Positions 1-40,368 of a stretch of DNA of 40,368 nt are shown piece after piece; the first letter of the stretch is position 1; every line of letters starts with the position of its first letter. This stretch comes from Syntrophomonadaceae bacterium. Its GTDB lineage: Bacteria; Bacillota; Syntrophomonadia; Syntrophomonadales; Syntrophomonadaceae. Where the stretch lies: the NCBI GenBank assembly GCA_012718855.1, contig JAAYBS010000063.1, positions 1 through 40,368 on the forward strand, read 5' to 3'. Position numbers and translations under genes: made by a program. The notes below the pieces were generated by a model. That model was not told where the DNA came from. It did not search any database and saw only the letters and a list, made by a program, of their open reading frames with translations.

Positions 1-125
1 AAGAATAGGTCACCCTGGTTTAGCCATACTGAAATGTTCTATTCCAAAAATCGTAGGGATAGGGGTGACATTTCTGCTGCTCAGTTATCGAGATAAAGGG
101 GTGACATTTTTCCTGACCATTGACA
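1..125. mobile_element. Probable terminal end of an insertion sequence (IS21-like), partial
   Basis: Read on the minus strand from base 125, the sequence begins TGTCAATGGTCAGG and carries two identical copies of AAATGTCACCCCT (109-97 and 73-61), 36 bp apart. A shorter related piece, GGTCACCC, lies near 8-15 in the other orientation. A 5'-TG terminus followed by several internal copies of a short repeat is the known arrangement of IS21-family ends. No transposase frame is inside the window, so the body of the element would lie to the left. The inferred end is only a few bases from the stop codon of the MFS exporter gene. Family assignment is inference; the repeats themselves are seen directly. 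Confidence 0.45.
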
Positions 126-132
126 GAAAGAT

Positions 133-1560
133 TTAGCTATTGTCTTGTTCAACTTTATCCGCAGATGGTTTACGATATCGGGTGCTGAGCAGTGAGAATA
201 TCAGACCGCAGGCAGCCAATACAGCTGCCAGGCAGAATACCAGATGATGAGCTGTAATGTATGCAGCGATATATCCCAACCGGGGAGAGTTATAATTCAG
301 AATGCCAGTGAAGGTGGCAACTGATACAGCCACTCCCAGTGAAAAGGAGAAGTTTCTGATGGTTGAAATAAACCCGCCGGTATACCCGGTTTTGTTAGGA
401 GGAATTGAGGCCATTATAGAACTATTATTTGGAGATCCAAAACATCCATTACCAATTCCCAGCAAGAGCAATCCACTTATTATAAGGGGTAGATTTACGT
501 GCTGATCCAAGCTTGACAGGGAAAGAAATGCCATAATCATTAGAATGAAAGATGCAGTGGTAAGACGAGTAGGTCCAATTTTATCAGATAGATTACCGGC
601 TAAAGGGGCACTGATTGCCATAGATAATGGGGGTATGGTCATCATTAATCCGGAGACAGTAGGGGAGTAGTGCAATATATTTTCAAAATAGAATGGTAAT
701 AAGAAAGTCACAAATGTTTGGGTGCTGTAAGCAAAAAACGCCATTATATTTCCATAGGTGAAATTCTTTTCTTTAAATAGGGCAAAATCAAGCATGGGCT
801 TTTGGCTTTTATTCTCAAGCCAAATAAATAATGCAAATAAAAGAATTGAAATACTCAAAAGTACAGGTTTGATACCTGATGCCAGGGATATAACCAACGT
901 AAATGCAAATAGAGCAAAGGTTATGGTTCCCGGTATATCAAATTCCGGTGTTTTTTTAGAAGATGGTTGTAAGGGAAGATATTTTGATGCCAGTAAAAAC
1001 CCGATTAAACCAATGGGGACATTAATCAGAAATATGCTTTTCCAACCCCAGGCAGCAACCAGCAAACCACCTAACCCTGGTCCGGTCATATTACCAATAC
1101 CAACCATACTGCCGGTAAAACCCAGGGCTTTACCACGTTCACCCGGCGGAAAGGAATTGAAAACTATTCCAATTCCGGTGGCCATCATCATACTTGCACC
1201 CAGAGCCTGGAATGCACGGGCCATAATTAATAATAGCAGTGTAAATGATAAACTGCAGGCTAATGAACCGATGGCAAATAACAGAAACCCTAGTGAATAA
1301 AGCCGTTCACTGCCAATCTGGTCACCCAGTTTACCCCAGAACATAAGAGTAGCAGTGATTACCAGCATATAAATCGTAACTATCCATTGAACCGATTCTA
1401 TACTCACATTAAAGTTATCTGCAATTGTTGGGTTGGCAATGTTTAGAATACTTCCGTCCAGGGTAGACATAAATATTCCTAAACAAATTATAATTAAAGC
1501 CCGCCATTTATTTTCTAACTTATTAATCTCTTTTTTCCTCCAGCAGAACATTGTAGACAT
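133..1560 (-). CDS. MFS multidrug exporter, DHA2 (14-TM, EmrB/QacA-like) family
   Basis: Proton-coupled drug or small-molecule exporter of the inner membrane. The protein is almost entirely hydrophobic helices; its 475 residues fit the 14-helix DHA2 type. After TM1 comes the typical STLDGSILNIANP stretch, motif A appears as GKLGDQIGSERLY between TM2 and TM3, and the exporter motif C appears in TM5 as GNMTGPGLGGLLVA. The first 11 residues from ATG 1560 look unlike the family (MSTMFCWRKKE) and no ribosome site precedes that ATG. A good GGAGG (1537-1541) instead sits 9 bases before an in-frame ATT (1527-1525), giving an N-terminus INKLENKWRALI of normal family length. The stop codon lies 7 bases from the inferred insertion-sequence end. 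The substrate cannot be told from sequence. Confidence 0.88.
   Translation of the reverse strand: MSTMFCWRKKEINKLENKWRALIIICLGIFMSTLDGSILNIANPTIADNFNVSIESVQWIVTIYMLVITATLMFWGKLGDQIGSERLYSLGFLLFAIGSLACSLSFTLLLLIMARAFQALGASMMMATGIGIVFNSFPPGERGKALGFTGSMVGIGNMTGPGLGGLLVAAWGWKSIFLINVPIGLIGFLLASKYLPLQPSSKKTPEFDIPGTITFALFAFTLVISLASGIKPVLLSISILLFALFIWLENKSQKPMLDFALFKEKNFTYGNIMAFFAYSTQTFVTFLLPFYFENILHYSPTVSGLMMTIPPLSMAISAPLAGNLSDKIGPTRLTTASFILMIMAFLSLSSLDQHVNLPLIISGLLLLGIGNGCFGSPNNSSIMASIPPNKTGYTGGFISTIRNFSFSLGVAVSVATFTGILNYNSPRLGYIAAYITAHHLVFCLAAVLAACGLIFSLLSTRYRKPSADKVEQDNS
1537..1541 (-). promoter_or_regulatory. Ribosome binding site that points to an ATT start for the MFS gene
   Basis: GGAGG on the minus strand, 9 bases before ATT at 1527-1525. 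There is no ATG, GTG or TTG at a suitable distance. The ATG codons at 1560 and 1551 lie upstream of this site and have no Shine-Dalgarno of their own. The site could be chance (the codons encode Trp-Arg if translation starts further upstream). Confidence 0.3.
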
Positions 1561-1691
1561 AATAATATTATCATCTACCGGTCAGGATTAGTAATGTGAA
1601 GTTAAAAATGATAAGGTTGGAAATTAAGCAAGATCTTTGCAGATATTATGAAGAAGCTGTTGCTAAGGGGAGTAATACTATATAGTTGAAA

Positions 1692-2639
1692 TTACCGCCT
1701 GCCTAGAACGGCAATAATGACATCGGATAAACAACCGGCGGCTTTGTCGGCAACATTAAGTGAAACCTCTTCGGTACCAATTTCGAATAACAGAGAGCGG
1801 GCGTACAAATCCTGGTTATAATCACCGCGTCCCATATATATACCCCTCATCAGACCGGGGTAAAGTGTATCAGCTTCGTCCTTAATTCGGCGGGCAAATT
1901 CCAGGTTGGCATTCATGGCCGGATTGGATCTGCCTAGAACTATCATTATCCTAGCAGTTTCAATACCATTTATCTGCGTTAAATAAGTGGCAGCAGGAGC
2001 TGAATCACGATGTATATCAAATATGGCGTCAGGAGTAGCTTTTAATAATTGTACGGCGGTACGGCGTGAGCGGTTGTAGGCATTTATGTCGTGCGGTCCA
2101 TGATTGTTGTCCTGATGTACAGCAACTATGCCATGGTCGTTTAATTCCTTGGCCATGGCAGTGCCAACTTTTATAACATCTCCATCGGGAATTCTTGTAG
2201 ATAACCCGGAGGTTAAACGGTAGCATTCATCGTTATGGGTATGATAGATAGCCACCGAAATATTGGATGTACTTATTCTGACATTATTAGGAAACAAAAG
2301 AGTAGCAGACGGCATATAATCTACGTTTTCCTTATTGGAAGTGTCAGATTTAATTCCGGCGATGGCGGTATTACCCTTAACCTTTAAAATGACATAATGC
2401 TGGTTTTCTGCACTTATATATTCGTCATCTACTGAAACTGGAACACCGGTTTCCAGAATTATTTTCCCATCGGTATTGCGTATAGTTACATATTTAGATC
2501 TATTGGTATCAATATCAGCAGATGGCAGCGGTTTAGCCGGCTGCGGAGTTGTTAATTGATGGGCTATATAGGATATTATCATTATTATCAGGAAAAAACT
2601 AAAAAAGAGCCAAATGTAACGCTTGGCTGATGAATGCAT
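1692..2639 (-). CDS. spoIIP: Stage II sporulation protein P (SpoIIP), peptidoglycan amidase/endopeptidase
   Basis: SpoIIP degrades septal peptidoglycan during forespore engulfment, working with SpoIID and SpoIIM. The 315-residue protein has a short cytoplasmic N-terminus, one membrane anchor (about residues 8-27), then an extracytoplasmic domain. SpoIIP hallmarks are visible: IYHTHNDECY (131-140, with the zinc-type His and Glu), FDIHRDS (207-213), and near the C-terminus GIYMGRGDYNQDLYARSLLFEIGT. This is near the length of short clostridial SpoIIP proteins; the N-terminal extension of Bacillus SpoIIP is shorter here. The ribosome site AAGGCGG lies in the 3' arm of a long hairpin (2646-2689), so translation from an ahcY read-through transcript may be hindered. 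The gene is alone, without gpr next to it as in many Firmicutes. Confidence 0.9.
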   Translation of the reverse strand: MHSSAKRYIWLFFSFFLIIMIISYIAHQLTTPQPAKPLPSADIDTNRSKYVTIRNTDGKIILETGVPVSVDDEYISAENQHYVILKVKGNTAIAGIKSDTSNKENVDYMPSATLLFPNNVRISTSNISVAIYHTHNDECYRLTSGLSTRIPDGDVIKVGTAMAKELNDHGIVAVHQDNNHGPHDINAYNRSRRTAVQLLKATPDAIFDIHRDSAPAATYLTQINGIETARIMIVLGRSNPAMNANLEFARRIKDEADTLYPGLMRGIYMGRGDYNQDLYARSLLFEIGTEEVSLNVADKAAGCLSDVIIAVLGRR

Positions 2640-2645
2640 AATAAT

Positions 2646-2689
2646 ACCGCCTTATTAAATAATTGCTATTATTATTTGAATAAGGCGGT
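2646..2689 (-). promoter_or_regulatory. Long hairpin between ahcY and spoIIP that contains the spoIIP ribosome site
   Basis: ACCGCCTTATT (2646-2656) pairs perfectly with AATAAGGCGGT (2679-2689). Seven further pairs (2657-2663 with 2671-2677) continue the stem past a one-base bulge. On the minus strand the right-hand arm is transcribed first, and the left-hand arm carries AAGGCGG, 7 bases before the spoIIP ATG. The run after the stem (TATTATTATG) is a poor U-tract, so this may be a weak ahcY terminator, a translation-blocking structure for read-through mRNA, or both. Confidence 0.55.
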
Positions 2690-2718
2690 TAGTTTATACA
2701 GTGAGTGATTATGATAAT

Positions 2719-4002
2719 TTAAAGATTAGTATCCCAATTATCCAGATATTCTTTTTGTTCATCAGTCAATTCATCTATGGAAATATTCATTGACTGCAAC
2801 TTTAAGCGGGCAACCCGCTGGTCAATTTCAGCTGGTACATTATAAACGTGATTTTCCAGTTTATCACGATTTTCAATAACATAAATCAGGGACAGGGCCT
2901 GCAAAGAAAAACTGAGATCCATGACTTCCGCCGGATGCCCGTCGCCAGCGGCCAAATTGACCAGACGGCCTTCAGCCAGTAGGTAAAGCTTGCGGCCATC
3001 TTCCATTACAAATTCTTCAATGTTGTTTTTCAGCAACCTATTACTTACTGCCAGAGCATTTAAGTCATCTTTACTGATTTCCACATCAAAATGACCGGCA
3101 TTTGCCATTATGGCATTATCCTTCATTAGTTTAAAATGCTCACCGCGAATAACATTTACATTTCCGGTAACGGTTATAAATATATCACCTAATTTAGCAG
3201 CTTTGCTCATAGGCATAACCTCAAATCCGTCCATTACAGCTTCATTGGCTTTAATCGGATCAATTTCGGTAATTATTACTTTGGCACCCATACCCAGAGC
3301 CCTCATGGAAACGCCTTTTCCGCACCATCCATAACCAACTACTACTACATACTTGCCGGCTACCACCAGGTTAGTAGTACGATTAATGCTATCCCATACC
3401 GATTGGCCAGTACCATAACGATTATCAAACAAGTATTTCATATAAGCATCATTAACTGCCATCATTGGAAAAAGCAAAGATCCATCTGCATCCATGGATT
3501 TAAGCCGTACAATTCCGGTAGTGGTTTCCTCACAACCGCCGATTATCTTGCGAGCCTGATCGACACGGCTTTTATGTAGCATGGTTACAACGTCGGCACC
3601 ATCATCAATAATTGCATCCGGCATGGTATCAAGGGTCATCTCCAGAAATTTATGATATTCTTCAGGTGATTCGCCGTGTATTGCATAAACTGTTATGCCA
3701 GAGTCAGCCAGGGCTGCAACTACGTCATCCTGTGTAGATAAGGGATTACTGGCACAGGCAACCACATCAGCACCAGCAGCTTTAAGTGTTTGCAGCAGAT
3801 AACCGGTTTTGGCTTCCAGATGCAGACAGCAGGCAATGGTTTTACCTGCCAGAGGTTTAGTCTGAATAAATTCTTCACGCAGAATGTTTAATACCGACAT
3901 ATTCTGACTAACCCATTTGAGTTTACGATATCCGTATTCCGCTAAAGCCGGATCCTTAATAATGGATTTACGGATTTGCATATTTTCAGGTACAGCGTTC
4001 AT
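2719..4002 (-). CDS. ahcY: S-adenosylhomocysteinase (SAH hydrolase)
   Basis: Cytoplasmic NAD-dependent enzyme that splits S-adenosylhomocysteine into adenosine and homocysteine, relieving product inhibition of SAM methyltransferases. At 427 residues it is the compact form without the insertion seen in many eukaryotic and bacterial enzymes. Visible landmarks: H61 in LHLEAKTG, D134 in [10 protein letters not shown]158/E159 in [11 protein letters not shown]189 and D193 in [11 protein letters not shown], and the NAD loop GYGWCGKG (223-230, GxGxxG). The C-terminus ends YLDNWDTNL as in homologues. The start is ATG with AAGGGGG upstream. It is divergent from the GT4-GH57-GH57-methyltransferase operon, so a methyltransferase that makes its substrate is encoded nearby. 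I see no SAH or SAM riboswitch in the 150 bases upstream. Confidence 0.97.
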
Positions 4003-4152
4003 TTAATTAGACCCCCTTGATTATTTGCACAGTATTTAGCTTAATGATATAGTTAGCCAAACATATAGAACATTATAAGTAAAAAACCTTACAATAGGAA
4101 TCTTAATCTGGTAATATGGTTAAAAATATAACAATGAATGAGGCGAATAGCT

Positions 4153-5340
4153 GTGAAGGTATTAATGTTTAGCTGGGAATACCCTCCTCACATGGTGGGT
4201 GGTTTAGGACAACATGTTTTCGATCTTAGTCGATTCCTGGCTCAACAAGGCATTACAGTACATATTATTACACCCGGAATTGAGAATCTATTGGGTTATG
4301 AAACTGAAAATGGGGTTCATATTCACCGGGTAGGTATATCGCAAAAAGAAGGTGAGGATTTTAAATCCTGGACCTTTACCTTCAATAGTGAAGCAATACG
4401 CAAGGCAGTTAGTGTTAATTCTCAGGTAGGAGGGTTTGATGTAGTTCATTCCCATGATTGGTTAGTAGCATATGCAGGCAGATCAGTAGCCAAGATTTTT
4501 GAGATACCTCTCGTGACTACCATTCATGCAACTGAACACGGCAGAAATATCGGCTTGCATAACCGTATGCAAATGGAAATTAATGAAATAGAAAAGAACC
4601 TTGCCCTGGATTCATCCCGGGTAATTTGCTGTAGTCAATATATGCAGGATGAAGTATGTAATTTATTTGGCCGCCCGCGTGAGGACCTTAGAATAATACC
4701 CAATGGGGTTGACCCGGATCTTTTTACCTCACTGCCTGTAACACCGAGATTTGATATTGGTGATGATGAACAGGTAGTTTTTTTTATAGGCAGATTGGTG
4801 CCGGAAAAAGGAGTCTGGCAATTAATCAATTGTTTTCCTGAGGTTTTAAAAGCTGTTCCGCAAGCAAAACTTTATATTGGCGGTCGGGGTCCGCAGAAGG
4901 TAGCTTTGGAGAAATTGGCCCGGGAAAATGGAATTGCTGATAAAGTCTATTTTACCGGATTTATTGCCAAAGAAGATCGCAACTATGTTTATAATCGTGC
5001 TAAAGTAGCCGTGTTCCCCAGTCTGTATGAACCATTTGGAATCGTAGCCCTCGAAGCAATGGCTACCAATACACCAGTAATTGTTGGTAATGTAGGCGGA
5101 TTAGCCGAAATTGTTTCTGATGGATTTAATGGTCTGAAAGTATCTCCCGGTTCTGAGGAAGAATTGGCTGCAGCCATAATCAAATTGTTGACTGATGAAA
5201 AATTAGCCGGCAATTTGCAGGATAACGGTTATCAAACGGTGAAATCTGTATACAGTTGGGAAGTTATTGCCAGTTCGACCATAGAAGTTTATAACGAAGT
5301 AATCAAAAGTATAGAGAGAGAAGCGAAGATTATTATCTGA
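4153..5340 (+). CDS. GT4 glycosyltransferase, glycogen-synthase-like
   Basis: Retaining GT-B glycosyltransferase, likely cytoplasmic and acting on alpha-glucans given its neighbours. The start is taken as GTG 4153, preceded by GAGG at 4140-4143 with 9 bases between. This gives the family-typical beginning V-KVLMFSWEYPPHMVGGLGQHV, whereas ATG 4138 adds five residues and has no ribosome site. The N-terminal domain carries the GGL donor-site loop; the C-terminal domain has FIGRLVPEKG and the retaining-enzyme E-x7-E motif in EPFGIVALEAMA. First gene of a four-gene plus-strand set (gaps of 44, 15 and 44 bases). GT4 proteins in front of GH57 branching enzymes usually act as ADP- or UDP-glucose-dependent glucan synthases; the donor here is unknown. 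Confidence 0.88.
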   Translation: MKVLMFSWEYPPHMVGGLGQHVFDLSRFLAQQGITVHIITPGIENLLGYETENGVHIHRVGISQKEGEDFKSWTFTFNSEAIRKAVSVNSQVGGFDVVHSHDWLVAYAGRSVAKIFEIPLVTTIHATEHGRNIGLHNRMQMEINEIEKNLALDSSRVICCSQYMQDEVCNLFGRPREDLRIIPNGVDPDLFTSLPVTPRFDIGDDEQVVFFIGRLVPEKGVWQLINCFPEVLKAVPQAKLYIGGRGPQKVALEKLARENGIADKVYFTGFIAKEDRNYVYNRAKVAVFPSLYEPFGIVALEAMATNTPVIVGNVGGLAEIVSDGFNGLKVSPGSEEELAAAIIKLLTDEKLAGNLQDNGYQTVKSVYSWEVIASSTIEVYNEVIKSIEREAKIII

Positions 5341-5384
5341 GCAAAATAATTGGTATTACACCTCGATAGGGGATGTGTGGCAGG

Positions 5385-6947
5385 GTGAATGGAAGAATAT
5401 TGTTAATGCTGCACAGTCATATTCCATACGTTAAAAGGCAGGGAAGATGGCCTTTTGGGGAAGTGTGGCTGTTTGAAGCAATGGCTGAGACTTACATACC
5501 ATTACTGAATAGTCTTATAAAGCTGAATGATGAGGGAGTAAATGCACCATTAACTTTCAGTTTTACCCCGGTGCTCCTGGAACAACTAAATTCCAAATAT
5601 ATTAAACATGAATTCGTTGAATACTTGCAGGAACGCGAGAGTATGGCCGGTGCTGATGAACGTTATTATTTATCTACCGGAGAAAATGAATATGCCCGTC
5701 TAGCGGCATATTATCGAGCCTATTATCGTGATATTCGCAGGGATTTTGAAATTGAATTTGACCGTAATATTATTCAAGTCCTAAAACAATTGCAAAACCA
5801 AGGGCGAATTGAAATTATTACTACCGCAGCAACCCATGCCTATTTGCCTTTATTGGATCAAGCTGGATTGGAAACCCAGGTATATTGGGGAAAGGAATTA
5901 TACAATAATGTATTTGACCGTGAACCGGAGGGGTTCTGGTTACCTGAATGCGGCTATTTCCAAGGCATAGAAGATATTTTAATTAAAAATGGATTTAAGT
6001 ATTTTTTTGTTGATAGTCATGCCATCGAAGGAGGCAAGCCAATAGGTATCTCCAGCCATGGTTTTCCTGATGAAGAAATCGAGATTGAAACTTTTGCTTC
6101 TACGGGTCTTAGTACATACCGGCCATACACTTTAAAAGATAATCAGATAACCGTATTTGGACGTAATGCTATGGTCAGTCATCAGGTATGGTCAGCTGAT
6201 TACGGATACCCGGGGGACGAAAATTATCGTGAGTTTCATAAACATTCCATGCGCTCCGGTTTTAAGTATTGGAAGGTCACTGATCGAAATCAGGCTATGG
6301 ATAAAAAGCAAGTTTACAATCCGGAAGAAGCACAGTTGAAAATTAAACAGCAGTCCTGGCATTTTGTAAATAGCCTGGTTAATACAGCTAAAAATGCGGC
6401 TAAATTAGGCTTCGCATCACCGTTAATAGTAGGCTGCTATGATACTGAGTTATTTGGACATTGGTGGTGGGAAGGTGTTGACTGGTTGGAAGCTGTAATT
6501 CGTTGTATTAACGATAACCCCAGTCTGGAATTGGTTTTACCCACTCAAGTTGGAAAGGGCAGGCATGAAGCGCAGGTATTTGAATCATCCTGGGGTATGG
6601 GTGGTAAGCATTATGTCTGGGAAAATACTGAAACCGCCTGGATGTGGGATATAATAAGACAATCCGGACGGGAATTTGAAGCGTTAAAATCCCGCACCTA
6701 TAACCAGGAGTTGGCTGATGTAGCTTTATCTCAGGCCTTAAAAGAACTAATGCTTATACAGAGCAGTGATTGGTTGTTTATGGTTAGTAATAACTTAACC
6801 AGGGATTATGCTATGAAAAGGTTCTTTGAACATTATGCCAAGTTACTTAGAATAAGCAATAGTTTACAAAATGATTCATTTGATGAGACCTTTTCAGAAT
6901 GGTTAAATCGAATTCAATATGAAGATGACTTTTTTAGTTGTCTGTAA
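5385..6947 (+). CDS. GH57 1,4-alpha-glucan branching enzyme (DUF1957 type)
   Basis: Cytoplasmic enzyme that cuts alpha-1,4-glucan and re-joins it as an alpha-1,6 branch. GTG 5385 is preferred because AGGGG (5368-5372) abuts ATG 5373 and cannot serve it; GTG 5385 yields VNGRILLMLHSHIPYVK, which matches the family N-terminus. GH57 motifs in order: HSHIPY near residue 10, GFWLPECGY with probable nucleophile Glu about 188, and YDTELFGHWWWEG with probable acid/base Asp about 353. These positions are close to the known 183 and 354 of the Thermococcus branching enzyme. The length of about 520 is normal, including the C-terminal helical domain. It follows the GT4 gene by 44 bases and precedes a second GH57 gene by 15, so all are probably co-transcribed. 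Confidence 0.92.
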   Translation: MNGRILLMLHSHIPYVKRQGRWPFGEVWLFEAMAETYIPLLNSLIKLNDEGVNAPLTFSFTPVLLEQLNSKYIKHEFVEYLQERESMAGADERYYLSTGENEYARLAAYYRAYYRDIRRDFEIEFDRNIIQVLKQLQNQGRIEIITTAATHAYLPLLDQAGLETQVYWGKELYNNVFDREPEGFWLPECGYFQGIEDILIKNGFKYFFVDSHAIEGGKPIGISSHGFPDEEIEIETFASTGLSTYRPYTLKDNQITVFGRNAMVSHQVWSADYGYPGDENYREFHKHSMRSGFKYWKVTDRNQAMDKKQVYNPEEAQLKIKQQSWHFVNSLVNTAKNAAKLGFASPLIVGCYDTELFGHWWWEGVDWLEAVIRCINDNPSLELVLPTQVGKGRHEAQVFESSWGMGGKHYVWENTETAWMWDIIRQSGREFEALKSRTYNQELADVALSQALKELMLIQSSDWLFMVSNNLTRDYAMKRFFEHYAKLLRISNSLQNDSFDETFSEWLNRIQYEDDFFSCL

Positions 6948-6962
6948 TTTTGGAGGTGCTTT

Positions 6963-9464
6963 ATGAAGGGGCATATTGCTTTTTGCCCTCATTTTCATCA
7001 GCCTCATTTTCAGTTATATCGTACCAGGGAAGAAGCTTTTCATAATTCTTATATTCCCTGGCTAAGGCTTTTAAATGAGGCGGTTGGTTTAAATGATTTT
7101 TTTATAAATTTACATTTTTCCGGTCCTTTTCTCTATTGGATGCAGGATCAAAAACCAGAGTATATTAATCAGTTAAAAGAACTGAACAGCAGTAATAAAA
7201 TTGGTTTTATCGGCGGTTTGGCCGATGAATCTTTTATTCAATTATCTTCACGTAACGATGACTATCTCTATCAACTTGCTCATTATGATGCATTATTGAC
7301 AAAGCTGGTGGGGATAAATGCCAGTCAATGGCAGGGAATTCATTTAGTAGAGCGTGAATGTGGTGAAATGACATTGCACCGAACTATTCATGCTGCCGGC
7401 CGATTAAATGCACCTCCTATTGTGTATCTGGATGCAGAAACATTTTATGAGTCTCACTTTGCCTATCCGGGTTCAGAATATGATTTTTGCCTTAAACATT
7501 TTGGCTTTAAAGACCCTTTTTCCAAAACGACTATCAGTCATATACCTCAGGATATGCTTTTTTTCGGATTGCGTGATGAAATTGGCGGACAGGAGTTTTT
7601 TAGTTTTCCAGTACATAGTCAGTTTCGTTATCAATTATTAAAGCGTCATAGTTTTACTTTTGATGACAAAGTTAAAATTAAACCCTCCCATTATTATTTC
7701 TATATTAAAGATGCGCTGGAAAGAGCTTATGAAACTATAAATAATTTCGGTGAGGATAAGGAACCAATTCTGATTATTTTTGAAGATGCTGAGAAGTTTG
7801 GACAATGGAGCAAAGACCCGGATGGAGATCACGAATGGTTAATGGAATTTTTCCGATTAGTAGATCGTGATGCTGATTTGAAGTTTACTGGGCTGAAAGA
7901 TTATTTACAACAATATGGATTTTTAGATACCTACCCGGTTAGTTCCAGTCATAGTTATCCGGAATGGGAAAACTGGACCGCCAAACGTGGTATCAGAGGA
8001 GTAACTTTTGGTGATGAAAGATTACGCCGCATTATGTGCCGTTTGCGTGATGTCGAAGATCAACAGGATATTTTTGAAAAGCATTTATTAACCAGTCCTG
8101 ACATTATCTCTCCTGAATATAAGTATCTGAAGGATTTAATTGAACGTTCCATGCTGGAGTCCCCGGAGCGGTATTTGTTTATTGAAGAAATATTAAAAGA
8201 ACAGTTACCTGAAATTGCGCACAAATATAGCCTGATTAATCGCGTAAGAAATTTGGTTTACCAGGAAGATCCTAAATGGGCGAGTCGTCATCCCAGTTAC
8301 GGTTCATCGCCTTTTTATGATATGCAGGGTATTGCTTATCTGGAATTGACTTACCGTCTATTGGAAATGATTAATCAGCAGTCAGGTCTTAAAACAACTC
8401 CGGAAATACAGGTCAGAGACTGGGATTTTGATGGCAAAAATGAAGTTTTATTTACAAATAGTGAACAGGTATTAGTAATTGATTGCCAGGGCGGTTGCGT
8501 TTCATATCATCATGTATTGAACCCACAAACAAATAATTATACAGACTTAATTGAAGAGCTGTTAGGTGCTGATGTTTTAAGCTTAAAAACTTATAACTCG
8601 ATTTACCGCCACTCTTATCCACTGGTATTTACAGAAGTTGACAGTGATATTTCTCCCCGGCTGTATCCTGAAGGTGGCAGACGTGAGGTAGGTCGTAATG
8701 CGTTGCGTTGTAATTTATATATGTTAAATGATGAACAGGAAATAGAAATTGGTAAGTTTTCATCCCGAGATTATAATCTGGATACGGTAGAACAAACTGA
8801 AGGTGGTTTAATTGCTGTGTTGTCAGCTAAAACTGATTTGAATTTATTAAATTCAAATGTTATACCGGTAGAACTTACTAAAAAGATTAGGGTTATGGAA
8901 AATTTTATGACGGTAACTTTTCATGTTAAGTTACCGGTTGAATACAACCATCTGGAATTGATATTAGCTCCTGAACTGGTGTGTTCAGCCTCCGCATCCG
9001 ATGAGGTGAACTTCCGTCCCCAAGCGTATATTGGTATAAATACTAAACCTGATGAGTCTGCAACCATACCTGTAAAGGTTTTAGATATTTCTACTAAGCA
9101 GGAGGATGGTTATGAGTTTACCAACCAGGAATATCAGACTGCAACACCTTATGAATTAAGTTATGTTTACCAGCTTTGTAATGCTGATGGCACCAGTTTT
9201 AGCAACCTGATAAGCTACTCACTGGTGGAAGCTAATAATTTGGATAGTATAGTAATTGAACCGGCAGTAAAATATTATTATCGTGATTATGTGTTTGAAG
9301 GTCAGAGCCGTTTAGGCTATCACACCTCCGGAGCATTAATAAGCCCCAGAGTTAAGTTGGTAAATGGTGAAGCATTAATTCAGGTTAAAATTAACTGGGA
9401 TTTTGAAACCAGTCAGCAGGAAGCCGATTATGATTTAGCAGTACATTTAATAACCGGTAATTAA
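6963..9464 (+). CDS. GH57 alpha-amylase / 4-alpha-glucanotransferase-like protein with C-terminal DUF1926-type region
   Basis: Large (833 residues) retaining glycoside hydrolase or transferase. The N-terminus MKGHIAFCPHFHQPH has the GH57 first motif. The nucleophile motif is the unusual LVERECGEM (Glu about 130) instead of the common ER-V-WEP. The acid/base motif is IIFEDAEKFGQW (Asp about 275), which fits the DDGEKFG motif of Thermococcus 4-alpha-glucanotransferase. Residues from about 440 onward form a beta-rich region (DWDFDGKNEVLFTN and following) like the C-terminal domain of that enzyme. ATG is preceded by GGAGG. It may trim or disproportionate the glucan made by its two upstream neighbours. 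Hydrolase versus transferase activity cannot be decided from sequence. Confidence 0.85.
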   Translation: MKGHIAFCPHFHQPHFQLYRTREEAFHNSYIPWLRLLNEAVGLNDFFINLHFSGPFLYWMQDQKPEYINQLKELNSSNKIGFIGGLADESFIQLSSRNDDYLYQLAHYDALLTKLVGINASQWQGIHLVERECGEMTLHRTIHAAGRLNAPPIVYLDAETFYESHFAYPGSEYDFCLKHFGFKDPFSKTTISHIPQDMLFFGLRDEIGGQEFFSFPVHSQFRYQLLKRHSFTFDDKVKIKPSHYYFYIKDALERAYETINNFGEDKEPILIIFEDAEKFGQWSKDPDGDHEWLMEFFRLVDRDADLKFTGLKDYLQQYGFLDTYPVSSSHSYPEWENWTAKRGIRGVTFGDERLRRIMCRLRDVEDQQDIFEKHLLTSPDIISPEYKYLKDLIERSMLESPERYLFIEEILKEQLPEIAHKYSLINRVRNLVYQEDPKWASRHPSYGSSPFYDMQGIAYLELTYRLLEMINQQSGLKTTPEIQVRDWDFDGKNEVLFTNSEQVLVIDCQGGCVSYHHVLNPQTNNYTDLIEELLGADVLSLKTYNSIYRHSYPLVFTEVDSDISPRLYPEGGRREVGRNALRCNLYMLNDEQEIEIGKFSSRDYNLDTVEQTEGGLIAVLSAKTDLNLLNSNVIPVELTKKIRVMENFMTVTFHVKLPVEYNHLELILAPELVCSASASDEVNFRPQAYIGINTKPDESATIPVKVLDISTKQEDGYEFTNQEYQTATPYELSYVYQLCNADGTSFSNLISYSLVEANNLDSIVIEPAVKYYYRDYVFEGQSRLGYHTSGALISPRVKLVNGEALIQVKINWDFETSQQEADYDLAVHLITGN

Positions 9465-9508
9465 AATTAACAGCTCAATATAGAATTATTAAAATTGGAG
9501 GTTGTTTA

Positions 9509-10717
9509 ATGATATTAAAGGAGTTTTTTGATTTTTATTTTGACAGGATTGATAGCGATGTACTAAAAGTTTATGAAGAATTGCTTCCTGCCAATAACAA
9601 CTTGGCCAGTGCTTATACAGAAATGTTTTCCCGTAATGATGACGAAGCCATAGCTTTCCTGTTGGATTTTCATCGGGCTACTTCAGAATTACGGAATCAA
9701 CAACCAAATCAGGCGATTCTTTTTAATGTACATAATAATGTGTGTTTTCCATTTTTCGTTGAATATTTATGGAAAGTCATGACTCCTGCCGAACGGGAAA
9801 AGCTGGTTGTTCAAACCGGCACTGATGATTTGAATGAAATAACCCGTAAGTTAAATGATGAAGTTGAACTGCGTAATTGGTTTCGTAAAGAGATTGGTTC
9901 TTCATTGAGTCAGCAGGATTTATTTACTTTAAACGAAATAATTGCCCTGCAAAACTTTTCCTCCGGAGGAGAATACTCATTTTTAAAATATGTTTACCCC
10001 AACATTCAGGAATTGGATGGTAAAGTATTGGATGCAGGCTGTGGTGCTGGTTTTGCCACTTTGGTTATGAGTCAGTATGCTTCAGTATATTCTATTGATG
10101 CCTGTCATGCCCGATTGGAAAGAGCCAAGGCATTATCAAATATGATGAAAAAAGGCGAAAAGACTATATTCCCTCAGGTAATTGATCTGATTGAAGAGGA
10201 ATTAGGGGGAATAGAAGTAGAATGTGAATTCCCTACTGCCCAAACGTTATTATCCGGAGATTCTAAAGAAGTTACCTTTGCAGTTGGCAGTATTGATGCC
10301 TTGCCTTATCCGGATAATTATTTTAATGCTATAAATTGTCTGGATGTTCTGGAGCATACTTTTGCGCCGGAGAAAATAGTTGAACAATTTTCCCGGGTAC
10401 TTAAACCGGGCGGCAGGGTATTTATAACAGCTCCTACCCGCTATGGTGAAGTTGAACAGCATATTCATGAGAGTATTGAAGGTACTATGTTCCCGGCTAT
10501 GCTGCATATGCACCATTTTGATCCTGAATCATTAACCAAAATGTTTGAACGTCACGGTTTTAAAGAAGTGGAAGTAACACCGTTTGATTATTTAAGTTGG
10601 GAAGGATTTCTTGAAATAGCAGATCGTTCACCGGCCAAAGAATTAGCTGACGAATTAAGAGCCAAGCCCTTTGATGAAGTGGCTTTGCAATTATTTGCCG
10701 TCTATGAAAAATTATAG
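9509..10717 (+). CDS. SAM-dependent methyltransferase (class I) at the end of the glucan operon
   Basis: Rossmann-fold methyltransferase in the C-terminal half: motif I VLDAGCGAGFATL about residues 174-186, an acidic end of beta2 in SIDACHARLERA, and a Methyltransf_11-like stretch INCLDVLEHTFAPEKIV followed by RVLKPGGRVFITAPTR. The first 160 or so residues are an alpha-helical region that I do not recognise. ATG is preceded by GGAGG. It is the last gene of the GT4-GH57-GH57 set and is followed by a strong terminator. Its place suggests methylation of a glucan or glucan precursor, as in methylated polysaccharides of some bacteria, but the acceptor is inferred from context only; protein or small-molecule targets remain possible. 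Confidence 0.85.
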   Translation: MILKEFFDFYFDRIDSDVLKVYEELLPANNNLASAYTEMFSRNDDEAIAFLLDFHRATSELRNQQPNQAILFNVHNNVCFPFFVEYLWKVMTPAEREKLVVQTGTDDLNEITRKLNDEVELRNWFRKEIGSSLSQQDLFTLNEIIALQNFSSGGEYSFLKYVYPNIQELDGKVLDAGCGAGFATLVMSQYASVYSIDACHARLERAKALSNMMKKGEKTIFPQVIDLIEEELGGIEVECEFPTAQTLLSGDSKEVTFAVGSIDALPYPDNYFNAINCLDVLEHTFAPEKIVEQFSRVLKPGGRVFITAPTRYGEVEQHIHESIEGTMFPAMLHMHHFDPESLTKMFERHGFKEVEVTPFDYLSWEGFLEIADRSPAKELADELRAKPFDEVALQLFAVYEKL

Positions 10718-10724
10718 ATAGATG

Positions 10725-10757
10725 AAAAAGAGAAGCCCCTTACGGGGTTTTTCTTTT
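10725..10757. terminator. Rho-independent terminator between convergent genes
   Basis: GCCCC-TTAC-GGGGT core, extended by A:T and G:U pairs on both sides, followed by TTTTTCTTTT on the plus strand and preceded by AAAAAGAGAA, so it can act in both directions. It ends the glucan operon and lies 7 bases from the stop of the opposing 3D-domain gene. Confidence 0.85.
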
Positions 10758-10763
10758 GCCTTA

Positions 10764-11282
10764 TTATCGCCATTTCTCCACCCAATAGTAGTCTATTAAA
10801 TCTGTACCGTAGTTTAAAGCTGCTTTGTTGCTATAGTAATTGGTTGTACCATGAAACACATCTATCCAGTACGGATATTCCGGCCATAACCGATAATTTA
10901 TATCACCGGTATCAATAACTTTCAGAGTATAATATTCATTACCCTGAATAGTTATTGGTCTGGATAAAACTATATCAGTATTAAATGGAATTATTGGTAC
11001 CCGAGGGTCACCGCCATATTGGCTGGGAACCAGGGGATGAACGGCGATGGTTCCCAGGGCATATTCTTTGCCGCCTGATGATATGGGTGCCTGAGCTGCC
11101 TCAGTATATGCAGTCGCCTTTTGACTCTTCACAGAAAATACCACATACCATTGAGGCTCAGAGCTATCAATTTGCGGTACCGGGGTTTTATCCGGTTCAG
11201 GTTGCCTGATTGCTACGGCTATAATCATAATAAATAATAATGCTAATGAAGCGAGTATCATTCGATTACTAATTTCAATCAT
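10764..11282 (-). CDS. Membrane-anchored 3D-domain (double-psi beta-barrel) cell-wall protein
   Basis: 172 residues: one N-terminal membrane anchor (about residues 8-25), a short linker rich in Pro and Glu, then a domain of about 120 residues outside the membrane. That domain has the 3D signature in order: ALGTIAVHPLVP, IPFNTDIVL, VIDTGDINYR and WIDVFHG, with the conserved aspartates of the MltA/3D barrel in VIDTGD and WIDVF. Known relatives such as the YabE/YuiC group act on peptidoglycan, in some cases during spore germination or resuscitation. AAAGGAG precedes the ATG. A partner cannot be named; it is transcribed alone. Confidence 0.75.
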   Translation of the reverse strand: MIEISNRMILASLALLFIMIIAVAIRQPEPDKTPVPQIDSSEPQWYVVFSVKSQKATAYTEAAQAPISSGGKEYALGTIAVHPLVPSQYGGDPRVPIIPFNTDIVLSRPITIQGNEYYTLKVIDTGDINYRLWPEYPYWIDVFHGTTNYYSNKAALNYGTDLIDYYWVEKWR

Positions 11283-11425
11283 TTTAAAAACTCCTTTCTA
11301 AATCTATTTTTCCAAAGATATCAAATGCCTATGAGCGTTATATAATGGGAATATTGTTTAAAATATTTAGGTGTTATTGCATGATTATTATAATTAAAGC
11401 GAATATATAGGCTATAAATAATGTA

Positions 11426-11434
11426 TGCTATAAT
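11426..11434 (+). promoter_or_regulatory. Extended -10 promoter candidate for the thioesterase gene
   Basis: TGCTATAAT, a perfect TATAAT with the upstream TGn extension, 33 bases before the ATG at 11467. No good -35 hexamer is seen, as expected for an extended -10 promoter. A start of transcription near 11441 leaves room for the AAAGGTG ribosome site. Confidence 0.45.
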
Positions 11435-11466
11435 GTTTTACAGGTTTAAGAAAGGTGTTTGAATAA

Positions 11467-11898
11467 ATGAATGTTATCAATGATGGTATCGATGATAAGC
11501 TGTTTCAATATATACAAAAATCGATTGCGGAAACTCCTTATTACCAGGTATTAAGTATTTCCTTAAGCAGAATTGGTGCGGGGATAGCAGAAGTAACTGT
11601 GACTTCGATAGTAGAGCATACTAATCCTCTGGGATTAATACATGGTGGTTTAATTATGTCATTGGCAGACGCTGCCATGGGGAATGCTGTACGAAGTCTG
11701 GGAATAAGGGGAGTAACAGTTGATTGTTCAACAGCATTTCTTTCACCTGCTGCCTTGGGAGAACAGATAACTGCCCGGGGAAGGGTTTTAAAATCAGGAA
11801 AAAGTTTAATATTTGCTCATGCAGAAGTATGGGCCGGGGAAAAACTTATTGCTGATAGCAAAGCCTCCTTTGCCAATACCGGAACAATAACTTACTAA
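11467..11898 (+). CDS. PaaI-family hotdog-fold acyl-CoA thioesterase
   Basis: 143-residue single hotdog domain. The family active-site stretch is clear: HTNPLGLIHGGLIMSLADAAMG, with the HGG turn and the Asp of the SLADAA helix that activates water. The second half has the usual beta strands (TVDCSTAFLSPA, ITARGRVLKSGKSLIFAHAEV, AEVWAGEKLIADSKASF). It would hydrolyse an acyl- or aryl-CoA in the cytoplasm; the acyl group is unknown. It is followed 20 bases later by the DUF3343 gene and may form a two-gene unit with it. Confidence 0.88.
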   Translation: MNVINDGIDDKLFQYIQKSIAETPYYQVLSISLSRIGAGIAEVTVTSIVEHTNPLGLIHGGLIMSLADAAMGNAVRSLGIRGVTVDCSTAFLSPAALGEQITARGRVLKSGKSLIFAHAEVWAGEKLIADSKASFANTGTITY

Positions 11899-11918
11899 TA
11901 AAGAGGAATTATTTATCA

Positions 11919-12203
11919 ATGGATAATAGTTTAATAAAAACTAATAATTATACTGTATTTACCTTTACTTCTACATCAAATGCTCTTAAAGCTGAGAAAT
12001 TATTGAAAGAAATCAAAGCTGAATTTTTAATTATGCCAACTCTGAGAGAGATATCATCCAGTTGCGGCTTATCTATAAAACTTGCCTCAGAAAACCAACC
12101 GGTTTACTATCAATATCTGATTGATCATAATGTAGACATTGACGGTGCATATAATGTGGAAAAACAGGGCAAAAAAAATCTGGTCACCAAAGCCAGGCTC
12201 TGA
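11919..12203 (+). CDS. DUF3343 protein (putative Se/S carrier-like)
   Basis: 94 residues. The pattern YTVFTFTSTSNALKAEKLLKE, then IMPTLREISSSCGLSIKL, matches the small DUF3343 family, whose conserved Cys-Gly pair (here SSSCGL, Cys about residue 49) has been linked by context to selenium or sulfur carrier proteins such as YedF. The fold is expected to be ferredoxin-like. It is downstream of the thioesterase gene and upstream of a leader with three hairpins. Biochemical function is not established. Confidence 0.75.
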   Translation: MDNSLIKTNNYTVFTFTSTSNALKAEKLLKEIKAEFLIMPTLREISSSCGLSIKLASENQPVYYQYLIDHNVDIDGAYNVEKQGKKNLVTKARL

Positions 12204-12217
12204 TGTTACTGAAGGTG

Positions 12218-12316
12218 GGGAAGCAAGGAAACTTTCTTTTGCTTCCCATTTATCACGCTTAAAATGCCCTGTGACAAAATAACAGGATTTATAGCGGAAG
12301 TCTTTTAGCTTCCGTT
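12218..12316 (+). other. Three successive hairpins between the DUF3343 gene and the helicase gene
   Basis: Hairpin 1: GGGAAGCAA (12218-12226) with TTGCTTCCC (12239-12247). Hairpin 2: CCTGT (12268-12272) with ACAGG (12282-12286). Hairpin 3: AGCGGAAG (12293-12300) with CTTCCGTT (12309-12316). The last ends 12 bases before the GGGGAGAG ribosome site of the helicase gene. Hairpin 1 could be a terminator but lacks a U-tract. The row of three may be a structured leader. Confidence 0.5.
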
Positions 12317-12342
12317 CACAATATGGGGAGAGAATACTCATT

Positions 12343-14400
12343 ATGAAAAGCATAACCAGTGAGATTGATAGTTTTTTTAATAATGAATCGCAAATTAGTC
12401 AAGTAATTGATAATTATCACTTTCGTGAAGAACAGCTCGATTTAGCTAATCAGGTTGCCCATTGCTTTATAAATGACGAGTATTTAGTGGCTGAGGCGGG
12501 AACGGGTATAGGTAAAACTTTAGCTTATTTATTACCAGCAGTCTTATGGTCGGTCAAAGAAGGGCATCGGGTAGTAATATCAACTCGTACCAAAGCCTTG
12601 CAACAACAAATTATTGAAAAAGACATTCCTGCATTGCAGAAATTATTGGCTTATAAATTTCTGGCGGTAGAAGCCAAAGGACGTGAAAATTACTTATGCT
12701 GGAATAAGTATATGAGTATAATGGGTGGTCGCAAAGCACTTAGTGAGGAAGAACAGGAATTTATTGCGGCCATTATGGTCTGGGCGGAAAAAACCAAAAG
12801 TGGTGATCGAAAGGAGCTGTCCTTACCGGGCAGTTTAATGAAACAATGGCCTTTTGTGGCAGCAGACCGTCATAGTTGCCGAAAAGATTTATGCCGCTAT
12901 CAGGACAAATGCTTTCGTTTACACCTGATAAGACAAATGGAAAAAGCTCATTTGATAATCACAAATCATGCCTTGCTGCTTTCTGATCTGATGGCTGAGA
13001 ATAATATTTTACCCGAGTATAAATATTTAATTATTGACGAAGCCCATAGCTTTGATCGGGAATCATTTGATAAATTATCCTGCCGTTTCTCTTATGATGA
13101 TACTTTAATGGCACTGGAATCTTTATATAGCCATTCTGCTCGTTATGAGAAAGGATATTTACAATTAATCAAAGGTCGCTATCCGGAATGGACGGCACTG
13201 ATTTTTGAAACCGGATTATTAATTGATAAAAGCATTGCCCTGACACAAAAAATATTTAGCCAACTGAACAGATTTTCACCGGGGGAAGGGGAGTATGCCC
13301 GCGTAATCAAATCTACGGAATTAGATGAACCGGAATTCCTGACCACACTTGAATATTACCGGGATTGGCAAAGTAATCATAACTTGATTATCAAACAATT
13401 AAACAAATTAAAAGAAGAATTAAGCGGCAAGGACGAAGAAGGAGAGTTAGCCTCTTATGTACGGCTGTTATATGAATTATCAGAGCAGGCCTTTTTAATA
13501 ATGGAGGAGGATATTAATCTAACTGACCGCATAATTTGGTTGGAGTATAGTCACGGTCAGGTATCAACAATTTGTTCTTCTCTGGTCAAAATAGGGGATA
13601 CATTACAAGAAAAACTATATCAGCAACTTGATAGCCTGATTATGGTTTCAGCCACCTTAACTGTTGAAGAACAGTTTGATTATTTTATTAATAAAATCGG
13701 ATTAACTGAAGCCAGGCAGGACTCACGCATAAATACCTGCTTAAAACCATCGCCTTTTGCCTATGATGATAATGCCTGTTTATGTTTAATACCTGAAATT
13801 AGCTCTACTGACAGTTATAAATTTAATAATGATATCTGTGAAATACTGACCAATATTATCTTAACCGGTCAGGGGAAATCACTGGTGCTTTTTACATCCC
13901 GTAAGCAAATGCAGCAAGTGGCACAATTAATGCGTCCCCTGTGCCAGCAGTATGCCTGTCCACTATTTGTACAATACGAAGATGGTGAATCCGGCACGGT
14001 ATTAAATGGTTTTATTGAAGCTTCACATGCGTTACTTATGGGAGTTGATACCTTTTGGGAAGGCATAGATTTAAAAGGAAATCTGCTTAATTGTATTGTG
14101 ATGGTAAAATTACCTTTCCGACCGCCATCAGAGCCTTTCAGTTATGCTTCCGATTTATTTTGCCAGCTAAAAAGACAAAATGGCTTTAAACATTTCCTGC
14201 TGCCGGATGCAGCAGTTCGATTTAAACAGGGTATTGGTCGATTAATTAGAGGTGAAGCTGACCGTGGTCTGGTAGTATTACTGGATAACAGAATTATCAA
14301 TATGCCATATGGCAAAGTATTTATTAACAGCTCACCCATTAAAAATCTGGTAACCGTCAACAAAGGAGAATTACAGGAGTTGTATCTATCCTGGCTTTAG
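12343..14400 (+). CDS. DinG/XPD-family iron-sulfur DNA helicase
   Basis: 685-residue superfamily 2 helicase of the DinG/YoaA type, which unwinds DNA 5' to 3' and clears forks, D-loops or R-loops. Visible: Walker A EAGTGIGKTL (51-60), motif Ia VVISTRTKALQQQ, four Cys that fit the 4Fe-4S cluster (119, 179, 184, 190), DEAH box at 232-235, and motif VI region GIGRLIRGEADRG near the C-terminus. No N-terminal exonuclease domain is present, unlike the long DinG proteins of Bacillus. ATG is preceded by GGGGAGAG. The gene is followed by two micro-genes that are probably separately controlled. Confidence 0.9.
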   Translation: MKSITSEIDSFFNNESQISQVIDNYHFREEQLDLANQVAHCFINDEYLVAEAGTGIGKTLAYLLPAVLWSVKEGHRVVISTRTKALQQQIIEKDIPALQKLLAYKFLAVEAKGRENYLCWNKYMSIMGGRKALSEEEQEFIAAIMVWAEKTKSGDRKELSLPGSLMKQWPFVAADRHSCRKDLCRYQDKCFRLHLIRQMEKAHLIITNHALLLSDLMAENNILPEYKYLIIDEAHSFDRESFDKLSCRFSYDDTLMALESLYSHSARYEKGYLQLIKGRYPEWTALIFETGLLIDKSIALTQKIFSQLNRFSPGEGEYARVIKSTELDEPEFLTTLEYYRDWQSNHNLIIKQLNKLKEELSGKDEEGELASYVRLLYELSEQAFLIMEEDINLTDRIIWLEYSHGQVSTICSSLVKIGDTLQEKLYQQLDSLIMVSATLTVEEQFDYFINKIGLTEARQDSRINTCLKPSPFAYDDNACLCLIPEISSTDSYKFNNDICEILTNIILTGQGKSLVLFTSRKQMQQVAQLMRPLCQQYACPLFVQYEDGESGTVLNGFIEASHALLMGVDTFWEGIDLKGNLLNCIVMVKLPFRPPSEPFSYASDLFCQLKRQNGFKHFLLPDAAVRFKQGIGRLIRGEADRGLVVLLDNRIINMPYGKVFINSSPIKNLVTVNKGELQELYLSWL

Positions 14401-14512
14401 ATTCAAAGTAGCCAGAAATAAATAATAATTAATAATCCGGTAACTTTTTTTCCCCGTTTTTCATAGTATGAACTATAAGTTTCAGCTATTAATAAAAAGG
14501 GGGAAATAGCAA

Positions 14513-14581
14513 GTGCGCATCGTCTATATTAAAATACCCAGTGTTTTACGTAATATAATTGCTAAAGTATCCGGCAAATAA
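14513..14581 (+). CDS. spoVM: SpoVM-like spore coat assembly peptide, 22 residues
   Basis: GTG 14513 to TAA 14581 encodes an amphipathic basic peptide, RIVYIKIPSVLRNIIAKVSGK after the first Met. It lines up without gaps with B. subtilis SpoVM (26 residues, beginning MKFYTIKLPKFLGGIV): basic residue 2, Ile6, Lys7, Pro9, Leu12 and Ile15 fall at the same positions, including the Pro9 needed for its shallow membrane insertion. SpoVM sits on the convex forespore membrane and anchors the SpoIVA coat base. An AAGGGGG ribosome site (14497-14503) is 9 bases upstream. A perfect palindrome TCATAGTATGA (14461-14471) lies upstream. The gene is too short for ordinary gene finders. The alignment was made from memory. 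Confidence 0.72.
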   Translation: MRIVYIKIPSVLRNIIAKVSGK

Positions 14582-14658
14582 TTAATTAAAAAATAATACA
14601 GGATAATATAGCTATATTTTACTAAAGATTAATGACTAAAGCCGGGGAGGTAAGGCTT

Positions 14659-14730
14659 ATGCCCTATATTAGACTTATTACCGGGCTATGCCTTATTGGA
14701 TTAGGATTACTGTTAGTATATTTTTCATGA
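14659..14730 (+). CDS. Hypothetical 23-residue single-pass membrane peptide
   Basis: ATG 14659 to TGA 14730 encodes a peptide beginning MPYIRLITGLCLIGLGLLLV and ending YFS: nearly one transmembrane helix. GGGGAGG (14644-14650) lies 8 bases before the ATG and a clear terminator follows 18 bases after the stop, so this looks like a real micro-gene rather than a chance frame. It is 77 bases downstream of the SpoVM-like gene. No family is recognised; many membrane peptides of this size in Firmicutes are made during sporulation or stress. Confidence 0.55.
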   Translation: MPYIRLITGLCLIGLGLLLVYFS

Positions 14731-14747
14731 ATAGTGAGATAGAATGG

Positions 14748-14773
14748 AAGCCGGAAATACCGGCTTTAATTTT
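14748..14773 (+). terminator. Rho-independent terminator after the two micro-genes
   Basis: AAGCCGG (14748-14754), loop AAATA, CCGGCTT (14760-14766), followed by TAATTTTTAA. The U-rich side faces the plus strand. Confidence 0.75.
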
Positions 14774-14786
14774 TAACTTATTCCTA

Positions 14787-15161
14787 TCAATTTATTTCAC
14801 TTAACCCTAATCCCAATATACCTCCTAATCCTCCGGCTACAATACAGGTAGTCAAGCTGTATAATAATCCACCCAGATTGATTAATGAAGTATCAAAGGC
14901 CAAAGTCGCAATTAACATTACTATAAAAAAAGCTATTCCCATACTGATACCTCTAACCAGACCTTTACTCCCATAATACTTGCTGACATAACATCCTGCC
15001 CAGAAAACGCTGAATATAACAATCAATTTACCTATTAGTGCCATAGAAGTATCCGGAATAGACGAATAATAAACGGTAATCCCTGCTAAAATGCATAAAA
15101 CCAGAGATATCAGTATTGCTTTACTTATTGCCATTATTTCTACAGAGCCAGGTTTATTCAT
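14787..15161 (-). CDS. TIGR04086-family (DUF3792) four-helix membrane protein
   Basis: 124 residues with four hydrophobic helices and short loops: ISKAILISLVLCILAGITV, ALIGKLIVIFSVFWAGCYV, ISMGIAFFIVMLIATLAF and a glycine-rich last helix CIVAGGLGGILGLGL. The pattern and length fit the TIGR04086/YrzE family of unknown function. ATG 15161 is chosen because AAGGAGG lies 11 bases upstream; the in-frame GTG at 15173 directly touches that ribosome site and cannot use it. Convergent with the micro-genes; no operon partner. Confidence 0.72.
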   Translation of the reverse strand: MNKPGSVEIMAISKAILISLVLCILAGITVYYSSIPDTSMALIGKLIVIFSVFWAGCYVSKYYGSKGLVRGISMGIAFFIVMLIATLAFDTSLINLGGLLYSLTTCIVAGGLGGILGLGLSEIN

Positions 15162-15299
15162 ATAAATACACACCTCCTTAAACCAAAAATATGAACTTTA
15201 TAACGCAAATATTACTTGTACATTGAGGAAGATTTTATATCCAATAATCAGCCTAAAAGTCATTTTATAGACATAGATATGTAAATAAAATGGAAAGTG

Positions 15300-16019
15300 A
15301 TGGCTGTTAATGTGTATGAAGTCTTAATCTGGAGTTGTTTAGCCGGGATAGCAACTGTACTTGGTGCCATACTGTTATTTTTTCGTCAGGAATGGAGTAA
15401 TCGGGTTCTGGCATCATTTTTACGCCTGGCAGCAGGGGTTATGGTGGGAGTGGTCGTCTTTGATCTCTTCCCATCGGCTATTGCTTATGCGGGCCTGGGA
15501 ACAGCTTTAATAGGAATTCTGTTAGGGATAGCCATAATAGCCCTGTTTGATTATTTCTTTATGGCCAGAATTTATCCCGGAGATAGTCTAATAAGATTGG
15601 GATATTTAATCATGCTCGGTATTGCCATGCATGATTTCCCCGAAGGCATAGCCATAGCATTGGGATATGAAATGAAAGTTCGTACCGGCGCAGTTATCGC
15701 GTTGGGTATAGGTATTCACAATATTCCTGAAGGAATGGCTATAGCTGCGCCGCTTATTATGAGTGGTATGAGTCGCTGGCGAATTATATTACCAACTATA
15801 CTGGTAGGAATTATTACGCCCTTAGGAACTATATCCGGGCAAATAATTATAAATTATCAGCCTCAACTATTACCTGTACTATTGGGAATTGCATCCGGAA
15901 TTATGTTGTATCTGGTCTTTTTTCAACTATTACCTCAGGCAGGTAAAAAAGCAAAACAGGCAGATTGGAAATGGTTTTGGCTGGGGGCAAGCATTATTTT
16001 ATTAGCAACCTTTATCTAA
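15300..16019 (+). CDS. ZIP-family divalent metal transporter
   Basis: Integral membrane protein of about 239 residues with eight predicted helices. The two metal-site helices are plain: HDFPEGIAIALGYE and, later, HNIPEGMAIAAPL, the paired H-x3-E and H-N-x-P-E-G motifs of ZIP transporters. It probably moves zinc or a similar ion, and direction cannot be inferred. The start is uncertain: GTG 15297 and ATG 15300 are adjacent and the GGAAAG ribosome site is weak. Possibly co-transcribed with the next membrane protein gene, 71 bases downstream. Confidence 0.9.
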   Translation: MAVNVYEVLIWSCLAGIATVLGAILLFFRQEWSNRVLASFLRLAAGVMVGVVVFDLFPSAIAYAGLGTALIGILLGIAIIALFDYFFMARIYPGDSLIRLGYLIMLGIAMHDFPEGIAIALGYEMKVRTGAVIALGIGIHNIPEGMAIAAPLIMSGMSRWRIILPTILVGIITPLGTISGQIIINYQPQLLPVLLGIASGIMLYLVFFQLLPQAGKKAKQADWKWFWLGASIILLATFI

Positions 16020-16090
16020 TTTTTAAGATTAACCGCATAAAAACCGGTAGAGACTATGAAAATAAGTAAAAATAGATAAGGGGATATATA

Positions 16091-16534
16091 ATGGTTAACT
16101 TGTTTTACTTATTTTTGGCGGCCTTATCAGGTGCAGCTATGGCTCTACAAGGTACTTTTAATGCCAGTCTGGGTAAAATTATTGGTTTGTGGGAATCAAC
16201 GCTGTTAATTCATATAATCGGTGTTATAACTGTAATAGTAATTATGATAGCGGTTGGGTGTGGGTTAAACAATTACGGTAAACTTGGACAGGTACCCTGG
16301 TATGCATTTCTGGGAGGTGTACTGAATGTCCTGATCATTTATGCTGTAATTCGCTCCATACCGCAAATTGGAGTAGGTAATGCTACTACAGCTATTATAG
16401 TTGCCCAGATATCAACGGCAGTTTTAATTGATGCCCTGGGAGCTTTCGGCATGAAAAAGATAGGTTTTCAATATCTGGACATATTAGGTATTCTGCTGTT
16501 AGCTGCGGGAGCTAAATTATTGCTTATGGATTAA
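16091..16534 (+). CDS. YdcZ-like (DUF606) small DMT-superfamily transporter
   Basis: 147-residue membrane protein with five hydrophobic helices. It begins with a helix containing ALSGAAMALQGTFNASLG, and has the conserved VPWYAFLGGVLNVLIIYAV and the final helix LDILGILLLAAGAKLLL, as in the YdcZ half-size DMT proteins. These usually dimerise or occur in pairs; only one is present here. AAGGGG lies 8 bases before the ATG. The substrate is unknown. Confidence 0.82.
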   Translation: MVNLFYLFLAALSGAAMALQGTFNASLGKIIGLWESTLLIHIIGVITVIVIMIAVGCGLNNYGKLGQVPWYAFLGGVLNVLIIYAVIRSIPQIGVGNATTAIIVAQISTAVLIDALGAFGMKKIGFQYLDILGILLLAAGAKLLLMD

Positions 16535-16575
16535 TCATTTCACCTCTAATTATATCTCGGGCAGCAGATAATTAA

Positions 16576-16584
16576 TGTTATAAT
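16576..16584 (+). promoter_or_regulatory. Extended -10 promoter candidate for addBA
   Basis: TGTTATAAT, a perfect TATAAT with the TGn extension, about 113 bases before the addB ATG. The hexamer 17 bases upstream (CTCGGG) is not a -35 match. Transcription from near 16591 would give a leader of about 105 bases. Confidence 0.42.
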
Positions 16585-16696
16585 ACGCCTAGATAGTCAA
16601 CTAATGCCAGTCAACAGGGAGAGGAGACGTCAGGGAAACTGTCCATGCTATATATGTTTACCCTGATAAAGAGATTCGATATGGGAGGGCTTGTTG

Positions 16697-19600
16697 ATGA
16701 CTGTCAGGTATTTAACCGGACGTAACAGTACGGCAAAGAGTCAACACATATTTTCTGAAATAAAGCAGGCTTTACATAGTGGAACTGAAAATCGATTGAT
16801 TTTACTGGTTCCTGATCAATTCACATTTCAAACCGAAAGAGATTTAATTTGCAGCCTGGATGTTCCAGGTATTATGCAGGTGGAAGTATTAAGTTTTAAC
16901 CGGCTGGGGGAGCGGGTTATAAATGAAGCCGGAGGCAGGACGCGTACTACTATCGATGAACAGGGTAAACATATGGTACTGCGTAAAGTAATTAATGATA
17001 ATCTTCATAACCTTGGCATTTATAGTAAAGTTGCTGAACACCCCGGATTTGTTGAACAGGTATCAGAACTGATTGCAGAAATTAAAAGATATCAGGTTAA
17101 TATTGATGATATGGTAGCAGCCTGTACTTCAGAAGCAATGCTTGCCAAGACCAGCGATATAAAAGTTATCTATAATGCTTTTAATGACTACCTTCAAGGG
17201 CGCTATATAGACCTGGAAGATAAGAGCAATCTGGTTGTTGAAAAGATGACCAATTGCAGTTGGCTAAAAGATTCACATATCTGGATAGATGATTTTATAA
17301 CCTTTACACCACAGCGATTACAGGTAATTGAACAATTGTTGTTATTGGCTGAAGAAATTACTTTTTCCTTCACGCTGGATTTATCTGCTTCACGCCGGGA
17401 TGCCCAACTGTTTTCTCCCTCTAATTACACATATAAAAAGATTCATTCTCTGGCTGATAACCTGGGTTTAAAACAGGAACTTATAGTTGTTCCTGACATT
17501 GATGCGGATCAGAAAGTGGCACTGAAACATTTGGAAAAAGAATTATATGCTTATCCGTCCCGGGTATGGGAAGATGAGGTAGAAGGCTTGTCAGTTTTTG
17601 CGGCAGCTAATATTTCTTCCGAAGTAGAGCAAGCTGCCTCCCGGATTATTAAATTTGCCCGCGAGAATTCCTGGCATTGGAAAGATATAGTCATAATCTG
17701 TTCCGATATGGAAAATTACAGTTATCTTATCAGACGCATATTCCCGGAATACGGCATACCATTTTTTATTGACGACAAAAGAGATATTATGGACAACCCC
17801 ATTATTGAATATTTGATGGCATTATTAGATATTCTCATCCGAAATTTCCGTTTTGATGATGTAGTGCGAATGCTTAAAACCGGCCTTTTGGATTTAACAG
17901 CTGATGATGTGGAAGAATTGGAAAATTATATGCTGGCCTATGGTATTCAGGGTGATAAATGGAAACATGATTTTATTTATGGCCCACCGGAGGAACTGGA
18001 GAAATTAAACCAGTTGCGTATTAGAATTGCCGAACCTATCTTTGAATTACAGACAAATATAAAATCGGCAACTTCCTATGCAGCTCGAACCCGGCAGCTG
18101 TATGATTTTCTGGAACAAAGGTCAATCCAGACCGGATTACTTAATTGGATTGAGGATTTACGTGAACAAAACCTGCATGAGCAGGTTTTACAAAACACTC
18201 AAGTATGGAATATTGTCATGCAAATCTTTGATCAGATAGTAACAATTATGGGTGATGATATTTGTACTCTAAAAGAATACCGCTCGGTACTGGAAAGTGG
18301 CTTTACCTCTTTTAAACTCGGAATGATACCTCCCACAGTTGACCAGGTAATTATCGGCAGTTTGCAAAGGTTAAAAAGCCGCGGAGCCCGTGGATTAATA
18401 GTATTGGGTGTAAATGACGGCAAATTACCGGCAGCAGGTAATCCCAATGGTATTTTGTTGGACGAGGAGAAACAGGGCCTGGAAGAAAAGGGCATTATTC
18501 TCTCCAGTAGCCGGGAACAACGTATGGATGAGGAAAGATTTATTATTTACAGTGCTTTGACCAGAGCCACTGATGAAGTAGTACTGTCTTATGCTTTGGC
18601 TGATGTTCAGGGTAAAGCATTACGTCCTTCATTATTAATTGACCGGGTTAAAAAAATATTTCCGCGCATAAAGCAAAATTCTGATTTAGTAGAAAACCGA
18701 ATGAGCCAGTTACAATTGGTTTCAACTCCGATTAGCACCTATAAATATTTGATTGAAAATATGCGTCGATTCCTTGACGATAAACCTATTGAAGATTTCT
18801 GGTGGGATATATTGGGCTGGTATCAAAACAATCCGGATTGGGAGGCTTTGCATACTATGACCGGCAAGGCTTTCTTTCACCGTAATCAACTTCATTATGT
18901 AGAGCCAAAAGAAGCTAAGCGATTATATACCAGACCCTTTCGAACTAATGTTTCTCAATTGGAAAAGTTTGCTGCTTGTCCATTTGCTCATTTTATTCAA
19001 TATGGAATGCGTGCTCGGGAACGAAAACAATACACAGTAGAATTCCCTGATATCGGTAATATATTTCATGAAAGCATATTGAAGTATGGAAACCGTATAT
19101 CTGAGGAAAAACATGACTGGCTTAATTTAACTCAGGATCAATGTGAAGTGATGGTTGATGAGATTATGGAGGAATTGACAGCCGATTATGGCAACGGTGT
19201 ATTTCAAAGTAATAATCGTTATATGAATTTGAAAGATAGATTGAAGCGGGTTAGCCGCCGGGCTACCTGGACAATTACTGAACATATGAAAAAAGGTGAA
19301 TTTCAGTTATTAGGGCATGAGATAGCTTTTGGCAAGGGGAAAGATTTCCCGGCCATAGAGGTGGAGTTGAATAACGGCGAAATACTTTACCTGGAAGGAA
19401 GGGTTGACCGGATTGATTATTTTAACCTGCCTGATTCCACCTATATAAAAATTATTGATTATAAATCGGGTAATAAATACATGCAAATAGATGATGTGTA
19501 TTATGGTTTATCATTGCAATTATTCATCTACTTATCGGCTTTATTAAAAAGTGATCATCCCAATTTTCAAAGTACTTTAAAACCTGCCGGAGTATTCTAC

Positions 19601-20062
19601 TTTAAGATTGATGACCCTATGATAACAACAGAACAGATGGATATGGATAAAATTGAGTCGGAATTGCGTAAAGCACTTAAAATGCGGGGAATAACCTTAA
19701 AAGATGTGGAAGTGGTTCGTGCCATAGACCGCGAAATAGTAAAGGACTCAGAAGTTTTACCGGTTACCTTAAAGAGTGATGGTGATTTTAGCAAAAATTC
19801 ATCGGTTTTATCAGAAGATGAATGGCATGTGATACTTAACTATGTGGAAGCTAAAGTTGCCGGATTAAGTGAACAAATTTTATCCGGACGAGTCAGTATT
19901 GAACCTTATAAAAAAAATAATAACGATAATGCCTGTACTTATTGTAATTACAAGGCTATTTGTCAATTTGATATGCTTTTTGAGGGTAATCAGTACAAAT
20001 ACCTGCAGAAATATAATATGGAACAGGTTTTGCAGTTGATGGAAAAATCGGAGGAGGGTTAA
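16697..20062 (+). CDS. addB: ATP-dependent helicase-nuclease subunit B (AddB)
   Basis: Subunit of the AddAB enzyme that resects double-strand DNA ends up to a Chi-type site for recombination. ATG 16697 is chosen: GGGAGG lies 8 bases upstream, and the in-frame TTG codons at 16691 and 16694 are too close to it. About 1121 residues, normal for the family. The N-terminal nucleotide loop reads GRNSTAKS (residues 8-15): the usual Gly before Lys is Ala. The C-terminus has the RecB-type nuclease core with EGRVDRIDYF and IIDYKSGNK, and the four Cys of the iron-sulfur staple: Cys761 in FAACPFAHF and the trio in CTYCNYKAIC near residues 1080-1089. Stop and addA start are separated by only 3 bases, so translation is coupled. 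Confidence 0.95.
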   Translation: MTVRYLTGRNSTAKSQHIFSEIKQALHSGTENRLILLVPDQFTFQTERDLICSLDVPGIMQVEVLSFNRLGERVINEAGGRTRTTIDEQGKHMVLRKVINDNLHNLGIYSKVAEHPGFVEQVSELIAEIKRYQVNIDDMVAACTSEAMLAKTSDIKVIYNAFNDYLQGRYIDLEDKSNLVVEKMTNCSWLKDSHIWIDDFITFTPQRLQVIEQLLLLAEEITFSFTLDLSASRRDAQLFSPSNYTYKKIHSLADNLGLKQELIVVPDIDADQKVALKHLEKELYAYPSRVWEDEVEGLSVFAAANISSEVEQAASRIIKFARENSWHWKDIVIICSDMENYSYLIRRIFPEYGIPFFIDDKRDIMDNPIIEYLMALLDILIRNFRFDDVVRMLKTGLLDLTADDVEELENYMLAYGIQGDKWKHDFIYGPPEELEKLNQLRIRIAEPIFELQTNIKSATSYAARTRQLYDFLEQRSIQTGLLNWIEDLREQNLHEQVLQNTQVWNIVMQIFDQIVTIMGDDICTLKEYRSVLESGFTSFKLGMIPPTVDQVIIGSLQRLKSRGARGLIVLGVNDGKLPAAGNPNGILLDEEKQGLEEKGIILSSSREQRMDEERFIIYSALTRATDEVVLSYALADVQGKALRPSLLIDRVKKIFPRIKQNSDLVENRMSQLQLVSTPISTYKYLIENMRRFLDDKPIEDFWWDILGWYQNNPDWEALHTMTGKAFFHRNQLHYVEPKEAKRLYTRPFRTNVSQLEKFAACPFAHFIQYGMRARERKQYTVEFPDIGNIFHESILKYGNRISEEKHDWLNLTQDQCEVMVDEIMEELTADYGNGVFQSNNRYMNLKDRLKRVSRRATWTITEHMKKGEFQLLGHEIAFGKGKDFPAIEVELNNGEILYLEGRVDRIDYFNLPDSTYIKIIDYKSGNKYMQIDDVYYGLSLQLFIYLSALLKSDHPNFQSTLKPAGVFYFKIDDPMITTEQMDMDKIESELRKALKMRGITLKDVEVVRAIDREIVKDSEVLPVTLKSDGDFSKNSSVLSEDEWHVILNYVEAKVAGLSEQILSGRVSIEPYKKNNNDNACTYCNYKAICQFDMLFEGNQYKYLQKYNMEQVLQLMEKSEEG

Positions 20063-20065
20063 GCA

Positions 20066-23000
20066 GTGAGAAACTGGACGAATGAACAGCGGGAGGCTAT
20101 TGAACTGCGTGACCGCAATTTATTAGTCGCTGCTGCAGCAGGATCAGGTAAAACTGCTGTTCTGGTAGAACGAATAATCCAAATAGTTATTAAGGATAAA
20201 ATTGATATAGATCAATTGCTGGTAGTTACTTTTACGCAGGCAGCCGCTGCTGAAATGCGGGAAAGAATTAGCCGGGCTATCCACGAGGAATTGGACCAAT
20301 CTGATGAACATAATCAGGAACATTTAAGACGACAATTATCACTGTTAAACCGCGCCTCAATAAGTACTCTGCATGCATTCTGTACTGAGGTTATTAAAGA
20401 CTATTTTCATTTGATTGATATTGACCCCCGTTTTCGTATTGCTGATAATACTGAAGCATTAATTATTAAAAGCGAATGCATGGAGGAAATGCTGGAAGAG
20501 CAATATCAGAAGGCTAGTCCGGAATTTTTGATGCTGGTTGAAATGTTTGGCGGCAACCGTGATGATACCCCATTAAGTGATCTGCTGTTAAAGATTTATG
20601 ATTTTATTCAGAGTCAGCCAGAACCGTTGGAATGGTTAAATAATAAGGCCCATGATTATAACATGACCAGAGAAGAATTTGAAAACAGCAGTTGGCTTAA
20701 AACCATTAAACAAAATATCAAAACCAGGTTAATCGCTGCCGAAGACTTATTTACCAGGTCATTACAGGAATCATTGTTACCGAATGGTCCAGCTGCTTAT
20801 ATTGAAGCTCTGCAGGATGACAATATAAAAATTAATCAATTGCTGGAAGCTTTAGATGGTGGAAATTTTGATGATTTTTATAATCTAATGTACTCAATTG
20901 ATTTCAAGCGTCTAAAACCTGCCACCCCTGAGCATAAAGAGAAAGCAGAAGAGATCAAAGGGTGGCGTGATGAAGCTAAAAAGATTATTACTGATATAAA
21001 AAAGAAAATTATACTTAAACCGGTTGATGAAATGCTGGCTGATATTAACCAGCTTTATCCCTACATAAATTACATCTATTCTTTAATAATGGACTATACC
21101 CGCATTTATACCCTGAATAAATCAGAACGGGGTGTTTTAGATTTTAATGACCTGGAACATTATGCCCTGCAAGTATTATCATACCCTTTGGCCAGACAGG
21201 AATATCAATCCCGTTATCAGTACATCTTTGTTGACGAATATCAGGATAGTAATCTGGTTCAGGAGACTATTATCAGCTATATCAAACGGGACAATAATTT
21301 ATTTATGGTAGGGGACGTTAAACAAAGTATTTATAGATTTCGTTTAGCAGATCCCGGTTTATTTATGCAAAAATATGAGGAATATAGGCGATCTGAACAC
21401 AGTATCAATTGGCGTATAGATTTGGGAACAAATTTTCGTTGTAGTCAGGAAATAATTAATTCGGTAAATTGTTTATTTACTGAAATCATGTCCCGTGAAT
21501 TAGGTGAACTTGATTATGATGACCGGGTTAAATTGAACTACGGAGCAAATAATAATAAATTTTATGACCCCAGTGTAGAACTTTGCATCATCGATGGAAA
21601 TGACGATGGGTTACAGGACGAAACTGTAATGGCTGAGGATGATACAACAATTGATGAGACGTTAGCAGTAAGCGATAATGATGTTCCAATGGACAACATT
21701 GAAAGGGAAGCACTATTTGTCGCCCAGAGAATTAAACAACTACTTAGCGAAGAAGTATATGATTCCAGAACTGAGACTTATCGACCAGTGGAGTATCGCG
21801 ATATTGTTGTTCTGATGAGGGCTACTGTTAACTGGGCCGGGCAGTTTGCTGAAACCTTTATGTCCGAGGGAATACCTTGTTATGCTGATGTTAACAGTGG
21901 TTATTTTCAGGCTATTGAAGTTGAATTGTTCATGAATCTTTTAAGGGTTATTGATAATAAAAGACAGGATATTCCTCTAATGAGCGTTATGCGTTCACCA
22001 ATATTTGATTTTAGCTTACCGGAAATGATAATGATTCGGGCTGCAAGTAAAACAGCTGCATTTTATAAAGCCATAGAAGACTATCGCTTAAATAATGAAG
22101 ATAAACTGGCGGAAAAGCTTAACAAGTTTATTCAACAGATTAGTATTTGGAAAGATGAATCCCGGTATATGAGTATGGATGATTTTATCTGGAGATTATT
22201 AATAACTACCGGATATTATTATTATTGTGCAGCAATGCCCGGGGGGCAGCAACGCCAGGCGAATCTGCGTTTATTACATGATCGGTCCCGTCAGTTCAGT
22301 CAAACTTCCATAAAGGGTTTATATAATTTTATTAAGTTCATTGATAAATTAAAGATCAGCAGTGGTGATATGGATATTGCCCGGGTGTTAGGCGAAAATG
22401 ACAATGTAGTCAGAATTATGAGTATTCATAAAAGCAAAGGTTTGGAGTTTCCTATAGTAATATTGGCCGGATTGGGTAAAAAATTTAATATGCGGGATAC
22501 TTCAGGCACGGTATTACTACATAAGGATTTAGGAATTGGTTCACGCTTTATAGACCCTAAATTAAGGTTTTCCACTAATACCATAACCCGTATCGCCATA
22601 AGTGACCAGCTGACTACGGAGAGTTTGGCAGAAGAAATGCGTATTTTGTACGTTGCCTGTACTCGTGCCCAATATAAATTAATCATGGTAGGGTCTATCA
22701 ACGACTTAAACAAACAAAAGCATAAATGGATAAAACAACAGGGAGTATATCAGCTTGCACAAAGCCGCAATTATTTGGATTGGATTGCACCAGTAGTGGT
22801 GAGGCACAATAGCGCAGCAATACTACTGCCTGATTCATACCAGGATTGTCATCCCGTATCAATAATTGATGATTGCAATTGGAATGTGATAATAAACAGT
22901 CCAGCAATTAATGAATACCATATTGGCCCGGCAATTAAAAAAGATTTTATTAAACGCTGGAATTATTCAGAAATGCCGCCATCGGAACAGGCAGAAGAAT

Positions 23001-23686
23001 TTAAAACTATCTTGGATTGGAATTATAGATACAAAGATGTACAAGATATCCCTTCCAAAATATCAGTTACTCAAATAACTGATTTGGAGCGCAAGAATCT
23101 GGTTGAATACGCTTATTCACCACCTGAGTTTAATATTAAACCTAGATTTTTAGATACAACTTCCGCCATAACTCCGGTACAGAAGGGTACAGTGCTACAT
23201 ACAGTTATGCAACACCTTGATTTGCAACGTTTGGAAGATGGTGCTGTCAGTATAAACCGGCAGATTAATGAAATGGTTAAGGCAGAAATTCTGACTGAAC
23301 AGGAAGCTGAAGTAATTGATTCTCTGGCTATTAATAAATTCTTTAATACAGAATTGGGCCAAAGAATATTAAAAGCTGAAAAGGTCTATCGGGAAACACC
23401 ATTTAACCTGCGCTGTCCTGCTTCAGATATTTTTAGTTTAGCTGCAGGCACGGATGAAAATTTATTGGTGCAAGGTGTTATTGACTTGTATTTTGAAGAG
23501 GACAATAAATTAATCTTATTGGATTTTAAGACTGACCGGGCATTATATAATCTGGAAAGATTAATAAAACAATATTCTATACAGCTTAAATGGTACCGCA
23601 GAGCATTGGAATCCATCCAGCAAAAAGAAGTATCTGAAATGTATTTATACCTTTTCGAAAATCACCAAACAGTAGCGGTTAATTAA
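20066..23686 (+). CDS. addA: ATP-dependent helicase-nuclease subunit A (AddA)
   Basis: UvrD/RecB-like motor and nuclease partner of AddB. 1206 residues, full length. In order: Q motif Gln8, Walker A AAAAGSGKT (22-30), FTQAAAAEMRERI (motif Ia), FVDEYQDSN (Walker B with motif II), GDVKQSIYRFR (motif III), SIHKSKGLEFPIV (motif V), EEMRILYVACTRAQ (motif VI), and a C-terminal nuclease with GVIDLYFEEDNKLILLDFKTDR, whose Asp and Lys form the metal site. Start is GTG 20066 with GGAGG 8-12 bases upstream, overlapping the end of addB. Both subunits keep intact nuclease motifs, as expected for a dual-nuclease AddAB. Confidence 0.96.
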   Translation: MRNWTNEQREAIELRDRNLLVAAAAGSGKTAVLVERIIQIVIKDKIDIDQLLVVTFTQAAAAEMRERISRAIHEELDQSDEHNQEHLRRQLSLLNRASISTLHAFCTEVIKDYFHLIDIDPRFRIADNTEALIIKSECMEEMLEEQYQKASPEFLMLVEMFGGNRDDTPLSDLLLKIYDFIQSQPEPLEWLNNKAHDYNMTREEFENSSWLKTIKQNIKTRLIAAEDLFTRSLQESLLPNGPAAYIEALQDDNIKINQLLEALDGGNFDDFYNLMYSIDFKRLKPATPEHKEKAEEIKGWRDEAKKIITDIKKKIILKPVDEMLADINQLYPYINYIYSLIMDYTRIYTLNKSERGVLDFNDLEHYALQVLSYPLARQEYQSRYQYIFVDEYQDSNLVQETIISYIKRDNNLFMVGDVKQSIYRFRLADPGLFMQKYEEYRRSEHSINWRIDLGTNFRCSQEIINSVNCLFTEIMSRELGELDYDDRVKLNYGANNNKFYDPSVELCIIDGNDDGLQDETVMAEDDTTIDETLAVSDNDVPMDNIEREALFVAQRIKQLLSEEVYDSRTETYRPVEYRDIVVLMRATVNWAGQFAETFMSEGIPCYADVNSGYFQAIEVELFMNLLRVIDNKRQDIPLMSVMRSPIFDFSLPEMIMIRAASKTAAFYKAIEDYRLNNEDKLAEKLNKFIQQISIWKDESRYMSMDDFIWRLLITTGYYYYCAAMPGGQQRQANLRLLHDRSRQFSQTSIKGLYNFIKFIDKLKISSGDMDIARVLGENDNVVRIMSIHKSKGLEFPIVILAGLGKKFNMRDTSGTVLLHKDLGIGSRFIDPKLRFSTNTITRIAISDQLTTESLAEEMRILYVACTRAQYKLIMVGSINDLNKQKHKWIKQQGVYQLAQSRNYLDWIAPVVVRHNSAAILLPDSYQDCHPVSIIDDCNWNVIINSPAINEYHIGPAIKKDFIKRWNYSEMPPSEQAEEFKTILDWNYRYKDVQDIPSKISVTQITDLERKNLVEYAYSPPEFNIKPRFLDTTSAITPVQKGTVLHTVMQHLDLQRLEDGAVSINRQINEMVKAEILTEQEAEVIDSLAINKFFNTELGQRILKAEKVYRETPFNLRCPASDIFSLAAGTDENLLVQGVIDLYFEEDNKLILLDFKTDRALYNLERLIKQYSIQLKWYRRALESIQQKEVSEMYLYLFENHQTVAVN

Positions 23687-23708
23687 AACTACTGATTATT
23701 TTTATGTT

Positions 23709-24728
23709 TTAACGGGTGAATCCTTCTATAAACAGCTGTTTTAATTCTTCCTCGCTGCTAAAATGGGCGGGGAGGTTGTCATCCAGGGTTTCCATAACCG
23801 CATCCAATAAAGCTCTAACTATTTCTTCACGCGTTACTAAACAACGCGTAGCAGTGTAACCGGAATTTACCAATCCAGTTATCCAATCAATCTGATCAGA
23901 ATAAAGGTGAATTGGCATTTGCATTAATGGTCGGCGCTTTTTCTTTTTGGGATTGGAGTCTATAAATTCTGCATTTTCTTTATTCTCAACAATAATATTT
24001 TTGGTGGATATTTCGGCTGTAACAGGACTTTCCGGAGTGTAACCATGAAAATTTTCACGTGCTAAAGCCCATTGATCTCGAGCTTGTTTTTCAATTTGAG
24101 GATATTTTTTAATATTTTTATGGAAAATCGCCTGATTAAACCAGTTTACAGCTTCATTATAATTTCCTAAGCGTAAATTTAACTCGCCAATTAGATATAC
24201 TGCTTGTACATCACTGAGATTACCAATTGAATCAGAACCATTTTTATATGCTTCAATATAATTAGTCAGGGCTTCCCGCATATATGTATGTTCCAACTCC
24301 TCGTTACCTATTTCCCTTGATATCCACGCAGCACCCAACAGTAATCCGGCCAACTCAGCAGGCGGAACCTTTTTAAGTTGGGCAGTACGAATTCCCATCT
24401 GCATGCTGATTAATGCAGTATCTACGTTTCTCTCTTCATTAAAATTAGGTGAATTATCAGCTTTTAATTTTAAAAGGGCACCTGCTAATTGTTTAGAAAC
24501 CTTGTCTGGTAAATCATCATTAAAAGTATTACTTGAGGCTGCGTATGAACAACTTGAACATACTATTATAGAATAATGAAGTGGACTTAAACCACGATAA
24601 ATAGTATGTAAATCAGACTCCTTTTCTACGACATAGCTGGCCGAGCTGCGCACTGCCATACTGGTAAAAGGTGTTTTACAAATTGGGCAGGTATACTTAC
24701 GGGCAAATAACTTATCAGAATTAGACAT
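23709..24728 (-). CDS. DUF2225 protein with N-terminal zinc ribbon
   Basis: 339 residues. The start carries two Cys pairs, YTCPICKTPF and VCSSCSYAA, that should bind zinc; between them is the HTIYRGLSPLHYSIIVC stretch typical of DUF2225. The middle is alpha-helical and TPR-like (AVYLIGELNLRLGNYNEAVNWFNQA). A basic patch KKKKRRP lies near residue 265. DUF2225 proteins are common in spore-formers and syntrophs; their role is unknown. The start has GGAGTG 9 bases upstream. It is convergent with addA with only 22 bases between and no clear terminator there. Confidence 0.78.
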   Translation of the reverse strand: MSNSDKLFARKYTCPICKTPFTSMAVRSSASYVVEKESDLHTIYRGLSPLHYSIIVCSSCSYAASSNTFNDDLPDKVSKQLAGALLKLKADNSPNFNEERNVDTALISMQMGIRTAQLKKVPPAELAGLLLGAAWISREIGNEELEHTYMREALTNYIEAYKNGSDSIGNLSDVQAVYLIGELNLRLGNYNEAVNWFNQAIFHKNIKKYPQIEKQARDQWALARENFHGYTPESPVTAEISTKNIIVENKENAEFIDSNPKKKKRRPLMQMPIHLYSDQIDWITGLVNSGYTATRCLVTREEIVRALLDAVMETLDDNLPAHFSSEEELKQLFIEGFTR

Positions 24729-24862
24729 ATATTATAACACTCCAAACTTATTATAAATATTCTGAATATTGGGAATTGAGTTGAGTTGGTATATAATTAT
24801 AATATTAGTTACTTTAATTATAATAGGTATTTTTTAATATCCTATCAAACGGAGGTCCTAAA

Positions 24863-24917
24863 TTGTATAGGCATATATGTCATTAATGATTTCGAAGGAG
24901 GAATGAGGTATCACTAA
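24863..24917 (+). other. Chain of three overlapping micro-ORFs in front of the sigma-54 activator gene
   Basis: TTG 24863 to TAA 24886 (7 codons before the stop, with GGAGG at 24851-24855 placed 7 bases upstream); ATG 24886 to TGA 24906 (6 codons, start sharing one base with the previous stop); ATG 24903 to TAA 24917 (4 codons, sharing ATGA with the previous stop). They run into the activator gene 13 bases later. This could be chance in AT-rich DNA or a translated leader that tunes activator synthesis. Confidence 0.3.
24895..24901 (+). promoter_or_regulatory. Strong ribosome site placed before an ATC codon of the activator gene
   Basis: AAGGAGG, 8 bases before ATC 24910, which is in frame with the activator; an in-frame TGA at 24904 rules out any start further upstream. 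From ATC the protein begins ITKVGNYMNNNV, and KVGNYM fits the usual opening of a CBS domain (K-V-x-D-Y-M). The first ATG (24931) is 29 bases from this site and has none of its own. Confidence 0.4.
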
Positions 24918-24930
24918 AGTAGGCAACTAT

Positions 24931-27009
24931 ATGAATAATAATGTTATTTGCCTAAATCCTGATATGTCAATATTAGAAACTGCCCAAATATTTCTGGAAA
25001 ATAAAATTGATGGTGCTCCGGTAGTAGAAAACGATAAAATTGTTGGTTTATTTACAAAAACCCATCTGATAAGGGCTTTGGCTAATGAGATGGATACGCA
25101 AAGGCCTGTAAGTGATTTAATGACCCATGGGGTTAAAGTTTTAGATCCTAACATGGATATTCGTGATGTTGAAATAATGTATACTGGCAGATATCCAGTG
25201 GTTGAGAATGGTAAAATGATTGGGTTTATAACCAAGTCTGATATAATGATAGCTCTTAATGAAATTATTGATGATATATCAGGACAACTGGAAACTGTAA
25301 TAAACTCCGTTTACAATCCGGTTATTGCTATCGATAAAGACGGAATTATACGTATTTGGAATCGGGCTATAGAGAAATATAGTGATATGGACCGTTCGAT
25401 GGTTTTAGGGCAACATATTAATAAAGTAATTCCCGAAAGTGCATTACAGGATATTATTAGATCCGGGCAAAGTGAATACGGTATTAAAATTAAAATAGGC
25501 GATAATTCATTTATTACCAATAGGGCCCCAATTATTAAAAACGGTGAGATATCAGGTGCCGTAGCAGTATTATATGATATTTCTGAATTAGAAACAGTCA
25601 CCAGGGAATTGGAATATGTTAAATCTTTAAATAAAGAACTTGATGCAATTATCGATTCCTCATTTGATGGATTATATATTACTGATGGAAAAGGACTAAC
25701 CTTACGTATTAATAGAGCAATTAAACGAATGACTGGTTTGGGGGAAGAGGATCTGGTTAACAAAACCATGTATGAACTGGTTGATAAGGGTATTCTGTCA
25801 CGTTCAGCAAGTGTTTTGGTTCTGGATCAGAAAAAACCGGTTACAACTACATTAACTACAGTTACTGGGACCCACTTGCTGGTTAGTGCAACGCCGGTGT
25901 TTGATGAAGAAGGAAATATATTTCGAATAGTTACCAGTGTCCGTGATATCAGTGAACTTAATATGTTAAAGCAACGCATTGAACAATTGGAAGGTTTAAG
26001 AAGTCATTTTGAATTTCAAATGAATCAAATGAGGGTAAAATTATCCGGTGATTTAATATTTAAGAATCGTGATATGGAGAATATAGTTTATCAGGCCATG
26101 AAAATAGCTGAGGTTGATTCAACCGTTTTACTTTCCGGAGAATCCGGTGTAGGTAAAGAATTAATAGCTACCATAATCCAACGTAACAGTAATCGCAAAA
26201 ATGGACCATTTATAAAACTTAACTGTGCTGCCATTCCTGAAAATCTAATTGAATCAGAACTATTTGGTTATGAAACCGGCGCTTTTACCGGGGCCCGCAA
26301 AGAAGGTAAACCTGGTTTGTTCGAACTGGCTAATGAAGGCACATTATTATTGGATGAAATAGGAGACATCCCTCTTCATCTTCAGGTAAAGCTATTACGT
26401 GCTATACAGGAGCGTGAAATAATTCGGGTAGGTGGAACCAAGTCAGTCAGAATTGATGTACGCATTATAGCCATAACCAATAAAGAGCTGGAAGTTATGG
26501 TGAAAAAAGGTGAGTTTCGTGAGGATTTATATTACCGGATAAATGTTGTTCCTATATATGTGCCTCCCTTAAGGGAGCGTAGGGAAGATATTCCATCGTT
26601 GATTAGACATTTTATGAATAACTTTAATCTTAGATATAATTATAAAAAAGATATGGAGGCAGAAGCAATTGAGGCACTAATGCGTTATAGCTGGCCGGGT
26701 AACATTCGACAATTAGAAAATCTAATCGAAAGACTTATTGTAACTACCAGTGCAGAAAAAATTAAACTGCAACATTTACCTGATTATATTCTTTCAATGG
26801 GCACAGATTGTGAGGAGTCAAAGGATCAAGCCATTACAGTTAATCAAATTATACCGCTTAAATTGGCAGTCGAAAGTGTTGAAAAGTTATTATTGCAAAA
26901 AACTTTTTCCATTGCCAATTCCTGTTTCAAAGCAGCCGAACTGCTGGAGGTTGATGCTTCCACTATTTCGCGTAAAGCACGTAAATATGATATTCCAATA
27001 AAAAATTAA
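24931..27009 (+). CDS. Sigma-54 dependent activator: CBS-CBS-PAS-PAS-AAA+-HTH
   Basis: Cytoplasmic enhancer-binding protein that opens sigma-54 promoters using ATP. Domains by rough residue: tandem CBS 1-110 (adenine nucleotide sensing), PAS 120-230, PAS 240-345, AAA+ 375-610, and a TyrR-like HTH at the C-terminus (AAELLEVDASTISRKARKY). The AAA+ core is intact: Walker A GESGVGKE near 402, the sigma-54 contact loop GAFTGA near 449, Walker B LLLDEIGD, and the PPLRERREDI sensor region. No receiver domain, so it senses ligands, not a kinase. It faces the CoA-transferase gene, which has a consensus sigma-54 promoter and upstream dyads, and is its likely target. The true start may be ATC 24910 (7 more residues), because the only good ribosome site lies there. 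Confidence 0.93.
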   Translation: MNNNVICLNPDMSILETAQIFLENKIDGAPVVENDKIVGLFTKTHLIRALANEMDTQRPVSDLMTHGVKVLDPNMDIRDVEIMYTGRYPVVENGKMIGFITKSDIMIALNEIIDDISGQLETVINSVYNPVIAIDKDGIIRIWNRAIEKYSDMDRSMVLGQHINKVIPESALQDIIRSGQSEYGIKIKIGDNSFITNRAPIIKNGEISGAVAVLYDISELETVTRELEYVKSLNKELDAIIDSSFDGLYITDGKGLTLRINRAIKRMTGLGEEDLVNKTMYELVDKGILSRSASVLVLDQKKPVTTTLTTVTGTHLLVSATPVFDEEGNIFRIVTSVRDISELNMLKQRIEQLEGLRSHFEFQMNQMRVKLSGDLIFKNRDMENIVYQAMKIAEVDSTVLLSGESGVGKELIATIIQRNSNRKNGPFIKLNCAAIPENLIESELFGYETGAFTGARKEGKPGLFELANEGTLLLDEIGDIPLHLQVKLLRAIQEREIIRVGGTKSVRIDVRIIAITNKELEVMVKKGEFREDLYYRINVVPIYVPPLRERREDIPSLIRHFMNNFNLRYNYKKDMEAEAIEALMRYSWPGNIRQLENLIERLIVTTSAEKIKLQHLPDYILSMGTDCEESKDQAITVNQIIPLKLAVESVEKLLLQKTFSIANSCFKAAELLEVDASTISRKARKYDIPIKN

Positions 27010-27029
27010 ATATAAATAGGCAAAAAAAG

Positions 27030-27066
27030 AAAGCGGGTGTTGGGATTGGGGGGCACCCGCTTTTTG
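27030..27066. terminator. Strong bidirectional terminator between activator and CoA-transferase genes
   Basis: AAGCGGGTG (27031-27039) pairs with CACCCGCTT (27054-27062), with a 14-base loop rich in G. It is followed by TTTTT on the plus strand, and the A-run at 27022-27028 gives a U-tract on the minus strand. Confidence 0.88.
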
Positions 27067-27077
27067 GCAGGCTACAA

Positions 27078-28448
27078 TTAGATGTCCTGTTTATTGGTTC
27101 TTGCCCAAATCTTCATTTTTTCTGCTTCTTTAATTAACTCATCACGGAAATCCGGATGAGCAACACTAATTAATTCTTCTGCACGCTGCCAGGTGGTACG
27201 GCCTTTCATTAAAGCTATGCCGTATTCAGTTGCCACATAGAAATTTAACGAGCGTGGGATAGTTACAATTGTTCCCGGGGAAAGAGTGGGTCTGATCCTG
27301 GATACTACTGTTCCGTCCCGCATAGTTTTGGTGGAAGATAAACAGATAAACCCTTTTCCACCTTTGGAGCGGAAGGAAGCAAATATGAAATCCAACTGAC
27401 CACCCGTTCCTGATATTTGTCTGGTTCCGGAAGCTTCAGAAGCTACCTGACCATAAAGGTCTACTTCAATAGCATTATTTATAGCAAATACCTTATCATT
27501 CATAGCGATAACAGCCGGGTCATTAGTATAATGAACCGGATAACTTGCACATACCGGATTATGGTCCAGGAAGTTATATAACTTATCAGTTCCCATGGCA
27601 AAGGTATAAACCATTTTTCCTTTATCTATGCTCTTGCGTTTGCCGGTAACTCGTCCACTCTCATGCATATCAACAAATGAATCAACCAGCATCTCGGTAT
27701 GAATACCTAAATCTTTTAGATCGGATTCAGCAATCATTGCCCCTATCGCATTGGGCATAGCTCCTATTCCTAATTGCAAACATGCTCCGTCTTCCATTTG
27801 CTCCATTACGACTCGAGCAATTGCTTCATCAGTCTCGGAGATTTTTGTGGGGGGCAGATTTAATAATTTTGGATTAGTCTGGCTTTCTACAATATAATCC
27901 ACCTGACTGATATGAATACCTTCTCCATTACCGCCCAGACAAACCGGTACGGAAGTGTTAACCTCTACAACTACTCTTTTAGCCTTTTCAACTACATAAG
28001 AAGTAATCGAATTTGAAGTACCAATATTAAAATATCCGTTACGGTCCATAGGAGCAACCAGCACAAAGGCCACATCAATCTGTACAAATTCTTCTATTAA
28101 TTTTCGGGCTTCATGATAAGTGATGGGAATGTAATTACATAGATTTTGCTCATGCAGGGCTCTTGAGAAACCTGAAAAATGCCAGTCATTAAAACGGAAA
28201 TGTTCTCTTTTGGGATCAGCTTTAACGATTTCAGGGATCATAGTAATAGTTACCGTACGCACCTTGACATCTTCCAGTTCGTTAACTCTTCTGGCCAATG
28301 CTGCATCCAGATCTTTTGGCTGCATTACAAATTCACCATATTGAACCCAATCCCCGGACTTAACTATTTTCACTGCTTCATCGGCTGATACCAGTTTATC
28401 CTGATATTGGTCCATATAATCGTTTGTACCGTTTAACATTAACGCCAT
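27078..28448 (-). CDS. Acetyl-CoA hydrolase/transferase family CoA-transferase (butyryl-CoA:acetate or 4-hydroxybutyrate type)
   Basis: 456 residues, full length for the family I type that swaps CoA between carboxylic acids through a glutamyl-CoA intermediate. The catalytic Glu is in INNAIEVDLYGQVASE; the glycine-rich oxyanion segments GNGEGIHISQVDY and ISGTGGQLDFIFAS are conserved, as is LQLGIGAMPNAI. In butyrate oxidisers such an enzyme activates butyrate with acetyl-CoA, while fermenters use it in reverse to make butyrate and acetyl-CoA. Direction is not readable here. GGGAGGAGG lies in front of the ATG. Transcription is predicted from the sigma-54 promoter 28636-28652, giving a leader of about 175 bases, under the convergent activator. 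Confidence 0.92.
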   Translation of the reverse strand: MALMLNGTNDYMDQYQDKLVSADEAVKIVKSGDWVQYGEFVMQPKDLDAALARRVNELEDVKVRTVTITMIPEIVKADPKREHFRFNDWHFSGFSRALHEQNLCNYIPITYHEARKLIEEFVQIDVAFVLVAPMDRNGYFNIGTSNSITSYVVEKAKRVVVEVNTSVPVCLGGNGEGIHISQVDYIVESQTNPKLLNLPPTKISETDEAIARVVMEQMEDGACLQLGIGAMPNAIGAMIAESDLKDLGIHTEMLVDSFVDMHESGRVTGKRKSIDKGKMVYTFAMGTDKLYNFLDHNPVCASYPVHYTNDPAVIAMNDKVFAINNAIEVDLYGQVASEASGTRQISGTGGQLDFIFASFRSKGGKGFICLSSTKTMRDGTVVSRIRPTLSPGTIVTIPRSLNFYVATEYGIALMKGRTTWQRAEELISVAHPDFRDELIKEAEKMKIWARTNKQDI

Positions 28449-28635
28449 AATAAAGACCTCCTCCCAAATAATTACTCAAAATATACTCACATTTATATTT
28501 AAGTCTTTCTGCTACTAAGTAATAGCTTTCTATTTAGCTATTAACTATATTTATTTGATACCAGGGTTATTGAAAGTGTAATCCCCCCGACCCCCCCTTA
28601 ATTTATAGATTAAACCCTGCCTAATTTGCTTTATT

Positions 28636-28652
28636 TGCAATAAGTGTGCCAA
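28636..28652 (-). promoter_or_regulatory. Sigma-54 (-24/-12) promoter of the CoA-transferase gene
   Basis: The minus strand reads TTGGCACACTTATTGCA: the -24 GG and the -12 GC have the required 10 bases between them, and all of TTGGCAC and TTGCA match the consensus. Transcription would start near 28625 and run into the CoA-transferase gene. It is the only such site I found by eye between the two divergent genes. Confidence 0.85.
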
Positions 28653-28770
28653 TATAATATAAATTGAATTAAGCAGTTAACCCTTGCATTTATATTGGGA
28701 CCTCAGCTTTTAAAATAGGTTAAGCCTCTTAATCTGCTTACATGAGACTAGTTCTTCATTGCAAATGATT

Positions 28771-28855
28771 AAGCATAATTGCAATATTGCATTGCAATTA
28801 TGCAATATCAAATAAATAAGTTCTATAGCCATTTATACAGATTGCATAATTGCAA
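28771..28855. promoter_or_regulatory. Cluster of TTGCA-N4-TGCAA dyads, probable activator binding sites
   Basis: Two perfect dyads: TTGCAATTATGCAA (28792-28805) and its exact reverse complement TTGCATAATTGCAA (28842-28855), centres 50 bp apart. Two near matches overlap on the left: AAGCATAATTGCAA (28771-28784, 8 of 10 arm bases), whose centre is 21 bp (two helical turns) from the first perfect site, and TTGCAATATTGCAT (28779-28792, 9 of 10). All lie about 146-230 bp upstream of the predicted sigma-54 start, the usual enhancer distance. The rest of 28449-29033 is AT-rich and shows no gene I can support. Confidence 0.7.
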
Positions 28856-29033
28856 AGCCATATATAACTAGATAAATTTTATTTACAATCATTTTGGTGA
28901 TAAAATAGAATGCAGTAAATTTAAGGGGCATATATTATTTCGATTATTGACAACGGGACTGAAAAGAAGAGTTAAAACATCCAGTAATATTGCCCAACTA
29001 ATAAAAAAGCGTTTGAGAAAGCGGGGCTAAAAT

Positions 29034-29600
29034 ATGCTAAAAACTTTAATGGTAGATTACCCAATTAATTATACCGGTAAGGAATTATGTTCTCATTGGA
29101 TTTATAGCAAATTTCATTTATTGGGTGATGCTATTGTTGCTTTTATTGGTGAAGCAAATGTATCTCTTGACAATATGGTGGATCTAACCGATGTAAAGGA
29201 AGGGGATTATATCTATTCACCATTAATGCTGCATTTCCTGGTTGAACATTTTAACCCTGATCTGGAACTGGCAATATACCGGCAAAGAATATTGATATCA
29301 TCAATTAAAGAAGAACTTGAAATATTTGAAATTCCGGTAATCCGTATGGGTGATGATTTATTTGTTCGTCAGGCAAAATTATCAGTATCAGTTGCTACAG
29401 TTTCGCCTACATCAACACTTATTCATACGGGATTGAACATTAAAACTGAGGGCACTCCCATTAAAACTTCCGGATTAAACCAGTTGGGCGTAAATGATAT
29501 ACCATCCTTTGCCAATAACGTAATGAAGCGTTATCAGCATGAACTTGAATTAATTTATGAGGCACGTTGTAAAGTACGGAGTCATAAACGTGGGTTCTAA
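29034..29600 (+). CDS. DUF366 family protein
   Basis: 188 residues. Its first half matches DUF366: YTGKELCSHWIYSKFHLLGDAIVAFIGEANVSLDNMVDLTDV, read as three adjoining blocks (SHWIY, GDAIVAF, LDNMVDL). The second half holds ISSIKEELE and SVSVATVSPTSTLIHTGLNI, as in homologues from Clostridia and archaea. No catalytic site or membrane segment is recognised, and the function is unknown. GCGGGG lies 8 bases before the ATG. It is divergent from the CoA-transferase gene across a 585-base control region, so the dyads there might also affect it, although I see no sigma-54 promoter pointing this way. It is followed by its own terminator. Confidence 0.75.
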   Translation: MLKTLMVDYPINYTGKELCSHWIYSKFHLLGDAIVAFIGEANVSLDNMVDLTDVKEGDYIYSPLMLHFLVEHFNPDLELAIYRQRILISSIKEELEIFEIPVIRMGDDLFVRQAKLSVSVATVSPTSTLIHTGLNIKTEGTPIKTSGLNQLGVNDIPSFANNVMKRYQHELELIYEARCKVRSHKRGF

Positions 29601-29635
29601 TATAGTTCAAATTATGGAGAGTATTTAGGGTGAAG

Positions 29636-29666
29636 GTTTGCTGGTTGGTCCCGGCAAACTTTTATT
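29636..29666 (+). terminator. Rho-independent terminator after the DUF366 gene
   Basis: GTTTGCTGG (29636-29644), loop TTGGTC, CCGGCAAAC (29651-29659): nine pairs with one G:U, followed by TTTTATT. Confidence 0.8.
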
Positions 29667-29673
29667 CGCTTAT

Positions 29674-29700
29674 TTGAATATAATTTGAACTGTTTATAAT
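29674..29700 (+). promoter_or_regulatory. Possible sigma-A promoter for the DUF4264-lepB-surE unit
   Basis: TTGAAT (29674-29679) and a perfect TATAAT (29695-29700) with a 15-base spacer, slightly short of the ideal 17. It lies directly downstream of a terminator and 100 bases before the next start codon, which makes a promoter here likely. Confidence 0.4.
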
Positions 29701-29799
29701 GTGATACCCAATAGTATCATTTCATTTGACTGCAAATATTATCCTTAACTTGTAAATGTATTTTGCTTCAACTAGAATATACAGGGGAGGAGACAGGTG

Positions 29800-29976
29800 A
29801 TGGAAGAAGACAATGGAAAGCTGGAACTAATAGCTTTTAAAACATTTTCAGCTAACAGTGAATTGGTTTATATTATAGATTTTCTAAACAAAAACCTTAA
29901 ACAAAAGAATATCATGTTTGGTTTAACCAAAGACAAGGAAAAAGAAGAAATGACCATAAATATTTATGAGTTTTAA
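29800..29976 (+). CDS. DUF4264 (YpmA-like) small protein, 58 residues
   Basis: ATG 29800 to TAA 29976. The core VYIIDFLNKNLKQKNIMFGL and the end MTINIYEF fit the small DUF4264/YpmA family, in which a helix with DFLN is followed by K-x-K-x-x-M-F-G-L and a final T-I-x-I-Y strand. GGGGAGG (29784-29790) lies 9 bases before the ATG. Function is unknown. It lies 20 bases upstream of the signal peptidase gene and is probably the first gene of that operon. The family match is from memory of the B. subtilis protein. Confidence 0.7.
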   Translation: MEEDNGKLELIAFKTFSANSELVYIIDFLNKNLKQKNIMFGLTKDKEKEEMTINIYEF

Positions 29977-29996
29977 CTCAATATGGGAGTGGGTAT

Positions 29997-30545
29997 ATGA
30001 AGGAACAAATATGGGATTTTATTAAAGAAACGATTTCCATAATAGTCATTGCATTTATTTTAGCTATGATATTGAGAACTTTTGTTATTGAGGGCAGAAT
30101 AATTCCTACCGGTTCAATGTTGCCTACTATCCAATTGCAGGATAGGGTAATGGTTAATAAGTTTATTTATCATTTTAAAGAACCGCAACGTGGAGATATA
30201 GTTGTTCTTGAACCTCCTGAAATACTTAATTCGAATGAAGATTATATTAAAAGAGTTATAGGTTTGCCGGGAGATACGGTAGAAATGAAAGAGGGTAAAG
30301 TATTTATTAATGGAAAAGCTCTCGCAGAACCATATTTGGCAGAACCTATTAATTACGAGTATGGTCCGGTACAAGTGCCTGAAGACAGTTTGATGGTTTT
30401 AGGAGATAATCGTAACTTTAGCTTTGACAGCCATTCCTGGAATGCCTGGTTAACCCGGGATCACTTAAAAGGTAAAGCCTTCATGATTTATTGGCCAATT
30501 GATCATATCAACTTGCTTGATCGGGGGGTTACTATTCAAGAATGA
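29997..30545 (+). CDS. lepB: Signal peptidase I
   Basis: Membrane enzyme that removes signal peptides from exported proteins. 182 residues, the short Gram-positive form with a single N-terminal anchor (about residues 12-31). The Ser/Lys dyad is clear: Ser40 in PTGSMLPTI and Lys85 in YIKRVIGLPGD. Box D-E follow in LGDNRNFSFDSHSW. The downstream surE start overlaps the stop by four bases (ATGA), so the two are translationally coupled. Not adjacent to rplS, unlike many Firmicutes, so it may be one of several copies in the genome. Confidence 0.95.
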   Translation: MKEQIWDFIKETISIIVIAFILAMILRTFVIEGRIIPTGSMLPTIQLQDRVMVNKFIYHFKEPQRGDIVVLEPPEILNSNEDYIKRVIGLPGDTVEMKEGKVFINGKALAEPYLAEPINYEYGPVQVPEDSLMVLGDNRNFSFDSHSWNAWLTRDHLKGKAFMIYWPIDHINLLDRGVTIQE

Positions 30546-31348
30546 GAATTCTCGTAACTAATGATGATGGTATTTATGCCCAGGGCATAAATGAGTTGAT
30601 AAAACAACTGAGCAGAATTGCCGAAATATATGTAGTAGCTCCCGACCGTGAAAGAAGCGGTACAGGTCATTCAATTACTGTATTTGAGCCAATTAGAGTT
30701 GTACCAATTAATTTACCTGGAATAAAAAAAGGTTGGGTAGCAGGTGGTACTCCAGTTGATTGTGTAAAGTTGGGGATTGCGAAATTAATTGATGAAAAAA
30801 TTGACTTGGTAGTATCAGGAATTAATCATGGTCCTAATCTGGGTACGGATGTATTGTACTCCGGGACTGTTTCAGCGGCCGCTGAGGGAATTATTATGGG
30901 TTCTCCGGCTGTGGCAGTATCACTGGACTCCTATGCACAAAATATGGAATTTGACCTGGCTGCACGTTTCACGCGTAATGTTATTAAAACTGTTATGGAC
31001 AAAGGTATTAAACCAACCACCTTATTAAATATTAATATACCGATGTTGGCCTGGGAGGATATAAAAGGAGTAAGAGTTACTCGTTTAGGGGTTAGAAATT
31101 ATGATAATTTATTTGAGGAAAGACAGGACCCCCGTGGTAATACTTACTTTTGGCTGGGAGGAGGAGTAATGAACGAAGAACAGCCGCCGGACAGTGATGT
31201 AGCAGCAACTCAAAACGGATATATCAGTATCACACCTATAAATCTTGATTGGACTGATTATAAATTAATATCGGAATTTCGCACCACCTATAGCGAATAT
31301 CTTGATCAATGGGGTACCCAGGATGTTAATATTAAGTCTGCTGATTAA
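30542..31348 (+). CDS. surE: 5'/3'-nucleotidase SurE
   Basis: Metal-dependent phosphatase that removes phosphate from nucleoside 5'- and 3'-monophosphates and short polyphosphate. 268 residues, normal length. The metal-site pair Asp8-Asp9 is in LVTNDDGIYAQG; Ser in DRERSGTGHSIT and Asn in VSGINHGPNLGTDVLYSGTV complete the conserved site. The start overlaps the lepB stop (ATGA). The stop lies inside the next frame, a small membrane protein gene. Confidence 0.95.
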   Translation: MRILVTNDDGIYAQGINELIKQLSRIAEIYVVAPDRERSGTGHSITVFEPIRVVPINLPGIKKGWVAGGTPVDCVKLGIAKLIDEKIDLVVSGINHGPNLGTDVLYSGTVSAAAEGIIMGSPAVAVSLDSYAQNMEFDLAARFTRNVIKTVMDKGIKPTTLLNINIPMLAWEDIKGVRVTRLGVRNYDNLFEERQDPRGNTYFWLGGGVMNEEQPPDSDVAATQNGYISITPINLDWTDYKLISEFRTTYSEYLDQWGTQDVNIKSAD

Positions 31349-31583
31349 TATAATATTATTTTTTCTGATTTTTAATATAGGATATTTAAACAGGAAAAAG
31401 ACCAATCCTGCCACTCCGGATAAACCTATAAGTCAGATGTACCTGTTTCCTCTTGCGATTGCTATTCTTTTTACTCTGATAATGGATGCATTTAAAGGAA
31501 TCTTTTATTACCAGATGCTTATCTTTATAGTAGCTGCTATACTTATCTACCTGCTTTTCTATAAGGCGGGTCAAAAGAAATAA
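31323..31583 (+). CDS. Hypothetical small membrane protein overlapping the end of surE
   Basis: From ATG 31323 the product has 86 residues: helix one LILSLLINIILFFLIFNIGYL, a charged loop with RKKTNPATPDKP, then two hydrophobic stretches (LFPLAIAILFTLIMDAF and MLIFIVAAILIYLLFY), ending AGQKK. It overlaps surE by 26 bases, and its ribosome site is weak, suggesting coupled translation. A longer start at 31302 is possible. No family recognised. The steady hydrophobic pattern supports a real gene. Confidence 0.6.
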   Translation: MLILSLLINIILFFLIFNIGYLNRKKTNPATPDKPISQMYLFPLAIAILFTLIMDAFKGIFYYQMLIFIVAAILIYLLFYKAGQKK

Positions 31584-31681
31584 TCGTGCACTGCCGACTA
31601 ATTAAGTTTAAAATAGTTTTGATAGTTTAACTAAAATATAGTACCATTTTTACAGTTAGTTCAAAATGAGGAGGTTGTTTA

Positions 31682-33730
31682 ATGAAGGTGTACCCCACCA
31701 GTAAGATTCGTAATATCGCCCTTGTTGGCCATGGAGGAACTGGAAAAACTTCATTGGCAGAAGCCATGCTTTTTAATACAGGGGCAATCAAAAGAATGGG
31801 TAAGGTGGATGACGGTAATACAGTTTCAGACTATGCCCCGGAAGAAGTGAAACGTCAGATTACTATTAGCTCATCATTGGTTCCATGTGAATACAGGGAC
31901 CATAAAATAAACCTGGTAGACACGCCTGGTTATTCAGACTTCTACTTCGAAGTAGTTGGTACTATGCGGGTAATAGATAGTATGCTGATGCTTTTATCGG
32001 CAACTGCAGGTGTTGAAGTTCAAACTGAAATAGTATGGCAGGATTATCCCGATATTCCCAAACTGGCTTTTATCAATAAAATGGATCGGGAAAATGCCAA
32101 TTTTTATAAAGTACTGGATCAAATGAAAGATACTTTCTCTGATAATATAGTTCCCTTGCAATTACCTATTGGGGCTGAAGATAGTTTTAAGGGAGTAGTA
32201 GACCTGATAAAAATGAAGGCGTATATCTTTGAACCGGGAACCGGTAAAGCCAAGGAAGAGGATATACCTGCTGATATGATGGCTGATGCCGAATCCTACA
32301 AAGAAGCTTTAATTGAAGCAGCTGCCGAAGCCAATGACGATTTATTGGCTAAATACCTGGAAGGTGAAGAGCTGAGTGATGCTGAAATTTCCCAGGGAAT
32401 CAAGGAAGCTGCCAGCAAAGGCTCTGCTGTGTTTGTATTCTGCGGTTCAGCCTTAAATAACATAGCTGTTACCAGTTTAATGGATTTCATTGTAGATTGC
32501 GGCGCTACTCCGAATGTTAATCCTCTGGTTGCAGGTAAAGATCTGGAAGCAGAACCCATGACTGCGCAAGTATTTAAAACTATTGCTGACCCCTACATTG
32601 GCAGATTAACTTTATTCAGGCTTTTTACGGGTAAAATGAAAGTTGATTCGGTTATTTATAATGCCAGCAAAGAAAAAGAAGAAAAAATTGCCCAGATACT
32701 AATTATGACCGGAAAAGAGCAAACCGGTGTTCCTGAATTATCAGCCGGAGATATTGCTGCTCTAGCCAAATTATCATCTACGAGTACCGGTGATACACTT
32801 ACCGTTAAATCCAATACCAACTTAATGCCGCCAATTGATTTCCCGGTGCCAACTTTAAGTGTAGCCATTGAACCTAAGAGTAAGGGTGATGAAGATAAGC
32901 TAAGTGGAGCAACTCAAAGATTGTTGGAAGAAGACCCCACTATAATTATAAAGAAAGACCCCGAAACCAAACAAACCATACTTACAGCCATGGGTGATAC
33001 TCATATAGATATTCTCATTGAAAAGCTGACGCGTAAGTTTGGTGTTGATGTTATTACACGCGAAATGCGTATACCTTATCGGGAGACTATCCGCTCTTTG
33101 GTAGAAGTCGAAGGTAAACACAAGAAACAATCTGGAGGGCACGGACAATTTGGTCATGTATGGATTAAGTTTGAGCCTAACCCTGATGGTGAATTTACTT
33201 TCGAAGAAAATGTGTTTGGCGGTTCGGTTCCCCGTCAATACTTCCCGGCAGTGGAAAAAGGTCTGCAGGAAGCTATGGAAGAAGGAGTTCTGGCCGGATA
33301 TCCGGTTACAAATTTAAAAGCTACCCTGTATGACGGCTCGTATCATTCAGTTGACTCATCTGAAATGGCCTTTAAAATGGCTGCCCGTATAGCCTTTAAA
33401 AAAGGTGTTGAAGCTGCCAAACCTGTATTGCTTGAGCCCATTATGAATGTTGAAATCATTGTACCGGATGCCTATATGGGTGATATAATTGGTGATTTAA
33501 ACACCAAAAGAGGCCGTGTACAGGGTATGGAACCCACGGGTAAAATGCAAATGATTAAAGCCCAGGTACCACTGGGTGAAATGGCTCGTTATACTATTGA
33601 TTTAAAATCAATTACTCAGGGCAGAGGCAAATTTAGCATGGAATTCTCCCATTACGAAGAAGTACCTGCTCAAAATGCAGAAAAGATCATTGAAAAGGCC
33701 CGTCAGGAAAAAGAAGAAAGAGATAAATAA
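31682..33730 (+). CDS. Divergent elongation factor G paralogue (EF-G2-like)
   Basis: 682-residue translational GTPase with EF-G architecture: G domain, domains II-V, and the domain IV stretch GGHGQFGHVWIKFEP. It is not the canonical EF-G: the P-loop is GHGGTGKT (16-23) instead of AHIDAGKT, and switch II is DTPGYSDF with Tyr84 where the catalytic His normally sits. NKMDREN (G4) is intact. It is also away from rpsL, rpsG and tuf. Such paralogues exist in many Clostridia, Thermus and mycobacteria; proposed roles include stress translation or recycling, but are not settled. GAGGAGG precedes the ATG and a strong terminator follows. Confidence 0.9.
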   Translation: MKVYPTSKIRNIALVGHGGTGKTSLAEAMLFNTGAIKRMGKVDDGNTVSDYAPEEVKRQITISSSLVPCEYRDHKINLVDTPGYSDFYFEVVGTMRVIDSMLMLLSATAGVEVQTEIVWQDYPDIPKLAFINKMDRENANFYKVLDQMKDTFSDNIVPLQLPIGAEDSFKGVVDLIKMKAYIFEPGTGKAKEEDIPADMMADAESYKEALIEAAAEANDDLLAKYLEGEELSDAEISQGIKEAASKGSAVFVFCGSALNNIAVTSLMDFIVDCGATPNVNPLVAGKDLEAEPMTAQVFKTIADPYIGRLTLFRLFTGKMKVDSVIYNASKEKEEKIAQILIMTGKEQTGVPELSAGDIAALAKLSSTSTGDTLTVKSNTNLMPPIDFPVPTLSVAIEPKSKGDEDKLSGATQRLLEEDPTIIIKKDPETKQTILTAMGDTHIDILIEKLTRKFGVDVITREMRIPYRETIRSLVEVEGKHKKQSGGHGQFGHVWIKFEPNPDGEFTFEENVFGGSVPRQYFPAVEKGLQEAMEEGVLAGYPVTNLKATLYDGSYHSVDSSEMAFKMAARIAFKKGVEAAKPVLLEPIMNVEIIVPDAYMGDIIGDLNTKRGRVQGMEPTGKMQMIKAQVPLGEMARYTIDLKSITQGRGKFSMEFSHYEEVPAQNAEKIIEKARQEKEERDK

Positions 33731-33740
33731 ACAAATACTA

Positions 33741-33766
33741 AAAGAGGGTGTAAGCCCTCTTTTTTA
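33741..33766. terminator. Rho-independent terminator after the EF-G paralogue
   Basis: AAAGAGGG (33741-33748), loop TGTAAG, CCCTCTTT (33755-33762), then TTTATT. The A-run on the left allows function for the opposing small gene too. Confidence 0.85.
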
Positions 33767-33790
33767 TTGGGAAGCAGGGAGCTGCCTCTT

Positions 33791-34057
33791 TTACATACGC
33801 TCACGTACACTATCAAATAATGGATCACTATATATCGGGGGTTGATTAATAAAATACCAATGGGTCTGATTGTTCGTAACGGTTGAGTGGATTTTATTAT
33901 CATGCAGGGAATAACATCCCATTATCATTGCGCAGGATGCCACCAACATGCTTAGATAGAAAGCTGCGTTATCTGTCTTTAATATTCCTATAAAAGAAGC
34001 TTCCAAAACCAGTAGTGCTAAAAGGATACCCGCAAAAGTACATTTCCGTTTACTCAT
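33791..34057 (-). CDS. Hypothetical small membrane protein, 88 residues
   Basis: Two hydrophobic helices (about residues 8-25, GILLALLVLEASFIGIL, and 32-48, AFYLSMLVASCAMIMGC) and a polar C-terminal tail of about 38 residues with WYFINQPPIYSDP. GGAGG lies 6 bases before the ATG. No family recognised. Convergent with the EF-G paralogue and divergent from the lipoprotein gene. Confidence 0.6.
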   Translation of the reverse strand: MSKRKCTFAGILLALLVLEASFIGILKTDNAAFYLSMLVASCAMIMGCYSLHDNKIHSTVTNNQTHWYFINQPPIYSDPLFDSVRERM

Positions 34058-34222
34058 TTCATGCCTCCATATATATTGCTATATATGGATTATTTACCTG
34101 CCTGGATAGGATTTATACCAGCTGATTATTAATAAAATTACCTTTTATATAACATACTAAAATAGGTGTTGCATAATTGATATTTGAAAGAATAATGCTA
34201 TGAAAGTTTGGAGGTTTAAATA

Positions 34223-35068
34223 TTGTTTTCAGGCAGACGTTTATTAATACTTTTACTACTGGGAACCCTGGTATTAATTCCCGCCTGCAGCGGGGAGAAA
34301 TCACCTGCCCAGAAACCTGCACCGCAAACCAAAAAACCGGAACTTCCTGAACAGTTTAAAATAGTCGTAAAGGAAACAGACGCAATAATTAAAGAAGCAG
34401 ATAAGAAGATTAAACTGGATAATTATTCGATACTGGAATCATCTGATACTGGTCAGAATAAAGATACGGGTCAGCAAAAAGAAACCGGTAAAAAGGAGTC
34501 CGGACAGGGCAACATTAAAAGTATGCTTGATAACTGGCAAAAAGAACAAACCAGTTTAAAACAGATACATCGTAATTGGAATAAATTACAGGTAAAAGCA
34601 ACCCAGGCCGGATTAAATATGGAATCGCGCCACAAGTTTGATCAATCTCTGGACCGATTGACTGATAGCATCAATGCTAAAAATACTGAGAATACCATAA
34701 TTAAAGCAATTGAACTATACGATGGGTTTGACAGTATAGCCCAGGTATTTAATACTCCTATTCCTCCAGTTTATTATCAAACCAAATACGAAATTATGAA
34801 GGCTTCAGCTCTGGCTATGCAGGGGAAATGGGAGGAAGGTAAGAAGCAATGTCAGCATATGCTTAGAGAATGGAATACTCTTAAAATGCAAGCGGATAAA
34901 ATTGATAACCAGGTGGTTTCCTGTACTGATGCATCTATCAGGGATTTATGTCGTGCTATAGACAATAAATCAGTAGGCCTGGTCAGTATAAAAACTGATA
35001 TAGCCATTGAGAATATGAATAAACTATCTGAAGAGTTTAAACGCAATAATATGACAGGCAAAAAATAA
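34223..35068 (+). CDS. Hypothetical lipoprotein with helical extracellular domain
   Basis: TTG start at 34223, supported by TTGGAGG 8 bases upstream. A signal peptide with lipobox LIPAC-S places Cys22 as the lipid-modified residue, so the mature protein is anchored outside the membrane. It continues with a Lys/Gln/Thr-rich linker (residues 25-100) and a helical domain (SMLDNWQKEQTSLKQIHRNW; later KWEEGKKQCQHMLREWNTL). The sequence is low in complexity around 75-100 (repeats of TGQ-type triplets). No family recognised. Confidence 0.72.
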   Translation: MFSGRRLLILLLLGTLVLIPACSGEKSPAQKPAPQTKKPELPEQFKIVVKETDAIIKEADKKIKLDNYSILESSDTGQNKDTGQQKETGKKESGQGNIKSMLDNWQKEQTSLKQIHRNWNKLQVKATQAGLNMESRHKFDQSLDRLTDSINAKNTENTIIKAIELYDGFDSIAQVFNTPIPPVYYQTKYEIMKASALAMQGKWEEGKKQCQHMLREWNTLKMQADKIDNQVVSCTDASIRDLCRAIDNKSVGLVSIKTDIAIENMNKLSEEFKRNNMTGKK

Positions 35069-35080
35069 TCATGTTCGAAA

Positions 35081-35905
35081 TTAAACAAACTCTTTAATAA
35101 CCGCCGGAATGGCTTCAATTGCAACCTGGGGATTTGAACCTCCGGACAAAACAAATAAAACTGGCCTTCCATCAGCAAATATCTTTATTTTCTTAGCCAG
35201 CGATTGATATGCCGCGGTTGTTAAGTAAAAATCACCATAATCAAGACAATGTGAATCGTGTCCAAATATAACAAACAGGAATTCAAAATCCCATTTTCGC
35301 AACAACATAGTATCCAGAGCAGCAAGAAATTTTTTATCATCGGCATTGTCCAGCAAAATTCCATAATTATTCAGAACCTGGTCACTATACGCATAATCTT
35401 CATCGGCAAAGAAATTTATATGAATGATATTTGGATTCCTGGCAATTAAATCACGGGTGCCATCACCGGAATGTGGGTCTACATCGATAATCATAATTTT
35501 TTCTGTTCCTATGGATTGCAGCTTCTTCACCGCCATAACTACATCATTATAATAACAAAATCCCCAGCAATAATTATGTCCGGCATGATGGCCGGCTGTA
35601 CCAACAAAACAAAAGGCAAAATCCAATTCACCCTGTGATAGTTTTACTGCTGCCTCAATAACCCCTGAGGCTGAAAGCAAGGCTACTTCATGCATACCGG
35701 AAGCTTTAACTCCCTCAATCAAGCGGGCAGAATGAGTGGCTTGCAACCATTGGTAACTTTCAGCATTAATTTCAGGTTCAATTAAGTATAACTGACCATT
35801 CTTTATCATATCTTTAAGACTATTAAAGCCGGGTTTAACCCTATGCATAAGAGTAATATAACCTTTGTCAGCAAAATCAGGATGATAAAAAACAGCTGCC
35901 TTCAT
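35081..35905 (-). CDS. Histone-deacetylase-family amidohydrolase
   Basis: Zinc amidohydrolase of the HDAC/AcuC/acetylpolyamine amidohydrolase superfamily; 274 residues, a short version. Motifs: TAGHHAGHNYCWGFCYYND with the His pair of the charge relay, IMIIDVDPHSGDGT with the zinc Asp and His, and FGHDSHCLDYGDF with the second Asp ligand. Bacterial members deacetylate acetyl-lysine, polyamines or acetoin-pathway proteins; the substrate cannot be chosen. No acuA or acuB neighbour. It is convergent with the lipoprotein gene 12 bases away with no visible terminator. Confidence 0.85.
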   Translation of the reverse strand: MKAAVFYHPDFADKGYITLMHRVKPGFNSLKDMIKNGQLYLIEPEINAESYQWLQATHSARLIEGVKASGMHEVALLSASGVIEAAVKLSQGELDFAFCFVGTAGHHAGHNYCWGFCYYNDVVMAVKKLQSIGTEKIMIIDVDPHSGDGTRDLIARNPNIIHINFFADEDYAYSDQVLNNYGILLDNADDKKFLAALDTMLLRKWDFEFLFVIFGHDSHCLDYGDFYLTTAAYQSLAKKIKIFADGRPVLFVLSGGSNPQVAIEAIPAVIKEFV

Positions 35906-35997
35906 AATTGAAAACTCCTATCATCAAAGAGAATCTGACCAAATCACCATACTATACACATTAGATTATATCACGGGAAGCATTATGCCTTTAATTA

Positions 35998-36025
35998 AAG
36001 AAAAACCGGAGTAATAACTCCGGTT
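35998..36025 (-). terminator. Rho-independent terminator for the short helical protein gene
   Basis: AACCGGAGT (36004-36012), loop AATA, ACTCCGGTT (36017-36025). The A-run to the left becomes the U-tract TTTTTC on the minus strand. The ACCGGAGT/ACTCCGGT arms are the same as in the terminator at 36644-36671. Confidence 0.8.
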
Positions 36026-36047
36026 ATACATCCAGCATAGAAAATAT

Positions 36048-36272
36048 TTAAGGTTTAAAAATATCAACTGAGACATCAGTACCGTCCAGTACAGCCTGTT
36101 CTATTTGATGCAGGATCTTCATGTGATTTCGGTGTTTTAATAACATTTGCCAATAAACTTTACTTAGTTCTTCATTAGCTGCTGATTGCAAATAATTTTC
36201 ATATTGCATAACTTTAGCCTGCTTTTGTTCTTTAGCCTCTTTTAACATAGAAATAAAACTATTAGCCTCCAT
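36048..36272 (-). CDS. Hypothetical short helical protein, 74 residues
   Basis: ATG 36272 is chosen because GGGGAGG lies 7 bases upstream; an in-frame ATG at 36293 precedes that site. The product is two amphipathic helices (SFISMLKEAKEQKQAKVMQY and ELSKVYWQMLLKHRNHMKIL) followed by a short polar end. The Glu and His spacing recalls half of a ferritin-like four-helix bundle, but no metal motif is complete. It is divergent from a ferritin-like Cys-rich gene 133 bases away and may belong with it. No family is firmly recognised. Confidence 0.6.
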   Translation of the reverse strand: MEANSFISMLKEAKEQKQAKVMQYENYLQSAANEELSKVYWQMLLKHRNHMKILHQIEQAVLDGTDVSVDIFKP

Positions 36273-36324
36273 TTTTTTACCTCCCCAATTCAAGATAAAA
36301 TATTATACGATAAATACCTAACGT

Positions 36325-36351
36325 TGGTTACATATGAAAAATATGGAACCA
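36325..36351. promoter_or_regulatory. Inverted repeat between the two divergent short genes
   Basis: TGGTTACATAT (36325-36335) and ATATGGAACCA (36341-36351) pair at 10 of 11 positions around a 5-base centre. It lies midway in the only intergenic region shared by the divergent genes. This could be an operator or a transcribed hairpin. Confidence 0.45.
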
Positions 36352-36375
36352 CAAGTAACGATTTTCCATACTATA
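36348..36375 (+). promoter_or_regulatory. Possible sigma-K type promoter for the ferritin-like gene
   Basis: CATACTATA (36367-36375) matches the sigma-K -10 form CATA-N3-TA, and AC at 36348-36349 lies 17 bases upstream as the -35 element. It is 30 bases before the ATG at 36406. Such short motifs arise by chance often; the case rests on the spore-coat-like look of the product. Confidence 0.28.
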
Positions 36376-36405
36376 AGATAATCCAATAAAAGGGAGGTGA
36401 AAATT

Positions 36406-36636
36406 ATGACAAACTGTTGTTGTTATCCTTGCGCCCCATGCGGCAATCAGGTTTTCATTGGTCAGGTAAGAGCAGCAATAGCTGATGAACTCGGAGCTGT
36501 AGCCATGTACAGCCAAATGGCCAACATGGTAGATAGCCTGGCTCTAAAAGCGTTAATTATGGGTATCGCAGGCGATGAATATGGCCATGCCCGGACCTGG
36601 ATGACTATTCTCGCCCTTTGCGGTTACTGCAGTTAA
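36406..36636 (+). CDS. Short ferritin-like protein with Cys-rich N-terminus, 76 residues
   Basis: ATG 36406 is chosen: AGGGAGG (36391-36397) is 8 bases upstream, and the in-frame GTG 36397 overlaps it. The N-terminus is MTNCCCYPCAPCGNQ, with five Cys in ten residues, followed by two helices that match half of a ferritin-like fold: AIADELGAVAMYSQM (Glu) and IMGIAGDEYGHARTWM (ExxH). It ends LCGYCS. The length is half that of rubrerythrin-like proteins, so a di-metal site would need a dimer or a partner. A spore coat or metal-storage role is possible. A strong terminator follows 8 bases after the stop. Confidence 0.7.
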   Translation: MTNCCCYPCAPCGNQVFIGQVRAAIADELGAVAMYSQMANMVDSLALKALIMGIAGDEYGHARTWMTILALCGYCS

Positions 36637-36643
36637 AAGCACA

Positions 36644-36671
36644 AAAACCGGAGTTTAAAAACTCCGGTTTT
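36644..36671. terminator. Rho-independent terminator after the ferritin-like gene
   Basis: AAAACCGGAGTTT (36644-36656), loop AA, AAACTCCGGTTTT (36659-36671), a perfect 13-pair stem. It faces the tRNA gene end on the other strand and can work in both directions. Confidence 0.85.
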
Positions 36672-36683
36672 ACTGTCTTTAGA

Positions 36684-36759
36684 TGGCAGGGGAGAGAGGT
36701 CTCGAACCCCCAGCCCTCGGTTTTGGAGACCGATGCTCTGCCAATTGAGCTACTCCCCT
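36684..36759 (-). tRNA. tRNA-Trp (anticodon CCA)
   Basis: The minus strand gives a complete 76-base cloverleaf. The acceptor arm AGGGGAG pairs with CTCCCCT, discriminator G and an encoded CCA end it; the D arm contains AGCTCAATTGGCAGAGC; the anticodon stem TCGGT/ACCGA closes loop CTCCAAA, which gives anticodon CCA; the T loop is GGTTCGAGACC. The gene stands alone between the ferritin-like gene and the GC-richer segment. Confidence 0.95.
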
Positions 36760-36839
36760 GAGCTGAATTGTAATCAGCAAAACTAATTTTATCATATAGT
36801 TCCCGCCGGTTCAATAGTAATGATGTATAAGAATTTGCC

Positions 36840-36965
36840 TTGAAGTACAAAAGAGTTTATTTCTATGCTGATGCTTTTGACGCCTTCATTGCAAGTGAAA
36901 AACATAAGGGTTATGATATTCATATTATAAAAATGCAAGTTGGTCTTGGCTTGAACGTAAATTAA
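36840..36965 (+). other. Unassigned 41-codon open frame, possible gene remnant
   Basis: From TTG 36840 to TAA 36965 the frame encodes KYKRVYFYADAFDAFIASEK and further residues ending LGLNVN. The composition looks protein-like (aromatic and acidic residues, no low complexity), but there is no ribosome site and an in-frame stop precedes it. It lies at the place where base composition changes, so it may be the tail of a broken gene. I cannot name a family. The rest of 36637-36990 holds a terminator and the tRNA gene. Confidence 0.2.
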
Positions 36966-36990
36966 TTATATGAAAACTGGCGGTGATATT

Positions 36991-37917
36991 TTGAAAAAAG
37001 TTTTGATTTTGATGGGCGGTGAATCCCAGGAAAGGGAAGTGTCACTGAGAAGCGGCCGGGCGGTACATAAGGCTCTGCTGAATATCGGCTATGAAGCCGT
37101 AACTCTTGATTTTAACCGGGAATCATTGCATAAAGTTATAGAGATCCACCCGGATGTTGTATTTATAGCCCTGCACGGCAAAAAAGGTGAAGATGGCACG
37201 GTCCAGGGGTTCCTGGATTTGCTGGATATACCTTATACTGGCTCAGGCGTGGCGGCCAGCGCTATTTGCATGAACAAGATCCTCAGCAAGAAGATGTTTT
37301 CTTTTGAAAATATCCCGACTGCTGATTATATGATACTGGATAAGCATTTTTTGGATGAGGCAGAAGTAAATATCGATGCCCTGATCGATAATATAGGCCT
37401 GCCCATGGTCATCAAGGCTGCCACCCAGGGCTCCAGCATTGGTACATTCATCGTGCGCAAAAGGGAAATGATCGAAAATGCTATTAGAGATGCCTTAAAC
37501 TTTGACTCTGAAGTATTGGCGGAAAAATTCATCGACGGAGTGGAGATCACCGCTTCGGTCATCGGTAACCAAACAGCTGTGGTCCTGCCTTTGATCGAGA
37601 TCACAGCCGTCAATGAATTCTATGATTATGAATCCAAATATACACCGGGCATGTGCAGTCATATCATCCCTGCACGGATCGATCAATCTGCCAGTAAAGA
37701 AATTGAGCAAATTGCCGCAAGGACGTATGAAGCTTTTCACTGCCGGGGATTTGCCCGCATCGACCTTATTGTTGATAAAAAGGGTGACCCTTACGTGCTG
37801 GAAGTCAACACGGTGCCAGGTATGACAGAAATGAGCCTGGTTCCTGACGCGGCAAGAGCGGCAGGGATGGAATTTGAACAATTGGTGGACCATCTGGTCA
37901 AACTTGCACTGGAATAG
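36991..37917 (+). CDS. ddl: D-alanine--D-alanine ligase
   Basis: ATP-grasp ligase that makes D-Ala-D-Ala for peptidoglycan. TTG 36991 is preferred: GGCGG (36979-36983) lies 7 bases upstream and it gives the usual start KKVLILMGG; ATG 36970 would add seven residues without a ribosome site. Motifs: GGESQEREVSLRSG, LHGKKGEDGTVQGFLDLLDIP, the ATP-grasp lysine in PMVIKAATQGSSIG, and the metal site plus product loop EVNTVPGMTEMSLVPDAA. About 308 residues, normal for a DdlB type. The gene is noticeably richer in G+C and in ATC/GAT-C codons than genes to its left. A terminator-like hairpin lies beyond its stop. Confidence 0.93.
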   Translation: MKKVLILMGGESQEREVSLRSGRAVHKALLNIGYEAVTLDFNRESLHKVIEIHPDVVFIALHGKKGEDGTVQGFLDLLDIPYTGSGVAASAICMNKILSKKMFSFENIPTADYMILDKHFLDEAEVNIDALIDNIGLPMVIKAATQGSSIGTFIVRKREMIENAIRDALNFDSEVLAEKFIDGVEITASVIGNQTAVVLPLIEITAVNEFYDYESKYTPGMCSHIIPARIDQSASKEIEQIAARTYEAFHCRGFARIDLIVDKKGDPYVLEVNTVPGMTEMSLVPDAARAAGMEFEQLVDHLVKLALE

Positions 37918-37946
37918 CAGTGCCCCTGATTTAGTTGATTTAATTT

Positions 37947-37988
37947 CAAAAAAGATTTAAAGTGCCTGGAAGTCTATCTCCAGGCACT
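37947..37988 (-). terminator. Rho-independent terminator of the ABC transporter genes
   Basis: On the minus strand AGTGCCTGGA (37988-37979), an 8-base loop, TCCAGGCACT (37970-37961), then TTAAATCTTTTTTG. The 5' arm codes the last residues of the permease and the stop codon TAG lies in the loop, so gene end and terminator overlap. Confidence 0.82.
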
Positions 37989-38714
37989 GACGCGTTTTTC
38001 GGTAATATCAATCACGGTAAAAAGGACAAAGCCCATCAAACTTAAGATCACGATACCACCGTACATATCAAGATAGTTAACCCGCATCCAGGCATCCATG
38101 ATGAAGTAACCCATCCCGTATTCAGTACCGAAGGTCTCGGTAAAAAACAGGATGGATACTGCGGTTCCCAGAGCCAGACGGGTGGCAGTCAGTACATCGG
38201 CAAGGGAGGCGGGGATGATAATTTCTGTAAACATCTGGAGACGACCTGCTCCCAGGGATTGCAGCGAACGGAATATATCCTGGGGAATGGCTTTTACGGC
38301 ATCCCGGGAAGTTATGATGATCTGAAAGATCACGATCAAAACGATCATGATCAGTTTGGATCCTTCGCCCAGACCGAATAAAAGCATGATGATGGGCAGC
38401 AGGGCGATCTTGGGAATGGGATAGGTAAAGTACACCAGGGGGGACAACACTTTGTCGATCCTTTCAAAATAGCCCATCAGCAGACCGGTGGGAACACCAA
38501 TCAAAATGGCGATACTGATCCCGGCGATGATCCTGCCCAGGCTGTATAAGAGATGCAGGCCCATCTTATCGGCAAAGATTTCGATCAAATTGGTCAGTAC
38601 TGCCAATGGCGGGGGGATGATGGGGATCTTTAAAAGCCAGGCCAGTGCCTGCCAGATAATGATTACCAGCAGCAACCCATAAGTCGCACCCCGCCAGAAA
38701 CGATTCGAAAGCAA
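37974..38714 (-). CDS. ABC transporter permease, NitT/TauT (SsuC-like) family
   Basis: Inner-membrane subunit of an importer; 246 residues with six predicted helices. The cytoplasmic EAA loop that docks the ATPase is visible as SLGAGRLQMFTEIIIPASLADVLTATR. The start is TTG 38714; AAAGGA lies about 9 bases upstream and overlaps the end of the ATPase gene, implying coupled translation. Gene order binding protein, ATPase, permease is typical of nitrate/sulfonate/taurine/pyrimidine-precursor importers. The substrate is unknown. Confidence 0.9.
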   Translation of the reverse strand: MLSNRFWRGATYGLLLVIIIWQALAWLLKIPIIPPPLAVLTNLIEIFADKMGLHLLYSLGRIIAGISIAILIGVPTGLLMGYFERIDKVLSPLVYFTYPIPKIALLPIIMLLFGLGEGSKLIMIVLIVIFQIIITSRDAVKAIPQDIFRSLQSLGAGRLQMFTEIIIPASLADVLTATRLALGTAVSILFFTETFGTEYGMGYFIMDAWMRVNYLDMYGGIVILSLMGFVLFTVIDITEKRVSAWR

Positions 38715-38720
38715 TGATTA

Positions 38721-39461
38721 TCATCCTTTGTTCAGTATTTTCCTTATCCGCATCGACATATCGTAATACTTCTCGCTGGAGCGCAGGTTCTCCATTTGAA
38801 AGCAGGGATTATCCAACACATCAAGTATCCGGCCAGGAGAAGGGGAAAAGACCACTATCTTGCTGCCCAGATACAAAGCTTCGTCGACACTGTGCGTAAT
38901 AAAAACGGTGGTCACATTATTCTCTTTCCATAAATTCAGGAAAACTTCCTGTAATTCTTCCCGGGTGATGGCATCCAGGGCGGAAAAAGGCTCGTCCATT
39001 AAAAGCAGATCAGGCTTTAACATAAAGGCCCGGGCGATGGCAACCCTTTGCTGCTGTCCGCCGCTAAGCTCCTTGGGATACCTGTCCAGGAGATGATCGA
39101 TACCCAACTGCTTCAATAAAGTATGGCAATGATCGTCCAGAAATTTCTGGTCATTTTTGATTTTTAACCCCAGCATGGTATTGGCATAAACATTTTTCCA
39201 GGGCAGAAGACCATAATTTTGCAGGATCAGACCGATCCGCTGGGATTTTGGATCTACAGGGCGTCCGTCGATGCGCACGCTGCCTTCATAATCCTTCAAT
39301 ATCCCTGACAGAACATAAAGGAAGGTCGATTTTCCGCAGCCGGAAGGGCCGATAAAAGTATAAATGTCACCGGTACCGATGTTGATGTTCACCTGACGAA
39401 GCGCAGGTATGGCTTCTTTTTCTCTATAGTAATGGACGGTAAGATCTTTGACTTCAATCAC
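38721..39461 (-). CDS. ABC transporter ATPase, NitT/TauT family
   Basis: Cytoplasmic energy subunit, 246 residues. All nucleotide-site motifs are intact: Walker A GPSGCGKST, Q loop LILQNYGLLPW, signature LSGGQQQRVAIARAF, Walker B LLLMDEPFSALD and the His switch VFITHSVDEAL. Start is GTG 39461 with GAGG 8 bases upstream, this ribosome site being formed partly by the end of the binding-protein gene. It forms one transcription unit with the permease and the binding protein. Confidence 0.95.
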   Translation of the reverse strand: MIEVKDLTVHYYREKEAIPALRQVNINIGTGDIYTFIGPSGCGKSTFLYVLSGILKDYEGSVRIDGRPVDPKSQRIGLILQNYGLLPWKNVYANTMLGLKIKNDQKFLDDHCHTLLKQLGIDHLLDRYPKELSGGQQQRVAIARAFMLKPDLLLMDEPFSALDAITREELQEVFLNLWKENNVTTVFITHSVDEALYLGSKIVVFSPSPGRILDVLDNPCFQMENLRSSEKYYDMSMRIRKILNKG

Positions 39462-39466
39462 TAAAA

Positions 39467-40368
39467 TTACCTCAAAATGGTTTCGTCAACGACAGATTTA
39501 TATTCATAGCTTCCTTTGATAAGTTCTTTGTCCTGCATCCATTTGACCACATCATTGAATATGTCTTCCCTTACCGGTTCAGCTTTATTAAAGTCGGGGA
39601 GCTGCAGGGAATCCTTAATATCCGCAGGAAACCGCTGTACTTCAATGATAAAATCGATATCTTCTTCTGTGAGACCCTGCTGCAGATATTCTACCGCCAG
39701 ATCATAAGCTCTGAATACGGCTTTGATTTCTTCCGGGTTATCGGTTATGCTTCGCGCGGTGAAAGCAATAGCTCCGGCTTTATTATCCATCTGTTCAGTA
39801 CTGTTTAAAACGGTGGCCCCGTTTCTGATAGCCATTCCTGCCATAGGTTCGGGCAATATTGCGGCTGCCACCTTACCGCCCTGCAACATTTCCAGGCGGG
39901 TCGGCAGAGGCGGAATAGCAATTTTATTGACTTCATTATATTCCATACCCGCTGCTTTAAGCATTGTATCCAGGGTATATTCCATGATAGTATTGGTGGA
40001 AAGACCGATGTCTTTGCCTTTCAATCCAGCAACTGCGTTAATTCCTGCGTCTTTGCCGCCCATTAAGGAGACATTGCCTTCATTTTTAGCAATGATCCGC
40101 AGGTTGATACCGCCTTCATTGGCAAAAAGCACCGCCACCACGTCAGTAATCACACCGTCCAGCTTGCCGCTTTGAAGTGCACTGTCCCTGTCTTTGGCGC
40201 TGGTAAAGTGTTCTATATTAACTTTTACGCCTTCCTGTTCAAAATAACCGTTCTTCTGCGCAATCAAGAATGGGATCGACTCCACATCCGGCATAACGCC
40301 TATGTTAATGACTCTCTCTGACACATTCGGGCTATCCGTGGCAGTATCGGTCTGATTGGAACACGCCA
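39467..40368 (-). CDS. ABC transporter substrate-binding lipoprotein (NMT1/THI5-like), 5' end beyond the window
   Basis: The frame stays open to the right edge: upstream of the first in-window GTG (40324) it reads AC-SNQTDTATDSPNV, which looks like the end of a lipobox, with the lipid-carrying Cys encoded at 40363-40361 and a linker after it. The mature domain is a periplasmic-binding fold of the NitT/TauT/THI5 group: INIGVMPDVESIPFLIAQKN, GYFEQEGVKV, LDGVITDVVAVLFA and LPEPMAGMAIRNGA. Together with the downstream ATPase and permease it forms a complete importer. The ligand is not evident. The signal peptide itself lies outside the window. Confidence 0.9.
   Translation of the reverse strand, partial: ACSNQTDTATDSPNVSERVINIGVMPDVESIPFLIAQKNGYFEQEGVKVNIEHFTSAKDRDSALQSGKLDGVITDVVAVLFANEGGINLRIIAKNEGNVSLMGGKDAGINAVAGLKGKDIGLSTNTIMEYTLDTMLKAAGMEYNEVNKIAIPPLPTRLEMLQGGKVAAAILPEPMAGMAIRNGATVLNSTEQMDNKAGAIAFTARSITDNPEEIKAVFRAYDLAVEYLQQGLTEEDIDFIIEVQRFPADIKDSLQLPDFNKAEPVREDIFNDVVKWMQDKELIKGSYEYKSVVDETILR

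Follow-up and report, generated by a model that had tools for sequence, protein, structure and literature searches.

The gene block and its surroundings

The window, that is, the whole stretch of 40,368 nucleotides from a Syntrophomonadaceae bacterium that was analysed, carries a block of four genes read in one direction and separated by gaps of only 32, 15 and 44 bp (Table 1). The gene ahcY diverges from its upstream end, with spoIIP lying on the far side of ahcY. Since the homologues of GT4 begin at VK(V/I)LMFSW, which matches the residue at GTG 4153, this codon is probably the true start of the gene rather than 4138. The hairpin that follows MT has the longest stem among 10 terminator-like matches, a count that is itself within chance (9.3 +/- 3.4 in shuffles). 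The earlier note had described a closely spaced GT4-BE-GH57L-MT series ending at one terminator with a divergent ahcY, and the open reading frames, protein families, gaps and hairpin all agree with this description.

Table 1. Features of the block and of its neighbourhood (window coordinates).
Feature	Position	Strand	Basis and presumed role
ahcY, S-adenosylhomocysteine hydrolase	2719..4002	-	TIGR00936 616 bits, cut-off 497.6
Putative GT4-operon promoter TTACAA-17-TAATAT	4089..4117	+	Conserved in most block-bearing family members
GT4 glycosyltransferase	4138..5340	+	PF00534/PF13439/PF08323; presumed alpha-1,4-glucan elongation from nucleotide-glucose
GH57 1,4-alpha-glucan branching enzyme (BE)	5373..6947	+	PF03065 139 bits, PF09210 68 bits
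GH57L, 833 aa, 4-alpha-glucanotransferase-like, C-terminal beta-sandwich	6963..9464	+	PF03065 N-terminal match; presumed trimming/disproportionation
Class I SAM-dependent methyltransferase (MT), 402 aa	9509..10717	+	PF13489/PF08241 over cut-off
MT N-terminal helical region, residues 1-161	9509..9991	+	Model; no Pfam family
Intrinsic-terminator-like hairpin after MT	10726..10757	+	14-pair stem, T-rich tail
172-aa protein	10764-11282	-
Se/S carrier-like small protein	11919-12203	+	PF11823
Butyryl-CoA:acetate CoA-transferase-like protein	27078-28448	-	583 bits, cut-off 675

The putative block promoter is close to the -10 element of ahcY on the opposite strand, and all 20 block loci that were measured retain a divergent promoter region of 119-177 bp between ahcY and GT4, making co-regulation of ahcY and the block through this region possible. 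A SAH or SAM riboswitch as a link between ahcY and the operon was considered and rejected, as none reached the gathering score in the window and none appeared at E<=5 in positions 3900-4400.

Beyond the block, the gene of the 172-aa protein is convergent with MT; neither Pfam nor NCBIfam gives its product a match over cut-off, and many family genomes retain the gene next to either the block or ahcY. The Se/S carrier-like gene is flanked by a 4HBT thioesterase gene and dinG, and much of the order retains these three genes together. The CoA-transferase-like protein, with its score below cut-off, fits syntrophic butyrate metabolism.

The best NCBIfam match of GT4 is glgA_Coryne (178 bits, below the cut-off of 302), and its PDB relatives include Tll1590 (6kih) and an alpha-maltose-1-phosphate synthase (6tvp). 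Against TIGR02095, the profile of canonical, GT5-type GlgA, it scores 68.8 bits, far below the cut-off of 328.45. BE aligns over its full length with the P. horikoshii (5wu7) and TK1436 (3n8t) enzymes and keeps the LPECGY and YDTELFGHWW motifs. PF03065 and PF09210, corresponding to the GH57 catalytic domain and the branching enzyme C-terminal domain, were found in 14/14 aligned members, in which E192 and D357 are invariant; these residues, aligned with 5wu7/3n8t, are presumably the nucleophile and the acid.

The sole PDB profile match of GH57L is 1k1w, the Thermococcus litoralis 4-alpha-glucanotransferase. Its model (pLDDT 77.4) superposes on 1k1x over both domains (Z 25.7, rmsd 3.0), with the next different protein at Z 18.2, although the two sequences share only 19% identity over the 518 aligned residues. 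EDAEKFGQW of GH57L, whose residues are invariant in 21 sequences but for one, aligns with DDGEKFGVW of 1k1w in what we take to be the catalytic acid region. The VERE motif, a candidate for the nucleophile Glu in a stretch outside the profile alignment to 1k1w, is likewise invariant in the 21 sequences. As modelled, GH57L has the two-domain GH57 fold of the T. litoralis enzyme, and transferase activity is predicted.

The MT motifs LD.GCGAG and NCLDV.EHT are conserved in 14 family members. From around residue 150 onward, the model (pLDDT 88.5) has the ordinary fold of class I enzymes, with a structural match to 1xxl at Z 18.8 and with the Rossmann methyltransferase fold and motif I present; for residues 1-161, Pfam gives no match at E<=1. 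The structures most similar to the model form a mixed set of methyltransferases acting on small molecules, in which the sugar O-methyltransferases RebM and AtmM are included without being ahead. No MeT1-type mannoside methyltransferase is named among the PDB profile matches of MT at E<=1e-3, an absence that proves nothing.

Conservation and loss among relatives

Among 54 Syntrophomonadaceae genomes, MT was found in 23 and BE in 24, and the lone mismatch (G041) carries BE on a 3.7-kb contig that ends about 1 kb away from the gene. When 20 of the 22 other MT-positive family genomes were compared, the GT4-BE-GH57L-MT order was kept in 19 loci and the divergent ahcY in 18, all exceptions being contig ends, and each block contained one MT gene. 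Such an arrangement is far beyond chance. Across the 63 genomes of the order, MT occurs in 28, namely the 23 of its own family, 5/5 of the sister family f3 and 0/4 of family f2, and no MT without BE was seen in the 63 at E<=1e-20; the genomes are relatives, and these co-occurrence counts are not independent.

The f3 blocks keep the gene order with an NTP-transferase/phosphomutase gene inserted after GT4, which suggests nucleotide-sugar supply, and ahcY is present in 4/5 of these loci, the fifth being cut off. The genome of the window has an unlinked sugar-nucleotidyltransferase that is 42% identical over residues 1-351. Pairwise MT distances track the GT4 and BE distances (r 0.82 for both in the family alone; 0.95 and 0.89, respectively, once f3 is included) and, less closely, those of AhcY (r 0.64 in the family alone and 0.91 with f3).

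Across 398 genomes of the phylum, the set of six with MT at full length is identical to the set with GH57L at full length, all six lying within the order; BE is more widespread (87 genomes). Twenty BE loci outside the order were inspected, a non-random sample drawn mostly from the higher-scoring BE matches among the 87 genomes, in which GT4 was nearby in 13 and GH57L, an MT of this kind and an ahcY match in none; 10 of the ORFs neighbouring these and the f3 loci were named by Pfam, the others being compared with the proteins of the window only. Since these related GT4-branching loci are devoid of such an MT, it is dispensable to the glucan pathway.

Two further observations concern genomes outside the order. 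A seventh, partial GH57L-like match (L215, G197:C1:266373-266885; profile residues 361-539, E 5.7e-21) sits in a 647-aa frame. In addition, loci L113-L115, L117-L119, L121, L123 and L125 share a module composed of GT4, a gene of about 830 aa and two GH57 branching genes. The long gene of L113, the one tested by Pfam, is an NTP-transferase/phosphomutase fusion, and the GH57 pair consists of a divergent branching paralogue (30-33% identical to BE of the window) and a branching enzyme (37-41%).

Sites without the block were examined at ahcY in 15 of the 35 order genomes that have no MT match. In all 15, spoIIP adjoins ahcY; the other flank, sought as the 172-aa gene, 4HBT thioesterase, Se/S carrier or dinG, is visible beyond ahcY within the stretch in 11 and was not seen in 4. 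No remnant of any of the four block genes was found in the 15 sites; L197 has one weak GT4 match (22%) beyond an MFS gene on the far side. A promoter-like scar upstream of ahcY is present at two sites, each scoring above all 200 dinucleotide shuffles, and none was found at the remaining 13. The two sites are in G032 and in G048, a genome with four genus-mates, every one of them a carrier of the block. These two scars favour loss over repeated transfer at the sites concerned. On an AhcY tree of 43 rows from the 54 genomes with AhcY (11 left out, the broken AhcY frames in G038 and G023 included; G041 taken as a carrier), the distribution of the block needs at least eight changes, four of them forced by supported branches. 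The co-occurrence, the intact flanks at empty sites and the promoter scars together indicate that the four genes are inherited and lost as a unit, and our reading is that both families had the block at this site from early on and that all four genes were repeatedly lost together.

Different ORFs lie between ahcY and the 172-aa gene in different block-less genomes (L183-L197), the spacer ranging from about 130 bp in L188 and L189 to several kb in L183 and L191, and the site seems prone to turnover.

The earlier note had named a lack of conservation between MT and the operon as the finding that would speak against it. Co-occurrence, fixed order, joint divergence and joint loss were found instead: MT belongs to the glucan block, which is an order-restricted four-gene unit. 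The recycling of SAH by ahcY, also put forward there as part of the system, fared differently. Regardless of the block, ahcY is present in 34/35 good genomes of the order (54/63 genomes overall) and holds the same position in 15/15 block-less loci. Being present and placed alike without the block, it was rejected as evidence for dedicated SAH recycling; ahcY is a fixed neighbour, outside the unit that is lost.

A candidate pathway and its alternatives

The block can be viewed as a dedicated pathway for a cytoplasmic, branched and O-methylated alpha-glucan or malto-oligosaccharide. GT4, as its family would have it, would add alpha-1,4-linked glucose from nucleotide-glucose, and BE, judging from family and motifs, would introduce the alpha-1,6 branches. 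GH57L, to which family and fold assign this role, would cut and re-join alpha-1,4 segments and so set the chain length. MT, placed in the pathway by gene linkage, would move methyl groups from SAM to hydroxyls of the glucan, the resulting SAH presumably being cleaved by the general AhcY encoded next door. We lean, with moderate confidence, towards MT methylating the glucan and the block yielding such a product, even though no sequence feature of MT points to sugar, which counts against it. Also counting against it are the GT4-branching loci outside the order that do without such an MT, the result that GpgS exceeds its cut-off in none of the 63 order genomes, and the looser agreement of MT distances with those of AhcY. 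The earlier note had the locus building, branching, trimming and methylating an alpha-glucan; what stands of this is that MT and the glucan genes are one conserved unit, while the methylated product keeps its conditional status.

An ordinary glycogen operon was also considered and discarded, as the score of GT4 is far below what GlgA requires and GlgA is encoded separately in the f3 carriers. Canonical GlgA exceeds its cut-off (TIGR02095, 328.45 bits) in 11/63 order genomes, which comprise 1/23 of the family carriers, 5/5 of the f3 carriers and 5 non-carriers. Having a separate GlgA, the f3 carriers would not use the block as the ordinary storage route, and in most of its own family the block may be the only alpha-glucan route. 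The case for a storage role of the glucan is weak.

Among the alternatives, the one that survives best is that the target of MT is a small pathway molecule, be it a primer, a cap at the reducing end or a glucosylated compatible solute, with the polymer itself not being polymethylated. The small-molecule character of the structural neighbours of MT and the single MT gene per block would both suit this explanation, as would the precedent of the 1-O-methyltransferase of mycobacterial methylmannose polysaccharide (MMP), which caps only the reducing end (PMC9883506, in excerpt). It is nevertheless unlikely, since no GpgS-type initiator exceeds its cut-off in the order and the block holds no candidate gene for a small molecule.

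The product could also belong to the envelope or the spore as a glycan, or be a glycolipid, with methylation as a surface decoration. The proximity of spoIIP in the loci seen points in that direction, as do the frequency of glycolipid synthesis among GT4 proteins and the many weak profile matches of this kind. However, spoIIP remains where the block is absent, no exporter, acyltransferase or membrane protein is encoded in the block, and the pairing of GT4 with a branching enzyme fits an intracellular alpha-glucan from what is generally known of these families, all of which makes this explanation decidedly improbable. Least probable of all is that MT is a co-transcribed hitch-hiker acting on unrelated RNA, lipid or protein, for although class I methyltransferases of many specificities match it weakly, MT was not seen without the block, is lost with it and, at 41-42% identity, still occupies the last position of the operon in two families.

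Returning to the methylated glucan, its possible use may be considered in light of the carriers. Named carriers of the block include Syntrophomonas palmitatica, S. zehnderi and Thermosyntropha lipolytica, and Ca. Syntrophocurvum alkaliphilum (G034) also carries it. G037, which we take to be S. wolfei Goettingen, is without the block, and G151 is presumably Syntrophothermus lipocalidus. In digesters, S. palmitatica and S. zehnderi are said to be the most important degraders of long-chain fatty acids (PMC10308230, in excerpt), and T. lipolytica, going by the title of a cited paper, lives on both short and long chains. The substrates of S. wolfei are C4-C8 acids (PMC5626996, in excerpt), with one of its subspecies being counted among the long-chain users (PMC10308230, in excerpt). 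A strict link between the block and long-chain fatty acids was dropped because Ca. S. alkaliphilum, a carrier, grows on butyrate (PMC7005122), and the distribution is suggestive at most. Polymers of the type of MMP and of methylglucose lipopolysaccharide (MGLP), both mycobacterial, are said to sequester fatty acyl-CoA (PMC2581804, in excerpt), although a mutant study doubted an effect on fatty acids (PMC2674218, in excerpt). By analogy, a polymethylated alpha-glucan of the syntrophs might bind long-chain acyl-CoA and buffer the pool of a thermodynamically limited beta-oxidation, which we regard as a quite doubtful proposition. A four-gene block in cultured, fatty-acid-using Firmicutes would offer an independent system for asking what methylated glucans are for. 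With the block naturally present in some close relatives and missing from others at a single fixed site, clean comparisons among them are possible; since cultured carriers exist, the question is directly testable.

Comparison with known systems

To our knowledge, polymethylated polysaccharides are known only from actinobacteria, where their role is disputed. Judging by the genes, syntrophic Firmicutes may produce a methylated polysaccharide similar to the mycobacterial ones. Nothing pertinent to a methylated glucan in Syntrophomonas or Firmicutes was found among the matches listed in the open-licence literature.

The nearest comparison is the MGLP cluster of M. tuberculosis, in which we take Rv3031 to be a GH57 protein, Rv3032 a GT4 protein and Rv3030 to be smaller than the MT described here. 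In that cluster, Rv3032 elongates, Rv3031 is of the branching type and Rv3030 is called a 6-O-methyltransferase, so that a methyltransferase, a branching-type protein and an alpha-1,4-glucosyltransferase are likewise clustered, there for a 6-O-methylglucan (PMC2674218, PMC4555173, both in excerpt); Rv3032 is restricted to MGLP-like oligomers (PMC4981310, in excerpt). The block differs in having the additional GH57 4-alpha-glucanotransferase-like gene and in the added N-terminal part of MT, of about 150 aa. Moreover, GpgS, the initiator of MGLP (NF010496), was over cut-off in 0/63 order genomes with a profile whose control was over cut-off in 1/14, and, as GpgS was not found, the block is not the MGLP pathway. 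The two would thus resemble each other on paper, being likened by gene kinds, with the block not classed as a member.

The GT4 - NTP-transferase/phosphomutase - GH57 branching modules of Firmicutes outside the order share with the block the closeness of GT4 to BE (13/20) but differ from it in GH57L, MT and the ahcY match (0/20 each). The MMP cluster (MeT1, MmpH, pMeT3 and ManT) also brings together a glycosyltransferase, a chain-cutting enzyme and a methyltransferase (PMC9883506, in excerpt). It differs from the block in acting on mannose instead of glucose, in the fold of its hydrolase, in having two methyltransferases and in having no branching enzyme; by analogy, GH57L could fill the place of its chain-cutting enzyme. 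The "new type" of polysaccharide raised as a possibility in the earlier note is tempered by the mycobacterial MGLP precedent (PMC2674218, PMC4555173, both in excerpt).

Follow-up and report, generated by a model that had tools for sequence, protein, structure and literature searches.

The window, i.e. the whole stretch of 40,368 nucleotides analysed here, originates from a Syntrophomonadaceae bacterium, a member of an anaerobic group whose way of life is probably syntrophic, with degradation of fatty acids. Syntrophic bacteria that oxidize fatty acids live close to thermodynamic equilibrium and have numerous CoA-transferase and thiolase paralogues. The incomplete 2.1 Mb genome to which the window belongs (G000) contains fifteen CoA-transferase matches over several contigs, a large paralogue set, and encodes a sigma-54 DNA-binding domain (Sigma54_DBD). 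The locus under study comprises two convergent genes for a sigma-54 activator and a CoA-transferase (Table 1). One contig scan for related loci returned five, and the named genomes with a related locus are Syntrophomonadaceae STF1_93, Syntrophomonas sp. DTU018 and S. zehnderi OL-4.

Table 1. Features of the sigma-54 locus in the window.
Feature	Position	Strand	Remarks
Sigma-54 enhancer-binding protein gene	24931..27009	+	Pfam PF00571, PF00989, PF00158, PF25601; HTH alignment
CoA-transferase gene, target gene (COG0427; putative butyryl- or 4-hydroxybutyryl-CoA:acetate CoA-transferase type)	27078..28448	-	PF02550 and PF13336
Predicted leader, 177 nt	28449..28625	-	placed from the -24/-12 box and established sigma-54 geometry
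Sigma-54 promoter (-24/-12), TTGGCACACTTATTGCA	28652-28636	-	exact match; GG at -24, GC at -12, spacing correct
D3, promoter-proximal dyad, TTGCAATTATGCTT	28771..28784	-	2 mismatches; exactly 21 bp from D2
Extra dyad between D2 and D3, ATGCAATATTGCAA	28779..28792	-	1 mismatch; sister genome G001 has ATGCGATATTGCAA
D2, perfect dyad, TTGCATAATTGCAA on the minus strand	28792..28805	-	exact TTGCA-N4-TGCAA
D1, perfect dyad, TTGCAATTATGCAA on the minus strand	28842..28855	-	50 bp from D2

The activator is composed of two CBS domains, two PAS domains, an AAA+ domain (Sigma54_activat), an AAA lid and a C-terminal Fis-type helix-turn-helix (HTH), and this order bears out the description in an earlier note of the neighbour as a convergent sigma-54 activator with CBS and PAS domains. 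Its assignment to the enhancer-binding proteins is based on the PF00158 match at 1e-68, the Walker A sequence GESGVGKE, the ESELFGY..GAFTGA signature and the HTH. The best NCBIfam model is TF_PrdR (NF041552), an equivalog whose cut-off of 795 bits is above the 518 bits obtained, and the AtoC model gave 331 bits against a cut-off of 714. The convergent CoA-transferase had been called butyrate-type; the COG0427 type stands on both of its Pfam domains, while butyrate specificity does not, since the full-length match to TIGR03948 (butyryl-CoA:acetate CoA-transferase) reaches 583 bits with a cut-off of 674.8. The nearest solved structures are those of 4-hydroxybutyrate CoA-transferase (3eh7/3gk7). 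The protein is placed in the same superfamily as TIGR03948, with butyrate as a candidate substrate.

An exact TTGGCAC-N5-TTGCA element occurs only once in the window, with 0.03 expected, and this unique match is the correctly spaced minus-strand -24/-12 promoter proposed earlier. Transcription is predicted to start near 28625, 12 bp past the -12 GC. A scan for sigma-A promoters upstream of the CoA-transferase gene gave five weak matches compared with 4.1 expected. Within the predicted leader, a G-rich or Shine-Dalgarno-like element (GGGGGTGAT / GGAGGTGGT) is located at 28565-28600 of the minus strand. Most orthologues have it about 60-200 nt 5′ of the CoA-transferase start, whether or not a sigma-54 promoter is present, and it likewise comes after the thiolase sigma-54 promoter; it possibly represents a 5′ mRNA stabilizer or a standby site.

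Upstream of the promoter, two perfect 14-bp sites, TTGCAATTATGCAA (28792-28805) and TTGCATAATTGCAA (28842-28855) as read on the forward strand, are exact reverse complements of each other. They are the only exact TTGCA-N4-TGCAA dyads in the 40 kb, where 0.09 are expected, and none of 100 shuffles contained two, so that this part of the earlier claim is above chance. The two near copies mentioned there, one of them two helical turns away, are likewise present, namely the extra dyad and D3, the latter 21 bp from 28792. The stated distance of 146-230 bp upstream of the start refers to the predicted transcription start at about 28625; counted from the ATG at 28448, it is 323-407 bp. With up to two mismatches allowed, dyads are not enriched over the whole window (24 found, 29 expected), and the signal is thus a local cluster.

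The conservation of this array was followed in 54 genomes of the family, 18 of which contain a close CoA-transferase; all orthologues come from one bacterial family and several from MAGs. Where the CoA-transferase gene adjoins the CBS-PAS activator gene and the upstream DNA is readable, sigma-54 promoter and dyads are present in 14 of 15 genomes (G000, G001, G002, G009, G012, G013, G023, G043, G047, G061, G063, G066, G067 and G068). In G068 the upstream region ends at the contig end, and in G001 adjacency is deduced from activator and upstream region lying on separate contig ends (C228, C132) that match the window arrangement. Four genomes with a CoA-transferase of 69-72% identity and no adjacent activator (G006, G021, G052, G059) have neither box nor array. 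The difference between 14/15 and 0/4 corresponds to a Fisher p of 0.0013, with related sequences counted as independent. Loss of the dyads upstream of orthologous CoA-transferase genes had been named as the finding that would speak against the circuit; they proved to be conserved wherever the activator is the neighbour, apart from the one genome.

Eleven of the 14 share one geometry, D1 - 50-56 bp - D2 - 21-23 bp - D3, with each dyad at most three mismatches from the 10 specified bases, and none of 300 dinucleotide shuffles was as good. G013 and G002 keep the D2-D3 pair alone at this geometry, and almost every orthologue has a pair of dyads with 21-23 bp spacing in its upstream region. Without any preset spacing, the histogram of inter-dyad distances has its maxima at 21 bp (10 genomes) and 50-56 bp. 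D3 lies at a variable distance from the box (49-173 bp in the eleven, as much as 194 bp in G002) and orthologues differ in the four spacer bases; what is kept are therefore the half-sites and the internal spacing. In G021 (2.94 Mb; C1:2203923-2206743), a paralogous CoA-transferase and a larger sigma-54 activator form a second convergent pair, which has equivalents in several relatives and no TTGCA dyads directly upstream of its CoA-transferase.

Exact dyads together with a sigma-54 box also occur at beta-oxidation thiolase promoters in G000, G001, G002, G011 and G022. Outside long open frames, the exact dyads of the window genome are the two in the window and one on contig C229, located upstream of the thiolase gene with the sigma-54 box ATGGCATAAATATTGCT. 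The spacer bases of the thiolase dyads differ in G001, G002, G011 and G022, the G009 thiolase promoter has a one-mismatch site, and that of G012 has no dyads. Exact dyads inside long open frames, e.g. on contig C26 of the window genome and many in relatives, were set aside as chance occurrences. A tandem-dyad pattern scanned over 41 genomes irrespective of sigma-54 gave at least 35 matches and none for the reversed pattern, an imperfect control as it contains CpG steps. The sites are mostly intergenic, and in the majority of these a perfect sigma-54 box lies no more than 500 bp away, usually at 160 bp or less. Among them are sites of other gene sets, named by reading the sequence, such as a putative 3-hydroxybutyryl-CoA dehydrogenase (G004) and an AmiS/UreI-like transporter (window genome), which means that TGCA-type dyads are probably common to several activators. 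The transporter site (L230, contig C185, about 1501-1620) consists of tandem TGCA-N4-TGCA dyads and the box CTGGCATATACCTTGCA, and contig C87 of G001 shows a similar tandem site with a sigma-54 box. In a different family, three TTGCA-N4-TGCAA dyads and a sigma-54 box are located upstream of an apparent ThDP-dependent enzyme gene (L129, G035 C86, about 1940-2170).

The sigma-54 promoters next to paralogous CBS-PAS activators, which are 40-52% identical, were gathered without reference to any motif, and all 4-base dyads with spacers of 0-12 (3,328 dyads) were enumerated. GTTG-N8-CAAC ranked first and TTGC-N6-GCAA second, the latter at 12 of 33 promoters (in shuffles 0.56 on average and at most 5); combined, the two give the paralogue operator YGTTGC-N6-GCAACR. 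At several of these promoters the proximal site begins 102-103 bp before the box. The operator of the window clade reads ATTGCA-N4-TGCAAT, with inner A/T and no outer G/C: G at position -1 is found in 35 of 36 paralogue half-sites (one site entered twice) and in none of the 14 half-sites of the window clade. The HTH sequences of the two groups differ as well (TTRQMA..DASTVVRKAAKYG versus KAA..DASTISRKARKY). Since the outer G is lost together with the changed HTH, the activator itself is indicated as the binder, and this covariation is the best sequence evidence that it reads the dyads. At promoters of activators lacking CBS domains, exact dyads were found in 3/24 cases as compared to 12/33 at CBS-PAS promoters (p 0.067, not significant alone), the three being thiolase promoters.

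The observed promoter, dyads, conserved geometry, co-occurrence with the activator gene and operator/HTH covariation are best accounted for by a three-dimer enhancer for the neighbouring activator, which would drive sigma-54 transcription of the CoA-transferase gene and often of the thiolase gene; we assign this reading a probability of roughly 85%. The dyads have the properties of upstream activating sites (UAS): they lie upstream of the promoter, are kept with the activator gene, and D3 is 49-194 bp from the box. This conservation supports the sigma-54 circuit with the dyads as putative activator sites that the earlier note had suggested. From these sequence features we infer the subsequent steps, i.e. 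binding, hexamer assembly, looping, transcription start and signals. D1, D2 and D3 would each be bound by one activator dimer through the C-terminal HTH. Activators of this type form a hexameric AAA+ ring, which three dimer sites would fit, and the two helical turns between D2 and D3 would fit dimers positioned side by side. Switched on through its N-terminal CBS/PAS domains, the activator would assemble its ring and loop to the sigma-54 holoenzyme at the -24/-12 box, and CoA-transferase transcription would begin at the predicted start. In the window genome, the same activator probably also drives the thiolase gene on C229. Some observations count against this reading: the dyads and box at the ThDP-enzyme gene in the distant genome G035; a more distant CoA-transferase (63%) beside the activator in G022 that has neither dyads nor box, although dyads are present at the G022 thiolase; and the dyad-free G012 thiolase.

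Regarding the signals, the canonical CBS ribose-binding motif, G-h-x-T/S-x-x-D/N, is present in CBS2 as G-[FIM]-[IL]-T-K-S-D in all nine aligned clade members and is altered in CBS1 (G-L-x-T-K-T-H, with His replacing Asp), so that nucleotide sensing appears possible at one site per CBS pair. The switching by adenine nucleotide state and a PAS ligand that the earlier note proposed is a hypothesis, with the canonical motif in one of the two CBS repeats. It is a tentative and rather doubtful extension that the CBS-PAS activator ties the CoA-transferase (activation) and the thiolase (cleavage) to adenylate charge and a redox or acyl signal, that beta-oxidation would thus form one energy-switched regulon, and that paralogous activators with diverged operators would run parallel beta-oxidation sets in the same cells.

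Different proteins might be considered as binders of the dyads. A PAS-only activator without CBS domains is encoded beside the thiolase gene on C229, and an exact dyad lies between such an activator and the thiolase, upstream of the sigma-54 box, in G000, G001 and G002; this protein, or both activators with the same specificity, could hence occupy the sites. However, G013 keeps its CoA-transferase dyads, and a search at 1e-100 finds no thiolase-linked activator in it; in G022, the thiolase has a box and three dyads, and the 4 kb inspected there contain no activator gene. Furthermore, the thiolase-linked activator of G012 is 71% identical, yet dyads are missing there, and the HTHs of the two activators are quite different, all of which makes this explanation unlikely. 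Perfect short dyads are also typical of TetR- and GntR-type regulators, and an unrelated repressor or global regulator, e.g. a fatty-acid regulator of one of these types, could act over the sigma-54 promoter. Against such operators, the sites are positioned 49-194 bp upstream of the box and do not overlap it, they accompany the gene of the CBS-PAS activator and change together with its HTH, and related dyads occur at sigma-54 promoters beside paralogous activators. We consider a regulator of this kind quite improbable.

The target might also be another gene, as the dyads lie in an intergenic region shared with a divergent DUF366 gene (29034 in the window), 180-260 bp from its start. In G023, however, the first divergent gene is queD-like and the next one queC-like, DUF366 lies two genes beyond, and the dyads remain on the CoA-transferase side; the same dyads of this clade also occur at thiolase promoters, and the sigma-54 box is oriented toward the CoA-transferase. 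Control of DUF366 is thus very improbable. On the plus strand of the window (28900-29035), the frame from 28901 reads ...YCPTNKKAFEKAGLKY, which is similar to the C-terminal end of an intact QueC-like protein in G023 (CSSCLRNKEAFVKAGVLY), and queD/queC appear to have decayed in the window genome between dyads and DUF366. Finally, the missing overall enrichment at two mismatches would suit chance AT-rich repeats, but the exact sites exceed those in shuffles and the array is kept in different genera, its internal spacing being constant while the spacer bases vary. Chance, with a next to negligible probability, is ruled out by this conservation.

The preferred reading, an enhancer for the CBS-PAS activator, provides a concrete candidate regulon for fatty-acid metabolism with activator, operator, promoter and two target genes. 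Its operator rule tells paralogous activators apart, and the three-dyad geometry is open to in vitro work. We found no literature on Syntrophomonas sigma-54 enhancers (one match concerns Sporomusa), on a TTGCA dyad joined with a sigma-54 UAS, or on the regulation of CoA-transferase and thiolase paralogues in syntrophic fatty-acid oxidizers. In E. coli, the sigma-54 activator AtoC controls the CoA-transferase operon atoDAEB for short-chain fatty-acid use, the same logic as in the window circuit. Unlike the window activator, AtoC is a two-component regulator, and the atoDAEB CoA-transferase is of a different type.

For the Clostridiales, 39 activator groups have been reconstructed (Nie et al. 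2019, PMC6615313). Their UAS, of which there are often several, lie for the most part 100-250 bp upstream, and 15 groups use TGT-N10-12-ACA. A 2025 survey lists COG0427 and thiolase among sigma-54 targets (PMC12316311), and a proteomic study of S. wolfei does no more than mention PAS/sigma-54 regulators, Swol_0456 among them (PMC4324140). Since such regulons and targets are already published, the kind of system is known. The main text of PMC6615313 does not mention Syntrophomonas, and its Table 1 gives no CBS-PAS activator with a single-subunit CoA-transferase/thiolase regulon. Activator clade, operator, three-dyad array and CoA-transferase/thiolase regulon appear to be new relative to the papers considered, the main text and Table 1 of PMC6615313 among them. 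The earlier view of the dyad as a new operator agrees with the literature found and needs qualification, since the dyad is related to the paralogue GTTGC-N6-GCAAC, which is close to the TGT-N10-12-ACA class as described in PMC6615313.

PrdR, the activator of proline reductase genes, is the best family match of the PAS-AAA-HTH part, and its operator belongs to the TGT-N10-12-ACA class (PMC6615313). It differs in its target, and the window activator has two N-terminal CBS domains and scores below the PrdR cut-off. In the case of NifA/FhlA-type UAS (TGT-N10-12-ACA), YGTTGC-N6-GCAACR of the paralogues may be viewed as TGT-N12-ACA with inner TGC/GCA, and the paralogue clade largely has the outer G, whereas the window clade, with the outer G in 0/14 half-sites, has inner A/T and falls outside this class. 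Closest overall are the Clostridiales regulons such as CrbR, AhcR, XcgR and PrdR, which, according to PMC6615313, share one-component PAS activators, a usually adjacent target, multiple dyad UAS before a -24/-12 promoter, targets in CoA/butyrate metabolism, and CBS among the N-terminal domains. They differ from the window clade in the operator, which is TGT-N10-12-ACA in the 15 groups reported there (PMC6615313) and TTGCA-N4-TGCAA in a three-site array here.
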